From Eurosta solidaginis (Eukaryota; Arthropoda; Insecta; Diptera; Tephritidae): 64,000 nucleotides of DNA. Below are positions 1 to 64,000 of the stretch, in pieces. The translations under genes and the position numbers were made by a program. How positions within the stretch are numbered: position 1 is the first letter of the stretch; the number at the start of each line of letters is the position of its first letter. The notes below the pieces were generated by a model. It saw only the letters and a list, made by a program, of their open reading frames with translations. It had not been told where the DNA came from and ran no database searches. The stretch lies in the NCBI RefSeq assembly GCF_040869045.1, contig NC_090319.1, positions 382,369,601 to 382,433,600 of the forward strand, written 5' to 3'.

Positions 1-684
1 TTATCTGTAGTATATGCGAAATTATAGAACTTTTAATGCTATGTTGCCAAACGGCAACGCAATGCATTTAAGGGTTAAAAATCTTTTATATAAAATAGGG
101 CGTGGTCATTAACCGATTTCGTATATTTTTCTTCGAAGCATTCCTTATAGCAAAGGCAACCCCTCTGCCAAATTTTGTTACGATAGGTTTAACGATTTTT
201 GATTTATGCTTAATAATATTTGTAAAATTGATTTTATCACAAGTGGGCGGAGCCACGCCCATTTTAAAATTTTTTTAAAATTTTTATCAAGAGTCTCTAT
301 GTCACTCCACACGTCAAATTTCAAGATTCTAGGTATATTATTTACTAAATAATCAGGTTGTTTGTGTTTTCCAAAATGTTATATATATAAAAAGTGGGCG
401 TGGTTATCATCCGATTTCGCTCATTTTAAATACCAATCTATTCTGGGTCCGGGTAAGCTCGTGTACCAAATTGGGTGAAGATATCTCAATATTTACTCAA
501 GTTATCGTGTTAACGGACGGACGGGCGGACGGACGGACAGAAGGACGGAGGGACAGGCGGACATGGCTCAATCAAATTTTTTTTCGATACTGATGATTTT
601 GATATATGGAAGTCTATATCTACCTCGATTCATTTATACCTGTACAACCAACCGTCTGTGTGCAAAGCGCGCTGAGTATAATAA
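1..684 (-). repeat. Family A interspersed repeat, 5' portion, minus orientation
   Basis: This stretch carries the hallmarks of the window's commonest repeat: GC-box-like runs (gtgggcggagccacgccc near 243), a GGAC-rich run near 515-560 (the reverse of the gtccgtccgtcc run in other copies), then the sequence reading as catggctcaatcaa and the conserved block ending near 650. Read on the minus strand it matches the starts of the copies at 46777 and 48401, including the tactcagc-type end with a gctttgcac variant. It is cut by the window edge. I see no protein-coding capacity; short frames in it recur in other copies only because the DNA recurs. Confidence 0.8.
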
Positions 685-689
685 TTAAA

Positions 690-958
690 TATAGGGCGCG
701 AAATATATACGCAGATATTTAGGTCGAGCTTTTCTACCAATTTTGCAAGGCAGCTGAGTTTTCACTGAGAAGCTTTTCATGGCAGAAATACACTCGAAGT
801 GTTGGCCAATCACTGCCGAGAGACGACCCTGGCTAGAAAAAATTTCTTCTAATTGAAAAAAACTTTTTTGTGAATATTTGATGTTGCTTTGTCCGGGACT
901 TGAACCCAGAATCTTCGGTGTGTAAGGCGGAGCACGCTACCACCTCACCACGGCGGCC
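690..958 (-). mobile_element. tRNA-derived SINE, internally deleted
   Basis: On the minus strand the head (958 down to about 890) has a tRNA-like A box (950-932, tggtgaggtggtagcgtgc) and a B box (907-897, ggttcaagtcc), followed by a SINE body containing the block tctcggcagtgattggc and agcttctcagtgaaaactca. The same body follows the degenerate heads at 6085 and 60205. This copy lacks about 80 bp of the 3' body compared with the 6085 copy. It is a Pol III-type retroposon, not a working tRNA gene, because the tRNA-like head runs directly into the body and has no clean acceptor stem. Confidence 0.85.
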
Positions 959-2602
959 AAAGCTATTACATATACATACATTGTGCTCCTGAAAAGAAAA
1001 TGCTAGGGGGTGTCGCACAGTGTTTAAAGTTCAGATTTAACTGTACTGAGTACTCATTCATAGGGCTATCTCATTTTGGATCCCTTTGCAACACCTTTTA
1101 ACCGTCCGCAATGGGACCAAAACTTAAACGTAATATTTTTGAGTGTTGTAATATCGACTGAAGGAGTTGAACTAGAAAAATAAAAACGTTTATATGTTTG
1201 ATAATGACCACCCTTATGTCCATATAGTCATATCTGTTTGTATGTGTGTGTTGTTAGCTGATTTTTTGATACAATTTTTTGTAATATTTTGCCTGCTTTC
1301 CGCTTACGCTTCAAATGTTGTTAGTTTTATGTATGCGCAACATTGCCACATCGAATGACTTCCAAATTTCACCTACAAATTTTTCTTTTATTTACTCCAT
1401 TTTTTTTCATTTTATACTCTAATTTTTGTTCTGAACTCCATACTGTCGATTTTACTATTATTTTACTTTGGATATATTTTAAGTTAATGGTTTGTACATC
1501 TCCCCAAATACTTTCTCATCAATTTAAATGGTTGGCATTTGTGGTTGTGTGGATGGATTTGTTGGTTGTTTGGTTTGGTGGTTTAAGTATGACAGATATT
1601 TACTACTATGGAGGCACTTAAAGGGATTTTCTCTGCTTTTGAGTTAGACACGTATTGGCATGTATGTATGAATGTATTTGTCTTGTTAACTTATGCAGGT
1701 GTTTACTTAAATCTAGCTGAATGCGCAAATGGTTGATTTAGTTAATGCTTTCAGTGTTTACGGTTTTTATTTTGAGAGCTTAATTTAAAAACAATATGAT
1801 GAGAAATTTTATTTTAGAGAAACTATTTCTAACTAACTATGTAGTTGGTTGGTGGGCTGCTGCCCGGATACTGAAGACACGATCCCAAATAAAGTAAAGG
1901 ACGCTTTCTTTTTTGGACTTATTTGACACGCCCTCTGTTCTTTTTTTATCGCAAGTCGGCCAAGTAGGCTCGGATATCTAGCAAGTGTCCGAGAACAGTA
2001 CAAGCTGAAGACCGTTAGCTCCTGGAAGCTTCTATATATGATACCTTTGATTGATATAAGTGGAGAAAGCATCGTAAGCGCTTCCGCAGCATCCAGCAGT
2101 TATCCTGCATTTTTACGTGCGTCTGCCTTCTCGTCGCCGTCAATGTTGCTTTGACTACATTAGCATTATGTTTGTGAAACTAGCTGCGGTATGAATGAAT
2201 CACTTGCGGCTGCTGACGGGGAGTTGGACAATATGAATGCTGCTTGGCTATATAAGAAAATACGCACTTCGCTCCCTCGCACCGAGTCCTTCGACAGGAG
2301 CGCGTAGGCCCCTTCTAAAACCAAAACTTCCACTTTAACACTAGTAGAGTCGAGATGACTGACTCAGAGCTTTAAAGGAAATTGCGTCCTCCCTGTGCAT
2401 TCCGTCCCCCTCCAGTCCACTATTGAAAGAAGCTCGATATTGTGGAATCGAGCACTGAATATTGGCAATTTACTACTGTTTAAGCGACTTAAACTATGAC
2501 TTTTTTCTTTCGTTTGTTTCATTAGCCATTAAGTGTGCTTGTAATTCTTAACTTGTTAGTGAAATATTCTAAAGATATAGTTTTAGTTTTTAATTTAAAA
2601 TT
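959..2602. other. AT-rich interval with no supported gene
   Basis: I see no family match here. A 92-codon plus-strand frame at 1343-1621 is hydrophobic only because the DNA is T-rich and has no supporting motif. The rest holds short T-runs, and a segment at 1833-2450 with more balanced composition, possibly old coding or repeat material, which I cannot place. Confidence 0.5.
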
Positions 2603-2928
2603 GAGGTTCTTCGAGTAGAAGATGGGGTGCCAATACCTCAGAGCCCAGTGCTCGCCTCCATATCACATTTTTTAAGGGTTCTTCAAATAGAAGAAGAGGT
2701 GGCTCATTAGAGCGAAACCTCAGAGCCCCCAGTGCTCGCCCCCAATGAATAAATACAAGAGGTTCTTCAAATAGAAGATGAGGTGGCTCATTAGAGCGAA
2801 ACCTCAGAGCCCCCAGTGCTCGCCCCCAATGAATAAATACAAGGGGTTTTTCAAAGCAAAACAAGGTGGCTCATCCGGCAGCCAATACCTTGGAGCCCCC
2901 AGTGCTCGCCCCAATGAATAAATACAAG
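2603..2928. repeat. 84-bp tandem repeat, four copies
   Basis: Four head-to-tail units start near 2603, 2675, 2759 and 2843. Spacings are about 72, 84, 84 and 85 bp; the middle two units are nearly identical. Each carries ggttcttcaaatagaag, then aggtggctcattagagcg, then cctcagagcccccagtgctc and gaataaatacaag. Because 84 is a multiple of three, the minus-strand frame at 2595-2864 stays open with a 28-residue period. I take that as a by-product of the repeat and not as a gene. Confidence 0.9.
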
Positions 2929-3213
2929 GTGTAACAGGTACATAGTGACCTCTCTCTAAACAAATTTAAAAATAACAAACAAATACATTAAAATAAAGAT
3001 ATCATAAATAAGGTGTACCGATGCTTTGCATCGTCCCGTATTTTAAATACACCACAAACAAAGTAAAACAACATACAGTCCATTAAAATAGTAATTTATA
3101 AAATAAAAAAGATAATAAATTAAAAAAATGCTTGCTTGCAGTGGGCTTTGCACACGCAACCCCAAACGTGTGAGTCGGGTACGTCATCCACTGTGCCACG
3201 ACTCATACGCCTA
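2929..3213 (-). mobile_element. tRNA-like head and AT-rich body linked to the 84-bp array
   Basis: On the minus strand, 3207-3135 reads as a tRNA-like segment: an A-box-like tggcacagtgg, then cccgactcacacg and a weak B-box-like ggttgcgtgtgc. It runs into an AT-rich body containing an inverted motif (cgatgctttgcatcg, 3019-3033) and then into the 84-bp array. The order head-body-tandem tail suggests one retroposon-like unit spanning 3213 to 2603. The B box is poor, so this is a candidate and not a settled SINE. Confidence 0.4.
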
Positions 3214-3309
3214 CAAGCGCATCAAATTACTCCCTTATAACTCATATTAAACTGCTCGCCCTCAACTGCCCCACGCTTAGCTAACTACAATATATACTAG
3301 TTTTTTCGC

Positions 3310-3872
3310 ATGTGGGTTAGACTGGGTTGGTCCCCATACAAAAAAACAAAAATTGCAAATGTCCGCCCCTAAATTTAAAGAATATGTTGAGAGGGTTTAG
3401 GAAAACAATTTTTTTTTTTTTGATCCTTCGAAATACAGCCGAAATAGTTTTTTCATTGTAACTTGGTTATTTGACGTCCGATTTTTAAAATTGATATGTC
3501 ATTATTTTGGCCTTGATAAGCTTCACTTTTCTTTCTAATCTCTTTTTAAGCTATGAAGTCATTTTCACTAATAAAATTGTACCAGCCCCTCCCCCCCACC
3601 CCCCCATTCACTTCCAAACGAAAATACTTAAAAATTCAAGAAAATGTTGCTTTCAAACCATATTACTAAAATAATAAACAAAGAAGTTTTCAATACTTAT
3701 TGCAACTATTATTTTACCTGATTCTTAATATACTTAGACCTGAAACTCAGCCTTTTCGGCTGTATTTCGAAGGATCAAAAAAAGAAATTATTTTTCCGAA
3801 ATCCTCTCAACATAATCTTTAAATTTAGAGGCGGACATTAGCAACTTTTTTTTGACCCAATCTAATGTGGGT
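3310..3872. mobile_element. hAT-like miniature element (MITE) with 8-bp target duplication
   Basis: Inverted ends of roughly 140 bp face each other: the left starts TAGACTGGGT at 3318, the right (reverse complement from 3864) starts TAGATTGGGT. Both arms share atgtccgcc..ctaaatttaaag, gttgagagg and gatccttcgaaatacagccg. The flanks are identical 8-mers, ATGTGGGT at 3310-3317 and 3865-3872. A TAG start and 8-bp duplication fit the hAT superfamily. The 547-bp interior has no coding capacity. Broken pieces of the same family occur at 39976-40112, 50690-50790 and 55187-55228. Confidence 0.85.
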
Positions 3873-4720
3873 GTAAGGCTCCAACTGAACAAGGCCTAGG
3901 CTAAGAATAGTAATCGTTCAGGAGAAATATTATCATCGTTAATTACGAAAAAACGTACAAACGTTAATATGGCTGGTTGATGTCCTCGTGAAGGCAACAA
4001 CCGGCCTCACCGTGAAGCACGAGGAACGGAAGCAGACAAAACGAAAATATAGTCTTCCCAAGTCTATTGCAGTGGCCATTACGAGGGAGAGGTTTTTCAA
4101 TAAAGCATTTTTTACAGCTACCCATCACTATATGAAGCGGTCAACCTGATTAAGGTAGATTGATTTCGCTGCTGTTGTGAATAAGAGCATCTGCAGTATT
4201 AGGGTTCCTTATAAATATATCTTCCAATCTGTTTTCTTGTAATTTATCATACTCATTTTAAGCATACGAGGCTCTGGCGACACTAAGTTGGTCATTTAAA
4301 GTCGTTTCCGAGGTGGTCGGGCTAGTGTTCATTTGGGGAATGTCTGTTTCGCCACTAGAAGATGACGAAGAAGAATAATATCACTAATTCTCACTAATTC
4401 GTGACCCAGGAAAACTTCGCTTTCGAGAGGAGGAAACGTAAGGAAACAGATAGCTAACGATTACCCTACCTGACTCTCATACTTTCTTTTGAGGGCAATC
4501 TTAAAACTGACGATGCAGCTGAGCAGTCGGAACACATTTCTCACCCCCAACGGACGTATTGGCGCTGCTAAAAGTAATACTATCCTGAAGGAATGACATA
4601 AAGAGTATGCTTGAGTTGTTTTAATAGCACTTCTACGCCGCTTGCTATATAGCGCGGGAGTTTACCAAACCGCTACCCCAATCCCTCATGTATGCCATCA
4701 TAATATGACGAAAGAAGTAT
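3873..4720. other. Unassigned interval with coding-like remnants
   Basis: A plus-strand segment from about 3979 to 4147 can be read as one open frame of about 55 codons rich in Lys, Arg and Thr, ending in tga. Its composition looks like old protein-coding DNA. No family was recognised and neighbouring frames are broken. The rest of the interval shows nothing further. Confidence 0.25.
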
Positions 4721-4724
4721 AGCA

Positions 4725-4860
4725 GAGTCCCTGTTACAGAAAAACAAAACTGCTGGTAACGGTGGACTAACCGTCGAGCTGCTCCGAAAGTAAGCTAAGT
4801 CTATCAAACTCATACCGCTTCGAGCTGTTACATCATGTAGGCAACATTTTCCAGCTGTAT
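4725..4860 (+). pseudogene. RTE-type reverse transcriptase scrap
   Basis: The plus-strand reading around 4735-4800 gives a stretch resembling the N-K-x-A-G-x-x-G-L-x-x-E-L-x-K motif that opens the fingers region of RTE/BovB-type reverse transcriptases (here NKTAGNGGLTVELLRK), followed at once by a stop. It is a short degraded scrap, and the call rests on this one motif. Confidence 0.4.
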
Positions 4861-4932
4861 GCCCATATACGTTTTTTTTTTATCCACTTGGCGTTCCTGT
4901 CCCTGCTGATTTGGATACAGCCGGTAGCGGAC

Positions 4933-5962
4933 GGCCGCACAGTGGCATTTTTGCTAGGTTTAGACGCGAAAAAGTAAAAATTTGCAAGTCATTTTTTTTT
5001 TTTTCGAAATTTGAATGCCGTTTGTTTTTAAAATGTCCACAGTATATAACGGTAATTATCATTTCTTATAGTTATTGTCCTTCATTGAATAATATGCTGT
5101 TAAACTGTGAGTTTTTGATGACGCGATAAGTACAATTTACAGAAGTGAAATAAAGCGTGGTTTAAAATTAAATAAAATTTTGTGGTGAACAAAAGCTAAA
5201 ATATTTGTTGGTTATTTAAAATCTACACGTAATTATATTATTTTGCAAGTGTTCAAAAGTTTTTTGGTTAAGTATTTTTTACGAAATTGTGAGTTTTTAA
5301 TGTGTATTATTTTTGTGCTGAAAATATATAAAACCGTGAAAAGAAAAGCCTGCCATAAGTTTGAACCGCTTTGTACCACAATAATTTTTGAACTTCTACA
5401 ATATATCAATATTATGGCATACAACTCAACTGATTCTTCATCCCCTTAGGTCCCCCGTTTGATATAATGGCCATCATAAAGAGGGAGTTGTATGAGGTGT
5501 GGGCTGCAGAACGTGGCCAAAAGCAAAAGGATAAAGCCGTTTTAGACCACGTGTGTACTGTTTTAGGGAGGGAGTAAATAGAGACGAAGAACTGTATGAT
5601 TAATGCTGCAGTAAAGTTCGAATTTTTTTATCAAACTTTGTATGAGATGGATTCAAGTGAATTACACCAAAGTTAATTTTCTTGGAAAGTTTGCTTCCTG
5701 GTTTGAAGAAGATACGAAATTTAAATATAGGTATGTGCACTTGTCAACAAAAGAACAAGATAAGGCTATAAGAAAGTTTTTGTTTGGGGTATATTCAAAA
5801 ATTTTGGAGAGGGAACCAACCCCTCCCACCCCCTCGCCTATCCTCACTGAAGGGCGGTAATGCATACAAACATATACACTTGGCTTGAATGAAATATATT
5901 AATTTTTCAGTGAGTTATTCAGTTTTCGCTTCTAGATCATGCAAAAATGCCACTGTGGGCCG
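4933..5962. mobile_element. Transib-type DNA transposon with RAG-like terminal signals
   Basis: The element spans 4938-5957 (1020 bp) and is flanked by perfect 5-bp duplications, GGCCG at 4933-4937 and 5958-5962. Each end begins CACAGTG, the same heptamer as the V(D)J recombination signal. After a 23-bp spacer comes an A-rich nonamer-like block (gaaaaagta at 4968-4976; gaaaactga reading down from 5927). Spacers share gcatttttgc and end in a gc next to the block. Transib elements, relatives of RAG1, are known for a CAC-type heptamer, a 23-bp spacer, an A-rich nonamer and GC-rich 5-bp duplications, so all four signs agree. At about 1 kb it is far shorter than an autonomous copy. Confidence 0.85.
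5459..5860 (+). pseudogene. Degraded coding frame inside the Transib-type element
   Basis: Directly after an acceptor-like cttag at 5446-5450 a plus-strand frame reads through about 5459-5575 (MAIIKRELYEVWAAERGQ and onward), meets a stop, continues to about 5665, then shifts into the frame 5642-5860. That second part is rich in Lys, Tyr and Phe and ends in a Pro-rich tail. The composition is protein-like, but two stops and a frameshift show it is dead. I could not match it to Transib transposase; it may be a remnant of that gene or captured sequence. Confidence 0.4.
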
Positions 5963-6084
5963 TCTTCTTTAGTTTATTTTTAATAAATCAATGGTCTTAT
6001 TGTATGACAAACTATAGCTTTGAGATGTCATCTTGCCTGTGGGTATAATCCGGCAGAAGTCGTTGGTTACTTTATATAAGCAAG

Positions 6085-6395
6085 CAAGGTCTTGGCCATG
6101 GCCTTAGCTGGTTTCAATCCCAGGGCAAAGCAACATCAAAAATTTAGGAACAAGTCTGTTCATTTAGAGAAAAATTTTTCTAAAAGGGGGTCGCTCCTCG
6201 GCAGTGTATTGGCAAGCACTCCAAATATGTTTCTGTCATGTAAAGCTTCTCAGTGAAAAGTCATCTGCCGTTCGGTGTCGGTGTAAAACATATAGGACCC
6301 GTTGCGCCAAAATTAAAAAGGAACTCGACGCAAATTGGAAGAGGATCTCGGCCTAAAATCTATTCGAAGGCTATCGCGCCTTGAACTTTTTTATG
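6085..6395 (+). mobile_element. tRNA-derived SINE
   Basis: A weak tRNA-like head with B box ggtttcaatcc (6110-6120) leads into the body shared with the minus-strand copy at 690-958: caaagcaacatcaaaa, gtcgctcctcggcagtg, agcttctcagtgaaaagtc. It continues into the 3' part missing from that copy, ending in ctatcgcgccttgaac and a T-rich tail near 6393. The A box has decayed. Orientation is plus. Confidence 0.8.
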
Positions 6396-6414
6396 AGGTC
6401 TTATCCTTGGCATC

Positions 6415-6985
6415 ATATTGTAACGAATTTACTGCAATTCCCCTTATTTGCAATCTTCTGCTAACGGTCGTAACGCTAAACTGTTGCATAAATAATTCCA
6501 ATATTGAATAATGGAAAAATGGCCTTTATTAAAGTACTTCACAATAACACTTATACTTTGCAACGAATAGCTTGCTTAGTAACCAAACTGATTGATAGCT
6601 CAAATGAAACTGACTACTCGCCTCCACTGTTGTCGCCCTTTTATACTGTCCGACCTCCTCGTTGCATATTTCTAGGCTTTTCTAATTCCAGAGCTTACTA
6701 GTTAGTTATAAATTTCTCAGCTACAACTACAGATGTATAATTTTTATAGCTTCTCTCATACCCCATGCGCTTGTATGTGTGAGCGACACTTCCACAATCA
6801 CAATTGCATACCTTTAGGAGCATTTCAGATAAGATATCTGCATGTGCTTGTGCGTTGCTTCTCCGACGCGTGCACGCGTATGTGTAGACATAATGATTGA
6901 AGTATTGATGTGAATTCACGTCACTGCTTAGCATTGGCCTAGAGATGGCAGTACCCCTTAGTGCCGCCAACATTCGTAACAATAT
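6415..6985 (-). mobile_element. Solo LTR, Ty3/gypsy-like, ATAT duplication
   Basis: The LTR is 6419-6981 (563 bp), with TGTTACGAAT...ATTCGTTACA ends read on the minus strand and ATAT duplications at 6415-6418 and 6982-6985. On the minus strand a TATAAAAG box (rc of 6639-6646) is followed by a tcagttt initiator-like motif and, further on, aataaag as polyadenylation signal. This is the expected U3-R-U5 order. No internal retroviral-like region is attached, so it is a solo LTR left by recombination. Duplications of 4 bp with ATAT preference fit the gypsy group of insect LTR elements. Confidence 0.9.
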
Positions 6986-8199
6986 TATACAAAGCACGGC
7001 TGATCTACAGATAGTATGCCTTTTAATGTCAATACCTTGATTCACTTCACGTTTTAAGGCTATATTAACTCCATCCATGCCTTGGAGAATATATAAGTTA
7101 TGAGAGTCGACCGGATGGTTCAGGGTTCACGCAGTCGCCTTCACTGCCGTCTGCTTAGCACTAGAAGATGCTAGCAGCGGAGCGATTTTCATATCCGTCA
7201 AGGGAGTATCCATATCCGCGACATTGCCCTAAACTTTCGCTGAGTGCTTTTTGCGGTCACAACAACAACAATCCCTCTTTGAACACCAAACAATTTCGTA
7301 GCATTTGCGTCGGTGTATGTAAGTACGTATTTATTTTTCAAATTACCCAAAGTGCAATCATTCTACTCTTAATTAATGCAATTCGTATAATCAACATTTA
7401 CAATTTGTTACAAATTAATTATTCATTTGGTCGTTATTGCGCCACCGCTGCCACCACCAAAAGCACCATCAGCAACACCAATATTACAGCAACTTCCCCT
7501 GATTTGCTGCCATCATCACTAAATGTTTTTGTTGCTACAGCAGCTACTTGTTTGCTCCTTGAAGAAACCACAAATTAATTACAATTATATTCTCTTGATA
7601 GTTTTTAAGATGAATTCGCCCCCATCTTTTGCTCCACATAAAAAAATATACTAATATATACATATGAACATCTGTATAGAAACAACAAACATGTGTATAT
7701 ATATTTCGAAGATGTTGCTAGTAATATTACTGTTGCGCCTCATCACAATCGTGTGGCGTGCTTGTTGCGGCTGAGTGCGTCTGCGTCTGTGATGTTGTCA
7801 TGTCATTAGGTCTTTGTAGTCATGTAAGACTCGTACATAATTTCTTCATAAGAGACGAATTGTTGAATGCTCCAACAAATATATGTGCATTTATATTTGT
7901 TTGTTTGGCACAAAAGATACTAGTCCACAAGTAGTTTTTCTGTATAGAACTCAATTAGAGCGAAAAACCTCAGATTTGTGTCAGAAGGATAACAAAAAAT
8001 CGAGCAAGTTTAGCTACACTTACACACAGGAGAACTTTATACTGAAATTGTGATAAATCGTAAGTGTAACCAATGCGTAATCACTTCATATACTAATTCA
8101 TTTGAAATATATTATCCGTTATGTTAACAAAATTTTTATACTTTGGGAGCTTTGCTCAGCTGAGTAAAAAAACAGAGTGCATATAATACTGCCAATTCC
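6986..8199. other. Interval without a supported gene
   Basis: A 136-codon plus-strand frame at 7168-7578 ends in Ala/Thr-rich residues coded by gccaccaccacc-type triplets, and has no domain I know. The rest is AT-rich with acatatgtatg-type dipteran spacer motifs. No RNA gene or conserved element was seen. Confidence 0.5.
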
Positions 8200-8616
8200 T
8201 TCTCAAACTGAACAAATCCGCGGGGAGGGTACTTCCGAGTATCAATACAGGTCATTGTGCTATCGCACCAATGCTCCGACGGTGGCGAATACCAATAAGC
8301 TCCCTCTGCAGAAGCTGTCAGGGTGATGAGGAAGAGGAGTCGATCTACCACTTTATTTCTTTATATACTTTCTCTGCCGATGCACGATCACGGTTTTTTG
8401 GCAGCCTCGCAGAGGTTGGGAAGGTGGACGTCTCGCTTTTTCTTGGGTTCATCAGGGAAAGCAAGTGGTTCGTGGATGATCGCTAAGAGGTAATGGGGTT
8501 AAACGAATGTGCCGCCACCCTGCACTTACTGAGAATACTCACAATGAACAATAATGTCTCCGAGTAGAAGTGTGGGTAATAACCACGCACGCCCTCTTAA
8601 CCTAACCTGACCTAAT
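8200..8616 (+). pseudogene. 3' end of an I/R1-type LINE (RNase H C-terminal region plus 3' UTR)
   Basis: The frame 8271-8486 (71 codons) reads MLRRWRIPISSLCRSCQGDE and onward. The C-x-x-C, an acidic run, a His and a downstream FFGSLAEVGKV-type segment match the cysteine/histidine tail that follows RNase H in I- and R1-group LINE polyproteins. The 3' UTR follows and ends cttaacctaacctgaccta (8597-8615), the same terminus as the copy ending at 20927. The 5' part is missing, which is usual for 5'-truncated LINEs. The same protein tail is recognisable on the minus strand at 18806-19045. Confidence 0.75.
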
Positions 8617-9299
8617 ACTGCCAATGCCGGTACTTAATTTGATGTCAAGAAGCTCGCAGGCTTTTCTAGTACTTCCAGATTGGAGAATCTCGCGAGATGC
8701 TTAGTATATATTAGGTATAACTCATACGTAAGCTTTAGGTAAAATTTCAAGCTACTAGCAGTTAAAATGAGGAAGAAACTACGAAACCCCCGACATACGA
8801 AAAATCTATCTACATACATATCTAAATCAATATATCCCAAAAGTTTGGGAACACATAGACCGCCATGGCTAAATCAACTCAGCTCGACATCCGGATTATT
8901 TCGGTATATTTATTATATGCCTTTATCCTTTAAGGACTAACAATTTTCGAGCAAAAATAGCAAACTGTATATACCATTTCAGTTTCATAAAAGATACAAA
9001 AATACATACTTATATTAAAAATAGACAGTTGGACGTCTAGTTCGGTTTGGTTTTACTGCAGGGTATAGAATTAGACACATGCATATGGATGTATCTTGCA
9101 GGCTACTTTGAGTTGAAGGGCGTGTGGCACTTTCGTTTTCGGCTGCTTTTCCGCTTGATGTAGTGAAGCGTGAACTAATTGAGATTTGTAGCGGTGATAT
9201 TTGGTGAGCGATCAGATTTAAGTACTTGTAGTTAAGTGGGAAAAATGGGTGACAAAATATGATCAATGGAAAATAGCGCGCATCTTGGAGCACCGTCTT
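8617..9299. other. Interval without a supported gene
   Basis: AT-rich sequence without recognised repeat or coding signal. The minus-strand frame 9015-9293 has no motif. Confidence 0.5.
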
Positions 9300-9475
9300 G
9301 ACACTTAGCCGCCTAAACGATTTTTGCCAATTCGTAACAAGCTATTCCTGTTTCGCTATAACTGACGCCAAATGGGAGCAACAACAGATATCAAGTCTCC
9401 CTTCACTTTCCTCCCTCAACTCAGTGGTGGTATCCTTGTCCGCTGCTTCCAAACTATGTTTTCAATTGAAATAGT
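9300..9475 (-). pseudogene. RTE-type LINE 3' end, minus strand
   Basis: The plus strand reads cttagccgcctaaacgattt, then aactgacgccaaatggg. This parallels the block at 56088-56190 and the reverse complement of the RTE tail at 27110-27215. It encodes, on the minus strand, the last part of the W-R-x-L/R-D-type C-terminus of an RTE-like polyprotein. Only the final about 170 bp remains. Confidence 0.6.
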
Positions 9476-10071
9476 CTCATAGCAACCTTTAAAGTTAGTT
9501 TTAAAATCTACTTAGGCCCAAACATCCCTTCCACCTGATGTTATTACCCCCAAGTCAGATTTGATGTCATAGCGTAGGTAGTAATCATATGATTTTTCTA
9601 GTTCATCATAAATACAGTCATTATTCAAATCGGCCGCATCAACTTCTGAACCATAGACGTGGAATTAAAAGGTTATATTGAAGATCATCGTTTCGATGTG
9701 AATATTTGCCAGATCCCTTTCCAAAACCGTAGCTACCTCTTGAGTTTTCATTGTTCTGACCACTATGGTAGATGTTGCAAGGTCCTATAGATATCTGCTC
9801 TCAAATTGTAGTTTTTAAAACTTTTTTCCAAATCGTTATCCAAAAAAAGTGTTCTCATCCGAGGCTTTGTTGCCGCATTTCTTTACTGAATTTACGTATT
9901 CCCGCGCAAATCGCAAAATCACAAAAATTCATTTTTTGCTGTGCTGTAGAAATCTTATGATTTAATCAATACTGTTTAGCCTATGGGCGGTCAAATTATA
10001 TTGCAATAAAATTGACTGTACTTTCTCTGCTTTCTTTTGGATTACCCTGTTTCTTTCATATTTAATCTAAT
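9476..10071. other. Unassigned interval
   Basis: No repeat family or coding domain was recognised. The 62-codon frame at 9772-9960 has no supporting feature. Confidence 0.45.
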
Positions 10072-11288
10072 TATACTCAGCTGAGCAGAGCTCACAGAGT
10101 ATATTAACTTTGTTCGCATAACGGAACCCCGTAAAGGCATAAACTAATCGAGATAGATATAGACTTATATATATCAAAATGATCTGGGCGAAAAAAGAAT
10201 TGCATTGAGCCATGTCCGTCCGTCCGTCTGTCCGTAAACCGATAACTTGAGTAAATTTTGAGTTATCTTAATGAAATTTGGTATGTAGCTTCCTGGGCAC
10301 TCATCTGAGATCGCTATTTAAAATGAACGAAATCGGAATGTAACCACGCCCATTTTTCGATACCGAAAATTTCGAAAAACCGAAAAAGTTCGATAATTCA
10401 TTAAAAAAGACAGATAAAGCGATGAAACTAGATAGGTGGGTTGACCTTTTGACGCAGAATAGAAAATTAGTAAAATTTTGGATAAATGGGCGCGGCACCG
10501 CCCACTTTTAAAAGAAGGTAATTTCAAAGTTTAGCAAGCTGTACTTTGGCAGTCGTTGAGGATATCATGATGAAATTTGGTCTTATATGAACTCATTTTA
10601 TCTTGTTACTAAAAATGGACGAAACGGACCATGACCACGCCCACTTTTTCGACATCGAAAATTTCGAAACAAATGCTATAATTCTATACCAAATACGAAA
10701 AAAGGGATGAAAAATGGTGGTTGGATTGGTTTTCTGACGCAAAATATAACTTTAGAAAAAACTTTGTTAAATGGTTGTGACACCTACCATATTAAGTAGA
10801 AGAAAATGAAAAAGTTCTGCAGGGCGAAATAAAAAACCCTTGAAATCTTTGCAGGTATTACATATATAAATAAATTAGCGGTATCCAACAGATGATGTTC
10901 TGGGTCACCCTGGTCCACATTTTGGTCGATATCTGGAAAACGCCTTCACATATACAACTACCACCACTCCCTTTTAAAAATACTCATTAACACCTTTCAT
11001 TTGATACCCATATCGTACAAACAAAGTCTAGAGTCACCCCTGGTCCACCTTTATGGCGATATCTCGAAAAAGCGTCCACCTATAAAACTATGGCACACTC
11101 CCTTGTAAAATACTGTTTAATACCTTCCATTTTATGCATACACATGTCAACATGTCATACAAACACATTCCAGGGTTTCCCTCGGTTCATTTTCCTACAT
11201 GGTTATTTTCCCTTATTTTGTCTCCAAAGCTCTCAGCTGAGTATGTAATGTTCGGTTACACCCGAACTTAGCCTTCCTTACTTGTTTT
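10072..11288 (+). repeat. Family A interspersed repeat, plus orientation
   Basis: It starts tatactcagctgagcagag, passes the gtccgtccgtctgtccg run (about 10216), the caccgcccacttttaaaag block (10495), the ccacgcccactttttcgac block (10634) and the 3' module with taccaaatacgaaaaaaggg. It ends at the hairpin ttcggttacacccgaactta and the terminal gccttccttacttgtt. Compared with the copy at 48401 it lacks an internal segment of about 400 bp. Confidence 0.9.
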
Positions 11289-12142
11289 TAATTAATTTAT
11301 CGCCAATTCCCAAAAGTGCCACTTGTACTACCCGCATCTACCGACGCAGAGGTCGCCTACTTTTCACACGCAACATTGACGCTTTGCTAGATTGCCTTCG
11401 CATCTTTTCCATCTGATTACTCGAACGTCTCATCAAAATCTTGACGATTTCCAACTTGAAAATAAAGTCGTAAATTTTGCCAAACAAGAACACGTTTTAC
11501 TAGGATTTGATGGTGTGAGCTTGTGTTTATAATTTTTGTACTAATTCAGACAATTTATTGTTAAGTTGTCTTGTAGGCTGCTATTGAGCATGATTATGTT
11601 GTTGTTGATGATGTTGATCTTTTCGGCATCTAATTTGACATTTTACAACAATACGTCATCATAAGTTAAAAGGAAGTGAAATTTGTTGATGGGGCTTGAA
11701 TTGTGTAATGAAATTTTATGAATTAGGGACTCGTATGTGGTATGTAAACACTAATAAATAAATATTATACAGAGAAATATTGCAGCAGGTGGTGAGCGTA
11801 TATTTAAAAGGAATAAATGGTGTCATTTAATAAATATATTTGTTAAAAATTCCTGAGTGGTTTTTGAGAATCTCTTACATTCGAATCAAGTACGTGCAAA
11901 CACCGTACCTTTATGTTCTATGGAAGCCAGTTTCGATGACATTCACACAGACGGCTTATTGAATAATAAAGGCAGTTTTCTACATTAAGACGTTTATTGA
12001 GCTCAATCTTCCCTACAAAATTCGAATATGTTATTATTTCATTAGTAGCTAATCGAATGCCTAATGAAGTCAAAAGCACAATGCAACTCTGTTGGCAGCT
12101 TTCCGCTTCCGTTTCCGTTTCTTAGTTTTCAAAGCAAATGTC
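11289..12142. other. Interval without a supported gene
   Basis: AT-rich sequence containing a few atgatgttgttgatg-type triplet runs near 11590-11620. No gene, RNA or recognised repeat. Confidence 0.5.
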
Positions 12143-12341
12143 ATTGTCTGCATGGCGGAACGACACAAGGTGGCCGCATCGAACAGCTGATTATAACCTT
12201 TTTTATTTGATTTGTTACATCAACTACCGGCGCAGTACAATTTTGACATTTGTCCATCGAATTTACAAGTACATGGAATTTTTTTTTTTTGTAGGTATGT
12301 GACCATGCTCCCACCTTGTATCGTTCCGCCATGATTGTCTG
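12143..12341. mobile_element. 183-bp MITE with perfect 8-bp target duplication
   Basis: The element is 12151-12333. Both ends read CATGGCGGAACGA inward, continuing (c/t)acaaggtgg and gcat, so the inverted ends are about 30 bp with few mismatches. The flanks are identical: ATTGTCTG at 12143-12150 and 12334-12341. An 8-bp duplication fits the hAT or P superfamilies; the CATG start is more P-like than hAT-like, but I cannot decide. There is no coding capacity; the 68-codon frame crossing it (12141-12347) is incidental. Confidence 0.9.
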
Positions 12342-12884
12342 TCTCATCCTTCATACTAATCGAGCAGTTGCTTCTGTGTGAAAGCAAAAAATTTACGATT
12401 TCATTAGCAGGTGAAATGAGATCATTAAGTTTCTGTGTGAAAACAGTATAAGAATGCTACACTTCATAAACCTTTTCACTAATATTGGCTAAGAAATTTC
12501 ACTTTCCTTATTCACGATTAATGTGCAACAATTTTATTTAACATTAATTTATGTTTTACTCATATGCCTTGAAGGCTTATAAAATTCAGATGTTTCCTGC
12601 CTTGGTGACGATTGCACAAATGCAATAAAAATTACAGCAAATATGAACAAAATTATTGAGAAAAAATTACGTTTTGCACAAATTTGCACAGAAATGCAGC
12701 GATATATTAAAAAGTCCTATAGAAATTATTTTTGAGTAAAATTTAATTTGTCCGACAGACGGAAATAAGACATACGTACATACATATCTCTTACTTAAAA
12801 ATATTTAATTGCACCTTGTAGGGAACGAACGAGTTACACAATAGTGTCATTAATTAATTGGCCTGATTGCCAATATGTAAACGG
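12342..12884. other. Interval without a supported gene
   Basis: AT-rich spacer with no recognisable coding or repeat content. Confidence 0.5.
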
Positions 12885-13510
12885 GTTTGATGGTGAATGA
12901 GGTCAAAGCGATGTACCCACTGTCATCGAGCAAAGAGTCAGCGCATATGCGCCTTGGCAACCACGCTACTGTTGGCAGTCATAATTTCGAAATAGCAAAA
13001 GATTTCGTTTATCTGGGAACCAGCATGAACATTAACAACAACATCAGCTCTGAAATCCAGCGAAGAATCACTCTTGCCCATATATACTACTTTGCACTAG
13101 GTACGCAATTGAAAAGTAAAGTCCTTTCTCGAAAATCATGCCCTACAAGTCACTTATCGTACCGGTCCTGCTATATGGGGTAGAAGCATGGACCATGACA
13201 ACAGCAGATGAAGCGGCTCTGGTAGTGTTCGAGAGAAAAGTTCTTCGAAAGATTTATAAACCACTACGCGTTGGCGATGGCGTGTACCGAAGAAGATTTA
13301 ATGATGAGCTGTACAAGCTACATGCGAATTAAAGATGACGCTCTGGCTAAGAAAGTTTTTTTATCGCAATCCGTCTATGGAAGCAGAGGAAGAGGGGCGG
13401 CCCTCACTCCGCTAGAAGCACCAGGTGAAAACCGATTTTAAACTCCCTTGGTGTGACCAATTGGCGCCACTTGGCAGAGCGAAGAGGCGACTGGCGCGCA
13501 TTGTTAGTAA
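12885..13510 (+). pseudogene. RTE-type LINE fragment: end of reverse transcriptase to 3' region
   Basis: Two overlapping plus-strand frames (12887-13183 and 13138-13332) join by a frameshift near 13130. They cover the end of the palm/thumb region: F-V-Y-L-G-T-S, then S-E-I-Q-R-R-I, then K-S-L-I-V-P-V-L-L-Y-G-V-E-A-W and V-F-E-R-K-V-L-R-K-I-Y. This series is typical of RTE-like endonuclease/reverse transcriptase proteins of insects. A stop at 13332 and a deletion follow, where other copies carry the R-L-R-W-L-G-H-V motif. The tail resumes at about 13332-13500 in several frames. It is dead and 5'-truncated. Confidence 0.85.
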
Positions 13511-14100
13511 GTATCGATTTCTTACCGGCTTGTTATCGCTGAGTCATGGGTTTATTATTTGTTTCTTGTCGATTTGTTATCGACAGGTTACAGAGGTGCC
13601 AGCGATTTTATATTGAAGATATATCGGTGTTTGTCTCACAGAAAGTCGATGAGTCGTGAATAACAAATCGATAACACGCGAAATTTGTCAAAACTCCGAG
13701 AAGAGAACAGTAACGTTTTGATACCAAATCTTTAACTTTTTGATAACATATCGATAACTCTTAATAAATAATTGGTACTTTAAGATACTAAATCGATAAA
13801 CTATCGATAACATAATATATATTTTATAACAATTGTTTTTTGGGTTTTCTGTAATTTAAAAATTATTTTTTCCTTTATCAATAGGCAGATAAAACAAAAA
13901 AAGTTGTTGATAAATACTAAGTAAATTGTCGATAGTGATTCGCTAACTCATCAGTTAGCATTGTTATGGATGGCAAATTTATAGATCTTCGATAACAAAT
14001 CGATTACTCGTCTACAACTCGTCGATAAGAAATGGATAACACGCCCATAACGCGTCCATAACAAACCGATAACTCAGCAATAACAAATCGTTTTTAATCC
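13510..14100. repeat. Degenerate GATAAC/TATCGAT minisatellite
   Basis: The interval is dominated by irregularly spaced copies of aaatcgataac and close variants: tcgatttgttatcgac, aaatcgataacacgcg, ttttgataacatatcgataa, aaatcgataaactatcg. Spacing is about 15-30 bp with no fixed period. A second array of the same motif lies at 55325-55800. It begins directly after the RTE fragment and passes into the CCGAAA-type array. Confidence 0.7.
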
Positions 14101-14790
14101 GCTTTTCTCATATCAACTTTAGGAAGCAAAACCCGAATAGACCTGGAAATGGTCCACAACTTATCCCGAAATAGTCCCAAATTAACCAAAACTGCCCCCA
14201 AAATGATCTCCTAATTGAGCTCCAAAAGCCCTTCATCGATCTCGAAAACAATACCTAAGTAGTTCGGAGAAAGTCTCGAAATTATCCAAAAAGGATTCCC
14301 AGATAGTTCCGAAATGGCCCCGAAACAGCGCTGAATTATTCCCTAAACCGTTTTTAAACTATTCTGAAATATTCAAGAATTGCAGAAAATCGCCTTGAAA
14401 TATTTACGAATCAAACAGTTCCCAACTAATGAATGCATCCCTAAGGCAATGCCTATTTCAGGTGGGCAAATTGGTCCGTAGAGCAATCATATAGCTACGA
14501 AATGCTCTCGAAGTACTGCTGAAATGTTCCCATACTCGTCCTTAGTTTTTCTGAAATATTCATAAAAAAATTCAGAAATTCATGAGTCCAATTGATCCCG
14601 AATTGCGAATACGCCAAACAATCAGGGGTGGATCCCTAAAGCAAAGACTAAATTGGTACCGAACGCAATTCTGAAATGTTTGCCAAATAGTTCCAAAATT
14701 GTTCCAAAAATGCTCCCGATATGATTCCAAATAGTCTTCTAATAGTCGGGAATTGATCTCCTAGTAACCTGAAATTATCCAGAATTGGGG
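14100..14790. repeat. Decayed relative of the 89-bp CCGAAA array
   Basis: It carries repeated phrases such as atcccgaaatagtccca, ggccccgaaacag, gttccgaaatgg, ttccaaaattgttcc and tgctcccgatatgattcc. These match the units of the large array at 50925-53175 but are much more diverged. A third, similarly decayed stretch is at 44290-44800. Its right flank (cttcgatctatatgaac, about 14833) resembles the flank ctcgatctgtatgagcc (about 53362) beyond the large array, suggesting common descent. Confidence 0.65.
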
Positions 14791-15119
14791 GATGAAAGGG
14801 TGCAGCTGCTCACCTCTCGGTAATTGCTAAGACTTCGATCTATATGAACTGGTAGCCAGGGGGAAGAGTTGGTCGCACTGCAGGGTCCTCGGTTGCAATC
14901 GAATATTCGGCTAATCGATACGTCAAGTAGCAAGTTTTGCATTGATTGAAAATCGGCTAGCTGGTATTCGATTTCAACAAAGCATGTATTCGACTATCTG
15001 CTATTATTCGGGGACAAGGAACAACAAGTCGATTAGTGATAATCGGTTATTTTACTAAAGAACTTTTGCTAGTCGACTAATCGATTATTCGTATAGTCGA
15101 TTATCGAGACCTCTATTAC
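14791..15119. repeat. TCGATTA-motif repeat tract
   Basis: Between about 14895 and 15110, variants of tcgattat/aatcgac recur at short intervals on both strands (aatcgaatattcgg, aagtcgattagtgataatcg, gtcgactaatcgattattcg, agtcgattatcgag). It may be the terminal part of the composite repeat that includes the two arrays upstream. Confidence 0.45.
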
Positions 15120-16184
15120 AATGCCTACTTTTGCAGAATTACGTGCAAAGATGATTGTTTTGAAAAGTATGTTTTATGATTACGAAAAATCCCGTAAATT
15201 CAGCCAACATTTTCGGTACTTAAAAAAGCGCTGGATTCTAGCACAAAATGAATGCACCTCTACGCTCAAGGCGATCGTAATTCAGTCAACACCTCGTAAA
15301 ATTTACGCAAATATAAAATTTAATGAAGTAAAAAATTATAAACGTACATAATAACATACAACTAATTGCAACAGAATGACAACAATCGCAACAACAATTG
15401 TACAAAATAATTGTTTCAAATTGTAAAATGTTGCAGAGCAGAATCCGATGCAATTGACAATTGCCAGTTTGCCATTGTTGCCACATGTTTGCAATTGTTG
15501 AACATATGTGCAGCAAGAAATTTGTATATAGAACGTACTACGTATGAGCTGTTATAAATAGCACTTAAACGGGTATGCAATTATACGTTCGCCATAAACT
15601 TGAGGTAAATATTCGCGCTTGAAATTTGATTGTAATTTGCTGGTAATGACAGCGTTGCAGTGGCAACAATGTGCGCACGATCACGCACACACACAAACAT
15701 ACAAATTCAAATGCATGCAGAGGTTTTAAATGCAACATTTGCCGTATAATATTTTTACGACATTTCAGCTTAAAATTAATGATGACTTCAAATTTGTCAC
15801 ACTGCCACAACAAATAATTGTCGACAAGCAAATCAACGGCAGCGAAATTCTAGTTGTTGGAGTAGACAAATGATGAACCCTCCTCCTACAACATATTGCC
15901 CTATTGAAGTTTTCAAGGAATATCTACTGGGGGCGAGCTCTTTTCAGGCTCATTTATGGATATATATATATATGTATATACATATGTATACACATAGTTA
16001 TTTATTTTCAAATTCAGCATTGAAAATAAATTAAAATTCCAATAAGTTAGATTTCCACAATTTTAGTTATTTGAAGTGTCGAAGAAAGGCGCTATGTAGA
16101 TATGTATTTATACGTGTAATGTGTCACACTAAATCATCGTTGATCATATTCTTTTAAAAAGTGCATATGTATATATATAAATTA
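15120..16184. other. Non-coding interval with ACAATTG cluster
   Basis: From 15359 to 15515 motifs of the type acaattg, caattgt and attgtt occur about eight times, which resembles a cluster of Sox-type sites. Longer frames at 15121-15351 and 15565-15831 have no recognisable domain. A (TA)n run lies at 15959-15974. This could be host regulatory DNA or chance in AT-rich sequence. Confidence 0.35.
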
Positions 16185-18074
16185 GGGCGGGTCGATTAAA
16201 AATCGCTCATTGCTCTGTGAAAATCGTATTCTAGGGATCATAATAAGAAACTTTGCCGAAGGAACCATACCTCTAAAACGAATTCTGGTCTCCCCCAATT
16301 TGGGTCGAACTTTTGGGTAGGGGCAAATTTTGAAAAATTCCACTTTGACCCATTTAGAGTGCTCCAATCGAGTCCAAATGTATGACCGACCCCCACTAAC
16401 TTTGGAGGCCCGACCCACCGATGCCAGTGGCACACCCCCTGGAACCCCCCTGGGGGTTCACCATACCAAGATTTCAAAAAATCGTCGGTTTTGCACTTTA
16501 CATGAAAAAATCAGCGAAATGCCTATGTTTTTTTCTTTTTTGGAGTTTATTTTTCTCTTTAGTAATTTATTTAGTCAGAACATATGTAAATGAAAAAATG
16601 AATTTAACTTAGTAATAGAAAAGAAACTAAAAAAAATTATTAGAAATTAGCGTTTTTACAACCCTTTTAAAACCAAGGCATCACTGTGATGCATCTGCAT
16701 GGTATGTTGGCATTGATGACATAGACGTTGCTCCTTGCTCTTCAGTTTCCATCATAAATGCATCCATTGTTAGTCTTCTCTGATTATGTTGATCGTGCAT
16801 GAACTCTTTGAGGCGTTCGGGAAACCAGCCGCGTGCACATGGAGCTGCCTTCCAATCGCATTTACATGTTCCAATATAAAAAATTGTTTCCAGAGATTTT
16901 ACATTCTCTGTAAATTGTTGGGTGTTGTTTCTTCTCTTGATTTGCTCTTGATACTTGTCAAGCAATTTATTCAATTTATTAAATACACTTTTTTCAGCAT
17001 TATTTCCATACCAAGTTTTTCCCAAATTCCAATCAACTTATCTTGTACTTGAATAGTGTATGATTTATGAGAAAACTTTTTTGTTCTGTTTCAGCACGTT
17101 CGCTTAAGTAAAAATAATATCTCAAGATATCCAGATGGGTTGGTAAATTAAGATCAGTTAATTCAGTAGACACACCAAAAACAGTAACATCATGCTTGGG
17201 TATATGACTCATTGGGTTTTCGATAGTTGTTGATGTAGTTGCTTCATCTTGCGGTGTAGAGGATGGTGGATTCATTGTAAACTTTTTGATTTGGAATGGT
17301 CACTTCACTTCTTATTTTTTTTGAAATATTTTTTTTTCTGAAATTAGCACTTCACACTTTGAGTTCTTCACAACGACTTAATGCATTCACAAAAACTGTT
17401 GCGTTATATATGGTCTACGAGACGAGGTAATAAGAATGAAATGGTAATTTCATTTCTACCTGCAGTGTCTTGTGGTGGCTTAAAAAAAACAACACAAGCA
17501 ATTTTACGATCTGCAATTGTGTCACAGTAATACCTTAATTTTTTAAAACGGTTGAATAAAAAACCCACACAACTATGTTTACGACATGCAAATGCATCAC
17601 TGTGATGCCTTGGTTTTAAAAGGGTTGTAAAAACGCTAATTTCTAATAATTTTTTTTAGTTTCTTTTCTATTACGTTCATTTTTCATTTACCTATGTTCT
17701 GACTAAATAAATTTCTAAAGAGAAAAATAAACTCCAAAAAAGAAAGTGCAAAACCGACGATTTTTTGAAATGTTTGTATGGTGAACCCCCAGGGGCGTTC
17801 CAGGGGGTGTGCCATTGGCATCGGTGGGTCGGGCCTCCAAAGTTAGTGGGGGTCGGTCATACATTTGGACTCGATTGGAGCACTCTAAATGGGTCAAAGT
17901 GGGTGGGATTTTTCAAAATTTGTCCCTACCCAAAAGTTCGCCCCCAATTGGGGGACACCAGAATTCGTTTTAGAGGTAGGATTCCATCGGCAAGGTTTCT
18001 TATTTTGATCCCTAGAATATGATTTTCACATAACAATGGGCGATTTTTTTGCCTCCCCACAAATCGACCCGGCC
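16185..18074. mobile_element. 1.89-kb element with about 500-bp terminal inverted repeats
   Basis: The left arm runs 16185 to about 16695 and the right arm 18074 down to about 17592. Both begin GG(G/C)CGGGTCGATT and share ctctaaaacgaattctgg-like, ccatttagagtgctccaa and accgacccccactaac segments, and both end inward in aaaccaaggcatcactgtga. The flanks carry TA on each side, so a TA duplication is possible. The arms lack coding function; mirrored frames at 16182-16477 and 17765-18022 are just the arms read twice. The superfamily is not assigned. The unique interior of about 900 bp carries the broken minus-strand gene listed separately. Confidence 0.85.
16681..17275 (-). pseudogene. Unknown protein gene inside the inverted-repeat element, frameshifted
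   Basis: The minus strand starts at 17275 with MNPPSSTPQDEATTS, a Ser/Thr-rich leader. It passes a segment with LPTHLDILRYYFYLSERAE and stops at 17033. The neighbouring frame takes over near 17050 (an IWEKLG-like stretch) and runs to 16681 as 16681-17025, with VFNKLNKLLDKYQEQIKRRN, then a C-x-C-x(5)-A-P-C cluster and W-F-P-E-R-L-K-E-F-M. One single-base shift near 17040 would join both into about 200 residues. I do not recognise the family. A helical DNA-binding or gag-like role is possible but unproven. The position between terminal repeats suggests it served the element. The gene ends at the edge of the left arm. Confidence 0.6.
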
Positions 18075-18789
18075 TAATGTAAATATATTTACGTATTTAC
18101 TCGGTATTCGAACGGACCCTCACTGAATTTTACATAGGCAATCAAAACTAATTATGTAAATCTGTATTAAAAAAAAAATCTGAAATTTTGTAGAGTTGGC
18201 CAGATGGATGGTTAGTCCATGAACGCAATAGAGCGTGGCATATTAAGACTAACAATGTACACACATATATACATACATATGCACATCGGCACATATGCCT
18301 CCAGATACATATGATTCTTCCCTAAACAAATCGGTCTCACTTAATAAGTAGCTGCAGCAAATTTCACTTAGCCCCATATATCATTACCGAGCGCTCCAAA
18401 TCTGCTCTTATGGGATACTGAATTTGTGGGTGCGTCCAATGTGTTTTAGGTGCAACCGAGACTTATTTATGACCACAAACATTTGTACTTAGTTATGTAG
18501 TTTACTATGTAACTTGAAACATTTGTTGAGAATTGCGAGGCTCATAAAAACCCTCATAATATTTTTCTTAGTACTCGCTAGCTCGCTAAAAGGTCTTCCT
18601 ATTGCATTCATTCTTGAGCAATAGAACCAGTTTTGATTTGGAATGGAATGACGGGAAGGTTTATAACAAGGGGGCTTCATTTATCGAGGGAACACTTGTC
18701 TTCTTTGTTAGCTGGTGGAAATATGACTAGTCCAATACCACAACGATTGACTACGGAATAAATATTCGGCCACCCGACTATGACAGACT
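18075..18789. other. Interval without a supported gene
   Basis: AT-rich spacer with catacatatgcac-type motifs. The 63-codon minus-strand frame at 18489-18680 is unremarkable. Confidence 0.5.
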
Positions 18790-19330
18790 GAGGATGACAA
18801 TATCCCTAAAAATGTAGCAAAGCCCCGGCTAACCTTGGAATCCCACGTGAGTTTTTTAATCCCGGAGCTGGTTCCGGGCTATATTGGGTTGAGAGAATTT
18901 GCTTAGGAATTTGCACATTCCCAACCCCTGCCAGGCTATCGAAAAACCTTGCGCTCAGATATCTGAGTCGTATTGTCTGCAGTCCTGGTTTAGCTTGAAA
19001 GATTCTGCGAAGTTGGTATGCGCCATCGTCGGAGCATCGATGCAATAGCGCAATTAACTGTGATCACACCCGTAGCTTGAGAAGGAAGCTAGTTCCCTTC
19101 GTCCCCGAACATGGTCACATTGATGTCTGAGACCGCGCTGTCCTGGAACAGTCTGGCTGCTCCCTCTATGGCATAGAACTCCACCTAAAAGGCACTGCAT
19201 TAGTCAGGAAGTGGGTGTGACTGTGATTACAGTCCATCTCCAGTTCCCTTTTCCACATTCGAGCCGCCTGTGTAGATTGTAATGTCCCTACCACTGTGTA
19301 GGCCTTCCTCCCATTTCTACCATAAAAAAT
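18790..19330 (-). pseudogene. I/R1-type LINE fragment, RNase H domain to C-terminal tail
   Basis: On the minus strand, 19290-19100 reads as an RNase H core: IYTGGSNVEKGTGDG, then VEFYAIEGAARLFQDSAVSD, then INVTMFGDE. The first catalytic Asp of the usual TDGS motif is Gly here, while the Glu and second Asp positions remain. Stops interrupt the stretch between. It continues to 19045-18806 with LRRWRIP-type and FFDSLAGVGNVQIP segments, as at 8271-8486 on the plus strand. The family is the same as that of the 8200 and 20570 fragments. Confidence 0.7.
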
Positions 19331-19849
19331 ATGTTATTTTTTATTGTTTTTATTTGTCCCTGGGATTCAACAACTTCCATGATATAGTCCGTGACAAAAG
19401 TTAGGTTAGTTATGATCCCGTTTAATTATCCCCTTGCCATATCATTCAATATCGCCGCGTGTCCGTATTCGATTGACTTCCATGTGGGATTCTTTTAGGT
19501 ATAGACATGCACATACACTTGTAAAGGTATCAAGTGAAAAATTTCATTTGAGCCTGATATTCCCAGACATGCCAGCCTTTGCATCTTTCCAATCCTATGT
19601 TGATTGCTCTTTTTATCCAGCGGCTTCCACCTTTTGTCCTATACGTTAGTATGGAATCATGTCAAGATATATGACTTCATAAAAAAGATTTTCCGTTGTG
19701 CCGTTTAGGCTTGGTAAGCGCAAGGAGGGATTTTTTTATTTCCTGTAAACAGGACAAGTTCCGTTTTTGTGCCGATAAAAAAACACAGACTAAGTCCACT
19801 ATCTTTTTATACCCTCCGATTTCGCCACAAGTTCAAACTATCCAATTAC
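19331..19849. other. Unassigned interval next to LINE fragments
   Basis: It probably holds further decayed LINE sequence, but I could not read a motif. A short frame at 19434-19649 has none. Confidence 0.35.
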
Positions 19850-20927
19850 TGTAGCATTTTAAAAGCGGTTACAGCGATTGAGGATTCTGTGGTTGGGATG
19901 CTATGTTAGAAGAATATCTACCCGATGTGCCAAATGGCTGTTAAAGCCCTAAGCTAACTGGTTTATAATACGGATTAGTCTGAAAATGCGTGATCGCTTG
20001 CGATTGATTCGGTCTATTTTGATACTGCGAACATCTGGGTTCCAGCGATTGCAGTATCCCGGGCACCTATAACGCGGATCTCCTAGCTGTCTTGGATAGA
20101 ACTAAAACTGTCGTAGAAGACTGTGTGCAATTCGGAGCTCCGCTAGCCACCTGTAATGGGATCCTTTAGCGACTTCCACAAACGTTGAGCATATAATACT
20201 TCTTGGACGGTAGCGAAATACTTTTAGCCGGATGTTTCACCATAGCCGAGTCTATCAATGGTGATTAGGAGTAAATGCAATACGTCTTAAGATACAGATT
20301 GTAGAGTTCCCTTCGGTGAAGAGTTGGGAGGAGGAACTCTGGATGTGACCTCCAAGTCGAGGTCGACCCAACGAAAGAGCAGTTAGATTGCTCTAGAATA
20401 GAATGGCTCCAGCGAGCATTACAATGCCTTTGTTGACATACGCGTTGCCTTAAAAACATTATTAATTTGACCAAGCCTTCGTCTATCTTTACTGAGAACA
20501 AAAATGCAGAAAAGTTGGTCAATAAAGGCTCCAAAAAGGGAGCTTTAGAAACCTGTAGTGAGACTATTCACGGACGACATCACAGTTCATTATGATATTG
20601 CATCAAACATGTTTCAGCACTAGCGTATACCCACACATTTCCATTGCTGAAGTTCTAAGCACGAGGAAGAAGGGCAGTCGATTCATTTCCTTTCTTAGAT
20701 GCCCAAGACTACTGGCAAAAAGATAGTATATATGAACACACACTTTTCCGATAGTTTTGCGACTGCTAGGGACGTGAACCTTTCGCCCCTGCTAAAGTTC
20801 ATACGGGAGAGTAAGCGATTTGATAGAGATTTATAAGAAAGTCTTGAATGTGCCTCCACCTGGCATTCACTCAGGAAAGCGAGGGAAATTCTTACGTACG
20901 ATCTCTCAACCTAACCTGACCTAAAAA
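19850..20927 (+). pseudogene. I/R1-type LINE fragment: RNase H remnants and 3' terminus
   Basis: Around 19930 the plus strand gives Q-M-A-V-K-A-L-S, matching the DSQAAVKAL motif of RNase H. Near 20045-20150 it gives a GxxxIPGTYNADLLA segment and TKTVVEDCVQFGAPLATC, the last helix region. A middle part (20260-20560) is unreadable. The tail from 20570 resembles the copy at 8200, including an LKFIRESKRF-like ending (about 20790-20825), and the 3' UTR ends ctcaacctaacctgacctaa at 20927. Stops and frameshifts are frequent. Confidence 0.65.
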
Positions 20928-21751
20928 GGGCAAGTCCAATTAATTGTGGTTCAATTCCGCTTCCAGGCAATTACTGTTTCAAAGTACAAACCATGAACCG
21001 CGATTGCAGAATGTGTGTTCGGTTTCAGTGTCTGCACTTCTTTTGTGTCGAAATCTCTGTTAGCTTCCAGCTGCTTTTTAGCATATGCAAAAAACTTCAA
21101 TTACCGCGTCTGAACTTCCGAGTAGCGCAGCGCCGGTTCCTGTCTTTGATCTTGTCAAAGAGGCGACAATAAATTGCTCAATTATGAAATATTAACTTTC
21201 TCAAAAGTGAATGTTAATTACTCATTTACTTCAATGCACACACACACATACATATATTTAAATTTACTTCTGTAATATTGGCGACCTCCATGACAGATTT
21301 TTTTTTTCGAATGATAAAGTGAACAACTGTCGAAATGTCTGTATGTGGTCTTGCTTACGGTTCGGTTAGTATGGAACTCAACTAATTAGAATACAAGCAA
21401 TGCCGCCAACTTAACAACTTGCAAGAAATTGACGGAGTTGACTTAGCAAGCGCATCATCAACTGACGGCATTGGGCCATATCAACAGGATCTCTAGGGAT
21501 GTCAGCATGGAAATTGCCCTTTAAGCTATTCAATCTGCCGATTGCACGAAGTACAAGAAATATTTCTGTAAAGTTAATAATTTTTCAAAAACTAAAAATA
21601 TATTGAACTTGTGCAAGACTCTATTGGTTGACATTTGGGCGACTGCATGTTCGGGAGTATTCATTATCTTATATTTATGAGGCATACATATGTACATTGG
21701 CTTATTTTTGGATAAACACGACAGCGACTAGTTAAATGAGCTGCACGATCA
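20928..21751. other. Interval without a supported gene
   Basis: AT-rich sequence with a short (CA)n run near 21236-21247. Nothing was recognised. Confidence 0.5.
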
Positions 21752-22720
21752 ATGTCGTCCAGATGCGCCAACTTTGTGGGGACGAGAAAGGAAATTTATT
21801 ATTTCATTCAGTTCTCACGGAACCTTGAAGTGTACATTGTGGACAGGACACACTGGGAAACAGGGAATCCTTATAATGACCCTGACATCTATGGGAGCTG
21901 GCATCTATGGGCCGAACTTCAAGAAATCGATTCTAATGGAATGCCACCCAACCTCATTTCAGGCTAAAATGCTTACAATAAAATTCTGCGGTAGAGAATG
22001 TCTGCGGAGAGGCTCATTCTCGAAGAGCATCTACATTTTGTTGGACAGCCAGGTGGCCCTGCGTGCTTTGCAACCCTACGCAGTTACATCTAAACTAGTG
22101 GATGACTGCACTGAAATCCTTAATGTCTTAGGGGCCAAAAACAAGGTTTTGTTAGGATGGGTTCCCGTACATAAGGGACATGAGGCTAGTAAATGCAAAT
22201 TACTTAGCAAAACAGCGTACTATGGCAGCATTACATGGTCCAGAGCCCTGTTGTGGACTCACAAAAGCACACACCAGGGAAACTATAAGTAACTGGGAAA
22301 CTAAACAATTCAGACGTCACTGGATTAACTGCCCAGGGCAAAGATAGGCCAAATTGTATATACTTCCGGCAACGAAAATATCAGCCAAACCCAATAATTT
22401 AGGGAGGACCTAATAACTTTTATTGGGTACTATATGGGACACTGAGGTCTACGATATCAACTAACTAAATTAAATCTATCCGATACTCAGATTTGTCGGT
22501 GTTGTGAGGTGGAGGATGAAACGCCGGTTCACATTTTCTGCAAATGCGTTGCTCTGACACTGGCAGAGACTCTCCCATCTAGGTGGTTTGACTCTTAATC
22601 CCTATGTGATATGGAGTAAAAAGCCTGAAGAGGTAAATAGATACATCAAAATCCTCCACATACAAAATTAGGCTGAAAGGTCATGCACAATAGATCTGCT
22701 TCCAGGCCTAATAATAATAA
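21752..22720 (+). pseudogene. LINE RNase H domain and cysteine/histidine tail
   Basis: The 172-codon frame 21774-22292 holds an RNase H domain. A decayed first motif (TGHTGKQG for TDGS..) is followed by GAGIYGP, then YILLDSQVALRAL with a catalytic-type Asp near residue 91, and LLGWVPVHKGHEAS. The E/N-A-D-E-L-A motif then breaks. Downstream at 22495-22565 the plus strand reads ICRCCEVEDETPVHIFCKC, the C-x2-C...H...C tail of I/R1/jockey-type polyproteins. The 3' region ends in an aataataataatagtaatta tail near 22730, unlike the CCTAACCTGACC-type end, so it belongs to another LINE family. Confidence 0.8.
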
Positions 22721-23611
22721 TAGTAATTAGTTACGCCGAAACTACTGGACAACTTATATTCCTACGTGAGTCCAAATGATTTCTGGCCAATGGCTTCACT
22801 TATTGTCTCCTAAAAACTCTATTGACGGCAATAAATGCATACATAATATGTCAATTTAATTCGGAGTTTCTCTCAAACTGTCATTATTACCCAAAGTATG
22901 CCGTTAAAGTCCTCTGACGATATTAGTTACAACATGGTTGGACCATTAACCAGTATCTGTTACAAGTGTTAGTTCTTCCACATAACAGATGAACCCCATC
23001 AAACAGTTGTTTGTCATGAACTCCACGTTGAATATCACATTACTCTCTTTAACGTAAATCACTTACGTCCCACTACGTAGAACATTTCATAAGGAAGTTC
23101 TAAGTGCAGAGTTTAGGCAGAACTTCATCTTTCTCCAATTAGTGTTTTGTAGATCGGATAAGAGTATTGGAGGCGAGAAGCACACGATCAACCATTCAGT
23201 TGGTTTATAGTCGTCAGCAGCCTGCCTTTGTTGTCGACCAGTGTCGACCAATTCTTTTCCGCAGCATCTGTTGAAGGAGAGTTGGCGGTGTACAATAGTC
23301 TCTCTCCATAGCAAAAATATGCTCTCATTGCCTGTGCGAAAAAGCATTCACTTAAAATTTTTGCAAAACCCTTTAGAATAATTTTCCAAGCGAGCATCCT
23401 TATTCCTCAAATCATTTCTGGAGCTACAGTCTACTGCCAAGCACAAACCTGCGAAAATTCCCGAATGTTGTCGGGAAATCGCTCAATTTAGACATTTAAG
23501 ATATACTCACACATTTGTTTTAAAGTTTTTTTGGGCAAGTTAATTTAATGCTGTCAGATAAGCAAAGGCAACTTGTCGTTGGTGCAGGGGCTTTCCCGAG
23601 CTTCAAGCGCT
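22721..23611. other. Unassigned interval
   Basis: Two overlapping minus-strand frames at 23087-23397 (86 and 69 codons) show no domain I recognise. Nothing else was seen. Confidence 0.4.
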
Positions 23612-23690
23612 ACAGTACCTATGTGACGGAGTGGATTAGTGCTCTCCGCTACAAAAAAGGCGTCGGAAGTTCGATACCGGACCGCCTCGG
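23612..23690 (+). mobile_element. tRNA-like SINE head, second type
   Basis: gtgacggagtggattagtgc resembles an A box region and aagttcgataccgg a B box, about 40 bp apart and separated by a ctccgctac arm. This is the layout of a tRNA-derived SINE promoter. The body that follows is unlike the SINE at 6085. No acceptor stem closes, so it is not a working tRNA. Confidence 0.4.
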
Positions 23691-24477
23691 GAGGAGCTAA
23701 ACATGAGACTCTGCTGTGGCGGACAGTTTTTCTTCGCCAAATTTAATAATAAAGCTCTGATGCTGCTTTATCGGGAAAGTTGATTGTACAAGCAAGATGG
23801 ACCACTCAAAAGTTGAGCAATATAAGGAGGGAATGATAGGGAAAACGGGAAGATTAACTCGCTACAAACGATGAGACAGTCGTGGAGAGCGAAGATGAGG
23901 GAAAGACAGATAAAGGAAGTGAAGAGACAGATTAGGCAGATAACCTAATAGACACTTCTTACAGTATCGCAGAGCATTAAGAATTTTCCGGTGTTTGGTG
24001 GAAGTTTCAACCAATTTAGTGGCTGAGCTCAAAGCAGTTCACCGACAAGAGCTTCGAAAAACCTCCGATAATGCAAGCGGTACGGGTACAAGAGGAAGAG
24101 GCTGTGAGAGGAATGCATAGGCAGTGATTGTTTAATAAAAGGGAGAAAAGGACCCAGTCCCAGGCCGTGACTCACACCATTCGCATTGACAATACAGAGA
24201 TACTGTAACAGCGAGAATGCAACTACCGAAAATCTTACAATTAATACATAGGTGAGAGAAAAGTGGTATTATGCCAACAACACAGAGGACGAACGAAATG
24301 GGTGCGATGTCAAATAGAGGTAGCACCAAAACTAAGGCTTATAGTAGACTCTAATTAGAGATACCCCTAGGATTCCGGATGTACGCGAGAAAGCGCATGA
24401 TGTGGCGAATCAATCCCTAACTATGCCATTAGCTGTTCGTAGCTCATTTGGGAAAACGTCTACAGCGAGGTAAAGAC
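23691..24477. other. Unassigned interval
   Basis: The purine-rich stretch at 23800-23960 and the following sequence have protein-like composition in places, but frames are short and none matches a family I know. Confidence 0.35.
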
Positions 24478-24620
24478 GTTGTTGTTGTTGTTGTTGTTGT
24501 AGCAGTGCTTTGTCACTATCCCTGTTTCGCGTTAACTGACTCTAATTGGGGGCACCAAGGGAGATCAAATCTTTCTCCACCTGCCTCTTACAACTCAGCC
24601 GTGAACAATGTTGCGGAACG
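24478..24620 (-). pseudogene. (GTT)n run plus RTE-type LINE 3' end
   Basis: A (GTT)n microsatellite at 24478-24499 is followed by tagcagtgctttgtc. A segment matching the RTE tail blocks at 9330 and 56150 comes next: tgtttcgcgttaactgac, tctaattgggggcaccaagg, ctccacctgcctcttac. The RTE sense strand is minus. The same gttgttgt...agcagtgctt join occurs at 58834. Confidence 0.6.
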
Positions 24621-25461
24621 AACCAAGAAATCCACTTCCATCCTTCGACTCGGGGGATAGTACAATGGAGCTTAGTTAATGGTATGCAACGCTATCGCTC
24701 CTTAAGATGGCTAGAGTGAGTTGTTTATAACCTCCAAAAGCGGGGAGCGCACAACTTGAATTGGTGAATATATGCGTGTGTATAAATACTCGGGTTACCC
24801 GTGCTTATATCTATCAGATATATTTTGAAGACTTAATAGCCAGAGAATTTACATATAATTTATTGTTAAAACAACCAAAGTAGTACTGAAATTGAATAAA
24901 GTGGAATGATGAACCAAATCCGAATAGCTAAAGCGAAATTTAAATTTCCGATTGTAATTCAAGCTCAAGAAAACTAGTTAATCGAATTATTTTTATTTTG
25001 TTTTGTGAAAACAACCAAATTGAACCTGAACGAACATCAACAATACGCAAATATAGCGACATAACAGCTTAAGTTATTTTGACTTTCAGAACATTCTCCT
25101 AAAACCGTGAAATGATGAACCAAAATCTGGTTTCCAGTTGTAATACCCACCCACCTAACTCAATGTTGATTGAAGAAAGCTGTTTATTTGAGCTATTCGA
25201 AGTAATTTTATTTACATCTTAAATTTATTATACATCTTGCATTTTACATCACTATGACTAACTATATTTAGACTTTTTGCTGGCACAAATATTATGGCAT
25301 AACAGCTAAAGTTTGTACCAACACAGCTGAACACACTTTGAAAGCCACTGTTGTAGCAACAACCACCAGCCAGTTCCTACACAGATGTCTCGCAATGCTG
25401 CTTGCTATTTACTAATTTTTCAATGAATGCCTTACTACGCCTTCCGACATCTTACGGTAAA
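24621..25461. other. Interval without a supported gene
   Basis: AT-rich spacer with no motif. Confidence 0.5.
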
Positions 25462-25707
25462 CTACTTTTTGATTTCCGACGGGTAGATGGCGCCGGTCTT
25501 CGGGTACGAATTCACCACTGATTTTTTGTTTCCGCAGCTCACTGCATTTCGAAATTTTGTCTCAGGATATTCATCCCTTCCATATGTTATGAACCTGCAT
25601 AGCTTTTTTCCCCTTCTCACACCAAAAATGACTACCACATTACAAATCATTAAGGAATTGGTACGTATTTCCAAACGCCTGCAAGGGCGTTCCTCGCGTA
25701 AAATCAA
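25462..25707 (-). pseudogene. Possible FLYWCH-like zinc-finger remnant
   Basis: The minus-strand frame of 81 codons contains VVIFGVRRGKKLCRFITYGR followed by a spaced Cys and a GAIYPSEIKK end. The F-x-x-x-R-R-G-K-x-L pattern resembles the start of FLYWCH domains, common in fly transposons and in mod(mdg4)-type genes. The aromatic W-C pair of the domain is not visible, so this is weak. Confidence 0.25.
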
Positions 25708-26689
25708 CCACTCGCGGCACCACTACTCTATACAACCTATACACGGGGGCTATGCGATGAACTAGTAAGCCCAGAAGCAGAGATTCCGGTATAGCCCGCT
25801 ACAATTCCATTTGAAATTTGTTGACAGGCTTTCAGCATTCGCAGCAAACACCGAAATTGCATTCCATTTGGCTTGTTGCTTTATTGAGTAACATGAAAGT
25901 GAAACTCGAGTCATGCGCTGTTGGCGGAATATTGAAACACTTTCGTCAACTGAAATGCAAAACCCGATAACTGCCATCGCAACTGAGTTGCAAAAAGTCC
26001 TAACTTAAAAGGAATAAAAAATATAATCTTTGACTAATTTCATGCATTTCATCAAAGTACAACTTTCCACATTGTTTTGAGCAAAATTTTATAAATTGCG
26101 TTAGGACTTTTTTCAAATCAGTGATATCGTTACTAACACGCTTTTACAATTAAGATAACTACATGCATATAGAATATAGCAGTTACGTCCTATGCGCCTA
26201 TGTTTGTGTAAAAGTATCAGTACCGGTTTGCGCTCCTGCCATTTGGGTGTGGTCGCTCTTGTGTATGTGAGCTGTAGAGGGTGCAAAGTGTGCTTGTGTG
26301 TATGTAAAGAAGTTTCGGGGTGAGGCCTTGTTTTCAGTGGCTCACCAGCTTTGGGGAGAAAGGGGTCATATCATGCGGCCATGATCATGAAGAATATGTG
26401 AAAAATAAACAAGTCCGTCCGGCAACGTTTGGAATTTTATGCTCAAGTTTTACAAAGAAAAAACAGTCGCACCGGCTTCCATATACCCAATGGAGATCTA
26501 TGGCATTGAAAGAACAGCGGCAGCATGGTCTCAGATACCAATGTAACGATATTTGGAGGCGATATTGAACGGGATGTATTTGCAGATAAGATGGCCAGGA
26601 AAGGTTACGAAATGGACATAAACGATGCGGACAGCTCTGTACAACCATGGATGGATTATATCATTAAAAAAATCGAGGAATATAATATT
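25708..26689. other. Interval leading into an RTE fragment
   Basis: No domain was recognised. The first about 55 codons of the frame starting at 26525 do not match the other RTE copies and look like unrelated flanking DNA fused in frame. Confidence 0.4.
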
Positions 26690-27215
26690 AGATCGGGCAA
26701 CGGACTTTCGAAAAGTAAAGTCCTCTCTCGACAAACGAAAATCATACTCTACAAGTCACTTATCGTTCCCGTCCTGCTATATGGGGCAGAAGCATGGACC
26801 TTCACAACATCAGATGAATCGGCTCTGGGAGTTTTCGAGAGAAAAGTTCTTCGAAAGATTTATGGACCTCTACGCGTTGGCTGTGGCGATTACCGAAGAA
26901 GATTTAACGATCAGCTGTACGAGCTATACGCAGACATCAACATAGTCCAGAGAATTAAAACGCAGCGGCTGCGCTGGCTAGGCCATGTTATGCGAATGAA
27001 AGATGACGCTCCGTCTAAGAAGGTTTTTATAATCGGAACCCGCCTATGGAAGCAGAGGAAGAGGGCGGCCGCCTCTCTGCTGGAAGCACCAGGTGAACAA
27101 ATATTTAAACTCACTTGGTGTGACCAACTGGCGCCGGTTGGCAGAGAGAAGGAGCAACTGGCGTGCCTTGTTGGACGGCAATAACCGTTTAAACGGTTAA
27201 GCGCCAATTAAGTAA
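26690..27215 (+). pseudogene. RTE-type LINE 3' part with TAAG tail
   Basis: Within the 219-codon frame 26525-27184, LINE-like sequence starts about residue 57: KSKVLSRQTKIILYKSLIVP, then Y-G-A-E-A-W, F-E-R-K-V-L-R-K-I-Y-G-P-L-R, and R-L-R-W-L-G-H-V-M-R-M. It then continues into a basic segment ending ACLVGRQ. This is the best preserved of the RTE copies. Its 3' terminus reads ggttaagcgccaattaag followed by (TAAG)n near 27208-27222, a short tandem tail of the kind RTE elements use. 5' truncation makes it non-functional. Confidence 0.9.
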
Positions 27216-29159
27216 GTAAGTAAAGGCAACGGACTTGCCGTGAACCAAACGGAATGATTTCCAGCTCTCAAGGTTTTTATGACCATGCTTGCAGAGAAAC
27301 AGAACTAGCTTTTTACTCAAACTAAACAAATTTGCAGTGTCACCACAGGCCATTGCGTTTGTACTGCTTACAGAGCAGAATTTATTGTACGAGTTTATTT
27401 AAGTGTTGGTTATAATATTGTTGGATTCGTCGAGCCTCTTTACATTGGCAAGTAACTCTTTGGATTTTACAAGTTTTCTGTCGAAAATTTTCTATAACAT
27501 GGTCAACAAATGTGTATATACCTCTGTTCCCTTGCCATAACTGCAGCTCTTACTCTACCTTTAGTTTTTGCGTAATAGACGCCGAATTAGCTCCGAGGCT
27601 GTAAAACTTCCCGGGAACCGTAGCTACTGGCTAAGAGCAACAGCGAACCCTTAAGGGTCATGAGGAGTTCTTTTGACGACACTTTGCAGTGCTGAAAGTC
27701 TGTTTGTAGACCCGAACCGTGATGTGGTCACACCCCTTCGTCGTTACACCTATGCACGTCTTCTTATAGCAATTTTGACTTAAAGTTTTCCTGGCGGTTC
27801 GTTCCTATCTCTCCTATTTCTAGCATGACATCATTATTGATCTTGGGACTATACTTCTTCAGGTGCAGATGAATACTGCATATGGTTCTGATTCATCTTG
27901 GCAGTGTCCCTTGCTTCTGGCTAAAAATCATTCAATAGGCACTGTCCTACACGCTGAATTGGAAGTTCTCCTAAGTCGCGAAAATAGGAGTATGCAAATA
28001 AGTCATTTGGTCGCATACTTGGACACTATAGATTTCGGCACAGTTCGCACAGTGCACTATTACACAATTTTTTATAGTTTTCTTCTTGGCTTCAGATGTA
28101 CAAAGGGTCTTGCGAAGCTTGTGACCGACGACATTGCTTCTTTGAAAAAAAAATAACGCCCATCTGCTTCAGAACACAAGTGCTATATTTTGTAAACATT
28201 GTCAAAAATCGAATACGTAGAAGAGTCATTTGCATTCGCATAGTGCTTTTCCATGGTCACCCTACTCTTAACTACGCCACTGGCATAATACCTTTGAATA
28301 AAATAGGCTGGCACAAACGAGTATGACAAACACAAAACTCAAGAGAAAATCTGGATTGCTGCAGTGAATTCATTCAATATTTGTTACGCTCTCACTTCCT
28401 ATGCATTAAATATGGCAAAATCCTGCCCCTACGCCTCAGTATATTCTTATAGCATGAAATACGTAATCGCATTATGCATGCAACAAAGTCATTCATTGGA
28501 TAAAGAACTGTTGAAGTACAACAAAAGAGTCTTGGCTACGCTCAACACTGCCATTGCGACACACGTACATACATACCTACAAAAGTATGAAAGATTGGCT
28601 TTTTTGTTTCATTCAAATTCAATTTGCTGATGAATAGCTAATCATAGCTCATAGCTGAAGAAATGTTACGCGCTGCACTGTTAATATGCCAAATGAATGA
28701 AGTGAATTTAAAATTAGACACGTGTCCATCAGTGGAGTTTAACCCTTCTTAAGGTAACGCCCAAGGAATACCAGGCAACCAGAAATTATTAGTTCGTTGT
28801 GTTGCATTTATTCGTTGAAAAAATTCCGAAGGTGAAGGATATTGGTTGCGTTTAGCGTTTAGTCACGCTTTTTGTTGTATTAAGGGGTGTGTACATTTAT
28901 GCAGAGTGTGTGTGGTTAGGGGAACTGCTGGAGTGGCGTGTCTTCTCACAGGGAGAGAAAATACCAGCGAGAGCATACAAAATGGGTTTGGCTATGAAAA
29001 AGGATACCAGAGAGCAGTGTGTGTGTGTATGGGTGTACACAAATACATAAACCCGAATTTGCATAAATGGTTAATGTATGCCATTATACAGTGACGCGTG
29101 AAATAAAATCAGCGAAGAGTGTACAGCTGTTTGATTTGGTTTTACAAAAAGCTTTTTTC
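27216..29159. other. Interval without a supported gene
   Basis: About 1.9 kb with several short frames (27863-28156, 28364-28630, 28846-29094), none with a recognisable domain. The sequence is of mixed composition and contains tephritid-like gtgtgtgtgtatggg spacers. It may include host intergenic DNA. Confidence 0.45.
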
Positions 29160-32100
29160 AAAAGTAACATAATTTTATATTGGGCAGGGTGGAAATATGA
29201 GTTTGGATTACACAGGCCTGCAAGGTTTTTTTATTTCGGATCAGGAAGTCATTTCATTATTAAATGCTCCCTCTATGTCGAGAAAAATGCCTAGAATGAA
29301 GTCCTTGAAGGTATTTCGCTATCTTAGTGGTGGTAGCTTGGAGTGCTCTCAATGGATTAGCCTTTGGAGTACGCATTTTGAGAATCGGAAAGTCTTTCAA
29401 TATGCAAATTATTCCCAATCTTCTGCAGTCTTTTCAGAGTATTGAGGATAGACGACGTAAGGCTTACCGTAGGGCGATAACTGGGAAGGCGCTGGAGACA
29501 CAGGCCTACTGCTGGAGTAGAGATATACGCCGCCGATAAACGCCGCCGACGCCGAATGTCAAAAATATCGGCGCGGTGGCGGCGTCCGGTGCGTTACTAT
29601 ATTTTCTACTCGTTTAAAAAGACTGTTAGGCCATTTCTTGTTCATGTCGAAAATTGGTCGGATATGGTCGAAAGTGTTATCAACGGATGCGCATCACTGC
29701 CAGTTATAAGAAACTAATTGAGAAATTTAATGCTTTAACTGTTCAAAAGTTATTTAAAAGAAACAAGCGGACTTTGCATCGCCCAATTCACCAAGTTATT
29801 ACAACAAAACACTAAACGAAAAGTTATACAATAAATTTATATGCTCACTTTGCATATTTTTTTTTAAATTAATAATTGACAACGAATTCAAATAAAATGA
29901 CCAAAGGCGAACATTGTTTCAAATTGTCCTCAAATTGTTAAAAAACAAATTACCCAAAAAAGCTGCCGATTTTTTTAAAAAATTTAATATAATTTAATAT
30001 TGCGATTAGCTGAAAGAATAAGCGAAATCAGTGATGCAAAATCCTTTAGTAGGCTCCAGTGGTTTAAATTCTCCTTTGAAATGATTCTTACCTCATACTT
30101 AAGTTGAGGATTTATTTACGTATGAGAAGGGTTTGAAAAATCACTTGGGCTTACATTCAAACATCTTATGTCTATTTGCGAAACTATACAATAGCGTCTG
30201 AAATGTTAATTTTGATTTTCACACTTCATCCCTCAACGCCCAAGTCACCCGGTTTGACATTTCCTAAAGTTGGCGGCCCTATCCAAAGCTAGTCACTTGG
30301 AGTGAATCACATTGATTATAGCCTATCAACCAAGTTTAAATATCACCTACACGTTACGGCTCGTTTTACAAATGTGAATACGTAGGCACATATATTTACC
30401 TGGCGAGGCTTTGTCCTTCGCAAGAACACTCAAAGTGGTGAAGCAAAAGCTTTCCCAATACAGTCGAACTAATGACCGTGTGTGCTACTAGCCTAACGTA
30501 GTGGACAGTCGAATTAGTCTGAAAACTGAAGCTACGCGGTCATCCATAATGAGTCTTATTTCATAAGGTGGGAGAATAGCAGTTAACATCTTTCAACTTA
30601 AAATTGGTCGACTTTCATTCTAAAATATCGTTTTGATTTAACGAAGACTATTGAAATCAATGTTGTCAGCACAAACGTCTGCAAACTTTGGTCTACATTT
30701 TAAAAATTTCATCCAGAGTTCTTGTAAAATTTTAATTATATAGATGCGCCGAAGATTTTTCGATTTTCACCCATGAGTTACGCAATGACATCCATTTAGA
30801 CTGCTTATGATTTCCTTGGCCGAATAGTCACTCTCTAACGTTTCTAGGTGTTTCTTTGGTGTAGCTCGGCAGCATAGCGCAACAAAAGCTTCCGCTAGAA
30901 AGCCTTCGGAGCTAAATCTAGAGCTTCAAGGAAAGTGACGTCGACGAAGGTACATATGAGTTCGAACGAAGTCTCAGTCTTATAGATTCTGTGCTGGCAT
31001 ATAGTGTAGGGATAAGGAGGCGTGGTAGCGACAGGTGGTCGGGATTGCTACTGTTCGAACATCGGGAATTGTAGCTCGAAAACAGTGGATGCGCCCTGTG
31101 CCACGAGAGTTATGAGTATTACTATATCATTAAAAGCAACCGTAAGTGGCATTTGTGCGTGACCGCCAAGGAGCCACAAATGACGCGACGATTATTAGGA
31201 TTCAACCCCAGTTTAAACTACGCTCCGCACGAGATCTACAGGCAAAAGTGTGACCATTTTATATATCTCTATTTCTTTTCAGCAGACGCAGCAGTACCAA
31301 TTCGAAAGACCGGGGTTGGTTTTGAAACCTATCTGGAGTAAGTGAACGAGGGAAAATTCCTTCGCAAAGGAGCTACCCTGAAAATGTTTGAATGATCTGC
31401 GAGATTTTAGGGAAAACCCCCGGATCTTTCCGAAATAGCAAAAACGCTGATTTCCTTAAATACATACAAACAAAACCGCCACCTCCGGTATATAATAGAG
31501 CATACGCCGCCGCAGCCGATAAAGTGATCGGCGTAAACCTGTATGCTGGAGTTTGGTGAGAGATTTTCGCTCTGCGTTCAGAGGTATCAAAGAAGTATAC
31601 ACGTTTACAAATTTGAACATAAATTTTAAGTCGTTTTTGTTTACTACGTTTTTAAATTTTATTCAAAATTATTTTAAAACTGAACCAAAAAGTTTAAATT
31701 AACTGCTGAAAATATAAAAATAAAAAGTTAAATTTTTCAACAGATTTTAAGGATATACACACCTTCAGTAGCGCAAGCCATATTGCCTTAGCTACTAATT
31801 TTTCCCTCCTTACTGTTCACAGTTACAATGGGCTGGACTATTCTCTTGTAAAATACAATGTCCTGCTTTAACGCCTTACGCTATGCTTTATTCTTAAATC
31901 TTTACGCACACACCCATCCATACATCCAACATTTTTAACTGATTTTGACACAATTTATGAAAACAAATTTGTATATATTTGGTATTACTTTGTGTCTACT
32001 GTGGTTGTCGCTGTCACACACGCCGCATTACAATTACGTCGTAACTGGAAACAACCTTAGTGCACTAGGCGAACAGCAACTTTAGTAGTTAATTTCCTTT

Positions 32101-32606
32101 ACTACGTTTTTATTGCATTACATTGTTGCTAAGGGTTATTGCTTTGATTTTACTTTTAAATGTTGATACAATTTGCGAGTGTATGTGTGTATGTTTAGAT
32201 ATGTAGTGTTGGCGTAATTACCTTTTAGGGTGGGCTGTGAGTGTTTTATATTTAGTGCTGGTGATGATTTCTGAAATATGAGATTCGTACTTGCATTTTG
32301 GTTGTTGACGTTAAGTACTAACAAATTTGTATTGTTCATTTTCGGCGAGGGTTGTTTTTTGGCCTCTTTCGCTAAAAGTTTTAAATGCATTTTGATTATC
32401 AGGATTTTAACTTAACTCAACCTTTAGGCTGTATAGCTTCATTGACAAGAAACTATGTCTAAAGCAGGACAGAGTGACCATAATTGTAAAAAGGCAACTA
32501 TCTCGAAAGCTGCAAGTAAGAAGGGAAAGTAGAGGGAAGGGATAAAGTTGGATCTACGTTTTATCAGAGGAAGTCCAAAAGAGGTAACGCTCCAACTCCG
32601 GCAGTC
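29160..32606. other. Unassigned interval with two GCCGCC-rich patches
   Basis: Two related patches, atatacgccgccgataaacg (29521-29540, continuing to about 29600) and catacgccgccgcagccgat (31501-31520), share gccgcc and cgataaa motifs and an adjacent ctggagt. They may be ends of one repeat. Overlapping short frames at 29197-29539 and 31153-31341 have no known domain. The remaining sequence is AT-rich. Confidence 0.4.
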
Positions 32607-33952
32607 CCGAGAGCGCGAGTGACGTGGCAAAACAGTCTTTGACTGGTGGGGTGACATAAGATTAACGGCCAAAAGGTCCATTGACGTTATGAACACTTCA
32701 AATGTCCATAAGCTTTATTGGCCTTATGACCACTTCGGACCCAGATTTTTCGATATTTCCCTAGAATGGAAAAGAGCGACATGTCTGATAATTAGATGTA
32801 AAAGAATATTTATATTTTCATTCGATTGAGCAAAATAATAGCAACAACAATAAAACGTACCTGTAACTCAACAATTGTTAATATTTAATATTTTAATACA
32901 TGGAGGTGCGAAACAAAATAAAAGACCTTTTGGCTACATGAGAAAAGAGTTGAAATTTGACGTTGTGACCATTTCATGTGGTATAACATCAATTGACCAT
33001 CTGGCCATTTGAAGTGGTAATAAGGTCAATTCATGTTATGGGTGTTGACCTTATGTCACCGCCTCCCCTGATTTCGGCGCCATTTCGTCATACCTATTTT
33101 TTGGACAACGCCTATCAAGAAGTCCTAGCAGAAGAGTTTTGAAATGGGCGCAAATGTACACTGCACACCACAATGTGTGGCTTTCTTACAGGGGTAGTGA
33201 TATCATGCTGAGTCTTGAACACGGTATATGCAGCAGAGTGGGAAGGTCTATCCTTCTCAAATCATGTATATATTGGCTTCGGCAGACTGACTTGATCAAA
33301 CTCGAGGAGTTTTAATATTGGCAACTTGGGAAATCTCGGAAGGTTGTTACTGAAGAAGTGATAGAGGTATCGAACCAGATAACAATGGTGGAATAAGAAG
33401 CTAAGTCTTCCGAAAAGACAGGTTATTCCGATTTTTAGTTTGCAAGGGCGGCGAAAAGCAAACTAGTTGGGATGAGCATAGGAAACTAGGATAAAAAAAT
33501 TCCAATGAAAGTTTTTTGGGCAAACTACGATTGCTCCTGCGAATCAGCTAGCTTTGGGAAAGTATTTTCGTTGGGTAAAATAGTATTCTTGAGAAGAGTC
33601 CCTCCAAGCGCTTCTACACACATAATTACCATTAGAAGATGGTGCGGGGCGTAATTGGATACTACAACTAAAATAAATGAGCGCTGTTATAACAAGTCCA
33701 AAAAAGTAAAATGCGGAATTTGGCTGTTTCGCTTCAAACGCATATAAAATCAATTTCTTGTTAATATTCACTTTACTTTGGTCCACAGAAATATGTTTAG
33801 TTCACGTATGCAACTGGCCCTGAAGTGGTCATAAGGCCAATAAAGCTTATGGACATTTGAAGTGTTCATAACGTCAATGGACCTTTTGGCCGTTAATCTT
33901 ATGTCACCCCACCAGTCAAAGACTGTTTTCCCACCTCACTCGCGCTCTCGGG
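32607..33952. mobile_element. 1.35-kb element with about 135-bp terminal inverted repeats
   Basis: The left arm from 32607 (tcccgagagcgcgagtga) continues cagtctttgactggtggggt, gacataagattaacggcc, aaaaggtccattgacgttat and cataagctttattggcctta to about 32740. The right arm repeats the same text inverted from 33952 to about 33815, with only a few differences. A partial third copy of the inner motif lies at 33000-33060. Target duplications were not visible at either end, so the true boundary may be a few bases off. No transposase frame was recognised inside. Confidence 0.8.
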
Positions 33953-34630
33953 ATACACTTCCCGGTGTCCGATTGAGCTGAAATTTTGCACACGTGTATA
34001 ACTCCGATGACAATGCAATATTACTTTGTTAGAATTCGATAAATTAATCGATAACACAGTTATCGGTAAAGATTTGTATTTACTTTGGCATAACAGCCTA
34101 AGTCCCATACAAGTACCTATCCGTGGATTGTGATATTTGGACGTGGTGAATCACGCGTGTCACGCGTGGTGAATCTCAAAGCTTGCGAAAAGTGGAGACA
34201 CAACCCTCTGTTGTATTTCTGTGTATAACCAACATAGCTGAATTTTTAAGGCTGTTTAACTATGTAATTTTTTCTGTAATATATTTTGCTTTTGGAAAAA
34301 TTACCTATTTGAAAAGAGCTGGCTGAAAAATATTGGCATAACAGCTTAAGTTAAATCAAGAATGGAAAATCTTGTAAAATTTGAGCAGATGTGGCAATTT
34401 CGCGCGTCCGTTGAACGAAATATTGACAATCTGCTGATCATCGCTAGGAAATTAGCGACATTCCATCAACTAAGCAGCACTTTAGCAATACTACTGTTAT
34501 TATTTGGCCGCTCAAACACACACATATTAATTTTGCATTAAATCTAAAATATACAAATACACCATAATAATTTACACGGCCAAAGCCATAATAATTTACC
34601 CTACTAAAAATTAAAAAAAAAATTCATATT
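33953..34630. other. AT-rich interval
   Basis: No gene. It contains a cgcgtgtcacgcgtggtg repeat pair near 34150 and AT-rich sequence leading into the palindrome. Confidence 0.5.
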
Positions 34631-34709
34631 TAAATTAAATTTAAGAAAAAGGCTTTTCTAAGAACAAGTTTCTATTACTTGTTAATAAAACGACCTAAAA
34701 AGTAAAAAA

Positions 34710-35310
34710 TAAAATTAAAGAAAAAAAAACTTTTTTAAAAATAAGCTTTTATTATTTTGGTTAATAAAATTAACTAAAAAGTAAACAATAAATTGACTCT
34801 AAAGAAATATAACACTTTATAAGTTCATTGTAAGCTTAAACGATAATTAGGCTTTTTCGTCTGCGACAAAAAAATCTATATTGTACATAATTATATATTT
34901 TTAACATTAAAACTTTACACCTAAATTATTAAAGCTTAGAGTTTATATCACAGTCCTAATTGTTCTAATAAAAGAGTGTTACATTGCGATAGCAAGAAAA
35001 TGAGATCCTAAATGTTCTTAATTATACCATCAAAATTTAACGCGTTTTTTATTAGAACAATTTGGACTGTGATATAAACTCTAAGCTTTAATAATTTAGG
35101 TGTAAAGTTTTAATGTTAAAAATATATAATTATGTACAATATAGATTTTTTTGTCGCAGACGAAAAAGCCTAATTATCGTTTAAGCTTACAATGAACTTA
35201 TAAAGTGTTATATTTCTTTAGAGTCAATTTATTGTTTACTTTTTAGTTAATTTTATTAACCAAAATAATAAAAGCTTATTTTTAAAAAAGTTTTTTTTTC
35301 TTTAATTTTA
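34710..35310. repeat. Near-perfect palindrome, 264-bp arms with 73-bp loop
   Basis: The left arm 34710-34973 and right arm 35047-35310 are reverse complements with a single mismatch that I can find (34957 against 35063, both T). The arms include ataagcttttattattttgg, ggctttttcgtctgcgac and aattattaaagcttagagtt. The spacer is 34974-35046. The sequence just left of the arm (34640-34709) is a diverged direct repeat of the arm's outer 80 bp. A transcript across this would fold into a hairpin. The arms carry no coding frame. Confidence 0.95.
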
Positions 35311-35811
35311 CAATTATGGTCCCTCTGTCCTGCTTTAGACACAGGTTGTTGTCAATGAGGCTATACCGCCTAAAACAAATTCACATCACATATCACACAT
35401 GCGCATCCAGGTATTACACTCAAGTCGCACGTTTCACTTGTAGAGTAAGGCAGCAGGACAACAGTATCTGTAGCAAGGATGCTGTTATATACTTATCATC
35501 ATAGTAGTTAAACTCACATAATTCATGCTGGGTCCATAAGAACATACAAACAAACCCCAATTAATTGCATTTCAACGCATGAAAGTCAAATTCGCGGCAA
35601 AAACAGCAACAGAAATACGCCTAATCATCATCATTATACCATAAAATACAAACAAGTATTTATGAGACCTACATTCATTCAAAAATAAATACAACTACAA
35701 GTGCTCTTTCCATACATAGTTTGTATGTCATTCATTCACGCAGCGATGTGCTTGTTTGGCTGTCAATAATATCTGCTTTTTAGTGAGTTTCGGAATGTAG
35801 TTAAAAATCCC
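35311..35811. other. Interval without a supported gene
   Basis: Spacer DNA; no feature seen. Confidence 0.5.
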
Positions 35812-36100
35812 AACACAGACATCAAGATAGTCCAGCGAATTAAAACGCAGCGGCTCTGCTGGCTAAGCGAACGAGAGATGATGGACCGGCTAAGAAAGTA
35901 TTTTTATCGGAACCCGCCTATGGAAGCAGAGGAAGAGGACGGCGCCTACTTCGCTGGAATGACGAAGTGGAAAGCGATTTAAATACCTTCTGGTGCAACC
36001 AATTGGCGCCAGTTACCTCAGAAAAGAAGTGACTGGCGCCCCTTGTTGAACGGCCACAAGCGCTTAAACGGTTAAGCGTCAATTAAGTAAAGAAGTAAGT
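35812..36100 (+). pseudogene. RTE-type LINE 3' end
   Basis: Sequence parallel to 26930-27215: gacatcaagatagtccagcg (start of the I-V-Q-R-I-K-T-Q-R-L segment), then a decayed R-W-L-G-H region, tatggaagcagaggaagagg, and a terminus gcttaaacggttaagcgtca with a taagtaa-type tail near 36085-36102. All frames are broken. Confidence 0.8.
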
Positions 36101-36136
36101 AATATGTGTATGTATATTTAGGACATATTTAACATT

Positions 36137-36365
36137 AGCCGTGTTTTTTTTCACACGCGTATACGTTTACGTTTGCGCGTGGAAAAAACGCCTATCCTCG
36201 CTTAGATAATGCTTGGGAGACCCATCTAGCGGCAGTGGGTAAATAACTACAGCTACAGCACAGGGTGTGCCGAAAAGCGGAGACGCCACACTCTGATGGT
36301 CATAGGGTATAACATATAGCTGAATCAGTTGCGATGAATTGTGGGCACACATAGAATACATAGAA
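36137..36365. repeat. Direct repeat unit shared with 39105-39345
   Basis: From ttagccgtgtttttt through an acgcgtatacgttt palindromic tract, gataatgcttgggagaccca, catctagcggc, gtataacatatagctgaatc and tgcgatgaattgtgg. The same order recurs at 39105-39345 with about 90% identity by eye. The opening motif also occurs at 38305. Probably the ends or arms of one dispersed element. Confidence 0.7.
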
Positions 36366-36527
36366 TTACGTCCCGATTCTGAGCGTTACCGGTAAAATAG
36401 TACCCAGAACACTATGTAACCGAATATCGTTACCAGTTCTTTTATCCGCTATTCTGGCCCAAGTGGTAACGCTGTCATCACCGAAAAACGCACCAGTGTC
36501 TGTGGAGAAATTTGAAAGGTAGTTTTC

Positions 36528-37822
36528 TTCGCTTTCACGTTTGCCACTTTGGTCCATTTGGAACAAAAATGGTCCCTTCCAACACCATTTAGCCCGCTGG
36601 TCCCTTTTCTTCAATTTTGGTCCTTTTTAGGCAGTAGCCACGATTGGTACTTTTCTTTGTTTTTCACTCAGGTAAAAATTCACAATATTGCCCAAAAATT
36701 TGCCACACTTTCGTTAGCCCACATATAATTTTGAATTTACTTTAATGGAACTCTCACCATAAAAAATTGCTCAGTCCATAAAATGTACCAGAACAATAAC
36801 ATTTCACCTAGGATATAATTTATGTCAGGCATTAAAAAGAAAAGTGTTGGCAAACACATTGCCGTTAATTGTTGATGAAATAACCGACTAATCAAAAAAA
36901 ACCCTTGTTTTAAAATAATATTAATAACGGCTAGATATTTCGATCGGTTATACAACACTATGTTAAATATATGAAAATAAAAATTGCTTCTCGCCTAGCA
37001 TAGCTTATAGCGAGCACTCTGACGTGAGCCTAACACTTTCAAAACTTATACAAAGAAATTCTATACATTACTTTTCGTTTGGCACGTTGATATTTAAATC
37101 TTTCTCACCCAGCTCAATGAGTTCAATGAATTCCAGGACTATTGTGGTGTTAAACCACGCAAGGTAATTGAAAACTAAGTATCTTGGCACAAGAAATATT
37201 TTAACTCGAAGACAGAAGGAAGCAAATGCAAAAGAGATTTGATTTCGGAAGAAATGTTTTCTATAAAATTATTCGCGTAGGTGCTAGCAAAACCCCTGAG
37301 GCCTGGAATCAGAACTCACACTTACTGTATCTAGGCTCTAATATGAAGTTTAAACGTTAAGGGAAAAAGTAAGCATCTATAAAGATAGCATTAACAAAAT
37401 TGCCTAGTTTCATTTATGATTTACTGAGTTTTCCACATACATAGTTCGGCAACACCAGAACGCAAGTTTTGAACCGTTTCTTACTAAAACCTAACTGCAC
37501 TATACATTTTATTTCATTGCAATCAACAACATAATGCTAGAACCAAGAGCTTTGTGACCAAAACTAAGTTCACAACGTTTGGTTGGTGAAAGACAAAAAC
37601 TTATCCTATGTCAAAATATAGTACCATTTTTGGTTGCATGCACATATATTTGTTTGTTCAGCTTGAACTAAAGGAAAGTCTTCATTATGTTTAGTAAAAT
37701 TTTATATGGAAACATCCTAAAATTTTGAATTTTATACTAATAAAATAAAACAAAAATTTGGTCCTTTTTTTGATGAATTTTGGTCCCAAATGAAAACATG
37801 GTGTGGCAACCGTGCTCGCTTT
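36528..37822 (+). mobile_element. hAT-like DNA transposon, 1279 bp, degraded
   Basis: The ends are CACGTTTGCCAC (36536) and, inverted, CACGGTTGCCAC (from 37814). The flanks are TTCGCTTT (36528-36535) and CTCGCTTT (37815-37822), seven of eight matching, so an 8-bp duplication is likely. Subterminal tggtccc motifs recur on both sides. Between 37410 and 37570 the plus strand contains, across frameshifts, a LLSFPH stretch and a QQ/NNIML stretch that resemble the C-terminal dimerisation region of hAT transposases. Stops are many, so it is dead. Confidence 0.65.
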
Positions 37823-38304
37823 ACCGAAAATATCTCACTTGTAGATACGAGGTTAACGAATAAACGGGACGATGTGTATATGCATATTATGCATGATAAG
37901 TTTCTACATAGGTATATTGTAATTTATTCTGTGCAAGTACCTAATAGCTATCTTGAGCCAGATAAATAATTTTGCATGTAAATGCAACAACAACGATTTG
38001 AGCCAGATAAATCCAGATAGAAGTTTGGTTCAATTTGTGAGCCAGATAATTTGTTAATTACTTCTTTTTAGGTTGGCAACGCGGCCTTTAATATACCTAC
38101 TTTTTCAAAAATAGATGTCGCCGCTTAGCCTTTCGCCGTATGAGTTAAATGAAAAAACAGTGGCGACATCTGCCTATCACATTTCACGTGTGCGAAAATT
38201 TCACGACATCTGCTTCTCAAGTCTCTCAATGATCCAGAGCATTCCCGTGAGAATTGAGCGTGAGCCGTAGCTGTAAAACTCACTGAAAGACGGAAAATAT
38301 TAGC
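37823..38304. other. Spacer with small hairpin
   Basis: agatgtcgccgc at 38113 pairs with gtggcgacatct at 38160, a 12-bp stem with a loop of about 35 bases. gagccagata occurs three times between 37955 and 38050. No gene. Confidence 0.45.
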
Positions 38305-40020
38305 CGTGTTTTTTAACACGCGTATATCCGTTTACGCTTAAACTTTATATTGACTGCTAAGGGACAAACTATAAATACACCTCTGAAATTGCTGCGCATA
38401 AATTTTGTCCTAAAATTAAAGGGCAGACTTTTGCCCCAATCCCGTCTTTAGGTCAATTAGAAACGAACAAAGTTTATTTGTGCCAAAGACCCTTTGGTGG
38501 TTATTAATTGTTGCCACATATGCATATACATTCCGAATTCATACTAAAAAAGTAATTTGCTTAGCTGAATGTTGTTATACTGACAAAATACCGGATGTCG
38601 TTCAAACGATGAACTTTTAGCCCGGATCAAACTGTAGCACAGTCCGGTAGCATCAGCGAAATGTCACCCTGTGAAATGCAGCTTAATGACGTGTTGACAG
38701 AGTGACTTTGTTAGCTGTTTCATTTATCATTATCCTGACTAAATACTGGGAATCCTTCAAACGGTTAAGCACTTACACCAACAACAGTAGAAAGTAGAAC
38801 ATAAGCTGTGGCCACAAGAAATAACAGCCAAAGTCATTTGTAAGCGTTTTTTATGGCAAAACAGCTTAAGTAATAATATAATTTGCAGAAAAAAGCCAAA
38901 CTGTATATAATAGCTTTTGGTATTATACCCACGAAAATAGCCGCATAATTTTTTACCCACAAAAGTAGGTGGTTACATCGAAATAACCACACAACAGCTG
39001 TTGTGTAGAAAAAGGCAAAACTGAAAAATAAAGAATTGTAAACGCAAATAAGTAAAAATAATAGTAAAAAGTGTTGCCTCTTGCTATGCATATTTGTTTA
39101 TAGCCGAGTTTTTTAACACATACGTTTCGTTTGCGCGTGTAAAAAAACGCGTATCTTCGCTTAGATAATGCTTAGGAGACCCATCTAGCGGCTGTGGTTA
39201 AACAACTAGCTACAGCAACACGGTGTACCGAAAAGCGTAGTCGCAACGCTCTGATGGCCATAGGGTATAACATATAGCTGAATCAGTTGCGATGAATTGT
39301 GGACACACATAGCACATAGAATACATAGAATTAGTGTAGAGGGTGAAACAAAGACACATATTTCAGTTACATCTGAGTATAATGCGTATTGAAATTTAGT
39401 AGGACAAATTTTATTTATGCGCAGCAATTTGAGAGGTGTATTTAAAGTTTGTCGCTAAGCATCCATATAAAGTTTAAGCGTAAACGCCGCGTAGTATAGA
39501 AAAGTAAAAAAAACAGCTATTATATACAGTTTGGCTTTTTTCTGCAAATTATATTATTACTTAAGCTGTTTTGCCATAAAAAACGCTTACAAATGACTTT
39601 GGCTGTTATTTCTTGTGGCCACAGCTTATGTTCTACTTTCTCCTGTTGTTGGTGTAAGTGCTTAACCGTTTGAAGGATTCCCAGTATTTTGTCAGGATAA
39701 TGATAAATGAAACAGCTAACAAAGTCACTCTGTCAACACGTCATTAAGCTGCATTTCACAGGGTGACATTTCGCTGATGCTACGAACTGTGCTACACTTT
39801 GATCCGGGCTAAAAGTTCACCGTTTGAACGACTCCCGGTATTTTGTCAGTATAACAACATTCAGCTAAGCAAATTACTTTTTTAGTATGAATTCGGAATG
39901 TATATGCATATGTGACAACAATTAATAACCACCAAAGGCTCTTTGGCACAAATAAACTTTGTTCGTTTCTAATTGACCTAAAGACGGGATTGGGGCAAAA
40001 GTCTGCCCTTTAATTTTAAG
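38305..40020. repeat. Nested inverted-repeat cluster with 506-bp arms
   Basis: Arms 38410-38915 and 39515-40020 are inverted copies of each other at roughly 96% identity by eye, sharing gtctttaggtcaattagaaa, gtttatttgtgccaaag, aatgacgtgttgacagagtg and tgtggccacaagaaataaca. A second inverted pair lies beside them (38320-38409 against 39395-39497), in the same left-to-right order rather than mirrored. The spacer holds the 39105-39345 direct repeat. This indicates nested insertions or a rearranged foldback element. No gene was found in it. Confidence 0.8.
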
Positions 40021-40112
40021 CATGGGTATATTGAGAGGAGCTTGGAATTTTTTTCCGATCCTTCCAAATACAGCCGACTTTATTTGTTGTAACTTAGTTA
40101 TTTGGCATCCCA
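39976..40112 (+). mobile_element. Truncated copy of the 3318-type hAT-like MITE
   Basis: gggattggggcaaaagtctg, then a decayed taaatttaaag segment, gagaggagcttgg, gatccttccaaatacagccg and gtaacttagttatttggc follow the left arm of the 3318 MITE in order. The copy is cut at 40113 by a family A repeat. Confidence 0.65.
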
Positions 40113-40113
40113 T

Positions 40114-41290
40114 TTTTATGCTCAGCTGAGCAGAGCTCACAGAGTATATTAACTTTGTTCGCATAACGGTAATCCGTAATGGCATAAACTAATCGAGATA
40201 GATATAGACTTCTATATACATATCAAAATGATGTGGGTGAAAAAAGAAATTCATTTAGCCATGTCCGTCCGTCCGTCTGTAAACACGATAACTTGAGTAA
40301 ATTTTAAGGTATCTTGATGAAATTTGGTATGTAGGTTCCTAGGCACTCATCTCAGATCGCTATTTAAAATGAACGTAATCGAAAATTTCGAAAAACCGAA
40401 AAAGTGCGATAATTCATTACCAAAGACGGGTAAAGCGATGAAACTTGGAAGGCGTGTTGACCTTATGACGCAAAACAGAAAATTAGTAAATTTTTGGAAA
40501 ATGGGCGTGGCACCGCCCACTTTTAAAAGAAGGTAATTTAAAAGTTTTGCAAGCTGTAATTTGGCAGTCGTTGAAGATATCATGATGAAATTTGGCAGGA
40601 ACGTTGCTCCTACTACTATATGTGCGATAAATAAAAATTAGCAAATTCGGATGACGAACACGCCCACTTTTAAAAAAAAAATTTTTTAAGTCAAATTTTA
40701 ACAAAAAATTTAAAATCTGTACAGTATATAAGTAAATTATGTCAACATTCAACTCCAGTAATGATATGGTGCAACCAAATACAAAAATAAAACAAAATCA
40801 CAAAATGGGCGTGGCTCCGCCCTTTTTCATTTAGTTCGTCTAGAATACTTTTAAGGCCATAAGTCGAACTAAATTTTACCAATCCTTCTGAAATTTGGTG
40901 TGTGCATAGATCTATGACGATAACTGTTTTCTGTGAAAATGGACGAAATCGGTTAAAGCCACGCCCAGTTTTTATACACAGTCGACCGTCTGTCCTTCCG
41001 CTCGGCCGTTAACACGATAACTTCAGCAAAAATCGATATATCTTTACTTAACTTAGTTCACGTACTTATTTGAACTCACTTTATCTTGGTATAAAATATG
41101 GCCGAAATACGACTATGACCACGCCCACTTTTGCGATATCGAAAATTACGAAAAATGAAAAAAATGCCATAATTTTGTACCAAATATGAAAAAAGAGATG
41201 AAACTTTGTAATTGTATTGGTCTATTGACGCAAGATGAAACTTTAGAAAAAACTTTGTAAAATGGGTGTGAAACCTACCATATTAAGTAC
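40114..41290 (+). repeat. Family A interspersed repeat, plus orientation, 3'-truncated
   Basis: Begins ttttatgctcagctgagcag, with gtccgtccgtccgtctg near 40264, gggcgtggcaccgcccactt near 40503, gggcgtggctccgccctttt near 40806 and cgcccacttttgcgatatcg near 41123. It stops at catattaagta, where a minus-strand copy starts one base later. Confidence 0.9.
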
Positions 41291-41291
41291 A

Positions 41292-42223
41292 AACAAGTAA
41301 GGAAGGTTAAGTTCGGGTGTAACCGAACATTACATACTCAGTTGAGAGCTATGGTGGCAACATAAGGGAAAATAACCATGTAGGAAAATGAACCGAGGGA
41401 AACCCTGGAATGTGTTTGTATGACATGTGTATCAAATGAAAGGCATTAAAGAGTATTTTAAGAGGGAGAGGGCCATAGTTCTATAGGTCGACACCATTTA
41501 GGGATATCGCCATAAAGGTGGATCAGGGTTGACTCTAGAATTTGTTTGTACGATATGGGTATCAAATGAAAGGTGTTAATGAGGGTTTTAAAAGGGCGTG
41601 GTGGTAGTTGTATATGTGAAGGCGTTTTCGAGATATCGACCAAAATGTGGACCAGGGTGACCCAGACCATCATCTGTCGGGTACCGCTAATTTATTTTTA
41701 TATGTAATACCACGAACAGTATTCCTGCCAAGATTCCAAGGGCTTTTGATTTCGCTTTGCAGAACTTTTTAATTTTCTTCTACTTAATATGGTAGGTGTC
41801 ACACCCATTTTACAAAGATTTTTTCTAAAGTTATATTTTGCGTCAATAAACCAATCCAGTTACCATGTTTCATCCTTTTTTTGTATTTAGTATAGAATTA
41901 TGGCATTTTTTCATTTTTCGTAATTTTCGATATCGAAAAAGTGAGCGTGGTCATTGTCGGATTTCGGCCACTTTTTACACCAATACAAAGTGAGTTCAAA
42001 TAAATACGTGAACTGAGCTTAGTAAAGATATATCGATTTTTGCTCAAGTTATCGTGTTAACGGCCGAGCGGAAGGACATGGCTCAATCAAATTTTTTTTC
42101 GATACTGATGATTTTGATATATGGAAGTCTATATCTATCTCGATTCCTTTATAACTGTACAACCAACCGTTATCCAATCAAAGTTAATTTACTCTGTGAA
42201 CTCTGCTCAACTGAATATAAATA
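41292..42223 (-). repeat. Family A interspersed repeat, minus orientation, internally deleted
   Basis: It starts with the 3' terminus in reverse (aacaagtaaggaaggttaag, ttcgggtgtaaccgaac) and continues through ccatattaag and cgaaaaagtgagcgtggtc. It jumps at 42060 (gttaacggccgagcgg joined to aaggacatggctca) to the 5' terminus, ending ctctgctcaactgaatata. Together with the preceding copy it forms a 3'-to-3' inverted pair. Confidence 0.9.
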
Positions 42224-42224
42224 T

Positions 42225-42509
42225 AATATCCGAGCAGGCTCTTCGTGAAAAGTCTAGACCCTTGGAGAAATATGCGAACGATTCAACAGAGAGTATAAAA
42301 GCAGCGCAAGCTGAGCAATAATCAATCAGTTTGATTTTAAACGCTATAATTGACGAACGCAAGCATTGTAATTGTGTAGTACTGCTGCCAAAATAGTGTA
42401 AATAAAGAATATTTTGCTATACTGAATACACGAGTTATTTATTCAACAGGTCAGAGATTAGAACTATAACAAGAAGTGCGGAATACAAACAATTCCCAAA
42501 ACTCACAAC
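42225..42509 (+). mobile_element. LTR fragment of a gypsy-like retrotransposon
   Basis: A TATAAAAG box near 42295, tcaatcagtttg downstream, aataaagaatatttt as polyadenylation signal near 42402 and gagttatttattcaaca near 42432 follow the U3-R-U5 order of the solo LTRs at 6419, 60773 and 62238, but in plus orientation. The end is near ctcacaaca (about 42508). The beginning is unclear, so it is probably truncated by the family A repeat to its left. Confidence 0.75.
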
Positions 42510-42812
42510 AGTAAGCTCGTGCCAAAAAACAAATGGTGATAACCCAAAAAAATATCATATAATCACTTTTCTATCAACGTTGAATCACTGTTGCGGACTG
42601 AAATCACTATTAGGAGCTGCAGCGCTTCCAAATAATGAAATTTTAGCCCTAACCTAAAAAGAATCATAGGACTTTCATAGATATATTAATATAGGGAGTT
42701 TTAGTTAATTTTGGCAAACTGAATACCTCCGTAAGATATAGTTTAGATATAAATGACCAATTTTTATAATTTTGTAGTCATGAAAGCAACAATTTTTTTA
42801 TGTGCTAATATC
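42510..42812. other. Short AT-rich spacer
   Basis: No feature. Confidence 0.5.
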
Positions 42813-43212
42813 TTGTTGTTGTTGTTGTTGTTGTAGCGATAAGGACACTCCCCGAAGGCTTTGGGGAGTGTTACCGATATTGATGGTCCTTTGCCGGATG
42901 CAGATCCGGTACGTTCCGGTACCAAGCCCGACCAAATCGGGTATGATGTGTTATGACTACATGCGACCTTCTTGGCCATAACGCCATCCCACCCCCTAGA
43001 TCCATGAGAAGTTCGGGGTCGCCAGAGCTTCCGCTGATAATGAAACAGGATTCGCCACGGATAGGTGAGGTTGACAATTGGGTTTGGAGAAGCTATATAT
43101 TGCGATGGCAACCTGAAAAGTTTGCGCTACACAACCCCTTGCATCTGGCACTTTAGTCGCCTCTTACGAAAGGCATACCTACCTCGGGTATATTCTGACC
43201 CGCTAACCCGCT
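42813..43212 (+). repeat. (GTT)n-headed dispersed repeat
   Basis: A (TTG)n run at 42813-42833 leads into tagcgataaggacactcccc, ggtcctttgccggatgcaga, tccggtacgttccggtacca, gaaacaggattcgccacgga, gtgaggttgacaattgggtt and finally agtcgcctcttacgaaaggc with gggtatattctgacccgct. Frames on both strands here are incidental. I remember this block as abundant in tephritid genomes; that is unverified. It includes an inverted short repeat (cactccccgaaggctttggggagtg). Confidence 0.75.
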
Positions 43213-44289
43213 GGAAGACGTCTTCTACTTCTTGTAAGAGTGCTTCGCCCCTTCCAATAGGTGTTATCACCCAAAAATAGTCTGCAATATCCTCTAACGA
43301 AGGTCAAGGAAACTGCAGTTTCGAAAGGGTTGAACCGAAGAGACATGTGAAAATTTCGCATCCTGTATGGGAAAAGCACGATTGTAAGTGAAATGTGTGG
43401 ACAATGCAGGGAGAGAAAAATAGGGGAAAGGAAATGAAAATCAAGAAAAGAAATGTAAAAAAGGAAAGGAAAAGGGAGGACCGAAACCAGACTGAGGCCA
43501 GAACCGAAAGCAGAGCCCACACCGACACGGAACTTCTTCAAATTAAGAGTATAGAAAGCGAAACAGTAGCATGCAGCTTTCTAGAATATAGCTTTGGATC
43601 GACTATGCGTACAATTAATCGGCGAGGATACATTTTTCTCGAAGACGGTGGACGCATTTTTCTCGAAGGCCTGTTGAAAATGTTTTGAGAAGGTTAGCCT
43701 GCTATCCAGCCTCACTTCTTGGTATTTCGTAAAGTTTAGTGATTTTACTTGTTAGCGCCCAGCGACAATATGTGGGAATTCGTCTTATTTTAGTCGTCGA
43801 TATTTTAGGAAGTCCCTTTATACGAAAAGTTGATACGGGTCAAGCATATCATCTAACCCGACATAGTTAAACCTATTTTTGACGTGTTGCTTTGTGAAAG
43901 GCTGCCTTGGCTTTTCTTGCAACCACAATTGTTTACCTCTCTAAGATCTTTTGCAAGGCATTAAGTAATTGCACTCATTCCTTAAGTGGCGCATAGTATT
44001 TTCCACCGTATCGTCCATCGCTTGCTTAATATAGACCAACTTTCGAGCTCCTGCTTCTGTAACAGTACAGGACGTTGTAGTATCAACCACTCTCATTAGA
44101 GCATCTCTTCCAATTTAAGGTGAGCAGCTCTTTACTATTCCTACAAATTGACGGACATAGCCTTTTCATTGCAGCAATACGCTCATAGGACTTGACTGCC
44201 GAGGAGCAACCGCGTTTCAGAGAAATTTTCGGCTGCTTGTTCGCTTGAGTCGGGCACCTTTGGTCTACTACCACTTCTTCTATACCTCG
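43213..44289 (-). other. Unassigned interval with coding-like minus-strand text
   Basis: Between about 44130 and 43955 the minus strand can be read as one open frame of about 57 codons: DALMRVVDTTTSCTVTEAGA, then RKLVYIKQAMDDTVENTMRH, then a Cys. It then meets a stop. An adjacent frame (44083-44274) has similar protein-like composition. No family was recognised. It could be an old transposon or host exon. Confidence 0.25.
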
Positions 44290-44800
44290 GCCACTCGAAA
44301 CTTTTTCGAATACGTCCCAAAACTAAGACAAACGCAATTCCAAAACTGTGCTGAAATAAGCCTTAAATTATTTCGAAAACAATCCTTAAATCCAGCAAAA
44401 GCAATCCGGAAACAGCTTCATAACCATCCAGAAATTTTTTCATGAAATTATTTCCAAATAATTCCGTAGTAGTTCTAAAATGATCAGGAAATAGTGGCGA
44501 AATAAATACGGCATTGTGAGAAGTTGATCTCTAAAATATACTGAAATCTATTCTGGAATAATCCGGGGTGGGTTCCGATATAATCACGGTAGGTTGAACT
44601 CTCCGGCCAATAAAGACCTCACAAAGATTGAATGTGTTTACAGCGTTATTAAATCAATCCTAAATATTCTGGAGATATTTCCGAAATGATATATCAGTGG
44701 AGAAACTATCGTTTCAATATGTTCACCAAACAGTTCCGAAAAGATTACTGAATTGGTTTCGAATTTATTCGAAAATTCAGATTAAAAACAATTGGTCCCA
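44290..44800. repeat. Second decayed relative of the 89-bp CCGAAA array
   Basis: Recurrent gtcccaaaac, ttccaaaactgtgctgaaat, atttcgaaaacaatcc, ttctaaaatgatcagg, aaatattctggagatatttc and agttccgaaaagattac phrases match decayed units of the 50925-53175 array. Divergence is about that of the 14100-14790 stretch. Confidence 0.55.
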
Positions 44801-44984
44801 GTAAATTATACGACCTCTTAAATAAAATTTCTTCTTGATAATTTATTATTTTTAAGGCAAAACAACTATTTAACATTTCAAAAATTAAATAATAATTTAT
44901 CGAAACGTTCTGAAGAAGAAGAATTGGAAGTTGGGCATGATTGGTTATTTATACTACAGGGAGTTTTATCCACCCACAGCCAAA

Positions 44985-45531
44985 CTAAAAAGGAAAAAAA
45001 GGAATTAATTTACTGAATAAATAGATCCACAATTTTATTTTACAAAACCTACATTGACCAGTATTACAGGCATATTTCAACCATTCACATTTACTTGGGA
45101 AAGTGCAAAATCCTTTGTCACTATACGCACAGATGGTTTCATTTGGTGCTTGTGAGCAATCATTTGCGCAAAAAGGTTGACATGCTTCTTTGGATACCTC
45201 TTCAATCACTATTTGTAGAATATATAAAATATAATTTAAGTTATATATAATATAATTCAAGAAACTTACTGGGGCGATCCTCTTGCCAAAGATCACAGTT
45301 TTGTTGTTTGAAAAAACACCTGTTCACAAAAAAACTGCACTGGTTCTTTTCGTTTAGGTACCATACCAAATCTATTATTACGTTCGCACAATAATTAATA
45401 TGACCTGGTCTACATGAAGGAGGTGGTGGTGGTTTAGATGATGTTAAACCTGATATTGGATCACCCAACACAACTTGCACCGCAAATGTAGCCGATAGCG
45501 CTAAAGAACAAAACACTTGAACAGAAATCAT
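44985..45531 (-). CDS. Secreted cysteine-rich protein with two Kazal-like segments (two exons)
   Basis: Exon 1 is 45531-45270 and exon 2 is 45208-44985 on the minus strand. The 61-bp intron has a consensus donor (ccca|gtaagt) and acceptor (acaaatag). The joined frame encodes 161 residues. Residues 1-23 form a signal peptide (MISVQVFCSLALSATFAVQ and onward). A PPPPP run at 34-38 precedes two cysteine-rich parts: 40-79, whose last three Cys fit a partial Kazal pattern (C-x6-C-x6-C), and 97-140, with C-x3-C-x3-C-x7-C and a C-E-W-L-K-Y-A-C end like a Kazal domain with an extra cysteine. Kazal-type proteins usually inhibit serine proteases; in flies many are seminal or salivary secretions, which is my inference for tissue. 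A TATA-like taataaaag (45569-45561) lies about 25 bp above a tcagt initiator just before the ATG. The last 20 residues are hydrophobic and follow the final expected Cys, suggesting a lost stop codon. Confidence 0.85.
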
Positions 45532-45552
45532 TATCGTACTGAATTCGCTGAT

Positions 45553-45575
45553 CGGTTGAGCTTTTATTAAGAAAG
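45553..45575 (-). promoter_or_regulatory. TATA-like box of the Kazal-like gene
   Basis: On the minus strand ttaataaaagc (45570-45560) lies about 25 bases upstream of ttcagtac (45543-45536), an insect initiator-like motif. The start codon is at 45531. The short leader suits a compact secreted-protein gene. Confidence 0.4.
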
Positions 45576-46776
45576 AATTTAAGCCACTTGTTTGCATTGT
45601 ACCCAAGTATAAGCGGTATGCTTATTTCATGAGAAACTTTTATGTTAAATAATTTTGTATTAATGTGCATATGATTTTTTATATTTGTACGAGTGGTGAG
45701 CAAACTTACAACACCTTTTCTATCTCGGTTGTTCACACATTAAAAAAAAATTAGAAATTAGAATGAGCGAAAAACGAATCTTTAGAAGCCATAAAACGTA
45801 AACGCGTTTGCACTGGAAAGAATTCTTTTGGGATCTCCAAATAAGCAAAAGATATTGTTCTGTCGCTAACCTAGTGATATGCGTTATGATCAGAAATCCG
45901 AAATGACTCATTTAATTACTCTTGTTTGATCCTTACTTCTCGAATTCTCCGTCTTGGGCTTCTGCAATTTAAATGCCTTTCATTCATCTGCTTAAGTCCA
46001 TGCTATTTAATGTTGGTATGGAAACCGTTAATCTGACCAGTTTGTAGGAAAAATTTAAATATTGGGAAAGGGTCTAAGTCTCCTACGAAATTATTATAAT
46101 TATTATAACTCTACACAAATTATTATAACTATCAAATCTATTCAAATATATGAGATTAGTTATTCTAGTAACGCAGAGCTCAGTTAGTCGTGTCTCATCA
46201 TAACTGTTCCAAAATTTCTCGCTCTCGTGCACCTCAAGGAAGCACAAAAAAGCCAACTTTTAAAGTTCTGATGCGAAGCTTCATTATCTTCCAATATAGC
46301 GTCGGAAAAAAATTATATCGTCTAGAATTAAATTAAAGTAAATTGAACTGAAGCAAAGGAAGAAATAAAAAATCCCGAAAAAATCCGGAAATTTTTCGAA
46401 CGAATCTTCCAAACGATATGGACATCCATCACAATTCAAGCTAGGCAGGAAATCCAAATCCTTATTCAGAAAATTCCTTCTTCTAACTTCGAAAGTGATG
46501 TACAATTGAACACATACAAAAAATTTTAACTGTGTTTATACTTTTCGGAGTAATATCAAAACTAATTCTGGCGTACTTTCAAATTTAGCACCAAAATAGT
46601 GCAATATGAAATTTTTTTTGCTGTATTTTACAGTATTACAATTTTTGGAGTAATCTGAACATTAATTTGTAGTTGTTGCTCTTTGTATTGAGTAGTGTGG
46701 TAGTAGCATAATACGCCACTCACACCAAACGCCATGGGTTCATGTCCCGGCCGTAGCAACATTGAAAATTTACACT
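45576..46776. other. Interval without a supported gene
   Basis: AT-rich. The frames at 45720-45911 and 46284-46505 (minus) have no recognisable domain. No second copy of the Kazal-like gene was seen. Confidence 0.5.
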
Positions 46777-47590
46777 TTTTATACTCAGCGTGCTTTGCAC
46801 ACAGAGTATATTAACAATGATTGGGTAACGGTTGGTTATACAGGTATAAATGAATCGAGATAGATATAGACTTCCATATATCAAAATCATCAGTATCGGA
46901 AAAAAATTTGATTGAGCCATGTCCGTCCGTCCGTCTGTCCTTTACTATAAGGAATGCTTTGAAAAAAAATTAAAAATCGGTTAAGGACCACACCAAATTT
47001 ATATAAAAGATTTTCGAAAGGGTCATGGACGAATCATATAAGCTATATCTTTGGAAAAAAAGCTTCATATCAATGGTATGTCATGTCCCAAGCGGATTTA
47101 TAACAGTAAATAGGAAAAACTTCAAATTTTAAAAGATGGGCGTGGTACCGCCCCTTTTATGATTAAGCAATTTTCTGTGTTTCGGGAGCCATAACTCGAA
47201 GAAAAATTAATGGATCGTAATAAAATTGGGTACCCAAATTTTCCCTATAGCAGGAAATTTTTCTAGAAAAAAGCGGACGACATCGGTTAATGACCACGTC
47301 CACTTTTATATAAAAGATTTTTAAAAGGGTCGTAGACGAAAATGATAAGCTATATCTTAGCGAAAAAGAGTTTTGTATCAATAGAATTTTACTTTCTAAA
47401 TTGAATTATAACATTAAATTGGAAAACACTACAATTTTTGAAAATGGGTCTGGCACCGCCCCTTTTTTGTCTAAGCAATTTTCAATGTTTCGGGATCCAT
47501 AACCCGAAACAAACAACAACAGCATTTCATGTGTACAGCTGGGTATGTAATGTTCGGTTTCACCCGAACTTAGACTTTCTTACATGTTTT
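46777..47590 (+). repeat. Family A-like repeat, short subfamily
   Basis: It starts tttttatactcagcgtgctt and tgcacacagagtatattaac. It has gtccgtccgtccgtctgtcc near 46920, ggcgtggtaccgcccctttt near 47139 and a second, diverged unit with gtctggcaccgcccctttt near 47448. The end is the usual hairpin ttcggtttcacccgaactta. The interior differs from the long copies, so this is a subfamily with a duplicated middle. Confidence 0.8.
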
Positions 47591-47754
47591 GTGTAAAGTT
47601 TGGAGTTTTTATTTCAAAATCAGAAAAAAAAGTTCCGAAATTTTTAACTTGATTTGTAATCCCTGAATTTATATGTGAGGTCGAATGTCAGAAAATATTT
47701 ACCTACTATTAAGTATCTCTCATAAAATTTTTATTTTTATTCACTGAAGCTTTT

Positions 47755-48400
47755 GTACCCTATGCGTTTTGTAGGGTATCAGAGCTTAAATAGAATGACC
47801 GACTGTGCTTTTTATACCTTTGATGAAAATGAAATGGTATATTAACTTTGTCACGAATCTCAAAATTGTAAGTCCTTAAAGGAAAATAGATAGACCCACC
47901 AAAAAGTATACCGAAATGATCCGGATGAGGAGCTGAGTTGTTTAGCTATGCCCGTCTGTCTGTTTGTAATCAAACTTGTCCTTCAATTTTTGAGATATCT
48001 TGATAATTTGGTAAGCGGGAGTATTTAGGTGTTCGATTAGACAGTTGTCGGAACCGACCGGTGTGGTCCATAGCATATATCCCCCATACAACCGATTTTT
48101 AAGAAAAGAGGATTTTTGTCATATCTTCCTCAGTTGATCAGATTGAAGCATCAACCATTACCTTATGCTTTCGTATATTGTACATATTGTTGTCTGAAAA
48201 AATGGATGACATATATCCCCCACAACCGATTGTTCAGATAAAAATCTTTGCGTAATTACAGCTAGAGGCTTCAAATTTCACCGAATGCTTACGTTTATGT
48301 CATATATTGTTGAAATAAGTGACTCATTGTCATAGCTATGTATTTCATGCAGACCACAAAAAATGCGAAACTTTACATCCTCACACAAACTACCTACCTA
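47755..48400 (+). repeat. Related repeat with CATATATCCCCC motifs
   Basis: A hairpin accctatgcgttttgtagggt (47757-47777) precedes tttttataccttt and a tggtatattaactttgtcac block. gcccgtctgtctgtttg (about 47949), gcatatatcccccatacaac (about 48075) and gacatatatcccccacaacc (about 48208) follow. The layout copies family A (terminal block, C/T-rich primer-like run, then a body) but the body is different. No coding content. Confidence 0.6.
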
Positions 48401-50044
48401 TTTTTATACTCAGTTTAGCAGAGCTCACAGAGTATATTAACAATGATTGGGTAACGGTTGGTTATACAGGTATAAATGAATCGAGATAGATATAGACTTC
48501 CATATATCAAAATCATCAGTATCGAAAAAAAATTCGATTGAGCCATGTCCGTCCGTCCGTCCATTAACACGATAACTTGAGTAAATCTTGAGGTATCTTG
48601 ATGAAGTTTGGTATGTAGGTTCCTGTGCACTCATCTCAGATATCGGACTATAACCACGCCCGATATCGAAAAAGTGCGATAATTCATTACCAAAGACGGA
48701 TAAAGCGATGAAACTTGGTAGGTGAGTTGAACTTATGACGCAGAATTTAAAATTAGTAAAATTGTTTACAATGGGCGTGGCACCGCCCACTTTTAAAAGA
48801 ACGTAATTTAGAAGTTTTGTAAGCTGTAATTTGGAAGTCGTTGAAGATATCATCATGAAATTTGGCAGGAATTTTACTCCTATTACTATATGTATGCATA
48901 ATAAAAATTAGCAAAATCGGAGAACGACCACGCCCACTTAAAAAAAAATTTGTTTAAAGTCAAATTTAAAAAAAAAGTTTATATATTTACAGTATATAAG
49001 TAAATTATGTCAACATTCAACTCCAGTAATGATATGGTGCAACAAAATACAAAAATAAAAGAAAATTTCAAAATGGGCGTGGCTCCGCCCTTTTTCATTT
49101 AATTTGTCTAGGATACTTTTAATGCCATAAGTCGAACAAAAATTTACCAATCCTTGTGAAATTTGGTAGGGGCTTAGATTCTAGGACGATAACTGTTTTC
49201 TGTGAAAAAGGGCGAAATCGGTTGAAGCCACGCCCAGTTTTTATACACAGTCGACCGTCTGTTCTTCCGCTCGGCCGTTAACACGATAACTTGAGCAAAA
49301 TTCGATATATCTTTACTAAACTCAGTTCACGTAATTATCTGAACTCACTCTGTATTGCTATAAAAAATGGCCGAAATCCGATTATGACCACGCCCACTTT
49401 TTCGATATCGAAAATTACGAAAAATGAAAAAAATGCCATAATTCTATACCAAATACGAAAAAAAGGGATGAAACATGGTACTTGGATTGGTTTATTGACG
49501 CAAAATATAACTAAAAAAAAAACTTTGTAAAATGGGTGTGACACCTACCATATTAAGTAGAAAAAAATGAAAAAGTTCTGCAGGGCGAAATCAAAAGTCC
49601 TTGGAATCTTGGCAGGAATACTGTTCGTGGTATTACATATATAAATAAATTAGCGGTACTCGACAGATGAAGGTCTGGGTCACCCTGGTCCACATTTTGG
49701 TCGATATCTCGAAAACGCCTTCACATATAAAACTACCACCACTCCCTTTTAAAACCCTCATTAATACCTTTAATTTGAAACCCATATCGTACAAACAAAT
49801 TCTAGAGTCACCCCTTGTCCACCTTTATGGCAATATCTCCAAAAGGCGTCCACCTGTAGAATTATGGCCCTCTTAAAATACTCTTTAATACCTTCCATTT
49901 GATACACATGTCATACAATCACATTCCAGGGTTACCCTAGGTTCATTTTCCTACATGGTGATTTTCCCTTACTTTGCCTCCATAGCTCCCAACTGACTAT
50001 GTAATGTTCGGTTACACCCGAACTTAGCCTTCCTTACTTGTTTA
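48401..50044 (+). repeat. Family A interspersed repeat, longest copy (1.64 kb)
   Basis: It runs from tttttatactcagtttagca to gccttccttacttgtt. Landmarks in order: gtccgtccgtccatt (48547), gggcgtggcaccgcccactt (48773), gggcgtggctccgccctttt (49075), cgaccgtctgttcttccgct (49251), a cgcccactttttcgatatcg block (49391), a ccaccactcccttttaaaac block (49736), and the hairpin ttcggttacacccgaactta (50009). Both ends carry a ctcag..gagc-type sequence. All apparent frames, such as the 139-codon frame at 48437-48856 on the minus strand, are repeated DNA and not genes. Confidence 0.95.
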
Positions 50045-50689
50045 TTTTGTATTTATCTTAAAAATTGCTTAGGTATGCACATCTGTTCACTATATATTTC
50101 ATATCTTATACAGCCGATTATTTGGATATTACGAATGGGATAAGATTAGTGATCAGCCTCGTACATGAAAGGTGAAGTCTTTTTCACAGCCGAAGACAGT
50201 CCCGTCCTTACTCGTTTTATTTATATTTTTGAACTTTCTGTAGGTTATCTTCGAAAAATAGATTTCTACTAAATCTATCTCGTTTCCAATAGAATGCGCT
50301 GGTGTGTTATATATATTTTTATACTGCTGACATATATTTACATATGTATACCCACTCTGAAATAAAAAAACCTGAAATTCTTTGAAGAAAGTGTGTGTGT
50401 TCGGATCTTTTTAACAATAATTGCAAACGTGGATGAATTGAAGTATACTTTGTAAACAAATTTTTGAGAAAATCGATAAACCCGTAAGGTACCTACATAT
50501 TTTTTACAACTCATGGAAATATCCGATTTAAGTTACAATATTTGAAGATGAATAAAAGTTCCATAGCCTGAATTTTCGCTTTTGCTTAACTGTAATATAT
50601 TGTTACAAAGGTATGTGCGTCTGTGGCAACTATTAATAACCACCAAAGGATCTTTGGCACAAAGTTTATTTATCGTTACCAAATGACCT
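50045..50689. other. AT-rich spacer with a short repeat piece
   Basis: From about 50605 sequence matching the 39900-40000 arm appears (actattaataaccaccaaag, tctttggcacaaagtttat). The rest has no feature. Confidence 0.5.
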
Positions 50690-50790
50690 AAAGACCGGAT
50701 TGGGTTAAAATTAAAAAAAAAAAAAAAATATGGCCGAATTTTCTTCGTTGTAACTTGGTTATTTAGCACCCCATTTTTAAAATTTATAGA
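50690..50790 (+). mobile_element. Truncated copy of the 3318-type hAT-like MITE
   Basis: aaagaccggattgggttaaa, a poly-A run, and gttgtaacttggttatttag with accccatttttaaaa follow the left-arm order of the MITE at 3318 and its truncated copy at 39976. The right end is missing. Confidence 0.55.
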
Positions 50791-50924
50791 TCACTAGCCT
50801 TTACGCGTGGAACCGCACGCAAGGAGAAAATGAAATATATAGGCTATACACGTTAGCCTACTTATCATTTTTTTGTAATTGAGTAAAAAAAGAACTAAAT
50901 GAGCTGATAACCTGATAGGATCCC

Positions 50925-53175
50925 CAAATGATCCAGAAATTATCCAGAAGAAGCCACGAAATGACCCCTACGCTATCACGGACGGATCCCGAAAACCATC
51001 AAGAAATGCTCCGGAAGGGTCTCCAAAAGTTCCCGGAATAGTCCCAAAAAAGTGCCGAAATGACCCCGACGGGATCCCGAACGGATCCCGAAAATTAACA
51101 AGAAATTATGCCCGAAGGGACCTCAAATGATCCCGCAAAAATCACGAAATGACCCCGACGGGATCCCGGACCATCCATAAATGATGCCGAAAGGCTTACC
51201 AAATTACGTATTACTCCCAAAAAAGTCCCGAAATGACCACGACGAGATTCCTGATGCATCCCGAAAACCATCCAGAAATTATGCCGGAAGGGACCCCAAA
51301 TGATACCGAAAAAATCACGAAATGACCCCGACGGGATCTCGGACGGATCCCGAAAACCATACAGAAATGATGCCGGAAAATACCCAAAATGATCCCGAAA
51401 TAGTCCCGAAATGACTCCGACGGGATCCCGGACGAATACCGAAAACCATCCAGAAATGATGCCGTACCCCAAATGATCCCGAAATAGTCTCGAAATTACC
51501 CCGTCGGGATCCCGGACGGAACCCGAAAATTATCCAGAAATGATGCCGAAAGGGTTCCCAAATGATCCCGTATTAGTCGCGGAAAAGTCCCGAAGTAACC
51601 CCGACGGGATCTCGTACGAATCCCGAAACTCATCTAGAAATGATGCCGGAAGGTACCACAAATGATCCCGAAAAAGTCCTGAAATGACTCCGACAGGATC
51701 TCCAACGGATCCTGAAAAACATCCAGAAAAGATTCCGGAAGGGACCCCAAATGATCCCGAAAAAGTCCCGAAATGACCCCGACGGGATACCGGACGGATA
51801 CCGAAAACCATCCAGATATGATGCCGGAAAGGTTCTCAAATGATCCCATAATATTCCCGAAATCACCCCGACGGGATCCCGGACGAATCCCGAAAACCAT
51901 CTAGAAATGATGCCGAAAGGGTCCCCAAATGATACCGTATTAGTTGAGAAAAAGTACCGAAATGACCCCGACGGGATCCCGAGGGATACCGAAAACCATC
52001 TAGAAATGGTGCCGGAAGATACACCAAATGATCCCGAAATAGTCCCGAAATGACGCCGACATGATTCCGGACGGATACCGAAAACCATCCAGAAATGATG
52101 GCGATAGGATCCCCAAATGAAGCCCGGAAATGACCCCAACGGGATCCCTGACGGATCTCGAAAACCATCTAGAAGTGATGCCGGAAGGTACCCCAAATTA
52201 TCCCGAAATAGTCTCGAAATGATGAGAGATAATGAGATATCATTATGAAAATTGTTAACTATTATAAGAAAATAATGAATAAACAAACAAAACAAACAAA
52301 TGACCCCGAAATAGTTTTGAAAAAGTCCCGAAATTACACTGACGGGATCCCGAAAATAATCCAGAAATTATCCCGGAAGGATCCCCAACAGTCCCGAAAA
52401 AGATGCCGTAAGGGTCCCCAAATGATCCCGAAATAGTCCCGAAAGGACCCTGAGGGGATCCAGAAATGATCCCGGAACAATACCGAAACGACGGGATCCC
52501 AGATGGATCCCAAAAACTATCCCGAAAAAGTCCCGAAATGACCCTGGCGGGATCCCGGACGGATCGCCAAAATCATCCAGAAATGATGCCGGAAGGGTAC
52601 CAACATCATCCCGAAAAAGTCCCGAAATTACGCATACGGGATCCCGAAAATCATCCAGAAATTATCCAGGAGGGGTCCCGAAATAGCCCTGAAATTACCC
52701 TGACGGGATCCCAGACGGATCCCGAAGACCATCCAGAATTTATCTCTGAAGGGTCCGCAAATGATCCCGAGATAGTCCGGAAAAAGTCCCAAAATGACCC
52801 TGGCGGGATCTCGGACGGATCGCGAAAATCATCCAGAAATTACGCCGGAAGGGTTCCAAAATCATCCCGAAAAAGTCCCAAAATAACCCCGACGGGATCC
52901 CGGACGGATCCAGAAAACTATAGAAATGATTCCGGAAGAGTCCCAAAATGTTCCCGAAATGATCCCGAAATAGTCACGGAAAAGTCCCGAATTGACCCCG
53001 ACGGGACACCGGACGGATCCCGAAAACCATTCAGAAATTATCCCAGAAGAGTCCCAAAGTGATCCCGAAAAAGTCCCGTAAGGATCCCGAAATGACCCCG
53101 ACGGTATCCCGGACGGATGCCGAAGACCATCGTGAAAAGATCCCGGAATGGTCTCGAAATGACCCTGACGGGATT
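50925..53175. repeat. Tandem array of about 89-bp units (about 25 units)
   Basis: Each unit reads roughly aaatgaccccgacgggatcc, cggacggatcccgaaaacca, tccagaaatgatgccggaag, ggtccccaaatgatcccgaa, then ataagtcccg-type text. Successive gacgggatc anchors near 51064, 51155, 51235, 51324, 51413 and 51497 lie 80-91 bp apart. Units differ by point changes and small deletions. A non-repeat insertion of about 75 bp interrupts at 52225-52300. Long frames on both strands (51095-51472, 51530-52295 and 52466-53062) follow from the unit's composition and are not genes. Confidence 0.95.
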
Positions 53176-53572
53176 ACAAATAAGTTGAAGCTAATTATAA
53201 AACCATGTTGTTAAGGCAGCAGGCGCGTTGGAGCGAATGAAGAGTTGCATAGAAACATACAAGTAAAGCTAATAAAAGCGTGCTAATAAAAACAATTGAA
53301 GGAGGGCGGATAGCGGGAGGAGAAGGAGAGCACAACTGATGGTTTTTTCAAAATTGTTTGGATCTCGATCTGTATGAGCCAGATACCAAATATTATTGAT
53401 TTAGGAGAAAATTTACATTGAGTTATAACAATTTATAGATTGTGCACCAGTGTGGTTGGGGAGGGGGGCGGGGGTTGGGTGGGGATGGAGGGTGTCTCTG
53501 CTCACTTTGTAAGCCCTCGACTTATTTCACCCATTGAGTTTGTAATATTGGTGAAGGTCAGTATACGTAAAG
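53176..53572. other. Flank of the array
   Basis: It includes ctcgatctgtatgagcc (53362), shared with the flank of the decayed array near 14833, and a G-rich gaggggggcgggggttgggt tract (53460-53479). No gene. Confidence 0.5.
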
Positions 53573-54403
53573 TTATTTATTTATTTATTTATTTATTTAA
53601 AATTATAGTCGACTCAAAAACAAAGCGGTCGACTGCTAAAAATTTAAGGTAAATTATATATAATTATAGGCATTACAATTTCTATTATACAGAAAGTAAT
53701 GTTATTAAGGATTAATATGTGTCCCCAGTGGCGGGTCATCGTGAGGAGCTCAGAAGGGAGCTTACGCGAGGTGCTCAGAAAGTAGCTTGGTGCCCATAAG
53801 GGGGCTGACGCGACGTGCTCATAAAGGAGCCGGATGCCCAGTAGGGGGAACGCGCAAACTGGTTGAAGTACCGATGTATCCAATCCATCCTTATACGATA
53901 TCGTGCCTCTTTTCTACGGAAGAAATAATAATTCCAGCTTTTAAAAGATAAATTAACTTGTATCTCTTAGTTTAGATAGGCGAGTATTGCATTACGTATA
54001 GTGGCAAAAGTACATTCAAGACTTATACAGCTATACAAGTCATTATAGTGCTAGCACCAGATAAGCAGAGGATTATTTTTAGCACAGTTTCGACGACAAA
54101 GGGGTAAATAAAAAGGAACGTAGTGTCTGGAAACCCTGGGAGGAACTGCAAAAAACAATCGGCTGAGAAGGTCAACAGAATCAATTTCTCCAATAATGAG
54201 CATTTGGATGAACAATACCCCCAGTAATATTCTCCGGTGTTCCAGATGGGTAAGCTAATAAGAAGAAGTCTATTTCTGTATGGTGGAAGGTGGAGACTTG
54301 AGTCCCAGTTATGGCCACGTAATGCGAATATCAAAAATTGCTTTTGAACTGACTCAAGACGCTTTATATGATTTTGAGAAACAGGGCACAAACGCATAAG
54401 CAA
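53573..54403 (-). pseudogene. Jockey-type LINE 3' end with (AAAT)n tail
   Basis: On the minus strand, 54403-54023 is a 126-codon frame with RLESVQKQFLIFALRGHNW, then LPPYRNRLLLISLP, the segment after the reverse transcriptase thumb in jockey-clade LINEs (compare R-L-E-x-V-Q-R-x-F-x-x-F-A-L...L-P-P-Y-x-x-R-x-x-L-I). About 450 bp of 3' UTR follow and the element ends in a run of AAAT units at 53600-53573. The frame begins inside the domain, so the copy is 5'-truncated. Confidence 0.8.
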
Positions 54404-54429
54404 TACTCGTTATAATGTGTAAAAATTGT

Positions 54430-54870
54430 TAAAAAGTAATTATTCGAAGGGGTCGTGGGATCCACTCCCCCCCTTTCCCCGTTGGAAAAAAATTTCGCCA
54501 GTAGACTATTGTCTCTGTCCCTATTTTCATCAAAATCCGTGTAGCCGTTCTGGCGTGATTCAGTCACAGAGACGAAAAAATATAATAAATAAATTATAAC
54601 TGTTTCTAGGGGCCGAGAACCCCCCCCCCCTTTTCAAAAAATATAGCTAGTAAGTCCTTCTAGACTATTGGCTATATGCGTGCCAAATTTCATCCAAATC
54701 CGTCCAGCCGTACTTGCGTGATTGAGTTACAAAGACAAATGTCTGGAAACACAAACATCCAAACATCCAAGCATTCAAACATCCAAACTTTCCTATTTAT
54801 AATATATATTAGATTAGATTAAATTAGTTAGATATTAGATATTACATTAGATATTAGAATATTAGATTAT
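54430..54870 (+). mobile_element. LINE-like 3' terminal repeat with TTAGA tail
   Basis: Two near-parallel halves, tccactccccccctttcccc (54459) and gagaacccccccccccttttc (54613), are each followed by tttcatc(a/c)aaatccgt, a gccgt(t/a)ctggcgtgatt-like segment and gagttacaaagac-like text. The second ends aacatccaaacatcc, tttcctatttataatatata and a decaying ttagat tail (54806-54870). This is the layout of an insect LINE 3' UTR with tandem tail. No protein frame was found. Confidence 0.55.
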
Positions 54871-55324
54871 TTTTACTTTGCGACGGTCGTCCATATATTC
54901 TTCTAATGTCCTAACTCTACTAGCGTTTTCACGTAGCTATTTTTTCATAGTTTGATGTAAAGAAAATTATACTTTAGGGGCCTATAACTGGTTTAGTAGG
55001 CAAAACTGTAATGAAACATCTTCAAAGATCAAAAGGGCACCAGTAGCAATTATAGAGCTTAGCAAGACAAATATAATGACATATACAGTATGTATAAATT
55101 TTTGGTATCTATCGGCTAACAAATAACCAAGTTGCAAGAAAATCTATTTTCAAGGACCTAAACAACTTTTATGATTCTTAGTACTTTAGGGGCGAACTTT
55201 TGCAACTTTTTATTTGGACCCACTCTAGGGATCTAACAGATATCAGGTTTCTGCAAATATATGTAAATATAATTGTATGAATAGAAGCTGAGTTTCTTTT
55301 AACATCGATCACATAAAAAAAGAC
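54871..55324. other. AT-rich spacer, MITE end piece at 55187-55228
   Basis: ttaggggcgaacttttgcaa and ctttttatttggacccactc match the right arm of the 3318 MITE. Nothing else. Confidence 0.45.
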
Positions 55325-55800
55325 GTGAGTATTGGTAACGCTCCGTTAACATGTCGATAACTTTTTCATAACAAGTCGATATCTTTTTGATAACAATTTG
55401 ATAACTTTTCGAAAAATTGTCGATAACACGCTGATAAAACATTGCGAACGAAATTGGTAAATTGTTGATGACAAATCGATAGCCTTTTGATAACTCATCA
55501 ATAAATTTTTGATAAATAATGGACAACATTTCGATACTTTTTTGACTATAAACTGATAACTTTACGATAGTTTTTTTGTTAACATATGAGTAGTTTTTTT
55601 GATAACATACCGATAAATTTTTCACAAATAATCTACAACATTCCGCTAATAAACCGATAACTCGTCGATAAATAATCACAGCCTTTATTATCGATATAAA
55701 ACTTGTAACACTTCTATATCTAATCGATAACCCGTTTATACCTCGTCGATAACACACATTATAATAAACCGAAAACTCATTTATCCAAACCGCAGTTTTT
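55325..55800. repeat. Second GATAAC minisatellite
   Basis: Repeated cgataac(t)ttttc, aaatcgatagccttttgata, gtcgataacacgctgataaa and tttgataacataccgataaa follow one another every 20-30 bp. The minus-strand 200-codon frame (55299-55901), rich in Tyr, Ile, Ser and Val, comes from the motif (gttatcgaa-type triplets) and has no other support. Same family as 13510-14100. Confidence 0.75.
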
Positions 55801-56084
55801 GCGGTCAGCTTCGTACTGTTCTTGGAATATGGTGAGCATTGTCGTCGTATGTTACACATAAAAGTGAGTAATCGTAGGCATGACCACAGCGTATGCCACA
55901 AAGAAATAAGGTCTGTTATTTTTTTATATCGCTTTCCTAATAATAACAGATAAAATGGGTGAGGCGTCTAATGAGCTCCATCAAGGGCGTTTTGCATTAG
56001 GTCCCCATCTCCAAAAAAAAATTTGGCATTTTATTGGGAACGAAAGTATACTAAGGGTATTGAGAGTATTATCAACATCAATTC
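55801..56084. other. Short spacer
   Basis: No feature. Confidence 0.5.
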
Positions 56085-56420
56085 ATGGCGCTTAACCGCC
56101 TAAGCGATTATGGCCGTTTCGTAACAAGTTACGCCAGCTATACTCTTTTCAGCGATAACTGACGCCAATTGGAGCGACAAGGTGGGTCAAATCAAATGGA
56201 GGAGCCCTTCATTTGCATCCAAAGGGCGGAGTCAACTAAAATACTTTCTTTGCCGAGAGTCTTTTTCCATTCGCATAGCATGTCCTAGCCAGACTTTTGA
56301 TTTTTATTCGCTGCATTATCGTCATATCTGCGTAAAGCTCATACAGCGCGTATACCTCCTTCAATACTCGACCGTTCGCATCACGGCCAGGACCATAAAT
56401 CGCTGGTATCATCTTTAATA
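56085..56420 (-). pseudogene. RTE-type LINE 3' part, minus strand
   Basis: The plus strand starts ggcgcttaaccgcctaagcg and continues ataactgacgccaattggag, aaaatactttctttgccg, ttcgcatagcatgtcctagc, ttcgctgcattatcgtcata, tgcgtaaagctcatacagcg. It is the reverse of the C-terminal coding part (R-x-R-W-x-G-H-x-M-R-M region, then W-R-Q-L) seen at 26900-27215. Stops break every frame. The 78-codon plus frame here is a shadow. Confidence 0.8.
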
Positions 56421-58772
56421 TTAACCAGAGGAATTTCTGACCTTAAGCGCCACTTGAAGAACGAAAGGTTAAGTTTTTTTTTCTCAACAGCATAAGGTGC
56501 TACTTTGCGTTAAAAGCTATATTTTCTTTTTTTTTTCTGTCGGAAATCTGTAAGCTCTCAATTCCCTTCAGCCTTTCCATGTTGGTTTGAATATTTGCAT
56601 CTACACTTCACTTAAGTACGTCTAATGAATTTAATCGTCATATAATTTTTCACATTTTGCTTAACCTTTGTACATTTTACTTCTATTTTGGCACATTTCT
56701 ATCATCGTCCAAGACGCTTATCTAAAGTCAAAACAATTCTCCTAACTTTTTTCTAGCCGCCGAGCCCATTATTGTCGTGAAGCATGCCAAGTGGCAATTA
56801 GTGAAAACAAACTAATTTTCTCAATGGGACAACAAAAAGTGGACACTATTTTATTTAAGTGAAAAAGCAGTCATACTATTTACGCATATCTAACTGTTTA
56901 AATACTTACTACTTAAATTTTAATGCCTGACGCGAAAAAGGTTGTGAAAGCCAATTTCTGCTCAAAATGACATTTTGTAAGCTCCCTTTAATATGTCTCG
57001 CTTTCATTGTTCAAATACCAATACTGCCGAATTCACTGATGTGTATTTCATAATACAAGTTTTCTTTCCTGAAAAATTACGATTGGCGTCTGAAACGTAA
57101 TTCGCGTCAACCATTCATAGCGCCACCCAACCTAGAATCGAATTGACAAATTCCATTTCGCATGTACGTAAGTTGAGTTTTGTGTATTAAACAATTATGC
57201 TAATTTGTTAAACGAATTTCTTTCTTTTTCTCACACGCACATACATCTTTGAAAAAGCTTTCCTAACAAGGCAATTTGGCTTGTGTCACAGTGACTTATT
57301 AACTTTTATTTGACCAAAAATGCTAATCCCTTTTCTTTTATTCGGCCTTGTTATATTTCTTCTCCAGCCAGCACTGCTTTTTGGGCCTGGTCGGCGGTTT
57401 CAAAATCTCTTTTGTATTTATTTTATTTGAACTTTCTTATCTGGTTTTACTTTACTATTATATTCATACGAATATTTTCTGTTACCTTTATTTACGGTAC
57501 TTTGCAGTTCATACTGTCTTAGCCACACATATATCCTGATATTAGGGATGCTCGAAAGATTTTCAGGAGGCTCGCGTTGCTCTGATTTTCTACGTTTTGT
57601 ATATCCTCCACAGATCGTCTCTGTACATCTCGCATTAAATCACTTTTGATGACTTAAATACTACATAATTGCCTCCGAATTGTCTGGGATTCCCCAGACT
57701 TTTACAACAAGGCAGCTTTATTTTGCCAGCGAATCTCCTTAGAGTGCAAGATACATTGACGTATTTACTAACGCCTTTGTGATGATGTTCGTGAATTACT
57801 TTGACAATACCTCAGTGGTATTCTCATTGGGCTGTCTGAGTTTTTTATCTAGAAATTTCTGGAATTTGAGACCGTCCTTTCTTTGGGCTTTCTAAAGGCT
57901 TTGCCCATTTAAATCATCCTTAGGGCAACGCTAATAAATTCATGATGTGAGAAGAATTGTTTATTAAGGATCCTTGAGTCATGAATTAATGTACAATGTG
58001 TAAGTAAATATTAGGTTGTATTCATTTGGGAGCGGGACCATGACATAATACCAAGTATTTTTCATGCTGTGACCTAACCCTATGTTTTTAAATTAGGACT
58101 ATGTCATTGCTTAGGATATGCCATAATTCCCAATTGGGATAGTGTCTCTCTTAAGCCCAACAAGACGAACATTTGGTGACAAGTGGTATAACTCTAAGTT
58201 TTTTACTTGGGTTAAGATACTCCCTTACCACAATGGACACATTCAGTATATGTGAGGTCTTTGCTGACCGGCCAGTTCAACCTATGTCACTCCTTCAGTC
58301 TTCTAGTTTTTGAAGGATGTCATAATGATTCTCCTACGAAGGTTAAGATACGCGCAGTACCTTCCAATCTCTTGTCGTCGTATTGGGGTTCTGGCGGTAC
58401 CAAAGAAGCAGCGCGTTCACATTGCGATATCAGCCTTCTATCCACAACCTCAAACAGTGCCTTTGGGTCTTGCATTTGGAGGTTTGGTATAAATCCTTCC
58501 AGCCATTGTAATGTCGCAAAATTATTTCACGTATCAGTTTGACTCCATTTTGCCATCACGATGAATGTAAGACTGGAATTGATTTACCCCTTTCGTTCGG
58601 CATCGTCCTGACCATGCCACTAATCAAATCCCTTTTTACAGATATTTACCCAATGGGTGACATGGACTTTTGTTCCAAGATCACAGTCAGGGACTGGTTC
58701 ATCATGTCCTCAACCCTGTGGGAAATACCGGAATCATCGTGCTACCTCCCTTTGGTTCCTGTTTCTATAAGG
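56421..58772. other. Interval without a supported gene
   Basis: It may include further minus-strand LINE text just downstream of the endonuclease fragment (58300-58770, with a readable stretch near 58360-58470), but no motif could be fixed. Between 56420 and 58250 only AT-rich DNA with chance frames was seen. Confidence 0.4.
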
Positions 58773-59420
58773 TTACCTCTTCTTTTCGCTCTGGGTAAGA
58801 TCCCCAGTGAACCGCTTGCGACCTGCTTCCACGGTTGTTGTTGTTGTTGTTGTAGCAGTGCTTCGCACCTTGCGGAAGGCACGCTCCCCTTGGCGGGCAT
58901 CAGTCGGGATAGGGAGGGCAGCAAAGAGGTTGTCTGTAAAGGATTTATATTCTTCCCACTTTCCTTTTTTAAAGTTTATGAAAGTGCGTTTTTCGGTGAC
59001 GATGAAGTCGGCGGTACGCTCGAGCGAAACAAGTATAGGCAGGTGGTCGGATGCCAATGATACCATCGGCTGCCAGTTGACGCAGTTTACGAGTTCTGCG
59101 CTCACGATTGAGATATCTGGCGAACTGTGACAGCTTCCTACCATACGTGTGGGGGCGTCTCCGTTTATTGTGCAGAACGTCGTTTCTTCTATTTGATCCG
59201 CCAACATCTCGCCCCTACTGTCCGCCCGCAAATTTGAATGCCATAGATCGTGATGGGCATTGAAGTCGCCTAAAATAATGCGATTGTTTCCAGTGAGTAA
59301 GGCTCTGATATTAGGGCGGTATCCACCGGGGCAACAGGTGGCAGGGGGGATGAAGATGTTGATGATTTCTAGGTTTGCATCGTCTGACCGGACAGATAGG
59401 CCTTGATGTCCTGCTCCCAC
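58773..59420 (-). pseudogene. Non-LTR retrotransposon endonuclease domain (EEP)
   Basis: The 215-codon minus-strand frame begins at an internal Met and carries a LINE-type apurinic endonuclease: ISVRSDDANLEIINIFIPP-like, then GDFNAHHDLW at 51-60, SRGEMLADQIEET, INGDAPTR, SSPDISIVS, and SDHLPIL at 124-130. The GDFN and SDH motifs are the metal- and catalysis-linked signatures. The frame then leaves the family inside a (GTT)n/TTT-coded run (58834-58853, seen as consecutive Thr or Gln codons). In an intact element the reverse transcriptase would follow, but here it is broken. Upstream the frame is disrupted near 59450. RNase-H-bearing I/R1-type LINEs with this endonuclease occur elsewhere in the window. 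Confidence 0.85.
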
Positions 59421-60204
59421 GGTCCTACGGTTTCATGCCAATTGCCCGCCGTTGGATCGATCTACGGTCGACAACCCTTTGCGCTGCCAGATATTGTTAT
59501 AGGGCACTCTTTCTTTCTCAACCTTATCTCCTTGTCTTAACCCAAGTTTTCTTTAAGAAAAAAGTTTCGCTGTTTAATAATTTATCGTCATCTTATAAAA
59601 TTCTTCTCTGATCCTTTCATTTCGAAATGGGACATTTGGTCCGCCCTTATTCAGTCACAAAACCAGTTTATACATCCTTCATTTACAAATTCATATGGCA
59701 TTTAGTTATTGTAATTTGTTTTACCATTATTTGGCTTTACAAATTCTCTTTATATACATACATATGTAGGTCTGCAAGTGTTTAAGTATTTCATTTTACG
59801 ATCCACTCTATTTCATAGCAATGCTGCTAACGATTTGCTCACGATTGCGTTCAAATTACTTTAGCACGCGTTATACTGATGGACGTTCTGCCATATGTTC
59901 ACGCTATGACTTTTAATTTGTTTATTTATTTGTAAGCAGTCGTCATTTTAACCGGCAGCCCAATAGACACGCCACGTCAAGCCACACCTTATTGGTAGAT
60001 TTGTAGTCACAAAAACTAGTACTCTCAAAGCCACAATTCTTAATTATTTCAATAGATTATATGTTTGTTTGTTGTTAATATGTAGGTGTAAATGTTAGGA
60101 CGATTTCAACCATTTTTACAGGCTGATAGGTCCACCATTAGATGTTTTGTTATCACTTTTACATGACACCCGTATTAATTTGTATGCGTGCCGCGGCAAT
60201 ATTG
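59421..60204. other. Interval without a supported gene
   Basis: AT-rich, with a possible degraded LINE flank up to about 59480. No other feature. Confidence 0.45.
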
Positions 60205-60545
60205 GTGGCCGCAGTGGTATAGGGGGGGTAGTATGTTTGTCTGTTATATCGTTGGTTCCAGATTCAAGTTCTTCTTGATATTTGTGTTACTCTACCCGTA
60301 AAGTCTAAAATTTAACAAAAGTCTAAGCACCAGCTTCTAACTATTAGAATGATGAACACCTGGACTAAAGTGAAATCAAATACTTACGACTATTTTTCTA
60401 AAATGGACTTGCCCCTCGGTAGTGGTTTGGCAAGTCCTGCGAGAGTATTTCTGCCATTAAAAGCTTCTCAGCAAATTAACTTTGTTTTGCGAATGCTATT
60501 CGAAGTCGGATGGTACCGTCCCGCTAAATTTTAGAAGGGAAGCTT
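60205..60545 (+). mobile_element. Degenerate tRNA-derived SINE
   Basis: A weak head (ggtggccgcagtggtatagg) and decayed B box (ggttccagattcaag) precede ttgcccctcggtagtggttt, ggcaagtcctgcgagagtat, ttctgccattaaaagcttct and gcgaatgctattcgaagtcg. These keep the order of the SINE body at 6085-6395. Divergence is high; orientation plus. Confidence 0.7.
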
Positions 60546-60768
60546 AGCCAACATTTTCTTGGAGGTATATCACTGCTTCACCTTTCAGTGACAGTAGGCA
60601 CTTCGTTTCCTAATTCATCATCAATTCCATCCCTCGCTACTCATTTTCCAGTTTGCCGATACACTCTCATTGTTTTAAAGCGGTTAAATTCTTTTTCTAG
60701 CATTCTGAAACGCGGCACAGTTTCGAACTACTCGGGCAGGAGTTTTTGGTCGACGACGGGCGTCAAAC

Positions 60769-61315
60769 ATACTGTAACGAATTTAGTGCAATTCCTCTTA
60801 TTTGCAACCTTCTATTAACGTTCGAGTCACTAAACTGTTGAATAAATAACCCCACTATTCAATAATGCAAAATGGCCTTTATTAAAGTACTTCACAATAA
60901 CACTTATAATTCGCAAGTGCTAGCTTGCTTAAATCAAACTGATTGTCTTGCCTCAACTGTTGCCGCCTTTTATACTGTTTGGTTTCCTCGTTGACATATT
61001 TCTAGGCGCTTCTATTTCTAGAATTTAATAGTCAGTTATCAGCTATAAATTTCCCAGCTATAACTACAGATGCACGATTTTATAACTTCTCTCATAGCCC
61101 ATGCGCGTGTATATGTGAATGATACTTGTACAAATGATTGCATACTTTTGGGAGTATCTCAGATATATGCATGTGTTTCTGCGTTACTCTCCGCTGCTTG
61201 TATGGACATATGGGTAGACATAATGATTGATTTGTTGATGTGCATACGAGTCACTGCTTAGTATCGGCTTAGAGATGATAGTATCCCTTAGTGTTGCTAA
61301 TATTTGTCACAATAC
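60769..61315 (-). mobile_element. Solo LTR, ATAC duplication
   Basis: LTR 60773-61311 (539 bp); duplications ATAC at 60769-60772 and 61312-61315. Read on the minus strand it follows the copy at 6419 across its whole length: TATAAAAG-type box, aataaaggcc, and the ttattcaacag and gcaaataag blocks near the end. No internal region is attached. The distinct duplication shows an insertion separate from the one at 62238. Confidence 0.9.
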
Positions 61316-62154
61316 GCATAATGTGCTTCACAGGACCTTATATGCGATATTAGAAAGGCTGATTTGCAGACTCGGCAAATCACATTTATATTGCAACAGC
61401 AAGACAGGTATTCAGCATAGAAATTGATTCATGTGATTTACCAGCTCCTCGTCGCCGTATTTGAATAGCTTTGCAACCCCCATTCATCGCAAACGCGGCT
61501 TCTTGTTGCTCTTCGTAACTCGTCATAGTCAAGGAGCAGGATGACGCATTAAAATATGTGTGCTTCGTCGCTGCTTCCTCTTAAGAGGGAGAAAAGTCTT
61601 TGTTCTTACAGAAATTCGCAACGGTATTAAAACCTTCCGTCTTCCGCAAAACTTTTTGGTAAGCAGGTGTGCGCGTGCTTTGGCTCCGCCGAAATAATCT
61701 CAAATCGTGCGCACATCTAAAACTCTCTAGGCAAGATGTCTGCGCCTAGCTTGCGAGGTCAGGTAAAAGCCATGATACTTGTAAATCTTTTTAAAATTAA
61801 GCTAGGATGAGCTGGATATGGACCATGTGAATTGTCCTCAGTTTACTGTTTCCGTCAGAAATTGCTTTTTATATGTATAGGTTTCAATAAGCATTTTTTC
61901 CTCCTTCCCCTAAACGACTTTCTGTTCCATTTTTCATTCAGAGTAAGTGCCATCCTCGTTACTTTGTCCTCCATTTCTCCATAGTACTCAAGTCTGTTAT
62001 TCTTTATATCCTCATTTCCTTCTCACCTCCCAATCCCACACCTATGTACTCCCACTTCCTCTACTTAACCCACATCAATTTCCCTATTTGTGGAATCTCT
62101 GTATCAAAAAATATATTCCTACTTAAAATACTTACTCAGAAATTGCGAATAAAA
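61316..62154. other. Interval without a supported gene
   Basis: Short frames without domains. No feature. Confidence 0.5.
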
Positions 62155-62215
62155 ATTTAAAAAATGGGGGGGGGGGGGGGCGTAACACCGCCCACATTTA
62201 AAAAATATATACAAA
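62155..62215 (+). repeat. Family A scrap with poly-G run
   Basis: aaaatggggggg extends to a run of about 16 G and then cgtaacaccgcccacattt, matching the gggcgtggcaccgcccactt landmark of family A with the G run expanded. No further family A text follows. Confidence 0.65.
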
Positions 62216-62233
62216 CTTATTTAAAGAGTTTAT

Positions 62234-62784
62234 ATATTGTAACTAATTTACTTGCAAATCCTCTTATTTGCCCTTTTGCTAAGTTCGTATCAATAAACTG
62301 TTGAATAAATAACTCCAATATTGAATTCTGGAAAAATGGCCTTTATTAAAGTACTTCACAATAACACTTATACTTTGCAACTAGCTGGCTTAATAACCAA
62401 ACTGATAGCTTAAATGAAACTGACTTCCAGCGCCTCTACATTTGCTGCTTTTTATACTCTCTGATTTCAACGTTCGTATCTTCTAGGCTCTTCCAGAATG
62501 TACTAGTTTCCATCAGCTCTCAAACTTCTCAGCTGTAACTACAATTGCCCGATTTTATAGCTTCTCTCATTGCATACTTTCAGGAGTATCTCAGATATAT
62601 GCATGTGTTTGTGCATTGATTCTCCGCTGCTCGTATACGTATATGGTACATATGTGAAGACGCAATTATTGTTTCGTTTATTTAGATACATAATGATTGA
62701 TCTATGGATGTGCATGATATAACTGTTTAGCATCGGCTTAGAGATAGCAGCACCCTTTAGTTTTGTTAATATTCGTAACAATAT
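62234..62784 (-). mobile_element. Solo LTR, ATAT duplication
   Basis: LTR 62238-62780 (543 bp); ATAT at 62234-62237 and 62781-62784. It aligns with the two other solo LTRs and shows the same promoter and polyadenylation order on the minus strand. It inserted right beside the family A scrap. Confidence 0.9.
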
Positions 62785-62984
62785 ATTGTAAATAGTTTGA
62801 GGCAAACGGACTCGGATTGTTGTCAAACTGAAATTTAAAATGCTTTGGATAAATAAGAGGGGTATTTTGGAGGCCAATTGGACACACATACGTCCATTTT
62901 TGAAAAAAATGGGCAGTTCAGAGAGGTGTCGTATTCATGCAAAACTTTAAGATTTGCGTTGTTTCTATGGTTCCAATATAAAGT

Positions 62985-64000
62985 TTGATTAAAATATAGC
63001 AAATACGGCGAATAGGAAACCTTGTGAACTACCCAAATATTTCCCACAGCAAAACTATTGTTGTCCCCCAAGAAGAAGAGGAGATTTAGGCCGATTTTTA
63101 CCCGCAAACGCATTATACGGGAATTTACCCTCCCGTCCCTAAATGGGAGGGAAATCAAACTCTCTACCGAGGTGAAATATATGGGAGTTATTCGAGACAG
63201 GAAGCGAAATGTGGAGAAACGATCCACGAAAGCCACAATGGCTCTCTACGCTTGTAAGTCGGCAACAGGAAAAAGGTGGGATATCCAGCCACCCATTGGA
63301 TCTACACGGCAGTGCTGAGACCCATACTCTTCTACGCCGTCACCGTATGGTGGACGGCACTCGATATCGAATCTAACAAGAGCAAAGGATGGCAGCAATG
63401 CTTACCAGCGATGCCATTCTCTCCACTCCCATCAAAGCTTTTGAAACCATATTATTCCTTCTCCCCACTGATCTATATGGTAGATACTGTGCTTCCTGCA
63501 ACGCGGCAAGGGTCAACGCTATCGAACCATGGAGGGACTGCAGGTTTGGTCACACCCGGATCCTGAAGCAGGTCCCCAAAACCTTCTTGAAATTGGACCA
63601 TACAACATCGTTCCCTTGGTGGGACAACAAATTTTCCACAAAAATCCCAGAGAGGAACGAGTGGGCAAACGGCGATGAGCCGGGATCTCACGAAATCTCC
63701 GTTTTTACAGATGGCTCTAAACTAAACAACAGAGTCGGCAGCGGAATATTCTCGGAGAAGCTCAATCTAAGTGAGAGCTTCCGCTTACCCGACCACTGCA
63801 GTGTTTTTCTGGCTGAACTCATAGCTATCTTGGAAGCAGCCCTCTATCTTACTAACCTGCAGGTGACCAATTCTATTTCAATTTTCTCTGACAGCCAAGC
63901 TGCCATAAAATCCATGCAATGCAGTAACACCTCGTCACTAGTGACATTGCAGTGCAGAGAAACCCTCAACAAACTAGCTGAAAATTGCAACCTAAGCATA
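62985..64000 (+). pseudogene. I/R1-type LINE, end of reverse transcriptase and RNase H domain (runs off the window)
   Basis: From about 63025 the plus strand enters the reverse transcriptase C-terminus. Frame 63058-63318 gives PIFTRKRIIREFTLPSLNGR, then V-K-Y-M-G-V. After a frameshift, 63276-63395 gives HWIYTAVLRPILFYAVTVWW. After another shift a frame of 208 codons stays open from 63377 to the last base: a linker (LFLLPTDLYGRYCASCNA and onward), then an RNase H domain with FTDGSK (Asp codon 63710-63712), AELIAILEA (Glu 63815-63817) and FSDSQAAIK (Asp 63890-63892). All three acidic catalytic positions are kept. The protein is therefore broken upstream but the RNase H part looks young. Confidence 0.9.

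Follow-up and report, generated by a model that had tools for sequence, protein, structure and literature searches.

The element at positions 4938–5957 of the window, by which we mean the whole 64-kb stretch of DNA that was analysed, is with a probability of about 95% an aged non-autonomous Transib, a cut-and-paste DNA transposon of the superfamily akin to the RAG1 enzyme of the immune system, presumably moved by a transposase made elsewhere in the genome. The preliminary description had already proposed a Transib, and this reading is borne out by boundaries that coincide with CACAGTG, by exact 5-bp duplications in 15 of 31 copies, by an empty site, and by the presence of RAG1-like transposases in the genome. 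The superfamily assignment is firm, because these transposases are found in elements of the same genome which themselves have CACAGTG ends, although only seven to nine terminal bases are common to these elements and the window's family.

Results

The element in the window

The element is a discrete unit of 1020 bp, annotated on the plus strand, and as read from the sequence both of its outer ends consist of the heptamer CACAGTG (4938–4944 on the plus strand and 5951–5957 on the minus strand). The terminal inverted repeats (4938–4972 on the plus strand, 5923–5957 on the minus strand) are identical over 17 bp and 86% identical over 35 bp in a self-comparison of the window. The flanks are formed by a perfect 5-bp duplication, GGCCG, at 4933–4937 and 5958–5962, which we assign as the target site duplication based on the sequence and on the duplications of the other family members. 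Thus, both the heptamers at the termini and the GC-rich duplication around the 1020-bp unit are present as first described. In the 64-kb window the 17-mer of the end, with up to three mismatches, is found at the two ends of the element only; 0.26 matches were expected, and two or more matches were obtained in 4 of 100 shuffles. The ends and the GGCCG repeats of the window are not a product of chance, since the genome has at least 40 copies, with most alignments starting at element base 1 and most ending at base 1020. An A-rich block lies 23 bp inside each heptamer: GAAAAAGTA at 4968–4976 on the plus strand and the right-end block at 5919–5927 on the minus strand.

Elsewhere in the window we noted a large palindrome of ∼600 bp (34710–35310) with a 94% match to its own reverse complement, diverged tandem units that form an array of ∼2.2 kb with several overlapping open frames (50911–53168), and on the minus strand an endonuclease domain as found in non-LTR retrotransposons (58776–59420, Exo_endo_phos_2, E 5.4e-15).

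Copies, age, and boundaries

A BLAST comparison of the window element with the 1.9-Gb genome (569 contigs) gave 52 matches. Forty of these, including the window's own, are copies that span most of the element and are located on seven contigs (C1–C6 and C22), whereas the remaining 12 are short end matches in or adjoining the same 40 copies. The number of 40 is a lower bound, as scoring covered the best 40 of 518 first-look candidates. Among these best 40, the alignments begin at element base 1 in 35 copies and stop at base 1020 in 26 copies. The 39 further copies were taken with 300-bp flanks and aligned with the window copy (n = 40), which yielded a consensus of 1046 bases and, after removal of the flanking bases (10 on the left, 9 on the right), an element of 1027 bases. 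The identity of the 40 copies to the consensus is 93.15% on average (range 90.96–96.45), corresponding to a divergence of ∼0.07 substitutions per site (Jukes–Cantor); therefore the family is not recent, and the window element is an aged copy of it.

Among the ends located by the 17-mer with up to five mismatches, a procedure that favours the heptamer, 29 of 36 on the left and 26 of 34 on the right have CACAGTG without any deviation. That the ends of the family are led by CAC and resemble the heptamer does not follow from these counts alone, as the ends of the BLAST alignments, which are independent of the 17-mer, agree with them. The other genome copies and the empty sites by which the preliminary description proposed to check its reading were both found: there are at least 40 copies, most with boundaries that coincide with CACAGTG, and uninterrupted paralogous sites exist for one insertion, as described below. 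Of the two outcomes which that description named as refuting it, copies with other boundaries and empty sites with another duplication length, neither was borne out.

Target duplications and empty sites

Of the 40 copies, 31 have two ends that could be placed; the other nine lack an end or have one that is too diverged and were dropped. Immediately outside the CAC, 15 of the 31 copies have an exact 5-bp duplication compared to 3.4 expected, the expected values being derived from flank pairs whose left and right sides come from different copies. Agreement of at least four of the five bases is seen in 22 copies compared to 44% (about 13.6) expected, the latter number being this high because the targets have the consensus CGSCG in common, which is evident on both flanks from the column counts of the 31 copies. 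Sixteen of the two-ended copies do not have a perfect 5-bp duplication. Exact duplications of 3, 4, or 6–10 bp are absent at the CAC boundary of the 31 copies, and shifting this boundary inwards by one to three bases yields none of 3–10 bp either; agreement of 2 bp of the flanks is at chance (18 of 31, 18.0 expected). Copies L021 and L024 share the same flanks, so that they represent one event, which leaves 14 exact duplications among 30 independent insertions.

The flanks of the 31 copies were then joined with a single target and compared with all fetched sequence. Alignments spanning the joined junction were obtained for six copies (L011, L013, L016, L018, L023, and L027). The clearest empty site is that of L018, whose element is bordered by CGTCG on both sides. 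Its joined flanks form an ungapped alignment of 144 bp with repeats in L002 (at two places) and L004 that are 86–87% alike and carry a single CGTCG; further, weaker relatives of L018 are among the junction alignments. At the junctions of L011, L013, L016, and L023 the alignment is less clean, the divergence greater, or the duplication imperfect. For the insertion in the window itself no empty site was present among the fetched sequences. The duplications and the empty site show that this family inserts at a 5-bp staggered target. A GC-rich target of the CGNCG type is the published target of the Transib superfamily. The length of 5 bp is that of Transib target duplications according to excerpts of PMC7204232 and PMC4411706.

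Ten copies (L009, L014, L021, L022, L026, L028, L030, L036, L038, and L040) adjoin ACCACACCACGGCG or else the complement or a close variant of this motif, and several of the flanks beside this motif align with each other, apparently as the result of repeated insertion into one other repeat family.

The interior

The interior of the family consensus is non-coding and has no long open frame. The region 5467–5800 (plus strand) resembles broken coding sequence, with 36 codons from the ATG at 5467 to a stop at 5575 followed by broken pieces, and stops interrupt it in the family consensus as well. Two pieces of the consensus frame from this region did not match any Pfam family, and the first of them had neither a significant match to a PDB chain (best E 1.4) nor a match to a catalogue protein. 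These searches gave no support to a captured host gene. The interior was also compared as protein and as DNA with the regions of the two Transib families described below, without a credible match; the lowest E values were 0.008 (protein) and 0.025 (DNA), both in region L075 beyond the element end at 5230, and a derivation of the interior from the elements of these families was rejected. The degraded frame had been called not recognisable as transposase, and it is unrecognised in these searches as well. Of the two options offered at the time, a non-autonomous family or one with foreign content, the former holds, but the latter finds no support in the searches with pieces of the interior, which gave no significant match.

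RAG1-like transposases and their elements

The RAG1 profile (PF12940) matches at 15 places in the genome, all 15 above the curated cut-off. When the regions around 13 of these matches (L063–L075; the regions of L051 and L061 were left out) were compared by DNA similarity, they fell into two families, A with nine regions and B with four. The protein of family A matches the PDB transposase 6pqn (E 4.3e-72), which we take to be the Hztransib transposase (the PDB table reads ‘DNA-mediated transposase’). Among the 120 of its 928 relatives that are listed, every named organism is an insect, the best being Bactrocera neohumeralis with 55% identity. The sequences CDGSSGHS, M[IV]DGK, and SEEAQE at the putative catalytic positions, which we assigned guided by the 6pqn match and by the DDE positions given in an excerpt of PMC6941560, all occur in seven of the nine family A regions, where they are sometimes spread over more than one frame; in none of the four family B regions are all three of these patterns, drawn from family A, present. 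We conclude that this genome has, or once had, a Transib enzyme available.

The ends of family A, located on the left in six and on the right in seven of the nine regions, start with CACAGTGTTTCG and are identical over 37 bp (CACAGTGTTTCGTGTAGAACAAGCTAGCTGGACAAAA). Those of family B begin with CACAGTGGCGCC and are thus CACAGTG-led like those of family A. Exact 5-bp duplications flank three of the five two-ended family A regions (L063 CGCTG, L069 TGATG, and L075 GGGCG) and two family B elements (L064 GAACG and L068 CGACG). Families A and B therefore resemble the window's family in their CACAGTG ends and in the 5-bp duplications of some elements, but they carry a RAG1-like transposase where the window's family has no gene, and the interior and sub-terminal sequences are unlike. 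Only the first seven terminal bases are common to family A and the window's family, and the first nine to family B and the window's family.

In L025 (∼295–301; G000:C4:228333245-228334867) a copy of the window's family directly adjoins a family B end, and nothing but the 5-bp CGACG separates their CAC termini; it looks as though the target duplication of one Transib had served as the insertion site of another.

A-rich blocks and V(D)J signals

The reference nonamer of V(D)J recombination signals (RSS) is ACAAAAACC. The consensus ends of the window's family match it at four of nine positions with a spacer of 23 bp (both ends) and at two of nine positions with a spacer of 12 bp, and four matches at spacer 23 are reached by 22% of 20,000 random stretches of the window. 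A genuine 23-RSS was therefore rejected for this family, its nonamer match being at chance level. It follows that the 23-bp spacer and the A-rich block of the preliminary description are literally there, but that the block, including the one at 4968–4976, is no better than chance as an RSS nonamer; likewise, the proposal that the ends mimic V(D)J signals is valid for the heptamer, to which the resemblance is confined.

The blocks of the other two families are closer to the nonamer. The left end of family A contains ACAAAAACA with eight of nine matches at a spacer of 24, and its right end six of nine. In family B, GCAAAAATC (seven of nine) is found at a spacer of 22 in the left-type ends of L064, L068, L071 (at 7622), and L025 and in the right-type ends of L064, L051, and L068. 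The left- and right-type ends have CACAGTGGCGCC in common, one of them reading CACAGTGGCGCT, and the sequence between the heptamer and GCAAAAATC differs between the two types. Among random stretches seven of nine matches at spacers of 21–25 occur in 1.4% and eight of nine in 0.08%. The distance of the block from CACAGTG is thus mostly 22 bp in family B, 23 bp in the window's family, and 24 bp in family A.

Transib ends with heptamer-like and nonamer-like blocks, and with either symmetric spacers of 20–22 bp or a 12/23 arrangement, are described in an excerpt of PMC8355894. We nevertheless consider it unlikely that the A-rich blocks constitute a true bipartite heptamer/nonamer signal, read by these invertebrate transposases without RAG2, in which the length of the spacer is a code of the family: the right-type end of L071 (the same end as in L057) has a spacer of 24, a left-type end of family B (L071 at 1956) is without the block, and the block of the window's family is at chance. 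Family B, most of whose left- and right-type ends have the heptamer and the nonamer-like block in common but not the intervening sequence, is a handier test of nonamer recognition by such transposases than the window element.

Discussion

The question from where the family of the window received its transposase has two answers that deserve consideration. Probably, the family arose by deletion from a third autonomous Transib family that has the same ends and is unseen here or extinct. The inverted repeats argue for this origin, as the two are alike in 34 of the first 36 columns of the consensus, far beyond the nine bases common with family B; in addition, the scraps of reading frame at 5467–5800 may be left over from a coding region. 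On the contrary, no element with the ends CACAGTGGCATTTTTGC around a transposase is among the transposase-bearing families A and B that we have seen, and the scraps have neither a Pfam match (two pieces) nor, for the first piece, a significant PDB or catalogue match, nor anything credible in the regions of these two families.

A second answer, which we hold as a tentative alternative, is that the transposase of family B (or A) moved the window's family despite the agreement of only the outermost seven to nine bases. Family B has CACAGTGGC in common with the window's family, some of its flanks read CGTCG or CGACG (one GAACG), and the adjoining ends in L025 fit with such a common enzyme. Moreover, related invertebrate RAG-like elements are predicted, in an excerpt of PMC7204232, to rely on the terminal ∼15–17 bp. 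Against cross-mobilisation, the ends differ past base 9, and the A-rich motif of family B is a different one, mostly at another distance.

That the element is instead a hAT or another element with terminal inverted repeats whose ends start with CACAGTG by coincidence is highly improbable: hAT elements often begin with CAGTGGC, and this string does occur two bases inside the end of the window element, but an exact 8-bp duplication is present in none of the 31 copies at any of four boundaries, so that the hAT-type boundary was rejected, and both the CAC ends and the 5-bp CGSCG targets are like those of the Transibs in this genome.

For the non-autonomous Transib in the window we return to a cut-and-paste mechanism in trans. 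A Transib transposase from elsewhere in the genome would bind both CACAGTG-led ends and cut exactly outside the CAC, presumably, by analogy to Hztransib, by nicking and hairpin formation. The element would then be inserted into a CGSCG target that has been cut with a 5-bp stagger, and filling of the gaps by host repair would give rise to the 5-bp duplications. The Hztransib enzyme forms the hairpin on the flanking DNA and leaves a blunt cut at the element end in a RAG-like manner, according to an excerpt of PMC6941560.

The comparison with known systems can be made at three levels. Hztransib from Helicoverpa zea, as characterised in the excerpt just cited, is an enzyme, whereas the window element has none; the homologue of 6pqn in this genome is the transposase of family A. 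With the vertebrate V(D)J signals the window's family shares the heptamer CACAGTG, but unlike them it has symmetric ends, no 12/23 pair, and a block with four of nine matches to the nonamer.

The third comparison is with the short members of the Transib superfamily itself, where the ‘N’ in names such as Transib N1–N3 stands for non-autonomous. The window's family is a new family of this known kind, and it may already have a name in Repbase. What it contributes is one family with well-defined boundaries and a clear CGSCG target, and the genome permits a side-by-side comparison of three Transib end types. By itself the finding adds little, as RSS-like Transib ends and the short N1–N3 of Anopheles gambiae, named in the legend of Fig. 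2, are already in print (PMC8355894). As far as the excerpted sources describe them, the superfamily including N1–N3 and the window's family are alike in their CAC-led heptamer-like ends, in the 5-bp duplications, and in the lack of a transposase gene inside N1–N3 and the window's family. Apart from its own sequence, the window's family differs from them, compared by description, in the spacers: its block is separated from the heptamer by 23 bp on both sides, whereas the legend in PMC8355894 gives symmetric spacers of 20–22 bp and, for N1–N3, a 12/23 asymmetry.
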